From Candidatus Saccharimonadales bacterium (GTDB taxonomy: Bacteria; Patescibacteriota; Saccharimonadia; Saccharimonadales; UBA4665), in assembly GCA_025450135.1 (NCBI GenBank), contig JANWHZ010000038.1:1-57661 (forward strand): 57,661 nt of DNA, read 5' to 3'. Below the pieces are notes generated by a model. The model made no database searches and was not told the origin of the DNA. It saw only the letters and a program-made list of their open reading frames with translations. How positions within the stretch are numbered: position 1 is the stretch's first letter; every line of letters begins with the position of its first letter. A program made the translations under genes and the position numbers. Positions 1-57,661 of this stretch are shown here, one piece after another.

Positions 1-1508
1 CCAAAGATAGCGCTGATCGAACCGGGCGGCGGAGGCGTTGGGATTGTGGTTTCAGGATGGGATGTGACGAGCGGCGTGGCGTCTTTGTCGTACTTGCAGG
101 TGATGCTGACTTTTTGACCAGTAATTTCCTCGAGTGTCGCGGTAATAATCTTCTTGTTTTTAGGATCATTTGCCCGCTTCTGGTGGAAGGCATAGCCGAA
201 GGTTAGCGTTACTTCTCCTGGCTCAAACTCCGGGCGAGCCATGCGGATAATGCCGTAAAGGGTGTTGTACTGCTTCTTAAGTGATTCAAGCAGCGATTGC
301 CAAACTTGTGTGTCGACCATGAAATTGTCGCTGGATTCTGACTCGTCTGGCGGTTCTTCTAGTACTGCCGGTTTCGAACGTGATTGGGTAGTAGCAGCGG
401 GTGGTTTGGCGGGGGCCGGTTGCTCTATGGCCACTACGGGTGGTGGTAGGACTACAGGTTGTAGTACTACCGGTGCGGGTGCTGCGTGTATTACAGTACT
501 GGCGAGGCATGCTTCTAGCAGCACTATTTCAAGCTTCTGGTCAGGATTATGCGAAACTGGTACCTCGATAAGTTTAGCGAGTAGAGACAATGTGACAGCC
601 GGCTCAAGTGGTGGAGTGCCTGCAAGCAGCTGACTGCGTAAGGCTTGGCCAAGTTGTTTGGCAATTGCTCTCGCTTGATATCCATTAGATCGTAGTGTTG
701 CTAACACTGTCGCCAAGCCAGCGGTGTCAGCTTGCTGCAGGCAGCTGATGATCTGGCCGGTCACCGCATTGGTAGGGATGCCGAGCAGTTTTTCGACGGT
801 TTCGAGTTCTATTTTCTCGCCACCGCTGCCGGCTTGGTCGAGCATGCTGATGCTGTCTCGGAACGATCCGTCGCTGTGTTCGGCGATTAGGTTCAGGGCG
901 TCATTGCTGATATCGATCTTTTCTTCCTTCGCGATGTCTTTGAGATGGGACACCATTTTTTCTCGAGCGATCGGCTTAAACGTAAAGCGCTGGGTACGGC
1001 TAATAATCGTGGCCGGCAACTTGTGTGCTTCGGTGGTGGCGAGAATAAAGACGACGTGGGCAGGTGGCTCTTCCAGGGTTTTTAGTAGCGCATTGAACGC
1101 GCTGGTAGTCATCATATGGACTTCGTCGATGATATACACCTTATATTTGCCGCTGGTTGGGGTAATGTATACCTTGTCTCGCAGGTCGCGCACTTCTTCC
1201 ACACCGCCGTTGCTGGCTGCGTCGATCTCAATAATGTCTAAGTGGTTGTCTTCTCCGGTATACTCGACGCCGTTGAGTTCGTGGGCCAAAATGCGAGCGA
1301 TACTGGTTTTGCCGACACCGCGCGGGCCAGTAAACAGATAGGCGTGACTGATTTTGCCCGACGCAATTGCACGGCGGAGCGTCTCAGTGATGTGCTCCTG
1401 CCCTACAATCTCGTCAAGCGATTTTGACCGGTATTTACGGTATAACGCCTGCCCCATTGCCACTTCATTATAGTCCTGATGCTTTTGAGATTGTTGTTGT
1501 GATTTCAT
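1..1508 (-). CDS. dnaX: DNA polymerase III subunit gamma/tau (3' end runs off window)
   Basis: Translating the minus strand from ATG at 1508 gives MKSQQQSQKHQDYNEVAMGQALYRKYRSKSLDEIVGQEHITETLRRAIASGKISHAYLFTGPRGVGKTSIARILAHELNG...YIIDEVHMMTTSAFNALLKTLEEPP; Walker A, DEVH and sensor motifs typical of DnaX. Absent from the ORF track because it has no stop in the window. Confidence 0.96.
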   Translation of the reverse strand, partial: MKSQQQSQKHQDYNEVAMGQALYRKYRSKSLDEIVGQEHITETLRRAIASGKISHAYLFTGPRGVGKTSIARILAHELNGVEYTGEDNHLDIIEIDAASNGGVEEVRDLRDKVYITPTSGKYKVYIIDEVHMMTTSAFNALLKTLEEPPAHVVFILATTEAHKLPATIISRTQRFTFKPIAREKMVSHLKDIAKEEKIDISNDALNLIAEHSDGSFRDSISMLDQAGSGGEKIELETVEKLLGIPTNAVTGQIISCLQQADTAGLATVLATLRSNGYQARAIAKQLGQALRSQLLAGTPPLEPAVTLSLLAKLIEVPVSHNPDQKLEIVLLEACLASTVIHAAPAPVVLQPVVLPPPVVAIEQPAPAKPPAATTQSRSKPAVLEEPPDESESSDNFMVDTQVWQSLLESLKKQYNTLYGIIRMARPEFEPGEVTLTFGYAFHQKRANDPKNKKIITATLEEITGQKVSITCKYDKDATPLVTSHPETTIPTPPPPGSISAIF

Positions 1509-1625
1509 GCTGCTACTTATTGCAGCACTACATGCGGTCTTTTTTCGAACGTCTGTCTGTGCCAACAAAAACAAACAAACAAAGCCGCGCAAAATACTAC
1601 TAGGTTTGGCGAGGCCGATTTTTGC

Positions 1626-1913
1626 CTAGAGGAACAGCTTTACTGTCGAGCTAGAGCACGAGAGTGAATGTGCATCAATACACTTCTTGCTATCCAAGTA
1701 CTGCTGCATTTGCCCTTTGATCAGGTGGTAATCCGCTTCATTCGGCGATGAACAATGGGGATATGAAGTATCGTTGGGCATAAGGTTGCTGCTACCGGGA
1801 CAAAAACTACCCGTAGATGCTGTGTCGGATTCGAATGGTACAAGAAACGCGAATACACCGCAGATGATGGCAAGTAACACGAGTACTCCTAAGAAGCCCA
1901 ACCACGATCTCAT
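1626..1913 (-). CDS. small membrane-anchored hypothetical protein
   Basis: 95 aa ORF with N-terminal hydrophobic segment (WLGFLGVLVLLAIICGVFAFLV) and Cys-containing outer part. Confidence 0.5.
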   Translation of the reverse strand: MRSWLGFLGVLVLLAIICGVFAFLVPFESDTASTGSFCPGSSNLMPNDTSYPHCSSPNEADYHLIKGQMQQYLDSKKCIDAHSLSCSSSTVKLFL

Positions 1914-1930
1914 ACGTATCCTTTATATAT

Positions 1931-2440
1931 CTACAGGGCAGCTTCAAGCGCTGCCCACTCAGCGCTACCGTCTTCTTCAGGAACATCCGCGCTGACCTGA
2001 TCACCCGGCTTAGCCTTGAAGTAGGTTACACTAGCGAGCAGTACGCGGTAATTCTTTTCGCCAACCTGGATAAAGTAGTGGCCGTTCTCGAGTTTGAGGG
2101 TACCGACAACTTGCTTCCTGGGAATCGGGCCGATTTGCTTATACAGGAACGTGCCGTCGTCAGCGATAGTAAGTTTCAGGATGTCGCCTTGCACAAGTTT
2201 AGATTTTGAAGCGTAGTTAGCTGGAACAGGGTATGTTTTAGCGTCGCTGCCGACCATGTTTTGGCCGTCAAACACGCCTTCGATAATTTTACCGAGGTTT
2301 TCATCCCGTTTCAGCGAGGTGACTTTTTCATCATCACCGACCATGCTTACTAAGAGCTCATTAGCTGCAGCGAGGCTAGTCTCAGCCTCTTGGATCAGTG
2401 CACGCAAACGTTTGATTTGTTTTTCCGGAATGTCCGCCAT
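1931..2440 (-). CDS. conserved-looking hypothetical protein (coiled-coil N-terminus, beta-rich C-terminus)
   Basis: ORF 1931..2488; internal start MADIPEKQIKRLRALIQEAETSL preferred. Confidence 0.65.
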   Translation of the reverse strand: MADIPEKQIKRLRALIQEAETSLAAANELLVSMVGDDEKVTSLKRDENLGKIIEGVFDGQNMVGSDAKTYPVPANYASKSKLVQGDILKLTIADDGTFLYKQIGPIPRKQVVGTLKLENGHYFIQVGEKNYRVLLASVTYFKAKPGDQVSADVPEEDGSAEWAALEAAL

Positions 2441-2859
2441 GTTCCCCTGTCTCTCTTTTTGGATGGCTTTTCCTCCTAAACCTAACACGTTTATATATCC
2501 AAGTCAAAGAATTTGGAAATCTGTGGATAAGTGACGAGCAGGCAGGCGGTGTACGCAGGGCAGAGTGGTAGTACGCTAGTTGCGCGCAGTCTGAATGTAC
2601 CACTAACAGTTTTGCTATAAGATAAGAATAGTTGTATGATATGCGTCACGAGTGGAGATGAACATTGTTCTCGGTTTGGTGAGTTACCAGTGTGCGAAAA
2701 CGGTTGCTACCACCTTGGCGAAATGCAAAGTCAAGCCGTCCGTAAACTTGGTGAAGCGATTATTAGAAGCAAATGTCCCGGTACGGTACCAGTGACGGCA
2801 CGCTTCATCCTTAGTCAGGCTGCGTCTTAAGAAATGAATGGTATGCAACTAGATAACTG

Positions 2860-3948
2860 CTAGGCTTGGGCCAGAGCAGGCTCGGAAGCTGGCCGAGTAG
2901 CGGCGGCTACCTGATGGGGACTATCTCGTTCGATGGTGAGGTAGTCGCCGTCGAGCAGTGCAAGCGGGCGTGCCAGTACTGCACGCTCAGCTGCATGTCT
3001 ATCATCGAGATGTAGATCTCGGTACCTTTGCTTGATAAGCTCTACAGCTTGGGGAAGCTTATGTCTTTCATGTATGGCAAGGCTACATACCGCGCGTACC
3101 ACGACGCTGCCCCACCTTGATGCACGTACCAGCCTAACCACCCGATTGTTTATTTCATCATGGTTGCCGTAGTATGCTTGCTCGTCCCCAGCAATGCCGT
3201 AGCCAAGCCGCACGTGGAGGAGTGCTGCCATCGCATTGTCGATCCGTTCAAGACCGTTATTGGGGTTGCCAGCACGATAAAAGCCTTCAGCTATGTCATA
3301 TAATTCAGTGACGCCGTCTCGGGCGTCGTGCGATAGGCTGGCCAGTGCCGCATAGTCCGGACCGCTTCCATTGTAGTGGCTAAACATGGCGTGGCTTCCT
3401 CGATCAGCCTGAATGCAAGCTGCGGTTGCTAACCGTCCCATGGCGGCAAATGTATTGGCTCTCAGCGATAACATATCGCGGTAATCTGATTTGCCAACAG
3501 ACGCGTCGTCTGCAAAAAAAGTATGTAAGTGCCAGTCACTGCGCGGTATTTGGTGGTCTGTCAGTCGCAACCCGCCGTCCATGAGATGCGTCAGTCTGCC
3601 CAGCGTCTGATTTGCCTGGTCACTGGCTTGATACGCATCGTAAAGCGAGCGCGGGTCTCCACCATAGATCGCCATTTGTCGTAATTGTTCGGCTCGAGCG
3701 CTTTGAAAACGGGCAAGTTCGATATGCGAGCCAAGAATGCTATCAGTATCACGCTCTGAGTAAGGACCAAGGTTTGACGTACGGCTATCGGCGGCGGACT
3801 GTATCTGGTCGGTGTGTAGCTGCAGGTCTTGTATCGTTGCGGAGATTAGCGGTCCGGCAGCAGTTGCGCCGTTTAGGTCGTACCACAGCAGCTCGCACTG
3901 GGCACCTACAGAAGCCTCATAGTATTGTCGTGGTTCGTAAATATTCAT
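2860..3948 (-). CDS. hypothetical protein (362 aa)
   Basis: Long uninterrupted ORF, largely helical composition, no family recognised. Confidence 0.65.
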   Translation of the reverse strand: MNIYEPRQYYEASVGAQCELLWYDLNGATAAGPLISATIQDLQLHTDQIQSAADSRTSNLGPYSERDTDSILGSHIELARFQSARAEQLRQMAIYGGDPRSLYDAYQASDQANQTLGRLTHLMDGGLRLTDHQIPRSDWHLHTFFADDASVGKSDYRDMLSLRANTFAAMGRLATAACIQADRGSHAMFSHYNGSGPDYAALASLSHDARDGVTELYDIAEGFYRAGNPNNGLERIDNAMAALLHVRLGYGIAGDEQAYYGNHDEINNRVVRLVRASRWGSVVVRAVCSLAIHERHKLPQAVELIKQRYRDLHLDDRHAAERAVLARPLALLDGDYLTIERDSPHQVAAATRPASEPALAQA

Positions 3949-4047
3949 AAAATTCGAAATAGTGCAACTATATTATATACTCTTTTGAGTAAATGTCTAT
4001 AAAGTATTCGGGCGACTATCCCACGGCAGCGAGTAAACATCTGCTAA

Positions 4048-4422
4048 TTTGGTTGTATAAATGAAACACAATGCCAACATCGTGACAGCTGGCGGGTTGC
4101 GTTCTTTGTGCTATTAGTTCTTTTCATCGTATTATCTTTTATTACCATTATTCTCGGTGTCGCATATACTCAATCAAGCAGTCGCTTAGATGCGCAGAAT
4201 ATCCGGTTGAACAACATTGCTAGTGCGAACGCGCAGAGTTAGCAACAGTGCATAGACAGAGCGAACCAAACTCAACAGGCCTACAACGTTAACCCATTCG
4301 CAACCAATCACCCCGATCTACAAGCTGCAATCAACGCGTGTGAGGCAGAATATCCAACTCATTACCGGTACGCCCTACCTAGCGCAGAGCGAAGTAGGCA
4401 CAGGGAGCACGTTTACGCTTGA
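4048..4422 (+). pseudogene. degraded small membrane protein gene with in-frame TAG (4240-4242)
   Basis: Frame 1 reads ...DSWRVAFFVLLVLFIVLSFITIILGVAYTQSSSRLDAQNIRLNNIASANAQS*QQCIDRANQTQQAYNVNPFATNHPDLQAAINACEAEYPTHY...; coherent on both sides of the stop, no in-frame ATG at the 5' end. Confidence 0.5.
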
Positions 4423-4459
4423 ACTCCTTTTTATCCCGCTGGCTGACAAACAGAAATAG
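4388..4459 (+). pseudogene. possible C-terminal remnant of a histidine kinase ATPase domain
   Basis: Frame 2 reads SEVGTGSTFTLELLFIPLADKQK*, resembling the ESEvGkGSTFtleLP end of HATPase_c domains; no upstream kinase sequence remains. Confidence 0.4.
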
Positions 4460-4831
4460 GGTGTAGCATCTAGCTAACACAGTGTCGATAATTGCATTAC
4501 TTTTTGCTGTTCCCTTTATATGGATCCCAGTGATGAAGTAAGAGAATGAGTGTGTTAATGATAATAGTCAGTAGTTATTAAGACATAAATATGAGATGAA
4601 GTAGCTTGCTGTTAGAAGAGTGATGTAGTCTTCTTCTTTTGGTTGTTGTATGTGTGCCGTAGCACGTGGCAGGTATACCATCGCCTGCCATACCCAACCT
4701 ACACCACGTAGTAGTATGAGTAAGTAAGACACAAATTTGATGTTTACTTCTTAAAAATGGCTCAAAAATGTGTACGCCCGTGTACACTTTACAAGTATAA
4801 TGATTTGTTGTGGAGCGTTTATAACAATTAA

Positions 4832-4862
4832 AAAGTAACCCCGGGGTTTCCAGGGTTACTTT
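4832..4862 (-). terminator. terminator downstream of rplL
   Basis: Inverted repeat AAAGTAACCC(4832-4841)...GGGTTACTTT(4853-4862); minus-strand transcript ends in a T tract. Confidence 0.85.
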
Positions 4863-4884
4863 ACTGTTTGCCGTGGTTTGCAGC

Positions 4885-5262
4885 TTAGGCAAGTTCGACG
4901 GTAGCGCCAGCAGCTTCGAGAGCAGCCTTTGCCTTTTCCGCGTCTTCCTTCTTAGCGTGCTCTAGGATGGTCTTGGGAACACCATCAACGAGCGCCTTAG
5001 CTTCACCGAGCCCAAGGTTAGTCAGATCCTTGACAGCCTTGATGACGGCAACTTTCTGCCCACCAGCGTCTTTCAGTACAACGTCGTACTCAGACTTTGC
5101 TTCTTCAACGGGAGCTGCGCCTGCAGCTGGACCGGCCGCAACTGCAACTGCCGCGGCAGCTGGCTCAATGCCGTACTCGTCCTTCAGAACGGTTTTAAGC
5201 TCGTTTACTTCGAGGACAGTCAGCTTGGTCAGCTCTTCTGCCAGTTTCTTGACATCTGCCAT
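4885..5262 (-). CDS. rplL: 50S ribosomal protein L7/L12
   Basis: [34 protein letters not shown]...[43 protein letters not shown]. Confidence 0.97.
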
Positions 5263-5283
5263 AGTATTCTCCTTATATCTGCC

Positions 5284-5808
5284 TTATGCGGCAGCTTTTG
5301 CTTCTATGCCATCAAGCAACGCATGAAGGTTGCCTGAGAGCGCGTTTGTAACATCGTTCAGCGGTGATTGCAGCATAGCCACGACTTGGGCGATGAGCTG
5401 TGCCTTGCTCGGCAACGTAGCTAGCGCCTTGACTTCGTCCTTGCTTAGAAACGTGCCTTCTGCGCTTATGGCGCCGACAAATTCAAGCGTTGGGTTAGTC
5501 TTCATAAAGCCAGCCAGTACTTGGGCTGGGGCGACTTCATCTTCGCTGTTGAAGGCATACATTAGTTGCCCGTTCAGGCTGCTAATATCGGTACCTTTCA
5601 GCGCGTCGTTCTGCTGTATAGCCTTGATGACGAGGCGGTTTTTCACGACACGCAATTGCGTACCGTTGCTGCGGGCTTGCTTGCGCAACGCCTGCATGGC
5701 CTTCACGGTTGTGCCTGGGTAGGCGGCTACGATAGTCATCTTTGACGAAGCCAGCAATGCTGCCACTTCGCTTACGACTTCATCTTTCTTTGCTTTTGTT
5801 AAAGCCAT
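5284..5808 (-). CDS. rplJ: 50S ribosomal protein L10
   Basis: MALTKAKKDEVVSEVAALLASSKMTIVAAYPGTTVKAMQALRKQAR...LRVVKNRLVIKAI; upstream of rplL. Confidence 0.95.
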   Translation of the reverse strand: MALTKAKKDEVVSEVAALLASSKMTIVAAYPGTTVKAMQALRKQARSNGTQLRVVKNRLVIKAIQQNDALKGTDISSLNGQLMYAFNSEDEVAPAQVLAGFMKTNPTLEFVGAISAEGTFLSKDEVKALATLPSKAQLIAQVVAMLQSPLNDVTNALSGNLHALLDGIEAKAAA

Positions 5809-5819
5809 TTTCTTACTCC

Positions 5820-5980
5820 TTGCATTGAGTAATCTTGATCCGGTTATCGACCGTTACTCGGATCTGTTGCCAAACAAAATACGCCTTTGTTTCCAAAGAC
5901 GTACATACTCGAAGACGAGTGTTTGTACCTCGGCGACATGATTAAGGCCTTGATAGCCCGTCGCTGTCTTTGGCAACTTA
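5820..5980 (-). promoter_or_regulatory. L10-type ribosomal protein leader
   Basis: Minus strand contains GCCAAAGACAGCGACGGGCTATCAAGGCCTTAATCATGTCGCCGAGGT, resembling the conserved L10 leader core (CCAAAGACAGC...TTAAT...GCCGAGGT), directly upstream of rplJ; boundaries approximate. Confidence 0.75.
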
Positions 5981-6004
5981 TCTGTTATTGTACCCGGTTA
6001 GAGG

Positions 6005-7831
6005 TTATTTATCAAGAGGCGGCTTCGTATTCGCTCGTTTGGCGGAGCGCTTTGGATGAGGCGCACTGACAACTGGTTTAGCAAGTGCGGGTGTTGCATC
6101 GGCTTGGGCTGGGCGGATGGCTGCGATGAGCAACGGGTGTACATTGTCCAGCGTGCTGAGTAGTACAGTGATTAGGCGGTGAGCGGTTGGGTGCAGCGTG
6201 GAGCTGTCTGTGAGCTTATAAAGACGCACAAGGTCGCTTGCCGACGCAGTTACTTTGGCTCGGACTCGGTGCCCAAACAAGGTCGCATATTGTGCTTCTA
6301 CACTATATCCTGCTGTTTGCATCGCGCTATAGAGCATCAGGCTAAGGTCAAAACAGCGCTCAAAGTCCTCACTGAGACCTGCCTGCTCGATAGAGGCAGG
6401 CACATCGTAACCAAGCCGTGGCGACAGTGGCTGCCAGTCGAGGCTGTTTACAGCCTCGGCGCGGAGGTCAGCAATCGCTTCAAACTCTGTAAGTACGTCC
6501 CAACTGTATAAAACCGAGTCGAGGGCCAGCTTGTTGGGCGCAGGTTCACGCACGTAGCTGCGCAAAACAAAGGATTTTTTATCATAGGGCCAATCGGAAA
6601 CAGTGCGTTGAATGTCGCCGAAGGATTGGTTGCTGTACTCATAGAGGATTGCCGGGACGACATCGAGCTCGTTACGCGGCCAGTAGCTTGTCAAACTAAC
6701 AGTTTCCGATTCGTCGCTGTAGTTTTTTTGTAGCTCCGCAGCAACAGCTGAGAGTGAGGCGGCTGCGACTGGCTTTTTCTCAGGTGTTAACTCGGACATT
6801 GCCTGATCGTGTTGCACGGCCACCAGGGCAGCTGCAGGTAAGACAAGCTGAGCGTGAGATCGTGTCTCGGCAGGCAGCTGGTCGGCAATTTTGGCATAGA
6901 GCTTGATTAGCTGCGACATGTGTTGCTCGTAGAGCTCTTTGGTTGGTACGTCGAGGTGAGGCGGGATATAGAAGGCAACCGGCGGCTGATCGATCGAAAT
7001 CACCGCTCGTGGCACGCCTGAACGGACTGCAGCGAGTACTGATACTTTCTTGGTTTTGGATTGTTGGGGTGCAGCTTGTTCCGTGGGCGCTGGTGGTGTG
7101 GCTACCTCAGGTGCTGGCTCGGGTTCAGGCACGAGCGGTGATACTTTACCCCAGATCAGATCGTGTATTTGGCTGGGGTCGAGTAAGACGTTGCCACGCG
7201 CACAATCAACGCGAATAAAATCCTTGGGGAACAGCTGGCACATGTCGTCGTACACCGTGGCGGCCAACTGAAGTTGATCAAGTTCGGCTAGCTGGAGTGC
7301 CTCTATGTATTGCTCTGGCGTAGTACCGCGCTTTTGGCGCACTCGTTCTTGCGCGATGGCAGGCGGCACGCGAAGCACGAAGCTCATCGTCGGGCGCGGC
7401 ATGTTGAGCATGCGGAACTGAAGATTATCAAGCCAGATAAAGAAGCCACGACGTTCTTCAGGATGGATAATTTTAGCACCCTGGTTAGCCATATTCGAGC
7501 CCCCAAATCTCGTGGCGATAACTGCCTTCCCTTCAGCAAGCGCTTTACGGATAGCCGGGGTAGCATCGTAGTAATCAAGTGCGTAAAAAAGACAGGCAGT
7601 GTAGGCGCCGACCTGGATGCCAGAGCCGTAGGAGCCATGCACGTACTGGTCAACAAAATATGCAGCTGATTGACCGTGCTGTGGAAAGTTGAACTGGACT
7701 ACTTCGTAACCTGTTGTTTCAAGGCGCCGCTTTAGGAACGCGGCTTGTGTGTCTTTGCCACTGCCGTCAGTGCCTTCGATTGTGATAAACAAGCCGTCTC
7801 GCTGCTGCATAATGGGTGATCCTGCTCCCAC
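6005..7831 (-). CDS. thymidylate kinase domain fused to a divergent ThyX-like region
   Basis: N-terminus LFITIEGTDGSGKDTQAAFLKRRLETTGYEVVQFNFP...IATRFGGSNMANQGAKI (TMK-like); Pro-rich linker; C-terminus EFEAIADLRAEAVNSLDWQPLSPRLGYDVPASIEQAGLSEDFERCFDLSLMLYSAMQTAGYSVEAQYATLFGHRVRAKVTASASDLVRLYKLTDSSTLHPTAHRLI resembles ThyX-like proteins. Confidence 0.8.
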   Translation of the reverse strand: MGAGSPIMQQRDGLFITIEGTDGSGKDTQAAFLKRRLETTGYEVVQFNFPQHGQSAAYFVDQYVHGSYGSGIQVGAYTACLFYALDYYDATPAIRKALAEGKAVIATRFGGSNMANQGAKIIHPEERRGFFIWLDNLQFRMLNMPRPTMSFVLRVPPAIAQERVRQKRGTTPEQYIEALQLAELDQLQLAATVYDDMCQLFPKDFIRVDCARGNVLLDPSQIHDLIWGKVSPLVPEPEPAPEVATPPAPTEQAAPQQSKTKKVSVLAAVRSGVPRAVISIDQPPVAFYIPPHLDVPTKELYEQHMSQLIKLYAKIADQLPAETRSHAQLVLPAAALVAVQHDQAMSELTPEKKPVAAASLSAVAAELQKNYSDESETVSLTSYWPRNELDVVPAILYEYSNQSFGDIQRTVSDWPYDKKSFVLRSYVREPAPNKLALDSVLYSWDVLTEFEAIADLRAEAVNSLDWQPLSPRLGYDVPASIEQAGLSEDFERCFDLSLMLYSAMQTAGYSVEAQYATLFGHRVRAKVTASASDLVRLYKLTDSSTLHPTAHRLITVLLSTLDNVHPLLIAAIRPAQADATPALAKPVVSAPHPKRSAKRANTKPPLDK

Positions 7832-7933
7832 GTATTAGCGTGCATTATAACAGATAGATATCAGATTGCCTACGCTGGCCTGTCGCCTCATGGTATCTTA
7901 TACTACTGTGGTAGTAAGTGGAGTTGCAGGACT

Positions 7934-8443
7934 ATGAAGGTATTTATCATTGCAGCAATATCGGCCGATGGCCTGATGGGTATGAATGCCGATCAGCGCT
8001 CCCTTGACTGGCGTAGTCGTGAGGATGCGCAATTTTTTATTGAAGCTACCAAAGCGGCTCGCGTGATGGTAATGGGCTCGGCTACGTATAAGACGTTTAA
8101 GATGAAGCGCGCGCCTCCCGGCCGTCGCCTAATCGTCTACACGCACAATCTGTCGAGTATTAGTGGCGAGGGCGTCGAGACGACATCAGAGGAACCTGCA
8201 GTGCTTATTAGACGCCTTGCATTAGAAGGCTACACCGAAATCGCCATATGTGGTGGTGCCGCTATTCACTCGATGTTTCTCGCTGCTGGGTTGGTAGATG
8301 AGGTGTACCTTACTATCGAACCGGTTCTATTCGGCCAAGGCATTCCGTTTACCCGCGAGCCACTACGCGTGCCGCTGAAGCTGCTTGATACTACCAACTT
8401 GAATGCCAGCACGGTGTTGCTCCATTACGCGATCGAGAAATAG
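7934..8443 (+). CDS. dihydrofolate reductase / RibD C-terminal-like protein
   Basis: MKVFIIAAISADGLMGMNADQRSLDWRSREDAQFFIEATKAARVMVMGSATYKTFKM...RRLIVYTHN...EIAICGGAAIHSMFLAAGLVDEVYLTIEPVLFGQGIPF. Confidence 0.88.
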   Translation: MKVFIIAAISADGLMGMNADQRSLDWRSREDAQFFIEATKAARVMVMGSATYKTFKMKRAPPGRRLIVYTHNLSSISGEGVETTSEEPAVLIRRLALEGYTEIAICGGAAIHSMFLAAGLVDEVYLTIEPVLFGQGIPFTREPLRVPLKLLDTTNLNASTVLLHYAIEK

Positions 8444-9409
8444 CTAAAGAACCGGATTATGTATCCCCCACTTTGGCGGAAAAAAGTAGACGATAGGTTT
8501 CGGCGTTTCATGAAACCGGGCTTTGATTCTTCTGCGCGCACTGGCTAGTTCCGGCACAGCTTCCCGACAATATTTGTCAGTCTCGCAAAATAGCCCCTGG
8601 CAATCGATTGCATGTAACTTTCGGCCAAACAGTGTGGCAGGCGGAAGCTTCAGGCGTCGAAACTCGTCGTCTTGGTGCTCGGTCATCCACTGGATAACTT
8701 CAGCTGGCTTGAAATCGCCCAGATCAGTAAATACCTTCTGCATGCCGCGAAGCGCACCGGGACCAGGCATTGTAAAATCGTTCTCATCGAAGTTGACAAG
8801 GCTAGAATAATTTAGGTCTATAGCTATTTGATAGGCCATAAAGTTACCGATCAGCGGGTAGGAGCGAAGCAGCTCGAAGATCGCCTGCAGCGACGGTGCT
8901 ATCAGTAGCTTTGCGCCCAATCTGTCGGATAGGAACATGTGCCGGAAGAGTGCAACGTGGTTGAGATATTTTTTGTGGTGGCCGTAGGCGTCGTTAGCGC
9001 AGAGGATGAACGCGCCAGTGTATATAGCCGTCTGCGAGGCTGTGGCATGCTTGATTGCTTTAGTGAACTGGCCGCTTGCTAGGTCGTCGAGTGTTGGCTG
9101 ACGGCCAAGGAATGTGATGATAGTGTCCCAGGTTTCTGGCTTACTAAATGTCCGGAACGCAACGATTTGGAATAATCGATCTTCGTCATCGCATGGCACA
9201 GTATGATAGCAGACGTCGCGGATCATATATTGGCTGACGCGGTCCGCAGCTCTGAAAACATTGCAGAACTTGTATTCGTGCAGAATCGGGTCATCCGTCC
9301 AGGGGGCAGGCTTGCCTGCTAGCCGCCTTTGGAAAATTTGTTGGCGCTCGGAGGCAAAGTACCAGTACAGGTCATACACGCGTGGCCGTGGTATAGGTGG
9401 GCGCTTCAT
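8444..9409 (-). CDS. putative DNA base hypermodification protein (5-hmdU DNA kinase helical domain / alpha-glutamyl-putrescinyl-thymine pyrophosphorylase-like)
   Basis: VYDLYWYFASERQQIFQRRLAGKPAPWTDDPILHEYKFCNVFRAADRVSQYMIRDVCY...DRLFQIVAFRTFSKPETWDTI...AIYTGAFILC matches my recollection of this family's pattern (ERQ.IF..R..G..PWT.DPIL....F.NVFRA.DRVSQ..I). Confidence 0.75.
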   Translation of the reverse strand: MKRPPIPRPRVYDLYWYFASERQQIFQRRLAGKPAPWTDDPILHEYKFCNVFRAADRVSQYMIRDVCYHTVPCDDEDRLFQIVAFRTFSKPETWDTIITFLGRQPTLDDLASGQFTKAIKHATASQTAIYTGAFILCANDAYGHHKKYLNHVALFRHMFLSDRLGAKLLIAPSLQAIFELLRSYPLIGNFMAYQIAIDLNYSSLVNFDENDFTMPGPGALRGMQKVFTDLGDFKPAEVIQWMTEHQDDEFRRLKLPPATLFGRKLHAIDCQGLFCETDKYCREAVPELASARRRIKARFHETPKPIVYFFPPKWGIHNPVL

Positions 9410-9412
9410 TGG

Positions 9413-10069
9413 CTAGTGGCTCACGGTTTCCATGTCGATATATGGCAGACCGAGGGTTTCGAGCAGGATCTGCCAAGTCTCAGCCAATGTACCGTCATTG
9501 GAAATTTCGTGGACAGTTACGCCCTCCTTCCGCTGCTCAGCAATCAATTCCTGGTAAAAGGCGTCTAGTTGCCTGTGCCGCTCGGCCGTAAGCTGGTGTG
9601 GCTTGAGACTTTCTTTACGTGTTACATACACGACTTCGGGCCGAATGAGCGGATCCCAGAACATGCGTTCCGCTGCAATCAGTTTATCTGTCTGATCCTT
9701 CGACAATATCGGACGCGAATAGGCGTAGGTGCTCCACCAGTATCGATCGAGTACGACATTGCCACCGGCCTGTAGTGTCGGGGCGATACGTGAAATGATT
9801 GAATCAACGTGTGCTGCAATGTGCATGAGCTGCAATGCTGGCTGCGTCACTTTGGATGTACTTGGCGCGCGTGTCACTTGGTTGCGGTGGAATCGATATA
9901 CCCATTCTCCTAATGTACCCTGATGTGATCCGGGAAAGAGGTCGGTGTACAGTGGTAAATTTGAAAAGAATTGCCCGTAGTAAGCAGCCACCAGCTTGAA
10001 TAGTGCGGTCTTGCCAGATCCATCGACGCCTTCTAAAACGACAAATCTTGGAGGTCTATTGTTGCTCAT
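9413..10069 (-). CDS. thymidylate kinase-like P-loop kinase, candidate partner of the adjacent hypermodification-type protein
   Basis: RFVVLEGVDGSGKTALFKLVAAYY (Walker A), NVVLDRYWWSTYAYSRP (DRY-type motif); 3 nt gap to 8444..9409. Confidence 0.82.
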   Translation of the reverse strand: MSNNRPPRFVVLEGVDGSGKTALFKLVAAYYGQFFSNLPLYTDLFPGSHQGTLGEWVYRFHRNQVTRAPSTSKVTQPALQLMHIAAHVDSIISRIAPTLQAGGNVVLDRYWWSTYAYSRPILSKDQTDKLIAAERMFWDPLIRPEVVYVTRKESLKPHQLTAERHRQLDAFYQELIAEQRKEGVTVHEISNDGTLAETWQILLETLGLPYIDMETVSH

Positions 10070-10131
10070 CTAGTAACTTCTCTCGATTACGTGCATTGTA
10101 CTGGTTCGCTTCTCTATGGACAAGGCGTTCC

Positions 10132-10845
10132 CTAGGGGACTGTTTTTAGTAGCGGGATAGCAGGCGGCAGCGCCCGTTTGTCGAGATAGGCCCGAGGCAG
10201 CATTAAGGCCGGCTCCCAGTTCTCGATCAATGCAGCGATATTGGTTCCACTTTGGTATTTGCCGCTGAAGCCACCATCGCGCCCTTCGCCGTAGGCGCCA
10301 AGAACGTCTCCGGTGTCGTGGAACATTATCTGGGCAATCCGCTCGCCCACCGGTAATACAACCGTCTCGCGTTGGTTCAGGTTGTAGATCTCGAGCGTTA
10401 GCCGGTTGATATACCCGGGATCGATCCAACCTGCGTCAAAACATACTGCAATACCATTGCGGCCCCATGTGGATCGGGCTTTGACTTCGCATGCGCCTGG
10501 TGGCAAAATGCCGAAGAATTCATGCGTGTGCCCAAGTATGCGTTCGCCTGGACGAAGAGGGATGATCGGGTGGTCCTTTGGGATGCCGTGCAGCAATGTC
10601 ACCCCGTTTTGTTTACACCACTCAGCATGCGGCATGGCTTTGAGCGGCGCACCGAAGTAGCGTCCGACGTCATCTTGGTCAAAGGGGTTGTATACCGGAT
10701 GGTCGTGAATGCGCTCAGTACGGTAATAATAATGACCGAGCGTCACATCTAAGCTAGCTTGGCTGACGTGCTTTGTATTGAACGGTATGCACATGATGTG
10801 CCCGTTATCTACTGCGTCCAAAATCTGCGTATTACTGTAGACCAT
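10132..10845 (-). CDS. dcd: dCTP deaminase / dUTPase superfamily
   Basis: VKARSTWGRNGIAVCFDAGWIDPGYINRLTLEIYNLNQRETVVLPVGERIAQIMFHDTGDV...GKYQSGTN; start at MVYSNTQIL preferred over 10872. Confidence 0.88.
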   Translation of the reverse strand: MVYSNTQILDAVDNGHIMCIPFNTKHVSQASLDVTLGHYYYRTERIHDHPVYNPFDQDDVGRYFGAPLKAMPHAEWCKQNGVTLLHGIPKDHPIIPLRPGERILGHTHEFFGILPPGACEVKARSTWGRNGIAVCFDAGWIDPGYINRLTLEIYNLNQRETVVLPVGERIAQIMFHDTGDVLGAYGEGRDGGFSGKYQSGTNIAALIENWEPALMLPRAYLDKRALPPAIPLLKTVP

Positions 10846-10964
10846 CTCTCCTCCGGCTGCGCATTTTTCCATAGGCGCACCGCTAATTCAAGTGTAAAAA
10901 GTACTACCATATAGCGGTGTTGCGGCAGCCTTTTTCCTCTATAATTTCCGCTAATGAGGCCTGT

Positions 10965-11978
10965 ATGGAAGACGTAACGGTCAGGCGTGTACTTCAAAAG
11001 TACGGATTAGAGGTGTTTCAGCTGTACCCACTGCAAAAGGGCTATCGTAACGAGTCGCACCCTGTGCGTCTCGAAGGCGGGCGGCTGGTCAACCTTATTT
11101 TGTATAAGCACGAGCCGGGAGTCGTTGAACTAATCCGCCGCACTAATTCAATTGGTGAGTTTCTAGTTACTGCTGGCTTCCCTGCGCGGTCACCGGTTGA
11201 TGGGCGCATTATGAAAGTGTCAGCGGCTAGGCTCTCGCGGTACGCTGGTATATATCACTATCTACCTGGACAGACGATCCCGTGGGAGGCGTATACCCAA
11301 GAGCATATTAAGCTACTAGGCAAAACAATGGCAGGGCTGCACTCTGCATTGCGTATCTACGATGGCGTAGAGTTGCCCCAAGTCGCGGTGGAGTATAGTC
11401 ACATCGTGCGTTGCATGCAGCGTTACTTTGCCAGTAGTCAAGTTAACAGTGCGGTGACTACTAAACTGGAAGTTCGGGTTGCTCCTGCTATATTTTCACG
11501 GCTATTGCCCATACTTAAGAGATGCGAAACGCTGGCAGGCCAACAAGCGCTACATATGGACTTCGTACGAGGTAATATTTTGTTTTCGGATGACGAACCG
11601 TTAGTAGTTACTGGAGTTCTCGATTTTGAAAAGGCAGCCTATGGGCATCCACTGTTTGATGTGGCACGGACGCTTGCCTTTTTACTAGTTGATTGCAAAT
11701 ATAAGCCAGCAGATAAAGTTAGGAAATACTTTGTGGCGTCGGGTTACCAGAAGCGTGGCAAGCGAAGATTAGAGCATGTGGTAGTACTTAGAAATAATCG
11801 ACGGGTTGCACTGCTAGAGGAGCTGCTCGATCTGTTTCTGCTATATGATTTCTACAAATTCTTGCGCCACAATCCCTATGAGGCATTATCCCAAAACGAG
11901 CACTACGTACGAACGCGTAGTCTGCTGCTTAGGCGTGGCGTAATAACTACTACGCCCATCGGTAGCTCGCTAGCCTAA
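10965..11978 (+). CDS. APH/choline kinase-like phosphotransferase
   Basis: LHMDFVRGNILFSDDEPLVVTGVLDFEKAAYGHPLFDVARTLAFLL (Brenner-type HxDxxxxN and D-F-E motifs of APH family). Confidence 0.85.
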   Translation: MEDVTVRRVLQKYGLEVFQLYPLQKGYRNESHPVRLEGGRLVNLILYKHEPGVVELIRRTNSIGEFLVTAGFPARSPVDGRIMKVSAARLSRYAGIYHYLPGQTIPWEAYTQEHIKLLGKTMAGLHSALRIYDGVELPQVAVEYSHIVRCMQRYFASSQVNSAVTTKLEVRVAPAIFSRLLPILKRCETLAGQQALHMDFVRGNILFSDDEPLVVTGVLDFEKAAYGHPLFDVARTLAFLLVDCKYKPADKVRKYFVASGYQKRGKRRLEHVVVLRNNRRVALLEELLDLFLLYDFYKFLRHNPYEALSQNEHYVRTRSLLLRRGVITTTPIGSSLA

Positions 11979-12019
11979 AGGTTGCTACAATAAAACCATA
12001 CTGTGGAGGAGTAACAGCT

Positions 12020-12577
12020 ATGGCGGCCGGTTGGAAAAAACGGTTTGTGTCGCAGAGCGATCTATTAACGCTGAGTGAACAACTCAAGGAAAGAAATAAG
12101 AAGGTGGTCTTTACGGCTGGTTCTTGGGACTTGCTGCATGTCGGCCAAGTGCGGTATCTTGAAATCGCTAAAACATATGGCGATGTCTTGGTTGTCGGAA
12201 TCAGTAGTAATGAGGCTATCAAACGCGTGAAAGGTCCGAATAAACCTATCCTCGACGAACGTGTCAGAGCAGAGGTCATCTCCTCACTTCGAGCAGTCGA
12301 CTTTGTCACGATGTTGCCCGAGCCGAGCTGTGTGCCGACATTGGGCTTATTAAGGCCTGACGTATATATCATTCCCGAGGAGGAGTGGGCCAGTGATTAC
12401 AAGAACTCCAAGGAATACAAGACAGTAACTAAATATGGTGGCGAGGTCATGGTGCTGCAGCGTCAATCTACACTGATTTCGACTAGCAAAATTGTTCAGC
12501 GCGCGATAGGTGGCCATCTGGGTGAAGTATTCAAAGAGTTTGTTGAGCTCCGCAAGACACCATTAAGGGATAAGTAG
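12020..12577 (+). CDS. cytidylyltransferase-family nucleotidyltransferase (RfaE2/TagD-like)
   Basis: VVFTAGSWDLLHVGQVRYLEIAKTYGDVLVVGISSNEAIKRVKGPNKPILDERVRAEVISSLRAVDFV; variant of the GxFDxxHxGH motif and ISTSKI motif. Confidence 0.88.
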   Translation: MAAGWKKRFVSQSDLLTLSEQLKERNKKVVFTAGSWDLLHVGQVRYLEIAKTYGDVLVVGISSNEAIKRVKGPNKPILDERVRAEVISSLRAVDFVTMLPEPSCVPTLGLLRPDVYIIPEEEWASDYKNSKEYKTVTKYGGEVMVLQRQSTLISTSKIVQRAIGGHLGEVFKEFVELRKTPLRDK

Positions 12578-13548
12578 TGAATCTCAGCCCTGACGAGCAG
12601 AAGCAGCAAGAGTATTACCGCGATGCGCGGACCTCAGGGTATTACGATCAGATTTGGCAAACTGTTGGTAAGTGTGTGTTTTGTGACATGCGCGATAAAT
12701 ATATTTTCTATGAGGAGAATGGTATCGTCATGACGGTACCGCTGTATGCCTATATTGACGGCAATATCATGATCATTCCACACCGGCACGTGCGATCAGT
12801 GAAAGAATTGACGCCCAGCGAGTGGGAAACGATGCGTAAAATGATGTACCTTGCCAAGAAATTGGTGCGCAAGGTTCATGGCCTAAAGGGCATGCAGATA
12901 ATCCAGAAAGATGGCAGCGAAGCACAAAGTACCGTGGAACACTTGCATTTTCACTGTATTCCTTTTGACGCGCCAGATCTTAGTATTTGGAACTATCGCA
13001 AACTGAAGTACACGCCACTTGAGAATGCGGCTTTATATAAGGCTGAATCGTCAGAAATTGAAAAATTGGGTGGAAAGTTTGATGAAAAGTACGCCGAACA
13101 ATTGCCAGCTAGCCAGAATAAAAAGGAACTGTACCGTGCGGCGTTTATGCAAGCGTTCATGAACAAGAAAGCATCTGCCGCCAAGAAGACGGCTCAAGTT
13201 GGTGCATCTATCATCGCCGGGGGCCGAATCATCTCGAAGTGTAATGCCAGCCTCACCGAAGATCCAATAGAAGTTGAAAAAGATAATGGCTGGGCAAGCC
13301 CTCCCACCGTTTCACATGCTGAGGAGCGAGTGATTGGGCAAGCAGCCAAGGAAGGATTACAGCTGCAAGGTGTAACGATGATTGTTACGATGTCACCATG
13401 CATGGCGTGTTCACGGCTCATTGCGAACGCTGGTATTAAAGAGCTCCACTACGTCGACGAATGGTGGGACCATGATGCGATCGAGTTTCTTAAAAAGCAG
13501 GGAGTGAAAGTGGTGAAAGTTCCCTATAAGAGAAGTGGGAAGACGTGA
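12577..13548 (+). CDS. HIT-domain / (d)CMP-type deaminase fusion protein
   Basis: HIT: CVFCDMRDKYIFYEENGIVMTVPLYAYIDGNIMIIPHRHVRSVKELT...EHLHFHCIPF; deaminase: SHAEERVIGQAAKEG...VTMSPCMACSRLIANAGIKELHYVDEW (HAE + PCxxC). GTG start overlaps the previous TAG stop by 1 nt. Confidence 0.88.
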   Translation: MNLSPDEQKQQEYYRDARTSGYYDQIWQTVGKCVFCDMRDKYIFYEENGIVMTVPLYAYIDGNIMIIPHRHVRSVKELTPSEWETMRKMMYLAKKLVRKVHGLKGMQIIQKDGSEAQSTVEHLHFHCIPFDAPDLSIWNYRKLKYTPLENAALYKAESSEIEKLGGKFDEKYAEQLPASQNKKELYRAAFMQAFMNKKASAAKKTAQVGASIIAGGRIISKCNASLTEDPIEVEKDNGWASPPTVSHAEERVIGQAAKEGLQLQGVTMIVTMSPCMACSRLIANAGIKELHYVDEWWDHDAIEFLKKQGVKVVKVPYKRSGKT

Positions 13549-14357
13549 TGGCGCATCCCGAATACCAATATTTACGATTGATGGCCGAAATTATTAAAGA
13601 CGGTAAGACAAAGCAAACGCGCGGAATACATCCAATTAAAACAATTTTTGGCTCGCAATTACGCTTTGATATGCGCTATGGCTTTCCGCTGTTAACCACT
13701 AAAAGAATGCCCTTTAAGATTCTACTCCATGAACTCTTATGGTTTGTCTCTGGCAGCTCTGAGGTGGCATATCTGCATGAGCATGGCATTCATTATTGGG
13801 ATGGGTTTTTGAATGGCAAAACTGACCTTGGCCGAGTATATGGGGTTCAGTGGCGACATTGGAAACGGCCGGATGGTAGCGAGTTTGACCAACTGCAGTG
13901 GGCTATCGACGAGATCAAAAATCATCCGAATTCCAAGGCTATTTTAGTAAGCGCGTGGAATGCCGGCGAGCTAAAAGAAATGCGGCTGCCGCCGTGCCAC
14001 ACGATGTTCCAATTTGACGTGACTAAAGGTAAGCTGCGGATGATGCTTTACCAACGCTCCTGGGATGTTTTTCTGGGCGGGCCTTTCAACATCGCACAAT
14101 ATGCCATGCTGCTGCTGATGGTAGCGCACGTAACTGGTCTTGAAGCTCGTGAACTGATAATCTCTGTCGGCGATACACACTTATACACCAACCATATAGA
14201 GCCAGCTAAAGAGCAGCTACGACGCAAGCCTTACCCCTTCCCTACCCTCAAAATAATTGGCGACGTAAAGAGTATCGATGACTTCAAAGAGGATAATTTC
14301 GTCCTAGAAGATTATCAGTATCATCCTCATATTAAAGCTGATCTTGTTATTGTTTAA
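13545..14357 (+). CDS. thyA: thymidylate synthase family protein (ThyA or dUMP hydroxymethylase)
   Basis: IFGSQLRFDMRYGFPLLTTKRMPFKILLHELLWFVSGSSEVAYLHEHGIHYWDG...LPPCHTMFQF...LYQRSWDVFLGGPFNIAQYA...GDTHLYTNH: catalytic Cys, substrate Asn and HxY motifs conserved; glycine loop divergent (QTRGIHPI). Confidence 0.92.
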   Translation: MMAHPEYQYLRLMAEIIKDGKTKQTRGIHPIKTIFGSQLRFDMRYGFPLLTTKRMPFKILLHELLWFVSGSSEVAYLHEHGIHYWDGFLNGKTDLGRVYGVQWRHWKRPDGSEFDQLQWAIDEIKNHPNSKAILVSAWNAGELKEMRLPPCHTMFQFDVTKGKLRMMLYQRSWDVFLGGPFNIAQYAMLLLMVAHVTGLEARELIISVGDTHLYTNHIEPAKEQLRRKPYPFPTLKIIGDVKSIDDFKEDNFVLEDYQYHPHIKADLVIV

Positions 14358-15513
14358 GCTGCTGATATATCGCAAGATGTTCTTTGCACATGCGCTCGGC
14401 GGTAAAACGAGCTTCAAACATAGCGCGACATGCACTACGATTAAATGTATTGAGCTTCGTCAGCGCTTGGCTGAGCCTATCGCTGGTGGCAGCTTCATCC
14501 AGCTGACCGGTGCCTAAGATCTGTTTCTGTACGACACACCCGATTCCATCGCTCGTTATGAGCTCGGGTATAGCACCGGAGTCTAACCCTATAACTGGTG
14601 TCCCACTCGCGAGTGCTTCAATAACTACCATGCCGAAAGGTTCGTCGAAGGTTGAAGGGACAACTAGCGCCTGAGCATTTCCTAAAAACTCCTGGCGCTT
14701 TCTTGCAGGTACGAAGCCGGCGTCAATAATATACTTCCCAAAGTGTGGCTTGATTCGTTCCTCCCAATAGGCATCCTTACCGCTACCGGCGTAATGTTTG
14801 CCAGCTATTTTAAGTGTCAGCGGTTCAGTCGGGTGTACCTGATTATATGATTTGACTGCCGAGATCGCTAGGTGAACACCTTTTGGCTCGATGATGCGGC
14901 CCAAATACGCGATGTAACTGTTAGTGGGTGTGGCAACAGGTTCTAGCTCGTGTTCGGGTAGGCCATGATAGATGTTTCCTACCCAATTTGTTTTTGTCGG
15001 CATGCCGCTGCGCTGTGCGTACGACAAAGAAATCCAAGGTAGATCAGTATATTTGGGAAAATTGTTCTTATATTTAACAAGGAAGTTAAACGGGTCATGA
15101 TGAGTAAATACGACCGGTTTAGTGCATAGCTTAGCAAACGGCAGAGCGATTTCCTCCTCGTTGGTGTACATATGTACTATGTCAAGCTCGTTCGCATTCG
15201 CCATGTCATACGCATTGGCGATAAGCTCGGCCTGCACCTGTCGAGCTAGAGTGATAAATGTGAACGGGTGTTTTTTCAAAAGATCAGTGTAGGTGTCGCC
15301 ACGTCCGGCAAGCTCTTGCTCAAAATAAGTTAGGTCGGCTGTGATATTGTGCGCTTTCGTATCGACGGGACCTGGTGTAAACAGAGTCACGTTGGCGCCG
15401 AGCGCCTGAAGGCCGTCCGCCAGTTGCAGTGCTAGCGCGGCAGGCGAAAATATCACCTGTGGCAAGATGTCACGGTGCATAAAGATATGCGGAATAACGA
15501 TACCAATACGCAC
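14347..15513 (-). CDS. family 4-type glycosyltransferase
   Basis: MRIGIVIPHIFMHRDILPQVIFSPAALALQLADGLQALGANVTLFTPG...YLGRIIEPKGVHLAI...EPFGMVVIEALASGTPVIGLDSGAIPELI. Confidence 0.92.
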   Translation of the reverse strand: MRIGIVIPHIFMHRDILPQVIFSPAALALQLADGLQALGANVTLFTPGPVDTKAHNITADLTYFEQELAGRGDTYTDLLKKHPFTFITLARQVQAELIANAYDMANANELDIVHMYTNEEEIALPFAKLCTKPVVFTHHDPFNFLVKYKNNFPKYTDLPWISLSYAQRSGMPTKTNWVGNIYHGLPEHELEPVATPTNSYIAYLGRIIEPKGVHLAISAVKSYNQVHPTEPLTLKIAGKHYAGSGKDAYWEERIKPHFGKYIIDAGFVPARKRQEFLGNAQALVVPSTFDEPFGMVVIEALASGTPVIGLDSGAIPELITSDGIGCVVQKQILGTGQLDEAATSDRLSQALTKLNTFNRSACRAMFEARFTAERMCKEHLAIYQQLKQ

Positions 15514-15532
15514 AGGTCGATGAGCCGCTAGA

Positions 15533-15640
15533 TTATTCTTCGTTTTCTTCGCTTTTTTCGTCGAGGAAGCTTAAGTCAAGTTCTTCGTCGGCGCCCATAT
15601 CATCATCGTAATAGCCGTCAGCTTGTGTATTATCAGCCAT
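15533..15640 (-). CDS. 35-aa highly acidic small protein
   Basis: MADNTQADGYYDDDMGADEELDLSFLDEKSEENEE*; preceded on the minus strand by purine-rich AAGAGGGACAGC; below the length cutoff of the supplied ORF track. Confidence 0.55.
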   Translation of the reverse strand: MADNTQADGYYDDDMGADEELDLSFLDEKSEENEE

Positions 15641-15699
15641 GCTGTCCCTCTTGTTAGTGTGCCTCAATTATGGCTTGCAAGTAGAGGGTTTGTAAAGTG

Positions 15700-15729
15700 A
15701 AAAGAGCTTCAGCTGGTTGAAGCTCTTTT
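15700..15729 (-). terminator. terminator downstream of rplA
   Basis: AAAAGAGCTTCA (15700-15711), GCTGGT, TGAAGCTCTTTT (15718-15729): perfect 12-bp stem. Confidence 0.85.
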
Positions 15730-15753
15730 GCAAGAGTGCGGAAGCTCAAATGC

Positions 15754-16683
15754 TTATAGTTCGCTAATGGCGACCGTAATGCTCGGACCCATCGTAGTCG
15801 ACAAGTGCACGGCCTTCATGTAGCCGCTCTTCACGCTAGCCGGCTTGTTTGACTTAATAGACGTCATGACGGCAGTTAAGTTTTGCATGAGCTTATCAGC
15901 CCCGAACGAAACCTTACCGATACCTAAGTGTACAATGCCGGTGCTATCGACTCGATATTCTACACGTCCAGCTTTAGCTTCAGCGACGGCTTTGTCGATA
16001 TCCATAGTAACGGTGCCGCTCTTCGGGTTTGGCATAAGGCCACGTGGACCGAGCAGGCGGGCGTATTTACCAAGTTTAGGCATATTTGCTGGCGTAGCAA
16101 TCAGGATATCAAAATTGATCGTGCCCTTTTCTAGCTCATTCGTTATAGTAGCGACGCCGCTCAAATCAGCGCCTGCGACTTTTTCGTCGGCCAAGACAGC
16201 CACTCGGACTGGCTTACCCGTACCAGCTGGCAGAACCAGGTTGTCGCGGATGTTTTGATCGGCAACTTTGGGATCAACATTTAGATTAACGTGCAGCTCT
16301 ACTGTTGCGTCAAACTTCACAGGGCTAGTGCTAGTAACAAGAACCAGCGCGTCCTCAGGCTTGTACACTTTCCCTTTTTCAACTTTTGCTGCAGCATCGC
16401 GGAATTTCTTACTCTGACGTTCCAGATGAGTACGCGTAGGCCGGGCAGTTTGCGTTGGTTTGTCATCGGTATCTGACTCGGCCTTGATGCGCTTACGCTC
16501 CTCCTTGGCCTCTTTCTCCGCACCTTCGCGGAGCGACTTAGCACTACGCTTACCGGCCTTTGATGTAGCCTTCTCTTCCTTGACTTCGACAGTCTCTGCC
16601 GGCATTGTTTCGGCTTCGGCAACCGCTTCAACCAATTGCTCAGCTTCTGCAGCCTCAACGTCTTGCTTCTTCCTGCTAGCCAT
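15754..16683 (-). CDS. rplA: 50S ribosomal protein L1 with charged N-terminal extension
   Basis: Core: KKFRDAAAKVEKGKVYKPEDALVLV...PAGTGKPVRVAVLADEK...LLGPRGLMPNPKSGTVT; ~85-aa K/E/A-rich N-terminal tail; start MASRKK preferred. Confidence 0.95.
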   Translation of the reverse strand: MASRKKQDVEAAEAEQLVEAVAEAETMPAETVEVKEEKATSKAGKRSAKSLREGAEKEAKEERKRIKAESDTDDKPTQTARPTRTHLERQSKKFRDAAAKVEKGKVYKPEDALVLVTSTSPVKFDATVELHVNLNVDPKVADQNIRDNLVLPAGTGKPVRVAVLADEKVAGADLSGVATITNELEKGTINFDILIATPANMPKLGKYARLLGPRGLMPNPKSGTVTMDIDKAVAEAKAGRVEYRVDSTGIVHLGIGKVSFGADKLMQNLTAVMTSIKSNKPASVKSGYMKAVHLSTTMGPSITVAISEL

Positions 16684-16733
16684 ATATCTCCTTCGTGGTG
16701 CAATCGCCTGCATAGGCTCCCACAAAAATTAAG

Positions 16734-17162
16734 TTAGTCTGCGACTTCAACGCCCATGCTGCGGGCAGTGCCTGCTACCATCTTTTTGACGGCTTCGACG
16801 TTGTCAGTGTTCATGTCAGCTGCCTTATCTTCTGCAATTTTAGTCAGCTGCGCTTGTGTCAGTTTCTTGCTTACCTTCTCAGTATTCGGGCGACCCGAGC
16901 CCTTATCTACACCAAGTGCTTGGCGGATGCGGTCGTCGGTTGGCAAACCCACTACCGTAAAGTCCATGGTACGGTCTTCGTATACAGTAATATGAGCCGT
17001 AACTGTCTGACCCATCATGTCTTTCGTCTTCTCATTGAAGCCGTTAATAAAGTCCATCATATTCACGCCGTACTGGCCGAGTGTGCTACCAACAGGTGGC
17101 GCAGCAGTTGCGCGTCCGCCGAGGATTTTCATTTTGAGTTGTGCTTTGACAGCTTTTGCCAT
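16734..17162 (-). CDS. rplK: 50S ribosomal protein L11
   Basis: MAKAVKAQLKMKILGGRATAAPPVGSTLGQYGVNMMDFINGFNEKT...; start MAKAVK preferred. Confidence 0.97.
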   Translation of the reverse strand: MAKAVKAQLKMKILGGRATAAPPVGSTLGQYGVNMMDFINGFNEKTKDMMGQTVTAHITVYEDRTMDFTVVGLPTDDRIRQALGVDKGSGRPNTEKVSKKLTQAQLTKIAEDKAADMNTDNVEAVKKMVAGTARSMGVEVAD

Positions 17163-17364
17163 CGAGATATTCTCCTTGTAACGAACTGGCAATTAGAAGC
17201 TTTGCCTAGTTCTCCTACCTTTAAGTAGTGCGTAACAGATGTATTTTACACCATTATGCCTGTTTCGACAACAATCTGCGATCTTGCGAGCTACAGGTCT
17301 ATATCGAGATTCTCAGACCGTTTTTGTGGCAGTCTAAATGCCTGGCGACAAGCTCAAGCGCTTC

Positions 17365-17676
17365 TTATGATTCTGGGTCTGTACCTTGATCTGCTCTGAG
17401 CGCCGGATTCTCTGCCCAGTCAGTGAGAGCTAGTACTTCAGCGGTTCCGGCAACGGTAAGACCGTAGGGCCACGTGTCTCGGCTTATGGTACTTGCGAGT
17501 CCAGTCGTGCCATGGGGGACAAGTCCATGTGCTTCTAATAGGCTGGCGGCTGCAGGTCCATACAATTCTAATAATGCTAAGACTCCGCCGCCAATCATAA
17601 GCCAGCGACCAGTTTGTGATAAACCTTCACTGTTTGGTGACGCTGGAAATTGATTGTGTGAAGAGCTGTTACTCAC
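17365..17676 (-). CDS. hypothetical small protein between nusG and rplK
   Basis: 103 aa ORF, moderately hydrophobic centre; no family recognised. Confidence 0.5.
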   Translation of the reverse strand: MSNSSSHNQFPASPNSEGLSQTGRWLMIGGGVLALLELYGPAAASLLEAHGLVPHGTTGLASTISRDTWPYGLTVAGTAEVLALTDWAENPALRADQGTDPES

Positions 17677-17681
17677 AAGTG

Positions 17682-18224
17682 TTACATCTTCTTGACTTGA
17701 AGGCTGTCGAGTTCAACCGGCGTTTCACGGCCAAACATGTTCACGAGGACTTTGAGTTTGCCCTTCTGGGGATCTATTTCACTGACGGCTCCGTCAAAGC
17801 CTTTGAACGGGCCGTCGGTAATGCTTACTATCTCACCAAGATTGAAATCAATCTTGTGTTTTGGCTGCTCGACACCCATTCGTTTATTAATTTTCTCAAT
17901 CTCGTCTTCAGAGAGCGGAGTTGGTTCAGTGCCAGATCCAACGAAACCAGTGACTGACGGGGTATTACGGACAATATACCAGGCATCTTCGCTCATTTTC
18001 ATTTGAACTAACACATAGCCTTGAAAAATTCGCTTCTCAACAACACGACGCTTGCCATTCTTGACTTCGATCATTTTTTCTTTAGGTACAAGTGTCTTGA
18101 AGATTTTATCCTTCATATCGAGCGATTCGGCACGCTGACGAATGCTTTCAGCGACCTTCTCTTCATATCCACTGTAGGTGTGGATAGCGTACCAATGCTT
18201 TTGTGAATCGTACCTGTTACTCAT
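17682..18224 (-). CDS. nusG: transcription termination/antitermination protein NusG
   Basis: HWYAIHTYSGYEEKVAESIRQRAESLDMKDKIFKTLVPKEKMIEVKNGKRRVVEKRIFQGYVLVQMKMSEDAWYIVRNTPSVTGFVG. Confidence 0.97.
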   Translation of the reverse strand: MSNRYDSQKHWYAIHTYSGYEEKVAESIRQRAESLDMKDKIFKTLVPKEKMIEVKNGKRRVVEKRIFQGYVLVQMKMSEDAWYIVRNTPSVTGFVGSGTEPTPLSEDEIEKINKRMGVEQPKHKIDFNLGEIVSITDGPFKGFDGAVSEIDPQKGKLKVLVNMFGRETPVELDSLQVKKM

Positions 18225-18622
18225 CGTAATAATACCTGTTTAAATAGTTTATCGAGACCGAAGTCAAACAGCGCCACCACCACGCCGAAAATGACCGAAA
18301 ATAAAATGACTGCACTTGTTAACTGCAGCGTCTGTTTACCGGTCGGCCACGCTACATGGCGCAGCTCCTTGAAGCTATTCCGCACATATGGAGGCACGAT
18401 AATACGTGCAATAAGCCGCCCAGCGATTCTAAAAGGTTTCCATATAGGGAGCTTTCCAAGTATATTGCCTATCGCACGAAATGGTATCCCAGCTATACTT
18501 GCAATGCTCCGAATTCTCCTTGGCTTTGCTTGCTTACTTGTACTGCTAACACCACGTTCTCGCATTGTTTGCGGCGCTTGGCGCAAGCGGCGTGTTTTCT
18601 TATGTGACGATTCGTTAGCCAC
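18221..18622 (-). CDS. secE: preprotein translocase subunit SecE with basic N-terminal extension
   Basis: C-terminal YVRNSFKELRHVAWPTGKQTLQLTSAVILFSVIFGVVVALFDFGLDKLFKQVL; adjacent to nusG. Confidence 0.9.
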   Translation of the reverse strand: MANESSHKKTRRLRQAPQTMRERGVSSTSKQAKPRRIRSIASIAGIPFRAIGNILGKLPIWKPFRIAGRLIARIIVPPYVRNSFKELRHVAWPTGKQTLQLTSAVILFSVIFGVVVALFDFGLDKLFKQVLLR

Positions 18623-18717
18623 GTAATACTCCCTAAAAAAATAACCTACATTAATTGTAGGCCACTGCTGTCAAGCTTAGCAGGTTAGTATCTCGTACGC
18701 AAGCGGTACATATTTAA

Positions 18718-19428
18718 TTATCTAACATGATAGTGTTCTAACGCAAACCTGTCTGCATGGGCTTGGGCATCTATGTAGCGATGGACGTCAGCCGGGCGCC
18801 AGACGGTGCCATCATTGTGACAAAAGCCGATGTGAATGAGTCTTGCAACGGTGCCAACTTGCTGGCCAGTTAGCTCTGCTGGAACTTCAGCAAGGGTTAG
18901 CATTGTCCCGCTGTCCACTGTGTCGCCAACGGCCGGGGCCATACGAGCTAGCCCGAACCGCTCTTCAAGATGTGCGAGCATCTTGGCGATAACAAGGTAT
19001 CTTAATCTTTGCGGTTCATTTGCTTGTAGTTTTGCACGCTCACCGTACCCCCACGCTTCCGTAAACTGATTGAGTAGGCCGGCGACTAGTACCGCCGCTT
19101 GGTTGAAAGCACTACCCTTGTCGTCACGATAGCATTCGTCTGGGTCAATTATGTCCGATGGCCTAAGACCCTCGAGTGCCGCGATAGCGCGCGAAACGTA
19201 CTCACCCATTTCAGGCGCATGCAGCGACCTTTCACTGACCCTAGCGGCAACCCCGACTAACATTTCACGGGTGTCGTGAATAACGGCAACTTCAACTTCC
19301 GGTTGATACGGTGGTACTCCTAAATGCTCGCCTAATTGTGCGCTGTCCCAAATATCCTGATCACCTTCCAACCCATCCCAATCGTCAGCTTCGACATGCG
19401 GAGGTCTATTCTGAGCGAAGTCTGACAT
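18718..19428 (-). CDS. hypothetical protein (236 aa)
   Basis: Uninterrupted ORF; no family recognised. Confidence 0.6.
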   Translation of the reverse strand: MSDFAQNRPPHVEADDWDGLEGDQDIWDSAQLGEHLGVPPYQPEVEVAVIHDTREMLVGVAARVSERSLHAPEMGEYVSRAIAALEGLRPSDIIDPDECYRDDKGSAFNQAAVLVAGLLNQFTEAWGYGERAKLQANEPQRLRYLVIAKMLAHLEERFGLARMAPAVGDTVDSGTMLTLAEVPAELTGQQVGTVARLIHIGFCHNDGTVWRPADVHRYIDAQAHADRFALEHYHVR

Positions 19429-19502
19429 ATCATGATAATTCTAAACTAAATACATCTATGCGTCAACAGCAAGCGTATACAGTGTCGTGCTATAGTGGAG
19501 GC

Positions 19503-21017
19503 ATGTTAACGGTGCTGCTGGCGTTTTGGTTGTTTTCAGCACTTGAATTGTTATTGACCCTGTTTCCTACCTCAAAGCTTCGACGAGACCTTGCAGTTTT
19601 TATCTCATTCGCGGTGCTCGTCGTATCGCTGGCACTACTTCTATTGAGTATGTCACTGTTTACGGTGCTGCTCTTTATACTTGGCATGTATCGCAGCACA
19701 AATTTGCTCCGGGTAGCCAGAGCACGTATACACAAAAAGTACCTGCGACGTTCCGCCCTTCAGACAAGTTCATGGCTTGCTATCGTGCAAGCCCTTGCAA
19801 CAATGGCCTGGTTGAGCGATACACACTTGGGACTGGCTGGCCTGAATCTCTGGCTGTTCATTGCTTGGGCTGACGTCGCACTGGCTACCGTCCTCATGAC
19901 CTCTACTTTTAGGCATATATGGACTACCCGTTTTCCGCATTTGTCGGTAACTGATAGCGGTGACGCGAATTTACCTACTCTTACTGTTGCAATACCGGCT
20001 CGTAATGAAACAGACGATTTAGAGGAATGTCTGGCGTCACTAGTAGCATCTGATTACCCAAAATTAGAAATACTAGTGCTTGATGATTGCTCCCAAAACA
20101 AGCACACTCCCGAAGTTATTAGAAGCTATGCCCATGCTGGAGTGCGGTTTTTGCAAGGTAAGGTACCTGACGATAACTGGTTAGCTAAAAACTCGGCTTA
20201 TCAGCAACTTTACACCGAGGCGAACGGTGAGCTTATCTTGTTTTGTGGTGTGGATGTGCGCTTCCAGCCTGGTAGCTTACGAGAGCTGGTAGCCGCTTTG
20301 CAGCATAAGCACAAGAATATGATTTCACTCATACCGCAAAACAATGTGCCTAGCGCACTGACCAGCCTAGAAACGACCCTTCTGCAGCCAATGCGCTACG
20401 CCTGGGAAATATCGCTGCCACGACGGCTATTCCATAGACCACCAGTATTAAGCACATGTTGGCTGATCCGCCGCGAGATCATTACTAGCGCCGGTGGCTT
20501 TGCAGCCGTCAGCCGATCCGTTGTTCCTGAGAGCTACTTTGCCCGCGTCAGCGCCGTCCAGGACGGCTATAGCTTCATGCAGAGCAGTGCCAAAATGGGG
20601 ATTTTGAGTAAAAAAGGTCGAGTCGAGCAGCGAGCTACGGCAATTCGGACTGAGTACCCACGCGTCCATCGACGAATTGAGCTCGTAATGATGCTTTCTC
20701 TTACGGAGCTGGGTGGCATCTTATTGCCGTATGCATTAGTCATAGGCAGCCTGCTTCATCTAGTTCATACATCGCTCTGGCTACCGAGTCTCATAGCAGT
20801 AATTATCCTTACTGCTACCTATGCATCAGTAGTGACGCTTACCTATCGCGTATGGCTGGTTCGGGCACTGATACAATTACCGCTCGCCGCGGTAATTGAT
20901 ATTGCGCTGCTCAATTACTCGATGATTAAATACGAGTTCTTTGATGTTATTTGGAAAGACCGCAACGTATGTATACCAGTTATGCGTGTGACGGACCAGA
21001 TAACAGCGTCGGAGTAG
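19503..21017 (+). CDS. membrane glycosyltransferase, GT2 family
   Basis: LTVAIPARNETDDLEECLASLVASDYPKLEILVLDDCSQNKHTPEVIRSYA...GKVPDDNWLAKNSAYQQLYTEANGELILFCGVDVRF plus TM segments at both ends; start MLTVLLAFW preferred. Confidence 0.9.
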   Translation: MLTVLLAFWLFSALELLLTLFPTSKLRRDLAVFISFAVLVVSLALLLLSMSLFTVLLFILGMYRSTNLLRVARARIHKKYLRRSALQTSSWLAIVQALATMAWLSDTHLGLAGLNLWLFIAWADVALATVLMTSTFRHIWTTRFPHLSVTDSGDANLPTLTVAIPARNETDDLEECLASLVASDYPKLEILVLDDCSQNKHTPEVIRSYAHAGVRFLQGKVPDDNWLAKNSAYQQLYTEANGELILFCGVDVRFQPGSLRELVAALQHKHKNMISLIPQNNVPSALTSLETTLLQPMRYAWEISLPRRLFHRPPVLSTCWLIRREIITSAGGFAAVSRSVVPESYFARVSAVQDGYSFMQSSAKMGILSKKGRVEQRATAIRTEYPRVHRRIELVMMLSLTELGGILLPYALVIGSLLHLVHTSLWLPSLIAVIILTATYASVVTLTYRVWLVRALIQLPLAAVIDIALLNYSMIKYEFFDVIWKDRNVCIPVMRVTDQITASE

Positions 21018-22149
21018 TATCTGGTGCCATAGCCTTCGATGTAGGCATGTTTGGCACGCTAATCGCAAAAGTTGATCCCTTGTTGAGCTCGCTGTCGAGT
21101 GTAATGTGTGCATTAAGTAGCCGTGCAAGCTTAGCCGTGACATACAGACCAAGACCTGTTCCGGTTGCTTTGGTTGTACGATAGTCACCGCTTCGGAAGA
21201 ACTTTTGAAATACTTTTTGCTGGTCGGGCTTACTAATGCCGATGCCGGTATCGCTTACTGAGAATTTAACTCCATCAGGTATGCCTTCGGCACTTATAGT
21301 AATCGAGCCTGCTTCGGTGTATTTAATCGAGTTAGTTATAAAATTCTGCAGTACTTCTCGTACGTACAGCTTGCTACAGACTAGCTCAGGCTGACGGTCC
21401 CCAATAATATGTGAGGTTAGCTTTAGGCCTTTTGCGCTAGCTTGCTCGCCGTAATTATGGACGAGCTCTTCAAGTAGGCCTGTCACATCGATCGATTCAA
21501 CGTCGATAGGAGTTACACCTCGTTCAGCACGCGACAACATAGCCAGGTCGTTGACCAGACTAGCGAGAAACAAGATTTGATTATGCGCCTCATGCAACGC
21601 TTGTTTGACTTTGTCCAGGTCGCCGCTCTTCTCAACAATAAATTCAGCGTTTCCAATATTGCCTTCCGTAATAGCTATCGGCGTCCTCAGCTCGTGGCTG
21701 ACGACTGAGATAAATTCATCGCGCTCTTCTTCTAAGGATTTCTCGTGGCTTATGTCGCGTAGCAATATAACGTAGCCTTGTTGACCCTGCTCGCCGTAGC
21801 CGAGACGTACCGGCGCGATACTGATATAGAGGTTGATAACACTACCGTCGCTATACGTAAGTTTAAGATCACGATTAGAAGTCGGTACTGTGGTACCTTG
21901 CACTAATTTCGTTACATTAACACGCTCATCATCTTTATTAAGCGGGCGAAAGATATCATCGAGCGATTTTCGTTCAATTGGGTCATTTCGATCCAGAATA
22001 TTCAATGCGGCACCGTTATAGATAACTACTCGGACATTTTTATCGACGGCAAGGACGCCATCAGCCATGCTATTGATAAGACTAACGAGACGTTCATGGG
22101 CGAGTTGGTCCGGCATGCTAGCAATATTTTTGCGTCGTTTTAAGATCAT
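20980..22149 (-). CDS. PAS-domain sensor histidine kinase
   Basis: PAS: LINSMADGVLAVDKNVRVVIYNGAALNILD; HisKA: FISVVSHELRTPIAITEGNI; HATPase: NFITNSIKYTEAGSI...SVSDTGIGISKPDQQKVFQKFFR...TGTGLGLYV. Confidence 0.95.
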   Translation of the reverse strand: MILKRRKNIASMPDQLAHERLVSLINSMADGVLAVDKNVRVVIYNGAALNILDRNDPIERKSLDDIFRPLNKDDERVNVTKLVQGTTVPTSNRDLKLTYSDGSVINLYISIAPVRLGYGEQGQQGYVILLRDISHEKSLEEERDEFISVVSHELRTPIAITEGNIGNAEFIVEKSGDLDKVKQALHEAHNQILFLASLVNDLAMLSRAERGVTPIDVESIDVTGLLEELVHNYGEQASAKGLKLTSHIIGDRQPELVCSKLYVREVLQNFITNSIKYTEAGSITISAEGIPDGVKFSVSDTGIGISKPDQQKVFQKFFRSGDYRTTKATGTGLGLYVTAKLARLLNAHITLDSELNKGSTFAISVPNMPTSKAMAPDTTPTLLSGPSHA

Positions 22150-22188
22150 AGCTTCATTATGCCAGCGGACGCTAAAAGGTCAAACCAC

Positions 22189-22908
22189 TTATGAATCTGA
22201 AGTGTGTGATCCAAGTACAGGCCGGTACTGACGCATTACTCCACGCATGCGGCGGGCACCTGGAAGAACCGCTTCAAATTCCCGCCAGAAGTTGGGACCG
22301 TGGTGCAACACGCGTGTATGAGTCAACTCATGTAAGATCACGTAGTCAATACATTCCCAGGGAAGCTGCATCAAAAACAAGTTAAATACGATATTCTTAT
22401 GCTGGTCACAGCTTCCCCAGCGGCTTTTCATGCGTTTAATATTCATACTGCGATAAGCAAAACCAAATTTAATGGCCAGTTCGTTCAACCGTGGCGCCAG
22501 TAACTTGGCAGCTTCCGACTTGAGTGCACGGTAGCATGCAGATTGCGCAGCTGCTTGCACAACTTGATCGCTAATACTCAATCCTACGTTGTAGATTACG
22601 ATTACCTCTGTCGCATGCACACTGGTTTTGACACGCGTTACTTCCGCACTGGGTATAAAATGCAGCATTCGCGTCTTACCAACTGCCATGCCATTCATGA
22701 GTGGCGCCACCTCCACCTTGTGCTGTGCGGTGATCCAGCTTTTGCGTGACACGGTGAATGCCAGACCAGCTTGGTAGGGGGTCCAGTAAGGAATACTTAC
22801 ACGGATTGAGCCATCGGTAGCAATTGTTAGTCGTAAGCTACGGCTGCCGCGACGTTTGTAGATTTTGACCTTGCCGATGCCGCTTACATCGAACTCTTTG
22901 TAGGGCAT
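22189..22908 (-). CDS. YgjP/DUF45-type zinc metallopeptidase
   Basis: RMKSRWGSCDQHKNIVFNLFLMQLPWECIDYVILHELTHTRVLHHGPNFWREFEAVLPG (HExxH + WGSC motifs). Confidence 0.9.
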   Translation of the reverse strand: MPYKEFDVSGIGKVKIYKRRGSRSLRLTIATDGSIRVSIPYWTPYQAGLAFTVSRKSWITAQHKVEVAPLMNGMAVGKTRMLHFIPSAEVTRVKTSVHATEVIVIYNVGLSISDQVVQAAAQSACYRALKSEAAKLLAPRLNELAIKFGFAYRSMNIKRMKSRWGSCDQHKNIVFNLFLMQLPWECIDYVILHELTHTRVLHHGPNFWREFEAVLPGARRMRGVMRQYRPVLGSHTSDS

Positions 22909-22924
22909 GAAAGGACCTTAGCTA

Positions 22925-23590
22925 TTAACGAATGACAATGTTACGGCGGCTGTTGTCGACACGGCCTTTGTAGAGGTTTGGTTGCGGGATAAGATTAACA
23001 AGGCCAGGCTTAACGACAGGTGCGGCGCTAATCGTTGGTAATACACTGAGATCACGCATACGTCGGACAACAGCGTTGAATTGGGCATTGAAGGTGTGTT
23101 TACCGCTGACCACAACGTAGTCTTCTGCCGCAACGGGATTTTGCATATGCGTAATGATCTGCTCGAATTGCTTTGGATCGTACGTGGCAGCGTATCGATC
23201 GTCAGTATGTCTGCGATCACGCTGTTTGCCACGCTGGTAGGCACTGTCAGGGTCCATCTGAAACCATACCAAGACTGGAACCGCGTGGCTCTTACGCGCA
23301 ACTTCACGTAAAATATGACGCTGTCCTGCGCGCATCGCGTTCACATCGTATACAACGCTCATACCTGCATTCAGGAATTCACCGGACATGTAGCTCATGA
23401 GTTGCATGATCACATCGTTTTCCTGTTTGTCGTAACGAGGTTTCTCGAATAGCTCACTACGTATGCGGTCACCGTCTACATGTGCGCATTGAATTAGCTC
23501 ACAAAATTGACGCGCAAAAAAAGTCTTACCCGATCCTGGAAATCCGTAGAGCATTAACAAGAATGGTTGGGTGGGTGCGATCTTCGCCAT
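22925..23590 (-). CDS. P-loop kinase/AAA-type ATPase (zeta/chloramphenicol kinase-like)
   Basis: LLMLYGFPGSGKTFFARQFCELIQCAHVDGDRIRSELF...NAGMSVVYDVNAMRAGQRHILREVA. Confidence 0.82.
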   Translation of the reverse strand: MAKIAPTQPFLLMLYGFPGSGKTFFARQFCELIQCAHVDGDRIRSELFEKPRYDKQENDVIMQLMSYMSGEFLNAGMSVVYDVNAMRAGQRHILREVARKSHAVPVLVWFQMDPDSAYQRGKQRDRRHTDDRYAATYDPKQFEQIITHMQNPVAAEDYVVVSGKHTFNAQFNAVVRRMRDLSVLPTISAAPVVKPGLVNLIPQPNLYKGRVDNSRRNIVIR

Positions 23591-23777
23591 GTACTCTCAT
23601 TGTATAACAGATTTGCGTCAGATTTGGAATACTTTCATTCCCGTAGCATTTTCATGCTTGATATCGTACAATGGCGATGTTATCTTCCCTGTTGTCAGGC
23701 AGGAAGAGAGCCCAAGCAAACATAGCTAGTTTGCTCGCTACGCTGAGAAACCTATTTATGGGAATCTTCAGCATTGT

Positions 23778-23853
23778 AGGGGAGTAGCTCAATCGGTAGA
23801 GTAGCGGTCTCCAAAACCGTTGGTTGCAGGTTCGAGTCCTGTCTCCCCTGCCA
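23778..23853 (+). tRNA. tRNA-Trp (CCA)
   Basis: AGGGGAGTAGCTCAATCGGTAGAGTAGCGGTCTCCAAAACCGTTGGTTGCAGGTTCGAGTCCTGTCTCCCCTGCCA; cloverleaf, anticodon CCA, encoded 3' CCA. Confidence 0.97.
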
Positions 23854-23890
23854 AGCAAAATGCACCGATATGTCGTCGGTGCATTTTGCT
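23854..23890 (+). terminator. terminator immediately 3' of tRNA-Trp
   Basis: AGCAAAATGCACCGA - TATGTCG - TCGGTGCATTTTGCT, perfect 15-bp stem followed by TT. Confidence 0.85.
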
Positions 23891-23895
23891 TTACC

Positions 23896-24129
23896 TCACT
23901 CTATATGAGCTAGTTTATGTTTATTGATTTTGTCTGCAAGCTCCTCACTGATCATCATGCATGGATCTGCAGTCTCTCTATCTGTCGATTGGTAGGTATG
24001 AAGTGGAGCACGTACAGCTAACAATTGCATGGTCAGTTCTGCGCCGCTTTGAGTCTGCTCGTCACTCAGGGCTTCAGCTAAATATACGCCTTGTGGACCG
24101 GCGTACGACCCCGGTACGGACATAGACAT
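23896..24129 (-). CDS. hypothetical protein (77 aa)
   Basis: Short ORF only; no family recognised. Confidence 0.35.
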   Translation of the reverse strand: MSMSVPGSYAGPQGVYLAEALSDEQTQSGAELTMQLLAVRAPLHTYQSTDRETADPCMMISEELADKINKHKLAHIE

Positions 24130-24202
24130 ACGATATAATACTGATCACAAGTAAGACGTGGCTCAGTATGATATGTGCCATAGCTATATAGCTTATTAGT
24201 GG

Positions 24203-25834
24203 CTATTTTAACCGCAGGCTTAAGGCATAAAAAGGCTGTTTTGAGACCTCGATTATTGCCTTAGTGCCACTTGCGAGTCGGGTCGGCTCGCCATCGAACT
24301 GTGCCCATACGGTATCGTGAATCGTGAATGTGTCTTGTGTAATCGCGCGCTTTGAAACTTCACGGCCTACCAGAAGCCCTATCACGTTTAGAAGTAGCAT
24401 GATAATGTTCTTGCGCTCAACGGTGTTGCGATGAAACTTTTCATCTGTTAGGCGCAATGGGAGGCCAATCACTTTGGCGAAACGAGAGCCATTCAAATAG
24501 GTGCGCTCAAAGATAATGCTGGTGCGACCATGGGCGGTAATGGCAAATGTGGGTGCCTTAGCAAGCGCCCAAAGTACTGCAAACACTTCTTGGCCGAAGC
24601 GGCTGACTACAAAACGCCTTGTTGGCGAGCCACGCCGTATGACTCGTTCCAATTCTTGTGATGCGTACGCGCTTGCACCAAAGCTCGCATAGCTTGAGGC
24701 CACATAATGCCGCTCTTGACCTTGTACGTTGCGCAACGTGCAATTAAGCGGCTTTACCGAAACAATATTGCCCCGGTTCAGAATTTTTCTCAGGCGTCGG
24801 GGTGACCAAGCGCCGTTAAGCATATATGCCAAGTCGTTCGCATTGCCACACCACAGTGGCAAGATTGGTGTCCGCTTGGCTGTCTCAGAAAGCTCTTCAT
24901 CGTGTAGCAAGCTATTCAGAATTAAGTGAATTGTGCCGTCCCCAGCAGCAATGCAGAGGAGCGTACGTGGACCAAGTAATACTTGGTGCTGACGTAATAG
25001 TGCTCGATTCGCAATGATACCGCCAGCTACCGTTTCGAGGTTATAGAACTCACTTTCAGGCAGAAGACTATGAAGTACGCTTATCCGATACCTAGTTTTA
25101 TGGGCATCGGTACTCACTGGATTACGAATAACCACCACACGATCGAACAGAGCCATGGCAGCTGTTGGTGCAACACGACCGCTCGCCATCTGAAAGTAGC
25201 CACATGCGGCGAGGAGGCCTAGGACAATCGCACCAAAGGCAAAACCGTACGCCAGCCAAAGTAGCCACCAAGTGGGCACAATTTTCAGCTGAGTGGACAA
25301 AAATAAAGATAGGCTCGCCCAGTATCCGAATGCCGCCCATTTGCCATTACGACTTGGTTGAACGCGTATGGTGCGGCTATCTCCGTACCATGTCATAACC
25401 ATATTCCACAGGTTCAGAGCAGCAATGGGAGCTGCAATCCACCACGGCACAATACGAGCAAATACGAGAACGGCTAACGCCAGGAACGCGATCGCTTTGT
25501 CTAGCCCTGCGTCGACCATTTCTCCGAGCGGGCTCTTTGTCCCAGTTGTCTCAGCCACGTATCCATCAACAGCATCTGCCAACCGTCCTACAACAAGTAA
25601 TAGTGTTCCAACCCAAAAGTTTGCTTCGGCGATGTTGACGAGGCCAATACTAGCCACCACAAACCCGCTGCAGCTGAGTAAATTAGCTGGAGTTGCCAAA
25701 CCGTTCGTCCGAGCTGCTAATTGTTGCCAACGGTTCTGCTCAGCAGGAGGGTGTTCCTCCCAGTCTGGGCGATCGTCAGCATGGTGCAAATTCATAGCTA
25801 CTTTTATGATTCGCTCAGTCTCCTTACTCGTCAA
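24203..25834 (-). CDS. CDP-alcohol phosphotransferase / diacylglycerol kinase-like fusion
   Basis: N-terminal membrane domain with GRLADAVDGYVAETTGTKSPLGEMVDAGLDKA (DxxDGxxA..G...D...D); C-terminal VVVIRNPVST...TLLCIAAGDGTIHLILNSLL...ILPLWCGNANDLAYML (DAGK catalytic motif). Confidence 0.87.
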   Translation of the reverse strand: MTSKETERIIKVAMNLHHADDRPDWEEHPPAEQNRWQQLAARTNGLATPANLLSCSGFVVASIGLVNIAEANFWVGTLLLVVGRLADAVDGYVAETTGTKSPLGEMVDAGLDKAIAFLALAVLVFARIVPWWIAAPIAALNLWNMVMTWYGDSRTIRVQPSRNGKWAAFGYWASLSLFLSTQLKIVPTWWLLWLAYGFAFGAIVLGLLAACGYFQMASGRVAPTAAMALFDRVVVIRNPVSTDAHKTRYRISVLHSLLPESEFYNLETVAGGIIANRALLRQHQVLLGPRTLLCIAAGDGTIHLILNSLLHDEELSETAKRTPILPLWCGNANDLAYMLNGAWSPRRLRKILNRGNIVSVKPLNCTLRNVQGQERHYVASSYASFGASAYASQELERVIRRGSPTRRFVVSRFGQEVFAVLWALAKAPTFAITAHGRTSIIFERTYLNGSRFAKVIGLPLRLTDEKFHRNTVERKNIIMLLLNVIGLLVGREVSKRAITQDTFTIHDTVWAQFDGEPTRLASGTKAIIEVSKQPFYALSLRLK

Positions 25835-25874
25835 GCATTAACGCACAGTATTTATATATGCCGGTGATACAATC

Positions 25875-26453
25875 ATGGCAAGTATGAGTGACTTGCTACA
25901 TACAGTGCTACTAGCGATCTGGTTCTTTTTGCCAGCTGGTGCAGCTAATGCTGCACCCATATTCATGGCGAAACTTCCAATTGTCAGTCGCTTGAATGCG
26001 CCTCTTGATTTCGGCCTTCATATCGGCGGCGAACGGATACTGGGAACGCATAAAACCTGGCGTGGGTTAATGACAGGCGTATTGGTAGCTGCACTTGTCT
26101 TCTGGCTCCAACAGCGAGCAGTTCAAGAGAATACTGCCATTTACTCACTGGTGAATGCGAACTGGATATATACGTTCCTCCCCTTATGGCTGCTTGGCCC
26201 GCTCCTTGGCTTTGGCGCGTTGGCCGGTGATGCTGCGAAAAGCTTCTTCAAACGCCGAAATCGGATCCCTGCTGGCAAGAGCTGGTTTCCGTACGATCAG
26301 GTTGACTATATCATTGGCGCAGCTCTATTCTCCGCGCTCGTGATCGTGCCACCCCTAGCTGTCTACGAAGCGGCGCTGTTATTGTGGGGCTCGGTTCATG
26401 TCATTTCAACATATGTTGGCTATTGGTTAGGGCTCAAAGATAGCCCGATTTAA
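25875..26453 (+). CDS. CDP-archaeol synthase / CDP-diglyceride synthetase-like membrane protein
   Basis: FFLPAGAANAAPIFMAKLPIVSRLNAPLDFGLHIGGERILGTHKTWRGLMTGVLVA...GDAAKSFFKRRNRIPAGKSWFPYDQVDYIIGAALF (CarS/CdsA-like). Confidence 0.85.
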   Translation: MASMSDLLHTVLLAIWFFLPAGAANAAPIFMAKLPIVSRLNAPLDFGLHIGGERILGTHKTWRGLMTGVLVAALVFWLQQRAVQENTAIYSLVNANWIYTFLPLWLLGPLLGFGALAGDAAKSFFKRRNRIPAGKSWFPYDQVDYIIGAALFSALVIVPPLAVYEAALLLWGSVHVISTYVGYWLGLKDSPI

Positions 26454-26558
26454 ATTAACCTCTAAATTCACGCGTTAAGATGGTTGTGCTTAGGCACACA
26501 AAACGCTATATTGAAGGCTAGAGTTCTAGACTGATCAACAGGAAGCCAAAACATCAGT

Positions 26559-27773
26559 ATGAAAGTCTTAATGCTTGGGTGGGAACTGCCACCCCACAAC
26601 AGCGGTGGCCTGGGTGTGGCTTGCTATAATTTGTGCAAAGCGCTGGCGAAGCGTGATGTTGCAATCGATTTTATACTTCCCTATCAGGCTGACCACGGTA
26701 TTCCCTTTATGAATGTTACAGCAGCTATGCCGCATAATGTCGTAGATATTATCAAAGCTGGGATTGCCTACGACAGTTATAAGTACATTTTGGCAAACGG
26801 GCGTGAAGAGTGGCATGACATCACTGACCTACAGCGGTTGTACGAAATTGCGGTTGGCCAGATTGTCGCCGAGCGCAGTTATGACATTATCCATGCTCAC
26901 GACTGGCTCACGTTTCGAGCGGCGATCCGGGCCAAGCAGATACTCGGCTGCCCAGTTATCGCGCATGTCCACTCAATCGAGTCAGATCGTGCAGGAGGCA
27001 ATCGGGGTAATCCGTTTGTTCGCGAGATTGAGGAGCTGGCATTCCACGTTGCCGATAAGATCGTTGCCGTAAGCGACTTCACGCGCCAAGCAATCGTCCG
27101 CGAGTACGGTATCCCGTTAGACAAAATTGCGGTCGTACATAACAGTTTAGAGCAGGAAGAGATTGTGCCGCTCGAGTACCCGCTTGTCACAACATACCAA
27201 TATCTTGCTGCGTTACGCGCTCAAGGATGGCGGGTTGTATCAAACATTGGTCGACTCACTATTCAAAAGGGCTTACCTAACTTGCTGAGAGCCGCCCAGA
27301 TCGTCATCCAAAAAGAACCAAAGACTATGTTCCTCATTGTTGGCAGCGGTGAGCAGTACCTTGAGCTTGTACAACTCGCAGCCGACCTTGGTATCGCCAA
27401 AAACGTTATCTTTACTGGTTTTCAGCGGGGCAAGGCTTGGCGAGACGCTTTCGCAATTGCAGACCTTTTTGTACTGCCATCGGTTTCAGAACCATTCGGC
27501 TTGACTCCTCTTGAAGCAGCCGCGTATGGCACGCCGTCGCTGATTAGCCGACAGTCGGGTGTAGCCGAAGTACTGCATAGTGCTCTTAAGGTGGACTTCT
27601 GGGATATAAACGAAATGGCTAACAAGATTATAGCTGCCGTACGCTATTGGCCGCTCAGGGAAGAACTTCTGCATGGCGCAGCCCGAGAACTCGAGCGACT
27701 ATCATGGAATGACGCCGCTGATAAAGTAATCGCGTTATATGAGCGGCATAGGCCAGCAGGGGCAGCCGCATGA
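26559..27773 (+). CDS. GT4/glycogen synthase-like glycosyltransferase
   Basis: MKVLMLGWELPPHNSGGLGVACYNLCKALAKRDVAIDFILP...HAHDWLTFRAAIRAKQ...FTGFQRGKAWRDAFAIADLFVLPSVSEPFGLTPLEAAAYGTPSLIS. Confidence 0.92.
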   Translation: MKVLMLGWELPPHNSGGLGVACYNLCKALAKRDVAIDFILPYQADHGIPFMNVTAAMPHNVVDIIKAGIAYDSYKYILANGREEWHDITDLQRLYEIAVGQIVAERSYDIIHAHDWLTFRAAIRAKQILGCPVIAHVHSIESDRAGGNRGNPFVREIEELAFHVADKIVAVSDFTRQAIVREYGIPLDKIAVVHNSLEQEEIVPLEYPLVTTYQYLAALRAQGWRVVSNIGRLTIQKGLPNLLRAAQIVIQKEPKTMFLIVGSGEQYLELVQLAADLGIAKNVIFTGFQRGKAWRDAFAIADLFVLPSVSEPFGLTPLEAAAYGTPSLISRQSGVAEVLHSALKVDFWDINEMANKIIAAVRYWPLREELLHGAARELERLSWNDAADKVIALYERHRPAGAAA

Positions 27774-28975
27774 AGGCGATCGTTCTCTATCTGCACGTCC
27801 ATCAGCCATACCGTATCCGTCACTATACCGCCCTTGAAACTGGCAATGACCATAGCTACTTTAGCGCCTCAGGTGATACCCTGACCAATAATGAAAAGAT
27901 TCTACATAAAGTTGCAGAGAAATCGTACTTACCGACTAACCACAAACTATTACAGCTATTGCAAGAATACCCTGAATTCAAACTTAGTCTATCGATTACA
28001 GGAACCATTCTCGAACAGCTTGAACGGTGGTCTCCTGAGGCGTTGCAATCGTTCAAAAACCTAGTAGCCACCGGTCGCGTCGAACTCGTTGCCGAAACTT
28101 ACTATCACAGTCTGGCGTTCTTCTACTCACGGAGCGAATTCGAAAAGCAAGTTGACCTTCACCGCGAGAAGGTGCAAAAGCTGTTTGGCCAAACGCCGAA
28201 AGTCTTCCGTAACACTGAACTCTGTTATAACAATGACATTGCATATTGGGCCGATAAAGCTGGCTATAAGGGGGTGCTGGCCGAGGGTTGGGATAAGGTG
28301 CTGGGATGGCGCTCGCCTAACTATGTTTACCAGCCGACTTACACCGAGAATATTAAGCTACTGATGAAAAATTATAAACTCAGTGACGATATTGCGTTCC
28401 GTTTCGGCGATCATACATGGGCAGAATGGCCGCTGACAGCTGACAAGTTTGTCCATTGGCTAAATTCTGATCCCAACGCAACGAATTTTGATTTATTTAT
28501 GGATTACGAGACGTTTGGCGAACACCAATGGGATGATACTGGCATTTTTGACTTTCTACATCACTTACCGAAAGAGTGGCTGAAGACCGACGGCAATACG
28601 TTCATGACGGTTTCAGAAGCATGTGATGCATTTAAACCATCTGATCAGGTCGATGTACCAAACACCGTCACCTGGGCTGACACAGAGCGTGATTTAAGCG
28701 CCTGGCTCGGTAATACTATGCAGCAACAAGCAATCCTAGCGCTTTATGAGCTCCAAGCTAAACTGCTTGGTACAAACGATCAGTCTCTGATCGAAGATTG
28801 GCGCCGCCTACAGACCTCTGATCACTTCTACTACATGTGCACTAAGTGGTGGAACGATGGTGATATACACGCCTACTTTAGCCCATATGACACGCCGTAT
28901 GAAGCATATATGAACTTTATGAATGCTTATCACGACCTGCGCTTTCGCCTTGCCGAGAAAGGTGTACTGGTTTAG
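27770..28975 (+). CDS. glycoside hydrolase family 57 (alpha-amylase-like)
   Basis: YLHVHQPYRIRHY...GRVELVAETYYHSLAFFYSRSEFEKQV...VFRNTELCYNNDIAYWADKAGYKGVLAEGWDKVLGWRSPNYVY...DLFMDYETFGEHQW. Confidence 0.93.
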   Translation: MKAIVLYLHVHQPYRIRHYTALETGNDHSYFSASGDTLTNNEKILHKVAEKSYLPTNHKLLQLLQEYPEFKLSLSITGTILEQLERWSPEALQSFKNLVATGRVELVAETYYHSLAFFYSRSEFEKQVDLHREKVQKLFGQTPKVFRNTELCYNNDIAYWADKAGYKGVLAEGWDKVLGWRSPNYVYQPTYTENIKLLMKNYKLSDDIAFRFGDHTWAEWPLTADKFVHWLNSDPNATNFDLFMDYETFGEHQWDDTGIFDFLHHLPKEWLKTDGNTFMTVSEACDAFKPSDQVDVPNTVTWADTERDLSAWLGNTMQQQAILALYELQAKLLGTNDQSLIEDWRRLQTSDHFYYMCTKWWNDGDIHAYFSPYDTPYEAYMNFMNAYHDLRFRLAEKGVLV

Positions 28976-28977
28976 GC

Positions 28978-30945
28978 ATGGGTCGGCCAGTTGTACTGAG
29001 TAATGGGCAACTGTTTGTTGGACTCGACGAAAGTGGTCTAGTCCATGATTTCTACTATCCCTATGTCGGTCTAGACAACCTTACTAACGCTCGCAGCAGC
29101 CAGCACCTAATTGGTGTATGGGTGGACGGCGCATTCCGCTGGACCAATGATGGCACTTGGGAAGTTAGCGTTAACTTTCTGCCCGACGCGTTAGTTAGCA
29201 ACATCCATCTGTATTCTGCCGAGTTAGCGGTGACCTTACACTGCACCGATTTTGTTGACGTGGAAAGGAATGTTTTGATCCGACGGGTTAATGTATCAAA
29301 CGATACTGACCATGAACGCGATATACGTCTTTTTATGCATCAGGTATTTCAAATTTCACGAGCAGGACGAGCAGACACTGCAATGTACGTTCCTGAGGAT
29401 CATTACATACTCGACTATAAAGGAAGGTGCTGCTTGCTCGTGGCGGGCAAACTTGCAAGCGGAGAAGGTTTCGACCAGTTTGCTGTTGGTAGCTACGGTA
29501 TCGAGGGAAAGACAGGTACGTTCACCGACGCCGAGGATGGTGAATTATCCGGCAATGCCGTTGAACATGGTGGGGTCGACAGTGTCATTCGTTTTCGCTT
29601 ACGCGTGGCAGCTCATAGTTCATATGATGTCGATTACTGGGTTGTGGCTGCCGATAGCCAAAGCGACGCACAGCGTGTACACAAGATGCTGCTTGATAGT
29701 GCATTCGAGGACCTTCTTGAACGTACTGCAGCCCATTGGAAGAGTTGGTTAGAGCCTACTCAGGTGCATCTCGAAGGCTACGCTTCAGAGAATCGCGACA
29801 TGGTGCAGAAAAGTTTGCTGATTATAAAGGCGCACTGTGATGCTCGCGGATCTATACTAGCAAGCGGTGATTCCAGCATTTTCAACTACGGGAGAGACTA
29901 CTACTGCTACTGCTGGCCTCGCGATTCAGCATATGCAATATGGCCGCTGATGCGCTTGAGTTTGTTCGACGAAGCACGGCGATTTTTTGACTTTGCGCGG
30001 GACACTATGCACCCTGATGGTTACCTCATGCATAAGTACCAACCTGATCGAGCTATTGGCAGCACTTGGCACCCGCTTCTCCACGGTCGGTCGCAAGAAC
30101 TAGCAATTCAAGAAGATGAAACCGCAACCGTACTTTTTATGCTCGGTGAGTACTATCGCCTGAGCGGAGACCGAACGTACATTGAAAATGTTTTTGACAG
30201 TTTTATTGCACCGTGCGCCAATTTCATGAGCGATTTTATCGACGAAACAACGAGTTTGCCTCACGCTAGCTACGACCTCTGGGAAGAGAAGTTTCTTACC
30301 TCCACCTATACAGTGTGCACGGTTATCGCTGGCTTAGAAGCGGCTGCCGAACTGGCAGGCGTATTAGAACGTGCTCAAGCCGAGGCAATTCACTGGCAAC
30401 AGACCGTCGAAAAAATGCGAAATAACCTAGAAGCTCTGTTTCATCCAAGCGGTTACTTTCGCAAAGGCTTTCTACTCGACCCTGAGAAAAAAAGTCTGCA
30501 ATATGATGACGTGCTTGATATCTCTAGCCTCTACGGTCCGTTTATGTTTGCGAAGCTAAGTCTTGATGATCCCCGCATGAGTAGCATGCTAAAGGCAGTG
30601 GAGCAGCACTTGCTCAATACGTCCCCGATAGGGGGTGCTATTCGTGACGAGCATGATGGATACTTCTTAACGAAGCAGCAGTATAAAGGTAACCCATGGA
30701 TTGTGTGCTCGCTCTGGCTTGCGCAGTACTACAATAGTGCCGACCGTGTTGACGATGCCCGCAAGCTCGTGGATTGGGCTTTGCAGCGTGCCCTGCCGAG
30801 CGGTGCACTTAGCGAGCAGTTTGATCCAGAGTCTGGTTTTGCTATAAGTGTAACGCCGTTAGTCTGGAGTCACGCAGAATTCATCAACACAGTACTAGAT
30901 ATCTCCGCAAAACAAACAGCGATAGATCAGAAGAGTGACAGGTAA
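28978..30945 (+). CDS. glycoside hydrolase family 15 (glucoamylase-like)
   Basis: MGRPVVLSNGQLFVGLDESGLVHDFYYPYVGLDN...SGDSSIFNYGRDYYCYCWPRDSAYAIWPLMRLSLFDEARRFFDFARDTMHPDGYLMHKYQPD...ASYDLWEEKF. Confidence 0.93.
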   Translation: MGRPVVLSNGQLFVGLDESGLVHDFYYPYVGLDNLTNARSSQHLIGVWVDGAFRWTNDGTWEVSVNFLPDALVSNIHLYSAELAVTLHCTDFVDVERNVLIRRVNVSNDTDHERDIRLFMHQVFQISRAGRADTAMYVPEDHYILDYKGRCCLLVAGKLASGEGFDQFAVGSYGIEGKTGTFTDAEDGELSGNAVEHGGVDSVIRFRLRVAAHSSYDVDYWVVAADSQSDAQRVHKMLLDSAFEDLLERTAAHWKSWLEPTQVHLEGYASENRDMVQKSLLIIKAHCDARGSILASGDSSIFNYGRDYYCYCWPRDSAYAIWPLMRLSLFDEARRFFDFARDTMHPDGYLMHKYQPDRAIGSTWHPLLHGRSQELAIQEDETATVLFMLGEYYRLSGDRTYIENVFDSFIAPCANFMSDFIDETTSLPHASYDLWEEKFLTSTYTVCTVIAGLEAAAELAGVLERAQAEAIHWQQTVEKMRNNLEALFHPSGYFRKGFLLDPEKKSLQYDDVLDISSLYGPFMFAKLSLDDPRMSSMLKAVEQHLLNTSPIGGAIRDEHDGYFLTKQQYKGNPWIVCSLWLAQYYNSADRVDDARKLVDWALQRALPSGALSEQFDPESGFAISVTPLVWSHAEFINTVLDISAKQTAIDQKSDR

Positions 30946-31026
30946 GTAGCTCGACACATGACAGATCTATTTAGACATAGGTAATAAGTGGGCTTCTCGT
31001 CCACTTGCTTATTTCTCTAGCCACTA

Positions 31027-31230
31027 TTATTTCTTAGGCTTAACTTCGTTTCGACCAAGGTTCTTCTTAGTCTCAACAAATAAGACGTACTTGCGAAGCT
31101 TTGGGCTATATTTGCGGAGTGACAGCTTGTCCGGAGTATTCATACTGTTCTTAGACGTGTAATATATACGTTCGCCTGACTCTTCGCTCACTAAGCCAAT
31201 TAACTTTCGTTTCTCACTTTTCTTTGCCAT
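31027..31230 (-). CDS. rpmG: 50S ribosomal protein L33 (Cys-less form)
   Basis: [56 protein letters not shown]. Confidence 0.95.
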
Positions 31231-31280
31231 ATGGAATATATCTTAACAGATGAACAGTCTGATGTAAACTGAAGTAAACA

Positions 31281-31310
31281 AAAATGCCGGTTGATCATTC
31301 CCGGCATTTT
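31281..31310 (-). terminator. terminator between the tRNA cluster and rpmG
   Basis: AAAATGCCGG (31281-31290) ... CCGGCATTTT (31301-31310), perfect 10-bp stem. Confidence 0.75.
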
Positions 31311-31455
31311 GTCTTCTTGCAAGAAGTTTGAACTTTGTAAGCCACGTTTTTTTCGTTGCCTACTTAATTTGCAGAGTATATCATGCTTATGCTCATGTCA
31401 AGCACTATTTTTCGATTTGGAACAATTGTGTTTCAGCATATCGCGAGCTACGCAA

Positions 31456-31531
31456 TGGAGCCACGATCGGGATTCGAACCCGAGACCTCATCCTTACCAT
31501 GGATGCGCTCTACCAACTGAGCTATCGCGGC
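31456..31531 (-). tRNA. tRNA-Thr (GGT)
   Basis: Reverse complement GCCGCGATAGCTCAGTTGGTAGAGCGCATCCATGGTAAGGATGAGGTCTCGGGTTCGAATCCCGATCGTGGCTCCA; anticodon GGT. Confidence 0.96.
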
Positions 31532-31617
31532 TGGTGCAGGGAGAGGGATTCGAACCCCCGAAGACATAAGTCGTGTGATTTACAGTCACATGCGTTTGGC
31601 CACTTCGCTATCCCTGC
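31532..31617 (-). tRNA. tRNA-Tyr (GTA)
   Basis: Reverse complement GCAGGGATAGCGAAGTGGCCAAACGCATGTGACTGTAAATCACACGACTTATGTCTTCGGGGGTTCGAATCCCTCTCCCTGCACCA; anticodon GTA, long variable arm. Confidence 0.95.
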
Positions 31618-31639
31618 AGATAGTTGCATAATATTAACG

Positions 31640-31715
31640 TGGAGCCGGCAGAGGGATTTGAACCCACGCCCCGCTGTTTACAAAACAGCCGCTCTGGCCA
31701 CTGAGCTATGCCGGC
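31640..31715 (-). tRNA. tRNA-Thr (TGT)
   Basis: Reverse complement GCCGGCATAGCTCAGTGGCCAGAGCGGCTGTTTTGTAAACAGCGGGGCGTGGGTTCAAATCCCTCTGCCGGCTCCA; anticodon TGT. Confidence 0.96.
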
Positions 31716-31836
31716 AGCAATTACCGAATAAGTGTAACAAAACAGGGGTAATATGACAACTCCTACAAAGCAGCAAGCTCTGCGTGCGAATAGGGCTTGC
31801 GCAACACCATGCTTCAATACGAGCGCTTCGATGCTG

Positions 31837-32490
31837 CTAGATAACAACTCTTGGAGGGCGGATGATCCGCTTAGGCTTGTCGGGCGTTACCGACATTTTT
31901 TTCAAGCGATCTTCAAGTAAATCTGCGTCCGCCTCACGACCGTGCTGGCGGTATGACTTAATAAGTAAGTTGTGCGTCTCTTTATTTGGCTCTAGTTCAA
32001 GCGCCTTCTCTAACTCTAAGAACATTACTTTGGTATTGCCAAGCTTTTCTTGAACTTTCGCGTAAGCTACGTGCCGGGCGGCGAGATTGTCTTCCATCTT
32101 CAACGCCTGCTCAAAGGCAATGGCAGCCTTCTCGTAGTTTTCTGTCTCGTAATAGATAAGCCCAAGGTTATGTAACGCTGATGGTGTAGCTTCAATGCTC
32201 GAGGCAATCTCGAAGCAATCGATTGCATCACGGTATTCCTTTTGCTTCGCATAGAGTATTCCCAGCCGATTGTAAGCCGCAGCATTACGCTCATCGATTT
32301 TGAGTATAGTTAAGAGCGCCTTCTCAGCACGCAAAAAACGATTCTCGCGCATCCCCTGGTGTGCGATATCCCAGAGCTTGCCAAGACGATTACCTACCCC
32401 ACGCGAGAACGCGACGAGCTCATCATCATGGAGTTTAGCATTCCAATACGCGAGGACACCAAAGATGCCAACCAGGGCAATGTCTAGCAT
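31837..32490 (-). CDS. TPR-repeat protein, membrane-anchored
   Basis: AAYNRLGILYAKQKEYRDAIDCFEIASSIEATPSALHNLGLIYYETENYEKAAIAFEQALKME, N-terminal hydrophobic segment. Confidence 0.88.
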   Translation of the reverse strand: MLDIALVGIFGVLAYWNAKLHDDELVAFSRGVGNRLGKLWDIAHQGMRENRFLRAEKALLTILKIDERNAAAYNRLGILYAKQKEYRDAIDCFEIASSIEATPSALHNLGLIYYETENYEKAAIAFEQALKMEDNLAARHVAYAKVQEKLGNTKVMFLELEKALELEPNKETHNLLIKSYRQHGREADADLLEDRLKKMSVTPDKPKRIIRPPRVVI

Positions 32491-32511
32491 GTTATCTTAT
32501 AGTATACCAAA

Positions 32512-33369
32512 TCATATACTCAGCATGAACTGAAGTGCTACCAGTTTCGCTTGACCGCTTGCGGTAATTTGACCGTAGGCGTCGTGGCTTGCTGTCAAAA
32601 CAGTGTGCCAGCGTCGTGCAGTGCTTGTGCTAGAACCTGCCTTTTGAAGATTGATTTCAGCGATGCGTTGGATTATGAACAATACGTCAAGGAAGTGTTG
32701 CTTCTGTTTTATTAAATCATCAATGAGAAGCAGGCGCTCAAAAGTTGATTTCTGCAGAATATCACGTGCCCGGGCGGTTGCTGCGACAAGCGGATGACTC
32801 TCGTCGTCAGATAACAGCGCCTGCGTAAGTCCCGGTAGCCCGTCGCTCATCATCAATGCCCTATTAATAGCTACTTCGGCAAAGCCTGCTGCCGCAAAGT
32901 AGCTACGTAGTGCATCTGTGGGTGGCACTCGGAGCGTTACGGTCTGCACCCGCGAACAAATCGTTGGGAGCATATCCAACTCACTCGTCGCTGTCAATAT
33001 GAGCACCGTACCTAGAGGTGGCTCTTCGATAGTCTTGAGCAGGGCGTTTTGAGCCTGAACCGTCATGCTCCCAGCGTGCTCGATCAATACAACGCGTGAT
33101 ACATTTGCTTCTCCGGTCGTCCGAAGCATCAAGAAATGTGTCACGTCCCGGACACTTTCAATTGAAATAGCTTTACCATCAACCGGGGTAAGTATTTTAA
33201 AGAACGAATGGCTATCTAGCTTCTCATCAGTAGTTTGGAGCAATTGTGCCGCCATGTGACGCGCTAGCGTCCGTTTGCCGGTACCGCTGGGTGCTACAAG
33301 TAGGATTGCATGTGAAGGCTTTGCAACGATTTGCTTGAGCGTCGCTTCGGTGTCAGGGTGTAGGATCAT
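32512..33369 (-). CDS. holB: DNA polymerase III delta' subunit-like
   Basis: HAILLVAPSGTGKRTLARHMAAQLL...VVLIEHAGSMTVQAQNALLKTIEEPPLGTVLILTATSELDMLPTICSRVQTV. Confidence 0.88.
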   Translation of the reverse strand: MILHPDTEATLKQIVAKPSHAILLVAPSGTGKRTLARHMAAQLLQTTDEKLDSHSFFKILTPVDGKAISIESVRDVTHFLMLRTTGEANVSRVVLIEHAGSMTVQAQNALLKTIEEPPLGTVLILTATSELDMLPTICSRVQTVTLRVPPTDALRSYFAAAGFAEVAINRALMMSDGLPGLTQALLSDDESHPLVAATARARDILQKSTFERLLLIDDLIKQKQHFLDVLFIIQRIAEINLQKAGSSTSTARRWHTVLTASHDAYGQITASGQAKLVALQFMLSI

Positions 33370-33371
33370 AG

Positions 33372-34232
33372 TCAGGCTTTCACTTTTTCGCTAAATATTG
33401 CAGGCAGTGGTGTGATGAATGTTTGTCGAGCTCGGCTTGGTAAAGTAATCTCGAGCTGTTCAGCGTGCAGATAGAGTCTACCGGCAGGCTTGTTACCATA
33501 CAAGGGGTCACCGACAATCGGATGGCCAATTTCACGAAGGTGCACGCGAAGTTGATGAGTGCGGCCAGTTTGTGGTCTTAACTCTACAAGCGACATTCCG
33601 TTGCCTTCTCCCCGTACCCAATACTCGGTAATTGCTGCCTTGCCGTTACTGCCGACCCTAAAAGTTTGCGGCTTTTTTGGATTGCGTTCAATTGGCATGT
33701 CGATTATGGCGTGTTCGTGTGGCATTCGCCCAGAGACGACGGCAAAGTACACTTTCCTCACTTTACGCATCGAAAACTGCTTTTGTAGCCAACTAAGTGC
33801 ATCTGGTGTCTTAGCTAAAATCATGACACCAGACGTAGCACGGTCGAGACGATGGACAATGCCAGCCCGCTCGCCGCTAAGACCAGCCGCTAAACGGCTA
33901 CGCAACCACGTGGCAACGGTCGCTTCCGGATTGAACGCTCCTTTACTATGCGCTAGTACGCCTATCGGCTTGTCTATGACTACGCAGTCACTATCTTCAT
34001 ACAAAATAGGTAACTCGATGTCAGGTACTTGCTGCAACTCAGCAAGATCGTAATCAACGTTAACTGTATCATTTAGCCGTAACTTATAACCTGGCCTGCC
34101 CTCGGCTGCACCATTTACTGTCACTTTTCCGCTTTCAATGAGCTTAGCAGCAAACGCACGGCTCACCTGCGGGAGTAGTTCAACCACCTTTTGGTCTAAG
34201 CGCTGGGCTCGTGAAACTTCAAGTCTAGCCAT
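33372..34232 (-). CDS. RluA/RluD-family pseudouridine synthase with S4 domain
   Basis: AKLIESGKVTVNGAAEGRPGYKLRLNDTV...IGVLAHSKGAFN...GIVHRLDRATSGVMILAKT...VELRPQTGRTHQLRVHLREIGHPIVGDPLYG. Confidence 0.94.
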   Translation of the reverse strand: MARLEVSRAQRLDQKVVELLPQVSRAFAAKLIESGKVTVNGAAEGRPGYKLRLNDTVNVDYDLAELQQVPDIELPILYEDSDCVVIDKPIGVLAHSKGAFNPEATVATWLRSRLAAGLSGERAGIVHRLDRATSGVMILAKTPDALSWLQKQFSMRKVRKVYFAVVSGRMPHEHAIIDMPIERNPKKPQTFRVGSNGKAAITEYWVRGEGNGMSLVELRPQTGRTHQLRVHLREIGHPIVGDPLYGNKPAGRLYLHAEQLEITLPSRARQTFITPLPAIFSEKVKA

Positions 34233-35734
34233 TATTGGACCACGTCAAGAATTTTGCAGCCAGGTATCTTCTTTAAGTCTTCAGTCCTATAGCGGACGCT
34301 AACATCAAAACGTCCTGAGCCACCCGTGAGGTACTCATGGGTAAAGATGCTGGGGTCAAGTACTGTTAACGCTCCAGATATGTAAGGACGTGCTGCACCA
34401 ACAGGCAAACTGGTTAAACGATTGAAGTCTTCGTGACTGGCGATCGCTATATCATTAAGCCCCAGCACTGCTTTTAGTTTTTCTATATCGATTTTCTTGT
34501 CTCCACGCATGACAACAGCAATATATTGATCTCCTGACCGTAAGACAATTGTCGGCATCGTGTCCTCGCGTGTTAAGCCTAGTGACTCGATAACATTTTC
34601 AATCTTGCGCGACGAGGGATGCTCAAGCGCCTCATTCGCAATGCCGAGTTCGTCAAGCTTCTGACGGTACTCAGCGATCTCTTCTTCGCCTGACGCCGTC
34701 ACGGTTGGACGTAAACCAACGGCACGCTGAACTTTTGCTAAGGTCAGGCTTGCTATCTTCCGCATCTCAGCTTCGGAGGTTTCCAACTTGGCTGCAATAC
34801 TAGCCTCGTCCACATTGGCCAAGCGTGATTGAAAGTCAGCCAGGAATATTCTCATGCGCTCGGCTAGTTCGTTTTTAAGCTCACCATAACTTGCCTTGCC
34901 TTCATACTCTGCCGCCGCAGACTCAAGAGGTTGTTCACGAAGTAGTGCCAAAATTTGCAACAGGTTGGCAATACCAGGCTGCGTGTCACGATCGAGGTGG
35001 ATACGGCCCATGGAATCAGTCGTAGCACTCATTATTTTCTTAGCCGCTACATCCGGGTCATCGCCAAGAAAAATAATACCTCTTCCCGAGTCGTCGCTCT
35101 TACTCATCTTCTTACTCGGATCAACAAGGTCCTTGATGCGTAAGCCTTGGTCTTTGCCGAAGAATTCATGCTCCTCTTTTACCGGCTTAGGAACAATAAA
35201 CAAGGTGCCGAAGCGTGCGTTCATGCGTTCTGCAATATCTCGAGTAAACTCCAAATGCTGAGTCTGATCTTCTCCAACTGGCACATAGCTAGCTCCGTAG
35301 AGCAGAATATCGGCAGCCATAAGAACAGGATAGTTAAACAATCCAACGCTAATTCTATCTTCATCTAACTTACCTGACTTATCCTTGAATTGGGTCATAC
35401 GTGACATCTCACCGAAGCCGGTAAAACAATCCAATATCCACGTAAGCTCACTATGAGCCGGAATGTAGCTTTGACGATACATATGAACATCGGGATGGTC
35501 AATGGGCAAACCCGCCGCTACGAACAGCTTCAGGTTGTTCATAGTTTGCTGATAGAGTTTTGAATGATCTATCGGAGTTGTAAAGCTATGTAGATCCGGT
35601 ACGAACAGGTTGACTTGGTACTCACCCGCACGCTGCTTGGCCATGTCGACCATGGGTAGCAGCGCTCCAAAGTAGTTACCGATATGCAGGTCATTATTTG
35701 CTCTTATCCCGGTAACAATTACATGTTTACTCAT
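34232..35734 (-). CDS. trpS: tryptophanyl-tRNA synthetase with C-terminal YbaK/ProX-like editing domain
   Basis: TrpRS: GIRANNDLHIGNYFGALLPM...KKMSKSDDSGRGIIFL; C-terminal ~130 aa: YRQKLDELGIANEALEHPSSRKIENV...TIVLRSGDQYIAVVMRGDKKIDIEKLKAVLGLNDIAIASHEDFNRLTSLPVGAARPYI...VLDPSIFTHEYLTGGSGRFDVSVRYRTEDLKKI. Confidence 0.92.
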   Translation of the reverse strand: MSKHVIVTGIRANNDLHIGNYFGALLPMVDMAKQRAGEYQVNLFVPDLHSFTTPIDHSKLYQQTMNNLKLFVAAGLPIDHPDVHMYRQSYIPAHSELTWILDCFTGFGEMSRMTQFKDKSGKLDEDRISVGLFNYPVLMAADILLYGASYVPVGEDQTQHLEFTRDIAERMNARFGTLFIVPKPVKEEHEFFGKDQGLRIKDLVDPSKKMSKSDDSGRGIIFLGDDPDVAAKKIMSATTDSMGRIHLDRDTQPGIANLLQILALLREQPLESAAAEYEGKASYGELKNELAERMRIFLADFQSRLANVDEASIAAKLETSEAEMRKIASLTLAKVQRAVGLRPTVTASGEEEIAEYRQKLDELGIANEALEHPSSRKIENVIESLGLTREDTMPTIVLRSGDQYIAVVMRGDKKIDIEKLKAVLGLNDIAIASHEDFNRLTSLPVGAARPYISGALTVLDPSIFTHEYLTGGSGRFDVSVRYRTEDLKKIPGCKILDVVQ

Positions 35735-35772
35735 ATTGCCTCCAATTATAGCTGATTCTTATCTGTTGCTGG

Positions 35773-36879
35773 TTATCTTTCAAATTTTTCTAGGTAGATG
35801 CCCAAAATATCGGTAAATTCAGCAAGGCTTGCCAGCGAGATATATTCGTCCGGGCCATGTAAACCGCCTCCTTCAGGGCGAATCATGATAACGGGCACAC
35901 CCTTATTACTGAAGAACCGAGCGTCCGAACTCCCTGGCGCTTCTATTGCCCTAACATGCCTGCCGGTATACCCTTCATAGACTTTGATAAATTCTTGGAC
36001 AAAGGGATTGAGCGAATCAATCACAAAAGCTGGTTCGCAAACAAGGCGCTTGCAACTACCATTAAACTGTTTAGCAATGCTTTTCACCGTTTGTTCTATA
36101 GCTACGGGATCGTCCGTCGGAACGTAACGTACATCGATGGTCAGCGTAGCATCATCAGGAACTTGGTTTAATGCATTACCGCCGTGAATAGTGGTCAACG
36201 AGCATACGGTTGCGCTTGGATTAGCATTGGGGAATTTACGCTCAAGGGCTGTGATACAGCTTGCCAACCGGTAGATTGGGTTATCGTAGCTGCTTGGACG
36301 TGCTGCGTGACCTGATTTTCCCCTAAAAGCAAGCTCCATTTGCAGTATGCCTTTGGCGCTGGTACTAAGTTGGACGGCACCGCCGGCGTCTGGAAGAAAA
36401 CAGACGTCGCATATGTAATCTCTGACAAATGGCTTAGTCGTATGAAAACCGCCAATCTCTTCGTCAGATGACAGCATGACACCGATGTCAAGCTGCTTTA
36501 GGGTTCCATTAACGTGTAACTTCTCGAGCGCAACCAAAAAAGAGGCAACTGCGAAAAGCATGTCATATGCTCCCCGAGCCTTTAAGCTGCCACTTTTTTG
36601 AATTAAATTGAACATCGCAGCAGGAGCAGGAACCACATCGATATGTGATTGCAGCAAAAGCTTCGACTGCGTGAGCGACTTCGTACCTGCAACGAGGAAA
36701 TGGTATGCCTCGTTTGTGCGTATCTCAGCTTGCATCTCGTAAGACTCAAGCTTCTTTTTTGCGAACTGCAGTAGCTTTAGTGATGCGGCATGGTCACCGG
36801 TTGTCGGTTGAAAGGCAATTAGTTCACGCAGTCGGTCTGCCAGTTGCTGCTGGTCTGTCATACGTAGCATCGTTTTCAT
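35773..36879 (-). CDS. M20-family metallopeptidase (ArgE/DapE/CPG2-like)
   Basis: LLLQSHIDVVPAP...SLKARGAYDMLFAVASFLVAL...VMLSSDEEIGGFHTTKPFV...FRGKSGHAARPSSYDNPIYRL; start MKTML preferred, overlapping the upstream stop. Confidence 0.9.
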   Translation of the reverse strand: MKTMLRMTDQQQLADRLRELIAFQPTTGDHAASLKLLQFAKKKLESYEMQAEIRTNEAYHFLVAGTKSLTQSKLLLQSHIDVVPAPAAMFNLIQKSGSLKARGAYDMLFAVASFLVALEKLHVNGTLKQLDIGVMLSSDEEIGGFHTTKPFVRDYICDVCFLPDAGGAVQLSTSAKGILQMELAFRGKSGHAARPSSYDNPIYRLASCITALERKFPNANPSATVCSLTTIHGGNALNQVPDDATLTIDVRYVPTDDPVAIEQTVKSIAKQFNGSCKRLVCEPAFVIDSLNPFVQEFIKVYEGYTGRHVRAIEAPGSSDARFFSNKGVPVIMIRPEGGGLHGPDEYISLASLAEFTDILGIYLEKFER

Positions 36880-37886
36880 AGTATCACTGCCCCACAAATT
36901 GCATTAGAGGCGCCATGCACTACTAACTCTCGCCTCGAGACATATGTGCCGCCAACTACATTACAGCGACCGTTAGGATGAACAAGAGCAAAAACGCGCA
37001 AAATAGTATTGCCCTTCGAACCATCTGGCAGGACTGTAGGAATGGGAGGGATGAATGCCTGCAAGATAAGCGTTCCTGCTTGAGCTACAGCAAATTCACG
37101 ACGTGCTCGCTCAAAAGTGACAGTTCCCTGCCTACCATGGGTTGCCCTATCGGCCGGGGAGAGATATATTGTAACGTCGCGTGCTTTCGAGCCTTGCATC
37201 GGCTTCAGCACAAAGCTTGTTTCTGGCGAAAGCTCATCGACTGACTGCGCTACTTTAGCCTTTGCTTCTTCCATTGCTAACATGTAGCGTTTAAGACCCT
37301 TTGTTAGAATAGTTGAAATTGATCGTGATTGGAGGGCAGGTAGAGCCTTGTGCTCACGGAAATCTTCCGGTTCACCTCGCGCCAGTATTGGACCTTCTAC
37401 TGGTGGATTGTCAATGTCAACCACCGTTAGTACGAGGCTATCGTCATTCGGTCGGGATTTTTGATGGCGTACGACAGTCGGCATTGACCCTACATATTGC
37501 CCAAAATGTGCTTCCAGCACGCCTGTTACGCCGCTGCCCAGGGCACATTTAATGACACGATCTGTTACGCCTATTCCAGCAGGACGCTCTTCGACTTCAA
37601 AGAGGCCCACACCATCACGCGTAACCGTGCAATCAACACGTGCAAGTAGTGTTGGTATACTGTGCATGCGAGAAACCATTGTTGGCTCTTCAGCGCCAAA
37701 AGCTTTGACCGCGTGAGAAGCAAGTTGTTCAATCTGCAGCCGATGCTGGTCTGACAAAACGATGATAGTATCGGACATGCCTATGTCCCGACCTTCAACA
37801 AAGCTAACCATGTGAGGTTCAGTGATACTGAGTGGTTGTTGTTGATGTGAATGCTCCAGGATCTCGGCGGTTGTAATTCTGTTCAT
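36876..37886 (-). CDS. divergent ATP-grasp-like protein
   Basis: SFVLKPMQGSKARDVTIYL ... NTILRVFALVHPNGRCNVVGGTYVSRRELVVHGASNAICGAVIL resemble the KP.xGs and RVF/GG..R/VHG.SNA elements of ATP-grasp ligases. Confidence 0.55.
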   Translation of the reverse strand: MNRITTAEILEHSHQQQPLSITEPHMVSFVEGRDIGMSDTIIVLSDQHRLQIEQLASHAVKAFGAEEPTMVSRMHSIPTLLARVDCTVTRDGVGLFEVEERPAGIGVTDRVIKCALGSGVTGVLEAHFGQYVGSMPTVVRHQKSRPNDDSLVLTVVDIDNPPVEGPILARGEPEDFREHKALPALQSRSISTILTKGLKRYMLAMEEAKAKVAQSVDELSPETSFVLKPMQGSKARDVTIYLSPADRATHGRQGTVTFERARREFAVAQAGTLILQAFIPPIPTVLPDGSKGNTILRVFALVHPNGRCNVVGGTYVSRRELVVHGASNAICGAVIL

Positions 37887-37969
37887 GTAATTCTCCTTAT
37901 GTCGTTAAAATCGCCACTGTTTGGTGCCGGTTTCTTCAACGAGTTCGGAGCGTAATCATGAGCAAGCAG

Positions 37970-38132
37970 AACAAACCGCCACGAGTGTGACAGCGTACCA
38001 GTAGTTGCAGCAAGTGATACAGATGTGATGTTTCATACGTTGTTAATAACAAAAAAACCGCCTTTGCGGCGGTTATCTAATGTACTGTAGTAAACTACTG
38101 TTAACAAACCGCCACAATGGTGTCGGCATACC
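37970..38132 (-). promoter_or_regulatory. leader with duplicated hairpin element flanking a terminator, upstream of the ATP-grasp-like gene
   Basis: Minus strand: GGTATGCCGACACCATTGTGGCGGTTTGTT (38132-38103) and GGTACGCTGTCACACTCGTGGCGGTTTGTT (37999-37970), 24/30 identical, separated by AACCGCC-GCAAA-GGCGGTTTTTTT. Confidence 0.6.
38050..38074 (-). terminator. Rho-independent terminator in the leader region
   Basis: Minus strand AACCGCC GCAAA GGCGGTT TTTTTG. Confidence 0.88.
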
Positions 38133-38248
38133 AATTCGTTCCGTTCATTCTCTGAACTGACATAAGCTCTATTTTATCACACATGTCAAGTGATTGCTCA
38201 TTCTACGACCAACACAACCTGCGCATGGAATCGCTCAAGCGTAAGTTA

Positions 38249-38866
38249 TCACTCATCATTCTCAGGACTTAGGATGCTGTCTGTTAGAAGGTGATCAATG
38301 GCATACTCAATAGCCGGCCTTTCTGGTAGGTATAACCACATCGCCTCGGCAGTATCGAGTGGCGGCTCACATGGTTCAAAGCCAGCGCTAAGATATAGCT
38401 CGCGTGCGACAGAGTTGTCACGCCTTACTCTCAGCGTCACACACGTGGCACCATTTTGAAGTGCCAACCACAGAGCCCAGCCCAACATTCCTGATCCAAT
38501 GCCGAACCCGCGGTACTTGTTTAGTCGGAATAGGTTACTTATGACATAGCAACCAGCGGGATCAATATGAAGCGTGACTCCGGCCATAATCTCATTATTA
38601 GCCGGGTCGCTGGCGACAAGTGTTGCAACGTTTTGGCACTGATGAAATTCTGCCAGTTGGTCAAAATTTAACTCACCATCGCCAAATACGTTAGGGTTTT
38701 CACCCACTGCATGGCGGAAGCTTGCTAGCCACGCTGCAACTGCTGTAGGTTCGCCTTGTAACCTATTCACTGCCACAGCGTGCATAATCGAGGCGCTAGA
38801 AGATTCGGCGGGTTCGCCCACAGTCTCTAAACTATCACGTAAAGCTTCCTTATCTACCGTTGACAT
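38249..38866 (-). CDS. GNAT-family N-acetyltransferase
   Basis: LFRLNKYRGFGIGSGMLGWALWLALQNGATCVTLRVRRDNSVARELYLSAGFEPCE. Confidence 0.9.
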   Translation of the reverse strand: MSTVDKEALRDSLETVGEPAESSSASIMHAVAVNRLQGEPTAVAAWLASFRHAVGENPNVFGDGELNFDQLAEFHQCQNVATLVASDPANNEIMAGVTLHIDPAGCYVISNLFRLNKYRGFGIGSGMLGWALWLALQNGATCVTLRVRRDNSVARELYLSAGFEPCEPPLDTAEAMWLYLPERPAIEYAIDHLLTDSILSPENDE

Positions 38867-38887
38867 AGTGCAAGCATTGTACTAGAA

Positions 38888-38914
38888 AAGAGTCCCATGA
38901 AAGCTGGGACTCTT
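38888..38914 (-). terminator. terminator downstream of rpsI
   Basis: AAGAGTCCCA (38888-38897) ... TGGGACTCTT (38905-38914). Confidence 0.85.
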
Positions 38915-38938
38915 GTGGCAGTGGCATAACTTATCCGC

Positions 38939-39337
38939 CTAGCGTTTAGTGAACTGGCGCTTCTTACGTGCTCCCTTGAAACCAAATTTCTTACGCTCTT
39001 TGTCGCGAGGATCGCGGCTCAACAGATCGGCGCGCTTCAGTGTGCCTTTTAAGTCTTCGTTCATGGCGCTCAACACTTTGGCAATGCCTAGTCGGATTGC
39101 TTCAGCTTGGCCGTCATGACCACCACCATTTGCACGAACGGAAATATCATATTTGTTTTCCATCTCGAGCACAGTAAACGGCTCTACAAGTTTAGCGAGG
39201 AGGTTCTTACTCTCAGCAAAATATAGATCCGCAGGCTTGTCGTTGATGGTTATGGTACCCTTGCCGCTTGTTAAACGGACTCGGGCAGTCGACGTTTTGC
39301 GGCGACCTAATGCTTGGAAGAAATCATTCTTAGCCAT
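38939..39337 (-). CDS. rpsI: 30S ribosomal protein S9
   Basis: ALGRRKTSTARVRLTSGKGTITINDKPADLYF...DPRDKERKKFGFKGARKKRQFTKR. Confidence 0.97.
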   Translation of the reverse strand: MAKNDFFQALGRRKTSTARVRLTSGKGTITINDKPADLYFAESKNLLAKLVEPFTVLEMENKYDISVRANGGGHDGQAEAIRLGIAKVLSAMNEDLKGTLKRADLLSRDPRDKERKKFGFKGARKKRQFTKR

Positions 39338-39777
39338 TAGTTAGCATCCTTTACTGATAGTGTTTTCGGCTTTTGTGCCTCGTGTTTATGCTCGCTTCCG
39401 GCATATACCTTCAGGCGCTCCATCCGGCCGTCACGAAGCTTATTAGCAGGTAACATGCCATGAACCGCATGTTCTATCGCCTTGGTTGGGTCTAGGTTCA
39501 TCTGCTCTTTAAGCGTACGCTCGCGCAGATTACCCGGATGGCCGCTATGGCGGTAGTACTTGATGGTTTCCAATTTATTGCCAGTAACTTTCAAGTCCTT
39601 GGCATTAATGATGATGACGTAGTCACCGGTGTCGATATGTGCAGTGACCTGAGGTTTGCCTTTGCCAAGTAGCAGGCTGGCGGCCCTGGTAGCTACACGG
39701 CCAAGCGGAGCTTCACTGGCGTCGAGAATATACCACTTGCGTTGTATATCAGATGGCTTAGCGCTGTACGTTTTCAT
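39337..39777 (-). CDS. rplM: 50S ribosomal protein L13
   Basis: KWYILDASEAPLGRVATRAASLLLGKGKPQVTAHIDTGDYVIIINAKDLKVTGNKLETIKYYRHSGHPG. Confidence 0.97.
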   Translation of the reverse strand: MKTYSAKPSDIQRKWYILDASEAPLGRVATRAASLLLGKGKPQVTAHIDTGDYVIIINAKDLKVTGNKLETIKYYRHSGHPGNLRERTLKEQMNLDPTKAIEHAVHGMLPANKLRDGRMERLKVYAGSEHKHEAQKPKTLSVKDAN

Positions 39778-40259
39778 TACTTCTTCTCCTCTTCTGTCTT
39801 CTTCGACTTCGCAGGAGCTGTTGCAGTTCGCTTTGCCGGTACTGCCTTAGGTTCGGCTTTTGAAGCGAGCGCAGCAGGTTTAGCTACCGGCGCTTCCTTG
39901 AGATCATCAACGAAGCTGACGCGCGCCAACTGGACATTGTCGCCACGTCGTGTGCGCGTTTTCTCAATCCGTAAATGACCACTCGTCCGCTTTGTTAGCT
40001 TAGGCGCAATTTCGTCGACCAATTTGTGGGCGCTGCGGAGTGTCTGCAAACCACTTATGACCTGCCGACGGTTATGTAAATCGCCCTTCTTAGCTTTACT
40101 AATGAGTTTCTCTACGTAAGGCACAATTTCCTTGGCTTTCAGTAAAGTTGTTTCGATCGCTTCATCCCGCACGAGCGAATCAGCCAGCCCTTTAACGAGC
40201 GCTGTACGTGGACCCTTCTCGCGGTGGAACTTACGACCTTGATATCCGTGACGATGCAT
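39777..40259 (-). CDS. rplQ: 50S ribosomal protein L17 with Lys/Ala-rich C-terminal extension
   Basis: MHRHGYQGRKFHREKGPRTALVKGLADSLVRDEAIETTLLKAKEIVPYVEKLISKAKKGDLHNRRQV. Confidence 0.96.
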   Translation of the reverse strand: MHRHGYQGRKFHREKGPRTALVKGLADSLVRDEAIETTLLKAKEIVPYVEKLISKAKKGDLHNRRQVISGLQTLRSAHKLVDEIAPKLTKRTSGHLRIEKTRTRRGDNVQLARVSFVDDLKEAPVAKPAALASKAEPKAVPAKRTATAPAKSKKTEEEKK

Positions 40260-40260
40260 C

Positions 40261-41214
40261 TTATAGCTCCAGCTCTGCGAGCTTTTCCTTTACTTCATCG
40301 AGCGCCTTGCTGCCAAAGCCTTTCAGCTCACGAAGCTCGGCTTCGTTTAAAGCAAACAAATCGCGAATGGTATGAATGTCGTTATTAATGAGGGCATTGG
40401 CAGTACGTGCGCTCAAGTTGAGGTCTTCAATCGGCGTATTCAGAACCGAAGACTCATCAGCACCTGCTGCACCATTCTCGCCTATGACACCGTTACCGTT
40501 GTCACCGCTTTGCACTTCAGTAGCCACTCGGGTCTTGCCAGCAAGTGCTGTGTACTGGTTGACGAGGATTGCGGCAGCTTCTTCAAAAGCGTCACGTGGG
40601 CTTATCGTACCATTTGTCTCAATCGTCAATAGCAATTTGTCGAAATCAGTTGACTGGCCAACACGAGTCTTCTCAACCTTGTAGCGAACCCGGATGACTG
40701 GCGTAAATACAGCGTCCAGGGCAATATGGTCGCTCGGCTTCTTAGCCGTGCTTTCCTCTATCATACGATAGCCACGGCCAATTTCGACAATCAAGTCCAT
40801 AACGAATTTAGCCTTGGCGTCATCAATGGTCGCGATAATCTGTTCAGGGTTGACGACTTCAACGTCGGCGTTGACTTCGATGTCTTTAGCGGTAACAACG
40901 CCTTTACCTGACTTCACAATGCGCAACGTTTGAGGCTCATCGCCATAGACACGGAAATGGACCTGCTTGAGGTTCTGCATGATATCGACGACGTCTTCCT
41001 TTACTCCTGGAACGGTCGTGAACTCATGGGTTGCACCTTCAACTTTAAATGAAGTAACGCCTGCACCAGCGATGCTCGAGAGCAATACACGGCGAAGTGA
41101 GTTGCCGAGCGTCATGCCGTAGCCACCATGTAGCGGTTCGATACTAAAGGTGCTGCTGGTTGCGCTCTGGTCATCTACACTCACAACGCCTGGTGTGTGA
41201 ATCAAGTTTGACAT
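40261..41214 (-). CDS. rpoA: DNA-directed RNA polymerase subunit alpha
   Basis: FSIEPLHGGYGMTLGNSLRRVLLSSIAGAGVTSFKVEGATHEFTTVPGVKEDVVDIMQNLK...TPIEDLNLSARTANALINNDIHTIRDLFALNEAELRELKGFGSKALDEVKEKL. Confidence 0.98.
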   Translation of the reverse strand: MSNLIHTPGVVSVDDQSATSSTFSIEPLHGGYGMTLGNSLRRVLLSSIAGAGVTSFKVEGATHEFTTVPGVKEDVVDIMQNLKQVHFRVYGDEPQTLRIVKSGKGVVTAKDIEVNADVEVVNPEQIIATIDDAKAKFVMDLIVEIGRGYRMIEESTAKKPSDHIALDAVFTPVIRVRYKVEKTRVGQSTDFDKLLLTIETNGTISPRDAFEEAAAILVNQYTALAGKTRVATEVQSGDNGNGVIGENGAAGADESSVLNTPIEDLNLSARTANALINNDIHTIRDLFALNEAELRELKGFGSKALDEVKEKLAELEL

Positions 41215-41232
41215 ATATGCTCCTAGCCTCCT

Positions 41233-41850
41233 TTAGCGTGAATAGTATTCGACGATTAACTGTTCTTTGATATCTGGCTCAGCGTCGTCGCGCAGCGGCA
41301 GACCGGTTATTTCGAGTGCAACTTTTTTACGATCGACTTTCATCCAGCCAGGAATTCCACTAGGTGCTGGGCTGGTGTCATCGAGCTTTTTAAAGTACTC
41401 ACTTGATTTACTGTGATCACGAAGCACTAACTTATCACCCGCAACAAGGCGAATTGACGGAATGTCAACGCGTCGTCCATTTAGCAGGAAATGACCATGG
41501 GTAACAAGCTGGCGTGCAGCACGGCGCGACGGTGCAAAGCCGGCACGGTATACCGCGTTATCGGCACGTTGCTCCAGTAGCTGCAGCAGGACGGTACCCG
41601 ATTGACCACGGCTGCGGTTGGCTTCCTTCATGAGATTACTGAATTGACGCTCAAGCAAGCCATATAGACGCTTTACTTTCTGCTTTTCACGCAACTGAAG
41701 CAAGTATTGCGAGGTTTTCGGTCGCATACCACGTCCGTGCTCGCCCCCGGGTTTGACGGTGCGCTTGACGAGTGCTTTATGGGCCTTCGGGTGAAGGGCA
41801 TAGCCTTCCCGGCGGCTCATCTTAACAATAGATTGTGTATCTCGTGCCAT
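41233..41850 (-). CDS. rpsD: 30S ribosomal protein S4 (Cys-less form)
   Basis: MRPKTSQYLLQLREKQKVKRLYGLLERQFSNLMKEA...RADNAVYRAGFAPSRRAARQLVTHGHFLLNGRRVDIPS. Confidence 0.97.
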   Translation of the reverse strand: MARDTQSIVKMSRREGYALHPKAHKALVKRTVKPGGEHGRGMRPKTSQYLLQLREKQKVKRLYGLLERQFSNLMKEANRSRGQSGTVLLQLLEQRADNAVYRAGFAPSRRAARQLVTHGHFLLNGRRVDIPSIRLVAGDKLVLRDHSKSSEYFKKLDDTSPAPSGIPGWMKVDRKKVALEITGLPLRDDAEPDIKEQLIVEYYSR

Positions 41851-41853
41851 AGT

Positions 41854-42252
41854 TTAGACCCTCCGTGCCTTTCGCGGGCGAACACCGCCATGCGGCAGAC
41901 CGGTTACGTCAGTTATGCTTTCTACAGCAATATCATGTGCTGTGAGCGAACGAATTGCTGAGTCGCGGCCTAAACCGACACCTTTCACAAAGACATCGGC
42001 TTTTGTAAAACCGAATTGCTGCTTAGCAGCTGTCGCAGCTTTATCTGCAGCAACTTGCGCAGCATATGCGGTACCTTTTTTGGAACCACGGAAGCCGCAG
42101 GCACCGGCGCTTGATGCGACAAGTCCGTTGCCATGCGGGTCAGTGAAAGTCACAATGGTGTTATTAAATGTAGCTAGGATATGAACCTGGCCCTGCGCCA
42201 CTGTCCGTCTAGCTTTCTTCTTTTTTGCGGTAGTTGTAATTGCTTCTGCCAT
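41854..42252 (-). CDS. rpsK: 30S ribosomal protein S11
   Basis: GQVHILATFNNTIVTFTDPHGNGLVASSAGACGFRGSKKGTAYAAQVAADKA...VKGVGLGRDSAIRSL. Confidence 0.97.
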   Translation of the reverse strand: MAEAITTTAKKKKARRTVAQGQVHILATFNNTIVTFTDPHGNGLVASSAGACGFRGSKKGTAYAAQVAADKAATAAKQQFGFTKADVFVKGVGLGRDSAIRSLTAHDIAVESITDVTGLPHGGVRPRKARRV

Positions 42253-42261
42253 ACGATTACC

Positions 42262-42648
42262 CTAGGTCTTTGACGGCGCCTTCTTCGCCGTACCGCCCAC
42301 CGTTACACGCTTACCTCGGCGTGTGCGCGCATTGGTGCGTGTGCGCTGCCCGCGCGTTGGCAGATTTGCCTTGTGGCGCAGACCGCGGTATGAATTGATA
42401 TCCTTCAGCCGCTTAATGTTACCGGCTACGATACGCTGCAACTCACCTTCGACAGTGAATTTAGCGTTGATAATGTCCTGGATGCGCGAGATTTCGGCAT
42501 CGGTCAAATTCTTGACCCGGATAGTTGGCTCCACCTTTGCTTCGGCAAGAATCTGCAGACTATTGGTTGGCCCAATGCCATACAAATATCTGAGAGACAC
42601 GTGGACCTGTTTTTCGTTAGGGATGGTTATCCCGGAAATTCTGGCCAT
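42262..42648 (-). CDS. rpsM: 30S ribosomal protein S13
   Basis: MARISGITIPNEKQVHVSLRYLYGIGPTNSLQIL...YRGLRHKANLPTRGQRTRTNARTRRG. Confidence 0.97.
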   Translation of the reverse strand: MARISGITIPNEKQVHVSLRYLYGIGPTNSLQILAEAKVEPTIRVKNLTDAEISRIQDIINAKFTVEGELQRIVAGNIKRLKDINSYRGLRHKANLPTRGQRTRTNARTRRGKRVTVGGTAKKAPSKT

Positions 42649-42650
42649 AC

Positions 42651-42767
42651 TTAACCCTGCCTCTGCTTATGCTTTGGCTTTAGCTTGTTGATAACGTAAA
42701 CTCGGCCCTTGCGGCGGACGATTTTATCGTCGGGGCTGATCTTCTTGACGCTTGCACGCACTTTCAT
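42651..42767 (-). CDS. rpmJ: 50S ribosomal protein L36 (Cys-less form)
   Basis: [38 protein letters not shown] between rpsM and infA; shorter than the supplied ORF cutoff. Confidence 0.95.
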
Positions 42768-42908
42768 GCGGATCATTGCTCCTTATAGTGGTCAATGACA
42801 CACTGCTTAATTTGTTATTAATGTTCGCTAGAACATTTGCTGCCGGGTGCAGCCCTATACCAGAAATATGGTATATCCCGCGTACCCTATGCGCAGTAAA
42901 TGCACTAA

Positions 42909-43130
42909 CTAACTTAGGCGACGGCTGATTCTGCCCTTAGTGAGGTCGTAGGGCGTCAACTCAACTGTCACTTTATCGCCCGGAACGATACGGATGAAGT
43001 GTTTCCGCATCTTACCAGCGACATGCGCTATGATCCTATGGCCATTTTCGAGCTCGACACGAAATTGAGTACCCGGCAGGGTCTCAACTATGGTGCCTGT
43101 GAGTTCTATCACTTCCTTATTAGCTGCCAT
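42909..43130 (-). CDS. infA: translation initiation factor IF-1
   Basis: [67 protein letters not shown]. Confidence 0.97.
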
Positions 43131-43192
43131 GACTATAACAGCGGTAATTATAGCAGAATTTACGACGAAGTGTAAAGAGGTATTGATTTATA

Positions 43193-44695
43193 TTACGCGG
43201 CTTGGTTTTTGGCACGTCGCGATGGAAGCAGACTAAAGCGACGCTTTTTGGGGCTTTCAATATCCTTATCGCTCATATCAGTGAAGAAATCTGGCTCGCT
43301 GTATTGATCGTATGTGATCATGAGCGCCCTGGACTCAATCGCGCGCAAGGTCTGCAAGCTGACCGACACCAAGATAAGGATACTAGTACCGCCAATGGCG
43401 AGCGTGCTACCGAGAAACATTTGCGCCATGATTGGAAGGAGTGCTAGCAAACCTAGAGCAATGGCCCCAAATAGTGTCAGGCGATTTATGACGCGACTAA
43501 GATACTTTTCTGTCTGAGCACCGGATCGCACCCCTTCAATGAAGCCACCTTGCTTATGTAGGTTCTCGGCAATTTCCTTAGCGTTGAACGTGATACTGGT
43601 GTAGAAGAAGGTAAATGCAAAAACTAAAAGAAAGTACACTAAAGGGTAAATGTAGGGCGTAAAGCCACCGGATCGGAATGTAGCAATAGTTGGCGCCTGG
43701 AACCACGTTGTCAGATTAACGCCCAGGCTCTGGAGCGTGTGATTTGCATTATTAGCAAGCAACTGCCCAGCGAAACTCGGCACGCTCAAAAACGCAACAG
43801 CAAAAATAATCGGTATAACACCTGCTGTAATCAACTTAATTGGAAGTACCGTAGTAATGCCGCCATACGCACGGTTACCCTGGACGCGCTTGGCGTAGTT
43901 AACCGTAATATTGCGGGTCGCTTCATTTAACTTGACGACAAGCCAGGTAACAATGAGAATAGCTAAGAGTATTACGCCGCCCCATATAACCACATGCCAG
44001 TCCAGCGGAACGTCGTGACCAAATATTTTGAAATGGTCGTTGCTGTTTAAGAATGCAGAACCGACTTGCTGTGCTGTCTGTGGCAAGCGGCTAACGATAC
44101 TTACTGTAATAAGCAACGAGATACCGTTGCCGAGACCCTGCTCAGTGACCAACTCACCCAGCCACATAAGTAGCATCGCCCCGCCGGAGAGGGCTGCTAT
44201 CATAAGTGCCCACTGCATGGGAGAGGAGTTTGCAGTTATATCACCGATACCGCCGATGCTTTGCGCCGCCTGTCGGATAAGATAGATGGAACCGACAGAC
44301 TGAATGATCGCCAGGGGCAACGTAAGAATACGCGTATACTGATTAATCTTCTTCTGACCGAATTCGCCTTCCTTTTGCAGATTTTCAAGCGCAGGAACGG
44401 CTTTAGTGAGTAGCTGCATAATGATGCTGGCATTGATATACGGCCCAAGCCCAGCGATCATAATCGAAAAATTGGCGAGGGCGCCTCCAGACAAGACGTT
44501 TACGAAACTCAGGAGCTGCGGAGTATTTTGCGAGTTGAAGAGGTTATCAAGTACTTGGCGAAGCGTAGCAGCATTTCCGAGTGGGACCGGTACATGGGCT
44601 AATACGCGATAGACTAGCAAGATGCCGAGCACAGCCAGCAAGCGCCGCTGCATGTCTCGTTTTTTAAGCGAGCGCCAGATAATTTTCCAGTTCAT
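43193..44695 (-). CDS. secY: preprotein translocase subunit SecY
   Basis: LGILLVYRVLAHVPVPLG...GLGPYINASIIMQLLTKAVPALENLQKEGEFGQKKINQYTRILTLPLA...GITTVLPIKLITAGVIPIIFA. Confidence 0.97.
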   Translation of the reverse strand: MNWKIIWRSLKKRDMQRRLLAVLGILLVYRVLAHVPVPLGNAATLRQVLDNLFNSQNTPQLLSFVNVLSGGALANFSIMIAGLGPYINASIIMQLLTKAVPALENLQKEGEFGQKKINQYTRILTLPLAIIQSVGSIYLIRQAAQSIGGIGDITANSSPMQWALMIAALSGGAMLLMWLGELVTEQGLGNGISLLITVSIVSRLPQTAQQVGSAFLNSNDHFKIFGHDVPLDWHVVIWGGVILLAILIVTWLVVKLNEATRNITVNYAKRVQGNRAYGGITTVLPIKLITAGVIPIIFAVAFLSVPSFAGQLLANNANHTLQSLGVNLTTWFQAPTIATFRSGGFTPYIYPLVYFLLVFAFTFFYTSITFNAKEIAENLHKQGGFIEGVRSGAQTEKYLSRVINRLTLFGAIALGLLALLPIMAQMFLGSTLAIGGTSILILVSVSLQTLRAIESRALMITYDQYSEPDFFTDMSDKDIESPKKRRFSLLPSRRAKNQAA

Positions 44696-44818
44696 GGTAC
44701 GAACTTACCCCTTTATACAGTCTTTCCGAAATGTCATCCTCTATTTAAGCATATTTTCGGTAGACAAAAAATATGAGAGGCATTCTGCGGCCTCTCATAT
44801 CGTATATAGGACTAGTAA

Positions 44819-45298
44819 TTAGTCTTGCTTCTTAGGTGCCTTTGTTATCGGTCGCTTTGCCCGTTCCACCACTTCGAACGACCCACCAGCTGCCTCTACA
44901 GCTGCACGGGCACCTGCGCTGGCTGCCTGTAGTTTGACCGTGACCTTTTTTGTCAGTTTGTTCTTACCGCTCAGTAGTTTGACGTTGGCATACGGACTAG
45001 TGACGAGTCCACCGTCAGCAAGCATTGTAGTGTCGACAGTTTTGCCACCGAACAGTTCAAGCTGGTCGGTGTATACATTTTCCATTTTAGGCTTCAATGT
45101 GGCAAACCCTGGCAGCTTAGGCAACTGCTGCATCATCGGGTTCTCTCCCCCGCGAAAACCAGGGCGTAGCGTCGAACCAGTGCGAGCGCCATAACCTTTC
45201 GTACCACGTGTTGCTGTCTTGCCTTTGCCACTGGCAATACCACGACCAAGACGCTTGCTACGCTTATGCGCCGAAATGTTCAGCTCGTTGTATTTCAT
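44819..45298 (-). CDS. rplO: 50S ribosomal protein L15
   Basis: MKYNELNISAHKRSKRLGRGIASGKGKTATRGTKGYGARTGSTLRPGFRGGENPMMQQLPKLPGF. Confidence 0.96.
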   Translation of the reverse strand: MKYNELNISAHKRSKRLGRGIASGKGKTATRGTKGYGARTGSTLRPGFRGGENPMMQQLPKLPGFATLKPKMENVYTDQLELFGGKTVDTTMLADGGLVTSPYANVKLLSGKNKLTKKVTVKLQAASAGARAAVEAAGGSFEVVERAKRPITKAPKKQD

Positions 45299-45861
45299 TA
45301 CTTGCTCTCCTCAGCCGGCTTAGCTACTGGTTTCACCTCACGCGTAACCCAGTCTTTGGCGGGAACAACTGACTGTAGCGCATTAATAACTGCGTATGCA
45401 GTGTTGGTTTTGTTGCTCGAGCCAAGCGACTTGCTCAATGCATCGTGAACGCCAACCACCTCTAGCATCGTACGCACCACACTGCCAGCAATAAGACCCG
45501 TACCGGCGCTCGCAGGCTTAATCAATATGCGTGCACCACCAACTTTGGCTTCAACGTCATGGGGGAGCGTGCCCTTATACAAAGGCACAGTAATCATACT
45601 CCGCTTAGCAACATCAGTAGCTTTCGTTACGGCTGATGTTACATCGGCACCTTTGGCGATCCCGACACCAATCTTACCTTTTCCGTCTCCAGCCACCACA
45701 AGGGCACGGAACCTAAAGCGGCGGCCACCTTTTACAACACGCGCGACGCGGTCGATATTTAACGTGCGCTCATCAAACTGTTTCTCTTCTGGCACCATTT
45801 CTGGGCGGCGAGAAGCTCGGCGGTCTTGAGGTCCTCTTCGTTCTTGTTGTTGTATAGGCAT
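45298..45861 (-). CDS. rpsE: 30S ribosomal protein S5
   Basis: NIDRVARVVKGGRRFRFRALVVAGDGKGKIGVGIAKGADVTSAVTKA...; start MPIQQQERR preferred over 45900, which overlaps rplR. Confidence 0.96.
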   Translation of the reverse strand: MPIQQQERRGPQDRRASRRPEMVPEEKQFDERTLNIDRVARVVKGGRRFRFRALVVAGDGKGKIGVGIAKGADVTSAVTKATDVAKRSMITVPLYKGTLPHDVEAKVGGARILIKPASAGTGLIAGSVVRTMLEVVGVHDALSKSLGSSNKTNTAYAVINALQSVVPAKDWVTREVKPVAKPAEESK

Positions 45862-45862
45862 A

Positions 45863-46219
45863 TTAGAACTCCAATCCTCCGTTACGTGCTGCGTCTGCAA
45901 GGGCCTTCACGCGGCCATGGTACAAGCGTGAGCTGCGATCAAAAACCACTCGTGAAACTTTCTTTGCTTTTGCCTTCTTAGCGATCTCAGCACCAACCCA
46001 AGCGGCCATCTCTGTCATGGTTCCGCTCGCATTCTTGGCACCGATCGTAGAAACATACGCTAACGTATTTTGCGCTACGTCATCGATAACCTGCGCCGTC
46101 ACATGCATATTGCTAATGTGAACACTGAGGCGCGGACGATCTGCGGTACCGGTAACGGTTGCGCGAACGCGGTTGGCACGCAGGAATTGGTTGCGTAGTT
46201 TATGAGATAAATTGCTCAT
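45863..46219 (-). CDS. rplR: 50S ribosomal protein L18
   Basis: LRANRVRATVTGTADRPRLSVHISNMHVTAQVIDD...VVFDRSSRLYHGRVKALADAARNGGLEF. Confidence 0.95.
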   Translation of the reverse strand: MSNLSHKLRNQFLRANRVRATVTGTADRPRLSVHISNMHVTAQVIDDVAQNTLAYVSTIGAKNASGTMTEMAAWVGAEIAKKAKAKKVSRVVFDRSSRLYHGRVKALADAARNGGLEF

Positions 46220-46228
46220 AGTTTACTC

Positions 46229-46768
46229 CTACTTCTCCTTACCTGACTTACCGCTCTTGCGCACAATGCGTTCGTCAGCATACTTAATACCTTTACCTTT
46301 ATATGGCTCAGGCTTCTTCAGGGCCCGGATCTCAGCAGCGACTTGGCCTACTTGCTGCTTGCTAATGCCGCTAACTGTAATGACATTCTGTTCAATTGTT
46401 GCGGTCACACCTTGTGGCAGTGGGAAGATAACATCATGCGAGAAACCCAGGTTGAACTTAATATTTGCCCCCTGTAGCTGCGCACGATAACCCACACCGT
46501 TAATTTCGAGCTTCTTCGAGAAGCCCTGCGTAACCCCAATTACCATGTTGCTGATAAGTGTACGCATAAGACCGTGTTTCGCGTGCACGGCGAGTTCATC
46601 GCTCTCACGACTCACAGCCAGCTGGCCGTCCTGCTGTGCCACAACGATTCCAGGCATAGTAAATTGCTTAAGTGTTCCCTTCGGCCCCGCAACGGTAATC
46701 TCGTTCGGGTCGATAGTGATTGTCACGCCGCTCGGAATTACGATCGGTAGTTTTCCAATTCGACTCAT
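46229..46768 (-). CDS. rplF: 50S ribosomal protein L6
   Basis: MSRIGKLPIVIPSGVTITIDPNEITVAGPKGTLKQFTMPGIVV...RIRALKKPEPYKGKGIKYADE-type ending. Confidence 0.97.
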   Translation of the reverse strand: MSRIGKLPIVIPSGVTITIDPNEITVAGPKGTLKQFTMPGIVVAQQDGQLAVSRESDELAVHAKHGLMRTLISNMVIGVTQGFSKKLEINGVGYRAQLQGANIKFNLGFSHDVIFPLPQGVTATIEQNVITVSGISKQQVGQVAAEIRALKKPEPYKGKGIKYADERIVRKSGKSGKEK

Positions 46769-46786
46769 TTCCTTATTCCTTTATCC

Positions 46787-47191
46787 TTAATATATCTCGC
46801 ACAAAAGCTCGCCACCGACACCAAGTTTTTTAGCTTCATAACCGGTCATTAAGCCTTTAGAAGTCGACACAATCACAACCCCACGACCGCGACGAACACT
46901 AGGCATTTCCTTAGCAGCTATATACATGCGTCGTCCTGGGGTGCTCAGTGCTCGAATTGCAGAAATGCGAGCATTTTCCATTGGCTGGTTAATGACAATA
47001 GTTAATGTCTTCGTGGTGCCCTCGCCGCTAACTTTTACTTCATCGAGGAATTTGTTGGCTTTAAGCGACTTGGCAACTTCCTCTTTGAGCTTGCTATGCG
47101 GAAGGTTGATTTCGCCTTTGCGTACTGCGACAGCGTTTCGGATGCGCGTAAACATGTCAGCGAGTGGGTCGGATGAAACAATATTGCTCAT
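46787..47191 (-). CDS. rpsH: 30S ribosomal protein S8
   Basis: SDPLADMFTRIRNAVAVRKGEINLPHSKLKEEVAKSLKANKFL...RRGRGVVIVSTSKGLMTGYEAKKLGVGGELLCEIY. Confidence 0.97.
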   Translation of the reverse strand: MSNIVSSDPLADMFTRIRNAVAVRKGEINLPHSKLKEEVAKSLKANKFLDEVKVSGEGTTKTLTIVINQPMENARISAIRALSTPGRRMYIAAKEMPSVRRGRGVVIVSTSKGLMTGYEAKKLGVGGELLCEIY

Positions 47192-47460
47192 TACCAGCTC
47201 GCTTTCGTTACGCCAGGAATTTCACCCTTAGCGGCGTGCTCACGAAATGTAAGGCGGCTCAAACCGAACTGACGCATGTAGGCATGTGGCCTTCCGGTGA
47301 TTAGGTCTCGGTTCTTCCAACGCGTGGGTGATGAGTTACGTGGTAATTTTGCAAGACCCTCAGCGTCACCTAGTGCTTTCAACTCAGCACGCTTAGCAGC
47401 GTACTTCTGGATCATCTTTTGGCGCTTCAGGTCACGCGCGATATTTGACTTGCGAGCCAT
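47191..47460 (-). CDS. rpsN: 30S ribosomal protein S14 (Cys-less form)
   Basis: [30 protein letters not shown]...[51 protein letters not shown]. Confidence 0.97.
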
Positions 47461-48041
47461 TACTTCTTCTCCTTTTCAAATGGCATGCCAAACTTAGCAA
47501 GCAATGCCTTAGCGTTTTCTGGGCTATTACCATGAATAACGAATACAACCTGCAGCCCATGGCTAGTCGTCGTTTCGTCGAAGCTCAGCTCAGGAAAAAC
47601 TGATTGGTCGACAAAGCCGAGGCTGTAATTGCCTTGCTTGTCGAAGGCCCTCGGGTTAACGCCGTGGAAGTCGCGCAAGCGCGGGATAACAATACTAATC
47701 AGGCGGTCCATGAACTCATACATCTGATCGCCACGGAGCGTTACCTTTAGACCAATTTTCATACCTTCGCGAAGTTTAAAGCTGGCAATAGATTTGCGCG
47801 CCGTCGTCACAACTGGTTCCTGACCAGTAATCTTGCGTAATGTGTTAGTTGCGGCATCCATGACCTTTTTATCTTCTTTTGCGCGACCCAAGCCAACGTT
47901 AACAACTATCTTGTCAAGTCGTGGTACCTGGTTAATATTTGCCAGGTGTAGCTCGTCTTTAAGCTGAGCCATATATTCATTCTTGTACTGACCACGAAAT
48001 CGAGCGGTGGTAGCCGGTGCGCTAGCAGGAGACTTAGCCAT
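47460..48041 (-). CDS. rplE: 50S ribosomal protein L5
   Basis: [78 protein letters not shown]. Confidence 0.97.
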
Positions 48042-48406
48042 TACTTCTTCTCCTTCGTAGCATTTGCCTTAGAGGGCACAGCAACTTCTTGGCCGGTTTT
48101 CTTAAACACCCGCGTCTTGGTACCATCTGCGTTCAGCCTATAGCCGATTCGGGATGGCTTCTTGCTCGCAGGCTCAACGATGGAAACCTTGCTAACCCAG
48201 ATAGGTTGTGTGATGTCGATAATGCCGCCCTGCGGATAGGCGCGGTTTGGCTTGACATGCTTCTTGACTATATTAACGCCTTCGACCGTAACCTTATTGT
48301 CACGGGGGTGAGTGGCAACGACCTTACCAGTCTTGCCTTTATACTTGCCCGAGAGAACGGTGACTGTGTCACCTTTCTTCAGGCGAATCTTAAACAATTT
48401 GTCCAT
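48041..48406 (-). CDS. rplX: 50S ribosomal protein L24
   Basis: IRLKKGDTVTVLSGKYKGKTGKVVATHPRDNKVTVEGVNIVKKHVKPN. Confidence 0.96.
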   Translation of the reverse strand: MDKLFKIRLKKGDTVTVLSGKYKGKTGKVVATHPRDNKVTVEGVNIVKKHVKPNRAYPQGGIIDITQPIWVSKVSIVEPASKKPSRIGYRLNADGTKTRVFKKTGQEVAVPSKANATKEKK

Positions 48407-48774
48407 TAAAGTACCTCCGGTGCAAGGCTAATAATCTTGGTATAGCCCAGGTCACGGAGTTCTCGAGGCACCGGCCCGAAAATACGCGTAGCCTTTGGGT
48501 TTTTATCGTCGTCTATTAAGACGGCAGCATTATCATCAAAACGAATAGTAGAGCCATCCTTGCGTCGAATCTGATCGCGGGTACGGACCACCACTGCCTT
48601 AACGACTGATTTTTTCTTAGTATTACCGCTTGGGTTGGCCTGCTTGACGGTAGCCACAATAACATCACCAACGCTTGCGTAGCGGCGGCGAGTACCACCC
48701 AATACGCGGATGCAGAGCAGCTCCCTGGCACCACTATTGTCAGCGACAACGAGGCGTGATTCTTGTTGAATCAT
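48406..48774 (-). CDS. rplN: 50S ribosomal protein L14
   Basis: [66 protein letters not shown]. Confidence 0.98.
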
Positions 48775-49043
48775 TACGCGACCTCCTTGTCAGCCTCACG
48801 AAGTGCAGGTTTTTCTATGATACGGTCCAACATGAAGTGTTTGCGCTTACTTATCGGACGGGTCTCAACGATTGCGACTTTGTCACCAGCCTCTGCTTCG
48901 TTTTTCTCGTCGTGCGCCATGAACTTCTTGCTGACAGTGTATTGTTTGCGGTAGATCGGGTGAGTCTTGCGGCTATGGACAGTCACGACAATGGTCTTGT
49001 CGCCCTTGGCCGAGCTCACCGTACCGATAATCGTACGTGCCAT
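48774..49043 (-). CDS. rpsQ: 30S ribosomal protein S17
   Basis: [69 protein letters not shown]. Confidence 0.97.
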
Positions 49044-49243
49044 TATTGTGCCTCCTTTGACAGGGCTTCACCCAGCACGGTCAAAATCCGCGCTAGATCT
49101 TTACGTTTGCTTTTGATCAGCCGAACGTTGTCAAGCTCACCGGTGTACATACGGCGGCGAAGATCAGCAATCTCTTCGCGCAATTTTGTGCTCTCCTTAG
49201 TGAGGTCGACAGTCGACAGCTTACGGATATCTGTTACTTTCAT
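49043..49243 (-). CDS. rpmC: 50S ribosomal protein L29
   Basis: MKVTDIRKLSTVDLTKESTKLREEIADLRRRMYTGELDNVRLIKSKRKDLARILTVLGE. Confidence 0.94.
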   Translation of the reverse strand: MKVTDIRKLSTVDLTKESTKLREEIADLRRRMYTGELDNVRLIKSKRKDLARILTVLGEALSKEAQ

Positions 49244-49245
49244 AG

Positions 49246-49659
49246 TTAAGCCTCCTCCCTTGCCAAGAAACGAGTCTTAACTGGTAGCTTGTTCGCAGCT
49301 AAGCGCATTGCTTCTGCTGCAGTTGCGCGGTCAACTCCTTGGATTTCAAACATGACCGTACCTGGCTTAACCTTGGCAACAAAGAATTCTGGCGAGCCCT
49401 TACCGGAGCCCATTTTCACGTCAAGCGGTTTCCTCGTCACCGGCGTGTGCGGGAAGATACGGATCCAGATCTTGCCACCGCGTTTGACATAGCGAGTCAT
49501 AGCTTGTCGTGCAGCCTCGATTTGGCGTGAGGTGATCCGTTCATGACCTTGTGCCTGGAGACCGTAATCTCCAAAGGCAATATAGTTTCCGCTCGTAGCA
49601 ACACCGCGGATCTTGCCCTTTCGTACTTTGCGGAATTTACCGCCATTAGGGATTAACAT
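49246..49659 (-). CDS. rplP: 50S ribosomal protein L16
   Basis: [80 protein letters not shown]. Confidence 0.97.
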
Positions 49660-49660
49660 G

Positions 49661-50290
49661 TTACAGCACCTCCCCCTTGTAGATCCATACTTTCACGCCG
49701 ATGATGCCAGCAGCTGTATGGGCAGGCACATAGGCATAGTCTATGTCTGCACGAAGTGTATGCAGTGGTACCGAGCCAGCAACTTCCTTCTCACGACGGG
49801 ACATTTCAGCACCATTTAGGCGACCTGATACTTGGATGCGGACGCCCTTGGCACCTGCACGCATAGTATTGGCAGCACTTGACTTAACAGCGCGGCGGAA
49901 ACTAATGCGGCGCTCAAGTTGGTGAGCAATGTTTTCAGCTACCAGCTTAGCGTAGAGCTCTGGTTTCTTGATTTCCTCAATGTTCACCCGGGTTGGGATC
50001 TTATAGATCCTCTCAATTGCGTCTTTGAGCTCTTGCGCGCCTGAACCACCGCGACCAATGACTACGCCTGCTTTCGCAGTGGTGATCGTGACTGTAACTA
50101 GGTTTGGCGTGCGAGCAATCTCAACGCGGTTTACCGCACCCCGTGACCCGACCTTGTTCTGAATAATTTCACGAACCGTCAGGTCGTCGTGCAGGTATTT
50201 AGCGTAATCACGCTTGTCCACGAACCATTTGCTGCGCCAGTCTTTATTGACCTGGAGACGCATCGATACAGGGTTTACTTTTTGGCCCAT
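49661..50290 (-). CDS. rpsC: 30S ribosomal protein S3
   Basis: [46 protein letters not shown]...[17 protein letters not shown]. Confidence 0.97.
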
Positions 50291-50670
50291 TATGCTTTCT
50301 CCTTTCCTTCAGTTTTAACTGGCTTCTTTGGCGCCCTTACCTCACCATCGACGATAACGCGGATATGGCTGGTCTTGCGCTGAAATGGCAAGGCACGGCC
50401 GTGTGCTGCCGGACGATAACGCTTAAGGCGTGGGCCTGGCGTTACGCTGATCTCAATGATCTGGAGTGAATCTGGCTTCATATTGTGATTGTGGTCGGCA
50501 TTTGCCTGGGCACTGGCAACTACTTTACGCACAGCTTCTGCACTGCGGCGAGGCGTATGCTCGAGGATAATGAGTGCGTCAGCGACACTGCGGCCACGGA
50601 CTAGCTGAGCAACAACTCCGACCTTGCGCGGGCTCATACGAACACCTTTAGCGATTGCTTGTACTGGCAT
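50290..50670 (-). CDS. rplV: 50S ribosomal protein L22
   Basis: MPVQAIAKGVRMSPRKVGVVAQLVRGRSVADALIILEHTPRRSAEAVRKVVASAQANADHNHNM. Confidence 0.96.
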   Translation of the reverse strand: MPVQAIAKGVRMSPRKVGVVAQLVRGRSVADALIILEHTPRRSAEAVRKVVASAQANADHNHNMKPDSLQIIEISVTPGPRLKRYRPAAHGRALPFQRKTSHIRVIVDGEVRAPKKPVKTEGKEKA

Positions 50671-50673
50671 ATA

Positions 50674-50949
50674 TTACCCCTGAGCCTTTGCTAGTTTGCC
50701 ACCATGGCCGCGGAACTTGCGGGTAGGCGAAAATTCACCCAGCTTATGGCCAACCATGTTTTCAGTAACGAATACTGGAACGTGCACTTTGCCGTTATGA
50801 ACCGCAATGGTGCGGCCGACAAAGTCTGGGCTAATCGTACTAGCACGTGCCCAAGTCTTGATGATGGTACGGTCTTCGGGAGCAAGCGCAGCTACTTTCT
50901 TCGCAAGCTTGAAATCCACAAATGGACCTTTTTTCAGTGATCTACTCAT
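50674..50949 (-). CDS. rpsS: 30S ribosomal protein S19
   Basis: [22 protein letters not shown]...[55 protein letters not shown]. Confidence 0.98.
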
Positions 50950-50960
50950 GGGAACCTACC

Positions 50961-51797
50961 TTATTTCCTCTTAGCCGCATGTCGGCTTCTTACGATAAAT
51001 TGGCTAGTATTCTTGCGGCGGCGTGTCTTATAACCAAGCGTCTTCTGACCCCATGGCGTACGAGGTGCCTTAGCCATACGATGACGGCCACCATCACCAC
51101 CACCGTGAGGGTGGTCAACCGCATTCATAACAACACCGCGAACTGATGGACGAATACCTAGGTGACGTGAGCGACCGGCCTTACCGATTTTCACGTTCTG
51201 ATGCTGTTCGTTACCGACTAAGCCGATGCTGGCAGTGCATGCAAGGTTAAATAGGCGAACTTCACCGCTTGGCAAACGAACTTGGGCATATTCCCCCTCC
51301 TTAGCCATCAGCTGAGCACCATTACCAGCCGCACGAACAATTTGAGCACCACGACCTGGCTGGAGTTCAATAGCATGAATAGTGCTACCAACTGGGATAT
51401 TCTTGAGCGCTAGGCGATTGCCATTTTCAATTGGGACTTCTTCGCCGCTTTGAATTTTCTGGCCGACCTTCATGCCATTCGCTGCAATGATGTAATGGTA
51501 TTTGCCGTTGTCTTCTTTGATACGGGCTATACGGGCACTACGATTTGGGTCATACTCGATCTGTTCGATAATCGCAACAGTACCTGCTGGCAGCCCGAAA
51601 TTTACCAAACGATAGAATTTACGAGCACCACCACCTTGATGACGGGTTGTAATGCGCCCCTGATTGTTGCGACCATTGCCTCTTCGTTTCGGCACGAGCA
51701 GTGAGCGTAAAGGCTTCTTGGTCGTGACTTCGTCGAAGTTCTGCGTCGTCATGCCGCGGCGCGCTGGACTGGTTGGGTTATATTGCTTAATAGGCAT
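50961..51797 (-). CDS. rplB: 50S ribosomal protein L2
   Basis: MPIKQYNPTSPARRGMTTQNFDEVTTKKPLRSLLVPKRRGNGRNNQGRITTRHQGGGARKFYR...GVVMNAVDHPHGGGDGG. Confidence 0.98.
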   Translation of the reverse strand: MPIKQYNPTSPARRGMTTQNFDEVTTKKPLRSLLVPKRRGNGRNNQGRITTRHQGGGARKFYRLVNFGLPAGTVAIIEQIEYDPNRSARIARIKEDNGKYHYIIAANGMKVGQKIQSGEEVPIENGNRLALKNIPVGSTIHAIELQPGRGAQIVRAAGNGAQLMAKEGEYAQVRLPSGEVRLFNLACTASIGLVGNEQHQNVKIGKAGRSRHLGIRPSVRGVVMNAVDHPHGGGDGGRHRMAKAPRTPWGQKTLGYKTRRRKNTSQFIVRSRHAAKRK

Positions 51798-51798
51798 A

Positions 51799-52245
51799 CT
51801 ATCTGTCTCCCTGCTTCTTGAACAAGCGAGTCACACGGGCAGCCCCTTTGGGGGTTACCTGCTTAGCCTCAGCCTTCTGCTGTTTAGCCATCGCTTTCTC
51901 AACTTGCTCTTGGGCTTTCTGTTCTTTTTCTTCGCTTTCTTCAACAGCAGCGAAGATCGGCAGCGTTGAACCCTTAGCAACTTTTACATATGCTTTTTTA
52001 ATATCCATGCGTGTACCATCGGTCAAACCGCGGCGGCGCCCAGTCAGTGAAACTGTTCGCTTCGCCTTGCCCTTGACGTTCGTGATGTTGACTGAGTCAA
52101 CCTTTACATCAAACTGGGCTTCAACTGCGCGAGCAACCATATGCTTATTGGCGCTGGCTGGGACATTAAAGACGTAGACATTGGACGTTTGAGCCTGGGC
52201 ATAGGTTTGTTCGCTAAGACGCGGGCGCAAAATAAGCTCTTTCAT
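51799..52245 (-). CDS. rplW: 50S ribosomal protein L23 with charged C-terminal extension
   Basis: LILRPRLSEQTYAQAQTSNVYVFNVPASANKHMVARAVEAQFDVKVDSVNITNVKGKAKR + ~45-aa E/K/A/Q-rich tail. Confidence 0.95.
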   Translation of the reverse strand: MKELILRPRLSEQTYAQAQTSNVYVFNVPASANKHMVARAVEAQFDVKVDSVNITNVKGKAKRTVSLTGRRRGLTDGTRMDIKKAYVKVAKGSTLPIFAAVEESEEKEQKAQEQVEKAMAKQQKAEAKQVTPKGAARVTRLFKKQGDR

Positions 52246-52904
52246 TATTTGGCCTCCTTAGCTGGCTTCTTAGCTGTGCCGAGCCATTCAGTTACGATGG
52301 CAAGCGCTTTCTCGCTCATAACGATTACGTTGGCATTCATAATGTCAAACACGTTAAGATAGCGAGCATCAACAGCTTTGACATCAGTCAAATTGCGGGT
52401 TGCACGCTCTACCAAGTCATCCTTAACACTCACCACAATCAGCACACGGCCGGTAGCATCAACCTTGTTCAGCAAGTCGGCAGTCTTGGAAACCTTGCCA
52501 TCCTTAGTTTCGAATGTTTCGATGACACGAATACGGTTTTCGCTGGCAGCCAAGCTCAGTGCTTGGCGCAGCGCAGTGCGCTTAGTTTTTACCGGAACGG
52601 TCAGTGAGTAGTTCTCGCTGCCGGTTGGCCCGAAGACGATACCACCGTGTCGCCATTGCGGAACACGTGATGAGCCGAAGCGGGCGCGTCCGGTACCCTT
52701 CTGGCGCCATGGCTTCTTACCACCGCCACTAACAAGGCCGCGAGTTTTGGTGATTGCCAGGTTTTCGCGGCCGTTTGCTAAGTATGCGTTGTATGCGAGC
52801 TTGAGAAGCTCAAAATTCTTCGGCATAACACTAAAGACGCTCTTATCGAGAGAAGCAGCGGTCGTCGCTTTAGTACCTGTCTTGGTGAAGGTTGGAGTAG
52901 CCAT
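52245..52904 (-). CDS. rplD: 50S ribosomal protein L4
   Basis: LLKLAYNAYLANGRENLAITKTRGLVSGGGKKPWRQKGTGRARFGSSRVPQWRHGGIVFGPT. Confidence 0.96.
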   Translation of the reverse strand: MATPTFTKTGTKATTAASLDKSVFSVMPKNFELLKLAYNAYLANGRENLAITKTRGLVSGGGKKPWRQKGTGRARFGSSRVPQWRHGGIVFGPTGSENYSLTVPVKTKRTALRQALSLAASENRIRVIETFETKDGKVSKTADLLNKVDATGRVLIVVSVKDDLVERATRNLTDVKAVDARYLNVFDIMNANVIVMSEKALAIVTEWLGTAKKPAKEAK

Positions 52905-53521
52905 TACTTAGCCCCCTTCAAAACAACAATCCCCCGTTTTGGACCGGGGACTGCACCTGTTACGCCAATAATGTTCTTGTCGAGGTCAACAAGCGCAATG
53001 CTGAGATTCTTGACCGTGACTTGCTCGTGACCCATCTGACCTGCCATACGCTTACCTGGACGAATGTTCTGAGGGAACATTGAACCAATGGAACCGACGC
53101 GACGATACGAACGGCCACCGTGTGTCTTACGACCACGGTGAAAGTTGTGTCGCTTGATTGTGCCTGCCCAACCCTTACCCTTGCTTACGCCGGTAGCGTC
53201 GACTTTGTCACCAACTGAAAAGACCTCGACGTTGATTTTTTCTCCAACTTTGAGGTCTTCTGGGATTTCTTCTGCACGGAACTCACGAATAATCTTTGGC
53301 GTAATACCGGCACCCTTAAAATGGCCAGCTTGCGCCTTCGTTACGCTTTGCTTCTTGGCTTCTTCGAAGCCTACTTGGACCGCAGTATACCCATCTGTTT
53401 CAGGCGCCTTGACCTGAGTGACGACGTTCGGACTAGCGGAAAGCAAGGTTACAGCAGCAACCGTACCATCTTCAGCGATAGTACTGGTCATGCCAACCTT
53501 TCGGGTAATTAATGCTTTCAT
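52904..53521 (-). CDS. rplC: 50S ribosomal protein L3
   Basis: MKALITRKVGMTSTIAEDGTVAAVTLL...SKGKGWAGTIKRHNFHRGRKTHGGRSYRRVGSIGSMFPQNIRPGKRMAGQMG. Confidence 0.97.
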   Translation of the reverse strand: MKALITRKVGMTSTIAEDGTVAAVTLLSASPNVVTQVKAPETDGYTAVQVGFEEAKKQSVTKAQAGHFKGAGITPKIIREFRAEEIPEDLKVGEKINVEVFSVGDKVDATGVSKGKGWAGTIKRHNFHRGRKTHGGRSYRRVGSIGSMFPQNIRPGKRMAGQMGHEQVTVKNLSIALVDLDKNIIGVTGAVPGPKRGIVVLKGAK

Positions 53522-53734
53522 AGTTACCTCAGTTATTGATTTGATATTTATGGCCGCGTTATAGCGACGTAAAGCGCGTACGCCCTTAAAAGCGCATCAT
53601 CGCCCTCAACTTGAACTTCGTTTCGCTTACCATCGGCCGCGGCCTTAGGTGTTAACGTCTGGTGAAAATAGCGGTCGCACTGCTTGGATCAGTCAACCTA
53701 CATACACCACACGTAGAATTCCAAGATACAACAT

Positions 53735-53759
53735 AAGAGTAACACGCATATGTTACTCC
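53735..53759 (-). terminator. possible terminator between the PQ-loop-like gene and the rplC leader
   Basis: GAGTAACA...TGTTACTC inverted repeat; minus-strand copy followed by TTATGTTG. Confidence 0.5.
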
Positions 53760-53824
53760 TGTCAATGCGGTGTACATAATACTACACATATGTAAGATTA
53801 TTCACACACTTGTCAGCGATTGGT

Positions 53825-54412
53825 TTACTCACGGCTCACTAATCGAACCAATTCAAACTGAACAAATACGAAGAGAACAAACATTTCGAACGAGTAGAAC
53901 AAGGGAAACGCGTAGTTGGCAAAATTCCATGTTGTAATCGTGATGAGCGTAAGCACGCCACTAATAGTGGAAGCCAGCCACGGCCATGCCTGTTCGGTGC
54001 GTGGATGGTAGTAAGCCTTTATGCCAGTCGGAAACGTGGCAAGTCCTTCAGATATTAGACTGAGAATGATAGCCACGTTACCGACTTTCGTCACATACCA
54101 CAGTACAAGCCCAATCATTGCAAGTAAGCCACAGGTCAGATCTCGGATATTCAGGCGCCAGTACGCCCGCTTATTAAAGAACGACGCAATAAACACACTC
54201 AATGGGAACATGCTGACACTTAGCGTCATGAGCGCCTGAAACCCAACATGCTGGCTTACTTGCGCCAGAAAGGTAATAAACGGGGCAATCGACCAAATAA
54301 AAAAGGTTACTTTATTCGGTTTGATCTTGCCCTGCAGAGTGCCAAGCACGTAGCTTAGCGTGCCCATGCCATTGATAACAATGCCAGAAAGTATAAGTAG
54401 CTGGGCAAGCAT
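53825..54412 (-). CDS. multi-pass membrane protein (PQ-loop/SemiSWEET-like impression)
   Basis: Several TM helices: LLILSGIVINGMGTLSYVLGTLQGKIKPNKVTFFIWSIAPFITFLAQV... Confidence 0.7.
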   Translation of the reverse strand: MLAQLLILSGIVINGMGTLSYVLGTLQGKIKPNKVTFFIWSIAPFITFLAQVSQHVGFQALMTLSVSMFPLSVFIASFFNKRAYWRLNIRDLTCGLLAMIGLVLWYVTKVGNVAIILSLISEGLATFPTGIKAYYHPRTEQAWPWLASTISGVLTLITITTWNFANYAFPLFYSFEMFVLFVFVQFELVRLVSRE

Positions 54413-54431
54413 GTCCGCAGTATAACAAAGA

Positions 54432-54707
54432 TTAATAAGTAATCATGAGGCCGATCTGCGACCAAAACCCGATCAACATTGCTACCAATAGAACTGCATA
54501 CTCTATCTTACGGTCAATCTTGAAACTGTCGTGTGCAGCGAATAAGAAGCCGATGACCAAACCAATTGGAATTGGTATGTTGCTGCCGTCCGCTCGGCCA
54601 ATCCGTAGCCAAAGCGTCCCAATGATCAAGTACATAACGAGTTTTAGCACGTACACACTATCCAGCTCGACAGGCTGCATTTTTGATTTTCTTTTTGTTT
54701 TTGCCAT
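54432..54707 (-). CDS. small membrane protein
   Basis: 91 aa, hydrophobic segments YVLKLVMYLIIGTLWLRIG, IGLVIGFLFAAHD, VLLVAMLIGFWSQIGLMI. Confidence 0.7.
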   Translation of the reverse strand: MAKTKRKSKMQPVELDSVYVLKLVMYLIIGTLWLRIGRADGSNIPIPIGLVIGFLFAAHDSFKIDRKIEYAVLLVAMLIGFWSQIGLMITY

Positions 54708-54731
54708 TGTATTTATTGAAGCACACGCACT

Positions 54732-55286
54732 TTAGTTGGACAAGCTTACGAACGGCTCAATATCTTCGATGTGCTGGTACTGATCTTTGCACCACCAGCT
54801 CATTTTGTCGGCATCTTCCGTTAGTATTTGGATATATTCGGGCCAGGCTTTCCATTTGTACGCTTCAACTTCAGTAGGATTTGGCACCGGCTCGCTATCC
54901 ACATACGCCACATATATAGGGCAGAACTCATGTTCCACGATACCATTGTAAGGAGGCGTGATGTACACGTACTTTGGAAGAATGCATCTGATGTCTTGAA
55001 GACCGGTTAGGCCCAGTTCGAATTTGCCACGACGTACGATAGCCGCTTCGATCACTTCACCTGGCGCTGGATGGCCACAGAAGCTGTTACTCCAGACGCC
55101 CGGCCAGACTTTCTTAGAATGGGCACGCTGCGTCACGAGGAACTTGTGGTCGCTCCGCCGGAACACGTAACATGAGAATGCCAGATGCAGCTTCGTTTCC
55201 GCATTGTGGCACTCTAACTTCGACCCTACCTCGCCAGTCGGCTTCCCAGCTTCGTCTACAAAGATAATCAACTCTTGCTCAGCCAT
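54732..55286 (-). CDS. idi: isopentenyl-diphosphate delta-isomerase (type 1, Nudix fold)
   Basis: FLVTQRAHSKKVWPGVWSNSFCGHPAPGEVIEAAIVRRGKFELGL...YNGIVEHEFCPIYVA (catalytic Cys and EHE motifs). Confidence 0.93.
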   Translation of the reverse strand: MAEQELIIFVDEAGKPTGEVGSKLECHNAETKLHLAFSCYVFRRSDHKFLVTQRAHSKKVWPGVWSNSFCGHPAPGEVIEAAIVRRGKFELGLTGLQDIRCILPKYVYITPPYNGIVEHEFCPIYVAYVDSEPVPNPTEVEAYKWKAWPEYIQILTEDADKMSWWCKDQYQHIEDIEPFVSLSN

Positions 55287-55908
55287 CTATGTGTTCCACT
55301 AGAGCGGCTTGCCTTACAGGAACATCAAGCTGAACTTGATGAGCCGTTATACCGCATTGATTTAAAAAGATTGCTAATAATCGTGTCGGCAACCCAACTA
55401 TTGTATCGTAATCGCCTTCGATGTGATCGATCAATGGTGCCGCACCACTCTGAATTCCATATCCACCGGCTTTATCCGCATAGTCACCTGTTGCAAGATA
55501 TGCGTCCACGGTCTGCGGGTTGTAGGGTTTAAAGACCACCCGTGTTTCTTCTGCGCCACACAACATAATCCCCTTTACTCGGGACGCAACGACAACGCTG
55601 GTCGTTACGATGCTACCGCGACCACTCATGCGTTGAAGCATTTGCTTTGCTTCATCAATGTCATACGGCTTGGCGAGCTGTTCATTGTCAATCGAAACAA
55701 TCGTATCTGAGCCTACGACCAACGCATCAGGGTACTTATTGGCCACTGCATTCGCTTTTCCAATCGCCAGCTCCTGTGCAACGATAGCAGGCAAACGACT
55801 AGAATCTAACACCTCATCATAATTGCTCGGAACGATTTCGAACATAAGCCCCATAGAAGTGAGCAATTCTTTTCGTCGAGGTGACTGGCTGGCAAGGATA
55901 ATACGCAT
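55279..55908 (-). CDS. maf: Maf-family nucleotide pyrophosphatase
   Basis: MRIILASQSPRRKELLTSMGLMFEIVPSNYDE...LVVGSDTIVSIDNEQLAKPYDIDEAKQMLQRMSG...GYADKAGGYGIQS-like motif. Confidence 0.95.
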   Translation of the reverse strand: MRIILASQSPRRKELLTSMGLMFEIVPSNYDEVLDSSRLPAIVAQELAIGKANAVANKYPDALVVGSDTIVSIDNEQLAKPYDIDEAKQMLQRMSGRGSIVTTSVVVASRVKGIMLCGAEETRVVFKPYNPQTVDAYLATGDYADKAGGYGIQSGAAPLIDHIEGDYDTIVGLPTRLLAIFLNQCGITAHQVQLDVPVRQAALVEHIDG

Positions 55909-55936
55909 CTTAATTTATCCTATCTCAAAATCAACT

Positions 55937-55967
55937 AAAAAGCGCCCCCTTCACAGAAGCGCTTTTT
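55937..55967 (-). terminator. terminator downstream of rpsJ
   Basis: AAAAAGCGC (55937-55945) ... GCGCTTTTT (55959-55967). Confidence 0.8.
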
Positions 55968-55981
55968 AAAGAAGGACCAAG

Positions 55982-56311
55982 CTACATTTTTATTTCGACG
56001 TCGCAACCAGCCGGTAGACTCAGGTTCATGAGGCTATCAATCGTCTTCGGCGTCGGTTCAAATACATCGATTAGGCGCTTATGGGTACGCATTTCAAATT
56101 GCTCACGGCCCTTCTTATAAACGTGCGGGCTTTTCACAACAGTGAATGTACTCTTGCGTGTTGGAAGAGGGATCGGGCCTGCAAGAGTAGCACCAGTGCG
56201 CAAAGCGGTATCAACAATCTGCTTGGCAGCTTGGTCAATGACACGGTGATCGTATGCTTTTAGGCGGATACGAATCCGCTGCTTTTGCTCTGTCTTATTG
56301 CCGTCTGGCAT
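55982..56311 (-). CDS. rpsJ: 30S ribosomal protein S10
   Basis: [99 protein letters not shown]. Confidence 0.98.
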
Positions 56312-56431
56312 AGCAACTACTCCTACGTCGGCTCAACCCGACTCGGCGCTGTAACATCTCGTCAAATCACTTGGGACTTAACGTGACTTTTAGTCAGCGC
56401 AAATTAATTTATGGATATACTATACCACAAG

Positions 56432-56779
56432 TTAACTAAGGATCAAAGCAGGCACATATGCTGACTGCTGCGGCACATGAAAAGCCTCCTGTGCCATTGC
56501 CAAGTAGTACCTCCCGAGTTGACGGTTAACCCTCGACCCGTACTTGGGCGTAAGCGGCTCAATGAATCTGGATTTACCTGCCTCAAGTACCGCCTGCTCA
56601 ATTTGTACTTTATGACGGGCAGCTACCCGCGGCGGCGTACTCGAAGTCGTCACCATAGCAACAAGCATGTCGCCGTAATGTACTTCATGCATAGCGAGCA
56701 GCCCGAGCTTAAACGCTTTTGTGCAGGCATCCATCGCTCCTTCCTGGCCTACAGAAAAGAAAACGTGCTCGATATCCAT
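56432..56779 (-). CDS. hypothetical protein (115 aa from MDIEHVFF)
   Basis: ORF with internal start MDIEHVFFSVGQEGAMDAC; possible nucleotide/inosine phosphatase-like feel but no confident family. Confidence 0.5.
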   Translation of the reverse strand: MDIEHVFFSVGQEGAMDACTKAFKLGLLAMHEVHYGDMLVAMVTTSSTPPRVAARHKVQIEQAVLEAGKSRFIEPLTPKYGSRVNRQLGRYYLAMAQEAFHVPQQSAYVPALILS

Positions 56780-57061
56780 ACATTGCCTACCCTTCGTGCT
56801 TATGCGAATTAGCAGACTAAAGCTTATCGAGATCTCGTGCGAGGCTCTATGAAAAATGGCACATTTCATCCAGCGCAAAACCATCCCATCTCAAATTGGC
56901 AAGCTAAAAGTGATAGAAGAAACACGACATAATAAACTAATGAGCGCCGTTCACTAGCAGGCATTAGTTGCACCAAACAACCAATGGTTATGCGGCCGCA
57001 TTTTCCAAGTCCTACAAGACTACTTCGTGACCAGCGTGAAACGTGGGACAGTTTTGCCGTG

Positions 57062-57238
57062 TCACGCGGCTGCTTCTTGCCAAATACGGAGCGCACGCGC
57101 AAATACAATGTCATTTGGCATATAAAGCGCTTTGTATAAAACAGCTACTTCCTCTGTCGCCTCGGGGATAGCATGGCCCACTACCTGATAACGATGCTCC
57201 ATATCTGGATGCTTATAGTGGACATAGCAACTGCCCAT
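57062..57238 (-). CDS. DUF1653-like small protein
   Basis: MGSCYVHYKHPDMEHRYQVVGHAIPEATEEVAVLYKALYMPNDIVFARALRIWQEAAA*, matching the GxYxHYKg..Y.V.g.A.hseT.e..VvYralY pattern; 58 aa, below ORF-track cutoff. Confidence 0.75.
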   Translation of the reverse strand: MGSCYVHYKHPDMEHRYQVVGHAIPEATEEVAVLYKALYMPNDIVFARALRIWQEAAA

Positions 57239-57363
57239 TGGTACTCGTCAAGCAGCATCAGCTAACTCTTTCTCAAGCGTTTCGCTGCTTTTCTTTTCGC
57301 CTTGCATATGAGTATGTATATCGCCATTTCACGGACAGCCCATTCTGTTATGATGGATTAAGC

Positions 57364-57661
57364 GTGCAACATACATATAAAATTCATTTCGTCTGTCGTG
57401 GAAATACATACCGAAGTCGACTTGCTGAAGCATTTGTACGGGAACTACGCAACCCACACGTACATGCGTCATCTAGTGGCATCGAAGCTTCAAACTACAA
57501 TTTATACCCCCTTGATTACGTCCCACGCCCGACAGGGGCCATACGCAAGCGCTTCCACCTCGATGAATATTTTTCACCTGAACGCACATCAACAAGCAAC
57601 GAGTTGCTAGAGGCCGCAGACCTGATAGTCTTTATGAGCCCCGATATTGCAAGCGACGCTA
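57364..57661 (+). CDS. low-molecular-weight protein tyrosine phosphatase-like, truncated by window end
   Basis: From GTG: VQHTYKIHFVCRGNTYRSRLAEAFVRELRNPHVHASSSGIEASNYNLYPLDYVPRPTGAIRKRFHLDEYFSPERTSTSNELLEAADLIVFMSPDIASDA: CRGNTYRS P-loop (Cx5R). Confidence 0.82.
   Translation, partial: MQHTYKIHFVCRGNTYRSRLAEAFVRELRNPHVHASSSGIEASNYNLYPLDYVPRPTGAIRKRFHLDEYFSPERTSTSNELLEAADLIVFMSPDIASDA

Follow-up and report, generated by a model that had tools for sequence, protein, structure and literature searches.

A HMUDK_hel gene beside a thymidylate kinase-like gene in a Patescibacteria genome: a candidate thymine-modification module

Hypermodified thymine is best known from phages. The window analysed here, a stretch of 57,661 nucleotides (contig JANWHZ010000038.1) from a Candidatus Saccharimonadales bacterium, raises the question of whether a member of a reduced-genome lineage carries genes for handling such bases in its own chromosome, and what these genes would act on. 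An initial annotation proposed that two adjacent genes in this window form a pair of this kind. We know of no substrate for free-standing cellular HMUDK_hel, the family to which one of them belongs. The reading developed below is that the pair is a minimal thymine-modification module, acquired horizontally by a Saccharibacteria-like (Patescibacteria) genome and set in its locus for dTTP synthesis. It is put forward tentatively, with not quite an even chance of being correct.

The gene pair and its surroundings

The genome is 829 kb long in 58 contigs, of which 828,069 of 829,123 bases were retrieved, and the assembly is approximately 87% complete. Its size, its gene order and the relatives that carry names look like those of a Saccharibacteria-type Patescibacterium. 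The two reading frames and their spacing were verified exactly as initially annotated (Table 1). They are separated by 3 nt, and the kinase gene (P0002) is transcribed first, followed by the HMUDK_hel gene (P0001). The minus strand carries dCTP deaminase, P0002, P0001 and the TMK-ThyX fusion, in this order, with a plus-strand DHFR-like gene intervening before the fusion.

Table 1. Positions of the gene pair and neighbouring genes in the window
Feature	Position	Strand	Basis
P0001, HMUDK_hel protein (PF18723), 321 aa	8444-9409	minus	Pfam profile match
P0002, TMK-like P-loop dNMP kinase, 218 aa	9413-10069	minus	PF02223, fold, tree
dCTP deaminase, housekeeping	10132-10872	minus	PF22769 E 5e-31; upstream in same-strand run
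TMK-ThyX fusion, ThyX half decayed	6005-7831	minus	Alignments with relatives
DHFR/RibD_C-like reductase, convergent with HMUDK_hel gene	7934-8443	plus	PF01872 3e-14, PF00186 2e-13
ThyA, canonical thymidylate synthase	13545-14357	plus	NF002497 343 bits, cut-off 327
HIT domain + dCMP/cytidine deaminase-type domain fusion, adjoins ThyA	12577-13548	plus	PF01230 1e-13, PF00383 8e-15

The immediate neighbours of the pair are thymidylate and nucleotide genes (dCTP deaminase, DHFR, TMK-ThyX, ThyA and the HIT-dCMP deaminase), with the ribosomal genes L10/L12 and L1/L11 just beyond them. The surroundings had been described as ribosomal core, which is true only of this outer ring; the other part of that description, a chromosomal setting, stands, and no phage structural genes were seen near the pair. 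A prophage origin was considered and dropped, as no phage genes flank it. The deaminase-type domain of the HIT fusion is zinc-binding, and the gene overlaps the start of ThyA.

Most of the relatives examined have the order NusG-L11-L1 and further genes up to dCTP deaminase; a TMK-ThyX fusion about 780 aa long follows it directly, and L10-L12 come next. Because dCTP deaminase and TMK-ThyX adjoin in these relatives, P0002, P0001 and the DHFR gene are extra genes placed between them here. The dCTP deaminase has a homologue in 33 of 36 relatives, and is therefore counted as ordinary housekeeping.

The HMUDK_hel protein and the kinase

P0001 matches the Pfam family PF18723 (HMUDK_hel) with 326 bits against a gathering cut-off of 25 (E 2.4e-97, positions 3-280 of 281), and PHROG 2396 with E 3e-61. 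Of the 70 columns with conservation of 95% or more among 49 homologues, it retains 69. The match is far beyond chance and upholds the family first assigned to the protein, and the gene appears intact. The AF2 prediction is all-helical (pLDDT 93.5, pTM 0.91). Its best Foldseek matches are phage HMUDK_hel proteins (E 1e-13), and the matches include a 637-aa protein of phage SP10 named as a 5-hmdU DNA kinase. Nothing in the PDB is significant (best E 1.1), the list being dominated by the glycosylases OGG1 and AlkA, and searching the PDB by sequence gave no relative with a solved structure. From the predicted fold we infer that the scaffold is of a distant HhH-GPD type, which would be base-flipping. 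P0001 is a candidate thymine-base-handling enzyme. The second label given to it initially, aGPT-PPlase (now AADT), was rejected on sequence: P0001 has no match to PF18724, and hhalign against the AADT of phage YuA, gp10, was negative. The predicted fold is marginally similar to AADT proteins (Foldseek E 1e-2, probability 0.99-1.0).

P0002 matches PF02223 (Thymidylate_kin) with E 1e-11 and has an intact P-loop. It has no match to PF18748 up to E 1; the kinase of phage YuA, gp13, matches that profile at 8e-18. The predicted structure is of fair confidence (pLDDT 81), and each of its best 50 PDB matches is a thymidylate kinase. Thymidylate kinases act on free nucleotides. In a tree, P0002-type kinases split from the housekeeping TMKs with support of 99/97, in a clade that takes in one long-branched sequence from genome G001. 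At the AxR site P0002 reads AAH, and a His replaces the Arg of the thymine pocket; the other members of the clade have His in six of seven cases, and Gln in one, at the position of the TMK AxR arginine. TMK structures show that this arginine binds thymine. P0002 is a candidate modified-thymidylate kinase and/or replacement thymidylate kinase.

These results bear on the initial proposal that P0002 is a kinase for 5-hydroxymethyl-dU in DNA and P0001 its helical partner, the two giving hypermodified thymine in the organism's own chromosome. The gene order is that of phage YuA, where gp13 (PF18748) lies directly before gp14 (PF18723), and the pair could be a separate-gene version of the phage arrangement. 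The TMK-like P-loop part of the proposal is well founded, but the TMK fold and the lack of a PF18748 match argue against a kinase that acts on DNA, and neither a hydroxymethylase nor AADT was found in the 828 kb of genome searched. We consider this model highly improbable.

The 828 kb were searched for the remaining parts of such a pathway with local profiles and with single sequences, of which the single-sequence queries are weak tests. One copy of HMUDK_hel was found, and ThyA is the only PF00303 gene. In these 828 kb (of an approximately 87% complete assembly) no TS-like dUMP hydroxymethylase (divergent TS) was found beyond canonical ThyA, and likewise no YuA gp13-type (PF18748) kinase, AADT, X195 domain, Nmad2, TIR or radical-SAM partner. 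TylF and MazG profiles gave weak, generic-looking matches elsewhere in the genome. A TET/JBP dioxygenase search gave no match, and none in the control genomes either. ThyA itself was considered as the hydroxymethylase and rejected, as it passes the equivalog cut-off for thymidylate synthase (NF002497) and is the only TS found. The lack of hydroxymethylase, PF18748 kinase, AADT and Nmad2 in the 828 kb is counted against a thymine-modification module, and since no 5-hmdU hydroxymethylase was found, and in view of the results for the kinase and the pair, base modification in this organism is still hypothetical.

The thymidylate pathway and the two families in other genomes

The TMK-ThyX fusion is 608 aa long here. 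Large deletions mark its ThyX half, and QRHR and RRHRPGR, two stretches kept in relatives (where ThyX is in tandem in the fusion), are gone. In G004, a relative in which HMUDK_hel and a P0002 homologue were not found, ThyA is likewise present and the ThyX half is shortened. As ThyX decay accompanies ThyA in both genomes, it seems to follow the acquisition of ThyA. With ThyA and DHFR genes close by, the lineage seems to have switched from ThyX to ThyA, as in G004, and the DHFR/RibD_C-like gene is consistent with this. The TMK domain has changed as well: it reads ALDYYD and ATRFGG, compared to ALDR(F/Y) and (D/N)R(F/Y) in the other six fusions of the same TMK type compared, so that the ALDR arginine is missing, as is the D/N of the DR motif. 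G004 keeps both (ALDRF and ADRF). In this single comparison the loss is seen only where P0002 is present, and it would fit P0002 having taken over thymidylate phosphorylation.

This brings in the main rival, according to which P0002 is a plain replacement thymidylate kinase: ThyA and DHFR displaced ThyX, the TMK of the fusion decayed, P0002 took over, and HMUDK_hel is an unrelated horizontal arrival. The residues lost here and kept in G004 speak for it, as does the TMK fold of P0002, although the missing pocket Arg does not. The distribution of the kinase bears on it in both directions. Within a phylum sample of 389 genomes, strong P0002 homologues (bits >100) occur only in G753 and G732, both of which are HMUDK_hel-positive (p 4e-4 with this genome excluded, in a test framed post hoc), and this co-occurrence goes against an unrelated arrival. 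The two genes are not adjacent there: in G753 (approximately 100% complete) they are on one contig at a distance of 31 kb, and in G732 they are on separate contigs. No PF02223 gene other than the P0002-type one was detected in either genome, which is in keeping with an ordinary housekeeping role. The G732 kinase (L174, contig 15; the sole TMK-family gene found there) appears to be split by a frameshift near its start.

HMUDK_hel is found in 8 of 396 genomes of the order and in 9 of 389 of the phylum sample (8 besides this genome). In the relatives examined it is solitary, at unrelated sites and with no adjoining kinase, so that the gene pair, when looked for across related genomes, proved not to be conserved. 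A direct search of 39 HMUDK_hel-positive genomes found the P0002-type kinase absent in 38, the one positive being apparently G753 again. The solitary HMUDK_hel and the missing kinase count against a module, and the solitary HMUDK_hel also in favour of a replacement kinase.

An IMG/VR scan with an alignment of the kinase clade found three relatives. In the viral contig L281 a PF18723 gene lies about 370 nt upstream of the kinase; in L282 the kinase is directly before a divergent TS; and the kinase L283 shares its contig with a PF18723 locus (L265), with MazG, HTH and M78 peptidase genes between. All three viral contigs (3/3) therefore carry thymine-modification genes, HMUDK_hel in two and a divergent TS in one. 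The best plasmid match to P0002, from Mesorhizobium, has Nmad2, MazG, uracil-DNA glycosylase and TIR genes around it. On a plasmid of Mycobacterium sp. SMC-8, a MazG-MazG_C-kinase fusion adjoins HMUDK_hel; this case was reached via its PF18723 neighbour and is not an independent draw. Weaker tblastn matches include Rickettsia tmk and two phage thymidylate kinases, from Anabaena phage A-1(L) and Salmonella phage SPLA10. As a separate observation, the kinase of L281 is closely followed by a phage gene (4516-7314) in which a uracil-DNA-glycosylase-superfamily domain and a family A DNA polymerase are fused.

The plasmid and viral-contig kinases are counted in favour of a thymine-modification module, and against a plain replacement kinase, for which no housekeeping role would be expected in such settings. 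Together with the co-occurrence in the phylum, the viral contigs also bear out the initial suggestion that this type of kinase is linked to thymine modification. On balance the evidence favours the module, and we regard a plain replacement kinase as somewhat unlikely. The two are compatible if one kinase could serve both substrates.

The HMUDK_hel family is widespread. At least 552 stretches related to it were found in GTDB genomes, and the best relatives of P0001 among the matches listed are from Actinomycetota (66-68% identity). In a tree, P0001 and Patescibacteria copies fall together within a larger group of mixed Actinomycetota and Pseudomonadota sequences; several inner forks are weak. 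This position makes transfer of HMUDK_hel between phyla likely. One copy is publicly annotated as a "putative DNA base hypermodification protein". In phages, tblastn finds HMUDK_hel in 497 records and YuA gp13-type kinases in 401, whose host genera are largely shared with the HMUDK_hel records.

The bacterial neighbours of HMUDK_hel include TS-like fusions, TylF-type methyltransferases, MazG/MazG_C, DUF1643, Nmad2 and dCTP deaminase, and its company with TS-like, MazG, TylF and Nmad2 genes is counted in favour of the module. Several arrangements recur. In L016 and L036-L055, a TS-like protein fused to an unnamed helical domain of about 195 aa, a TylF-type methyltransferase and HMUDK_hel lie beside Nmad2 and ThsB-TIR/TIR-SLOG genes; the same helical domain is free-standing in L028, L030 and L033. 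A mobile module in L017, L018, L020, L021 and L265 consists of ACP/AcpS, HTH, M78/ImmA-IrrE peptidase, a C1-peptidase-like or unnamed gene, HMUDK_hel and MazG-MazG_C. In two Patescibacteria genomes the gene directly upstream of HMUDK_hel encodes a cupin protein (L011, 7320-7739, PF07883; L176, 8547, minus strand). Finally, a radical-SAM/SPASM gene accompanies HMUDK_hel in gut Bacilli and Clostridia. It lies directly upstream in L087 (5718-6722) and in 17 other loci of reduced-genome gut Bacilli/Clostridia, and the two genes are possibly a separate type of thymine-modification system.

The ThsB-TIR and TIR-SLOG genes that adjoin HMUDK_hel systems in other bacteria raise the alternative that the target is invader DNA with modified thymine, or a phage's nucleotide pool, and that P0001 acts on it by itself or jointly with P0002. 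There is a precedent in E. coli, where a transcription unit that includes a recently validated 5-hmdU-kinase domain protects against phage; the figure legend also has TS and dNMP kinase labels (PMC13092281). Nothing in the present genome points directly to defence: TIR, Nmad2 and other effector partners were not found in it, and the locus is core metabolic rather than a defence island. A PADLOC match of P0002 to PDC-M51B was rejected as a sign of defence because it is nonspecific, ordinary TMKs scoring alike. An anti-phage role is possible, but we think it unlikely.

Possible roles of the pair and comparison with known systems

On the basis of the distinct kinase clade, its viral-contig context and its co-occurrence in the phylum, we read the pair as a dNMP kinase and a base-handling protein from the known thymine-modification/conflict kit. 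Genes of this kind serve phages and mobile elements to alter T in DNA, and the two found here probably act on thymine nucleotides and on thymine in DNA. P0002 would be a dNMP kinase with the TMK fold and a base pocket altered in a way that suits 5-substituted dUMP (modified thymidylate), and it may cover dTMP as well. P0001 would bind DNA, probably flipping bases out, and would handle or modify bases of the thymine type there, in the cell's own DNA or that of invaders, presumably within the same pathway.

A bolder version is that some HMUDK_hel-bearing Patescibacteria swapped their TMK for a kinase from a phage or plasmid modification kit, so that modified thymidylate passes through the pool, or HMUDK_hel finishes it in DNA. 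An ultra-small symbiont would then modify the thymine of its genome with enzymes that it encodes itself, possibly using precursors from its host cell. We think this quite improbable.

The HMUDK_hel family and its bacterial operons are already known. What is new, as far as checked, is HMUDK_hel together with a free-standing kinase of the P0002 clade in a Patescibacterium, the repeated association of thymine-modification genes with this clade, and a TMK-ThyX fusion that has decayed in the same genome. A reduced-genome lineage with an intact HMUDK_hel beside a modification-type kinase in a rebuilt thymidylate pathway makes a small, testable case. The WWS/AAH kinase clade also provides a sequence marker by which thymine-modification systems could be recognised where the current annotation is simply thymidylate kinase.

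Compared to known systems, P0001 is like phage YuA gp14 and other PF18723 proteins in its full-length match, conserved residues and predicted fold; with the AADT family (formerly aGPT-PPlase, PF18724) it shares only the marginal similarity of fold. The order of kinase then HMUDK_hel is the same as in YuA gp13-gp14, which, with the fold match to the SP10 protein, also counts in favour of a module, but the partner there is a PF18748 kinase and here a TMK-type kinase, and YuA has hydroxymethylase and AADT genes, none of which were found here. P0002 is like housekeeping TMKs (PF02223) in fold and P-loop, and differs in its pocket His and its separate clade. The systems of a Sinorhizobium chiapasense plasmid, Afipia and Actinoplanes (TS-like-TylF-HMUDK_hel; TS/MazG-HMUDK_hel; Nmad2/TIR neighbours) have HMUDK_hel proteins approximately 60-68% identical to P0001. 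These bacterial and plasmid systems have nucleotide-metabolism partners, as here, whereas the present locus has no TS-like, X195, Nmad2 or TIR partners and its kinase is free-standing. Further parallels are the Mycobacterium sp. SMC-8 plasmid and the viral contigs L281 and L265/L283, in which a P0002-type kinase occurs together with HMUDK_hel, as here. In those the kinase is fused or several genes away, with MazG partners in two of the three; here, without MazG, the two genes are directly adjacent.
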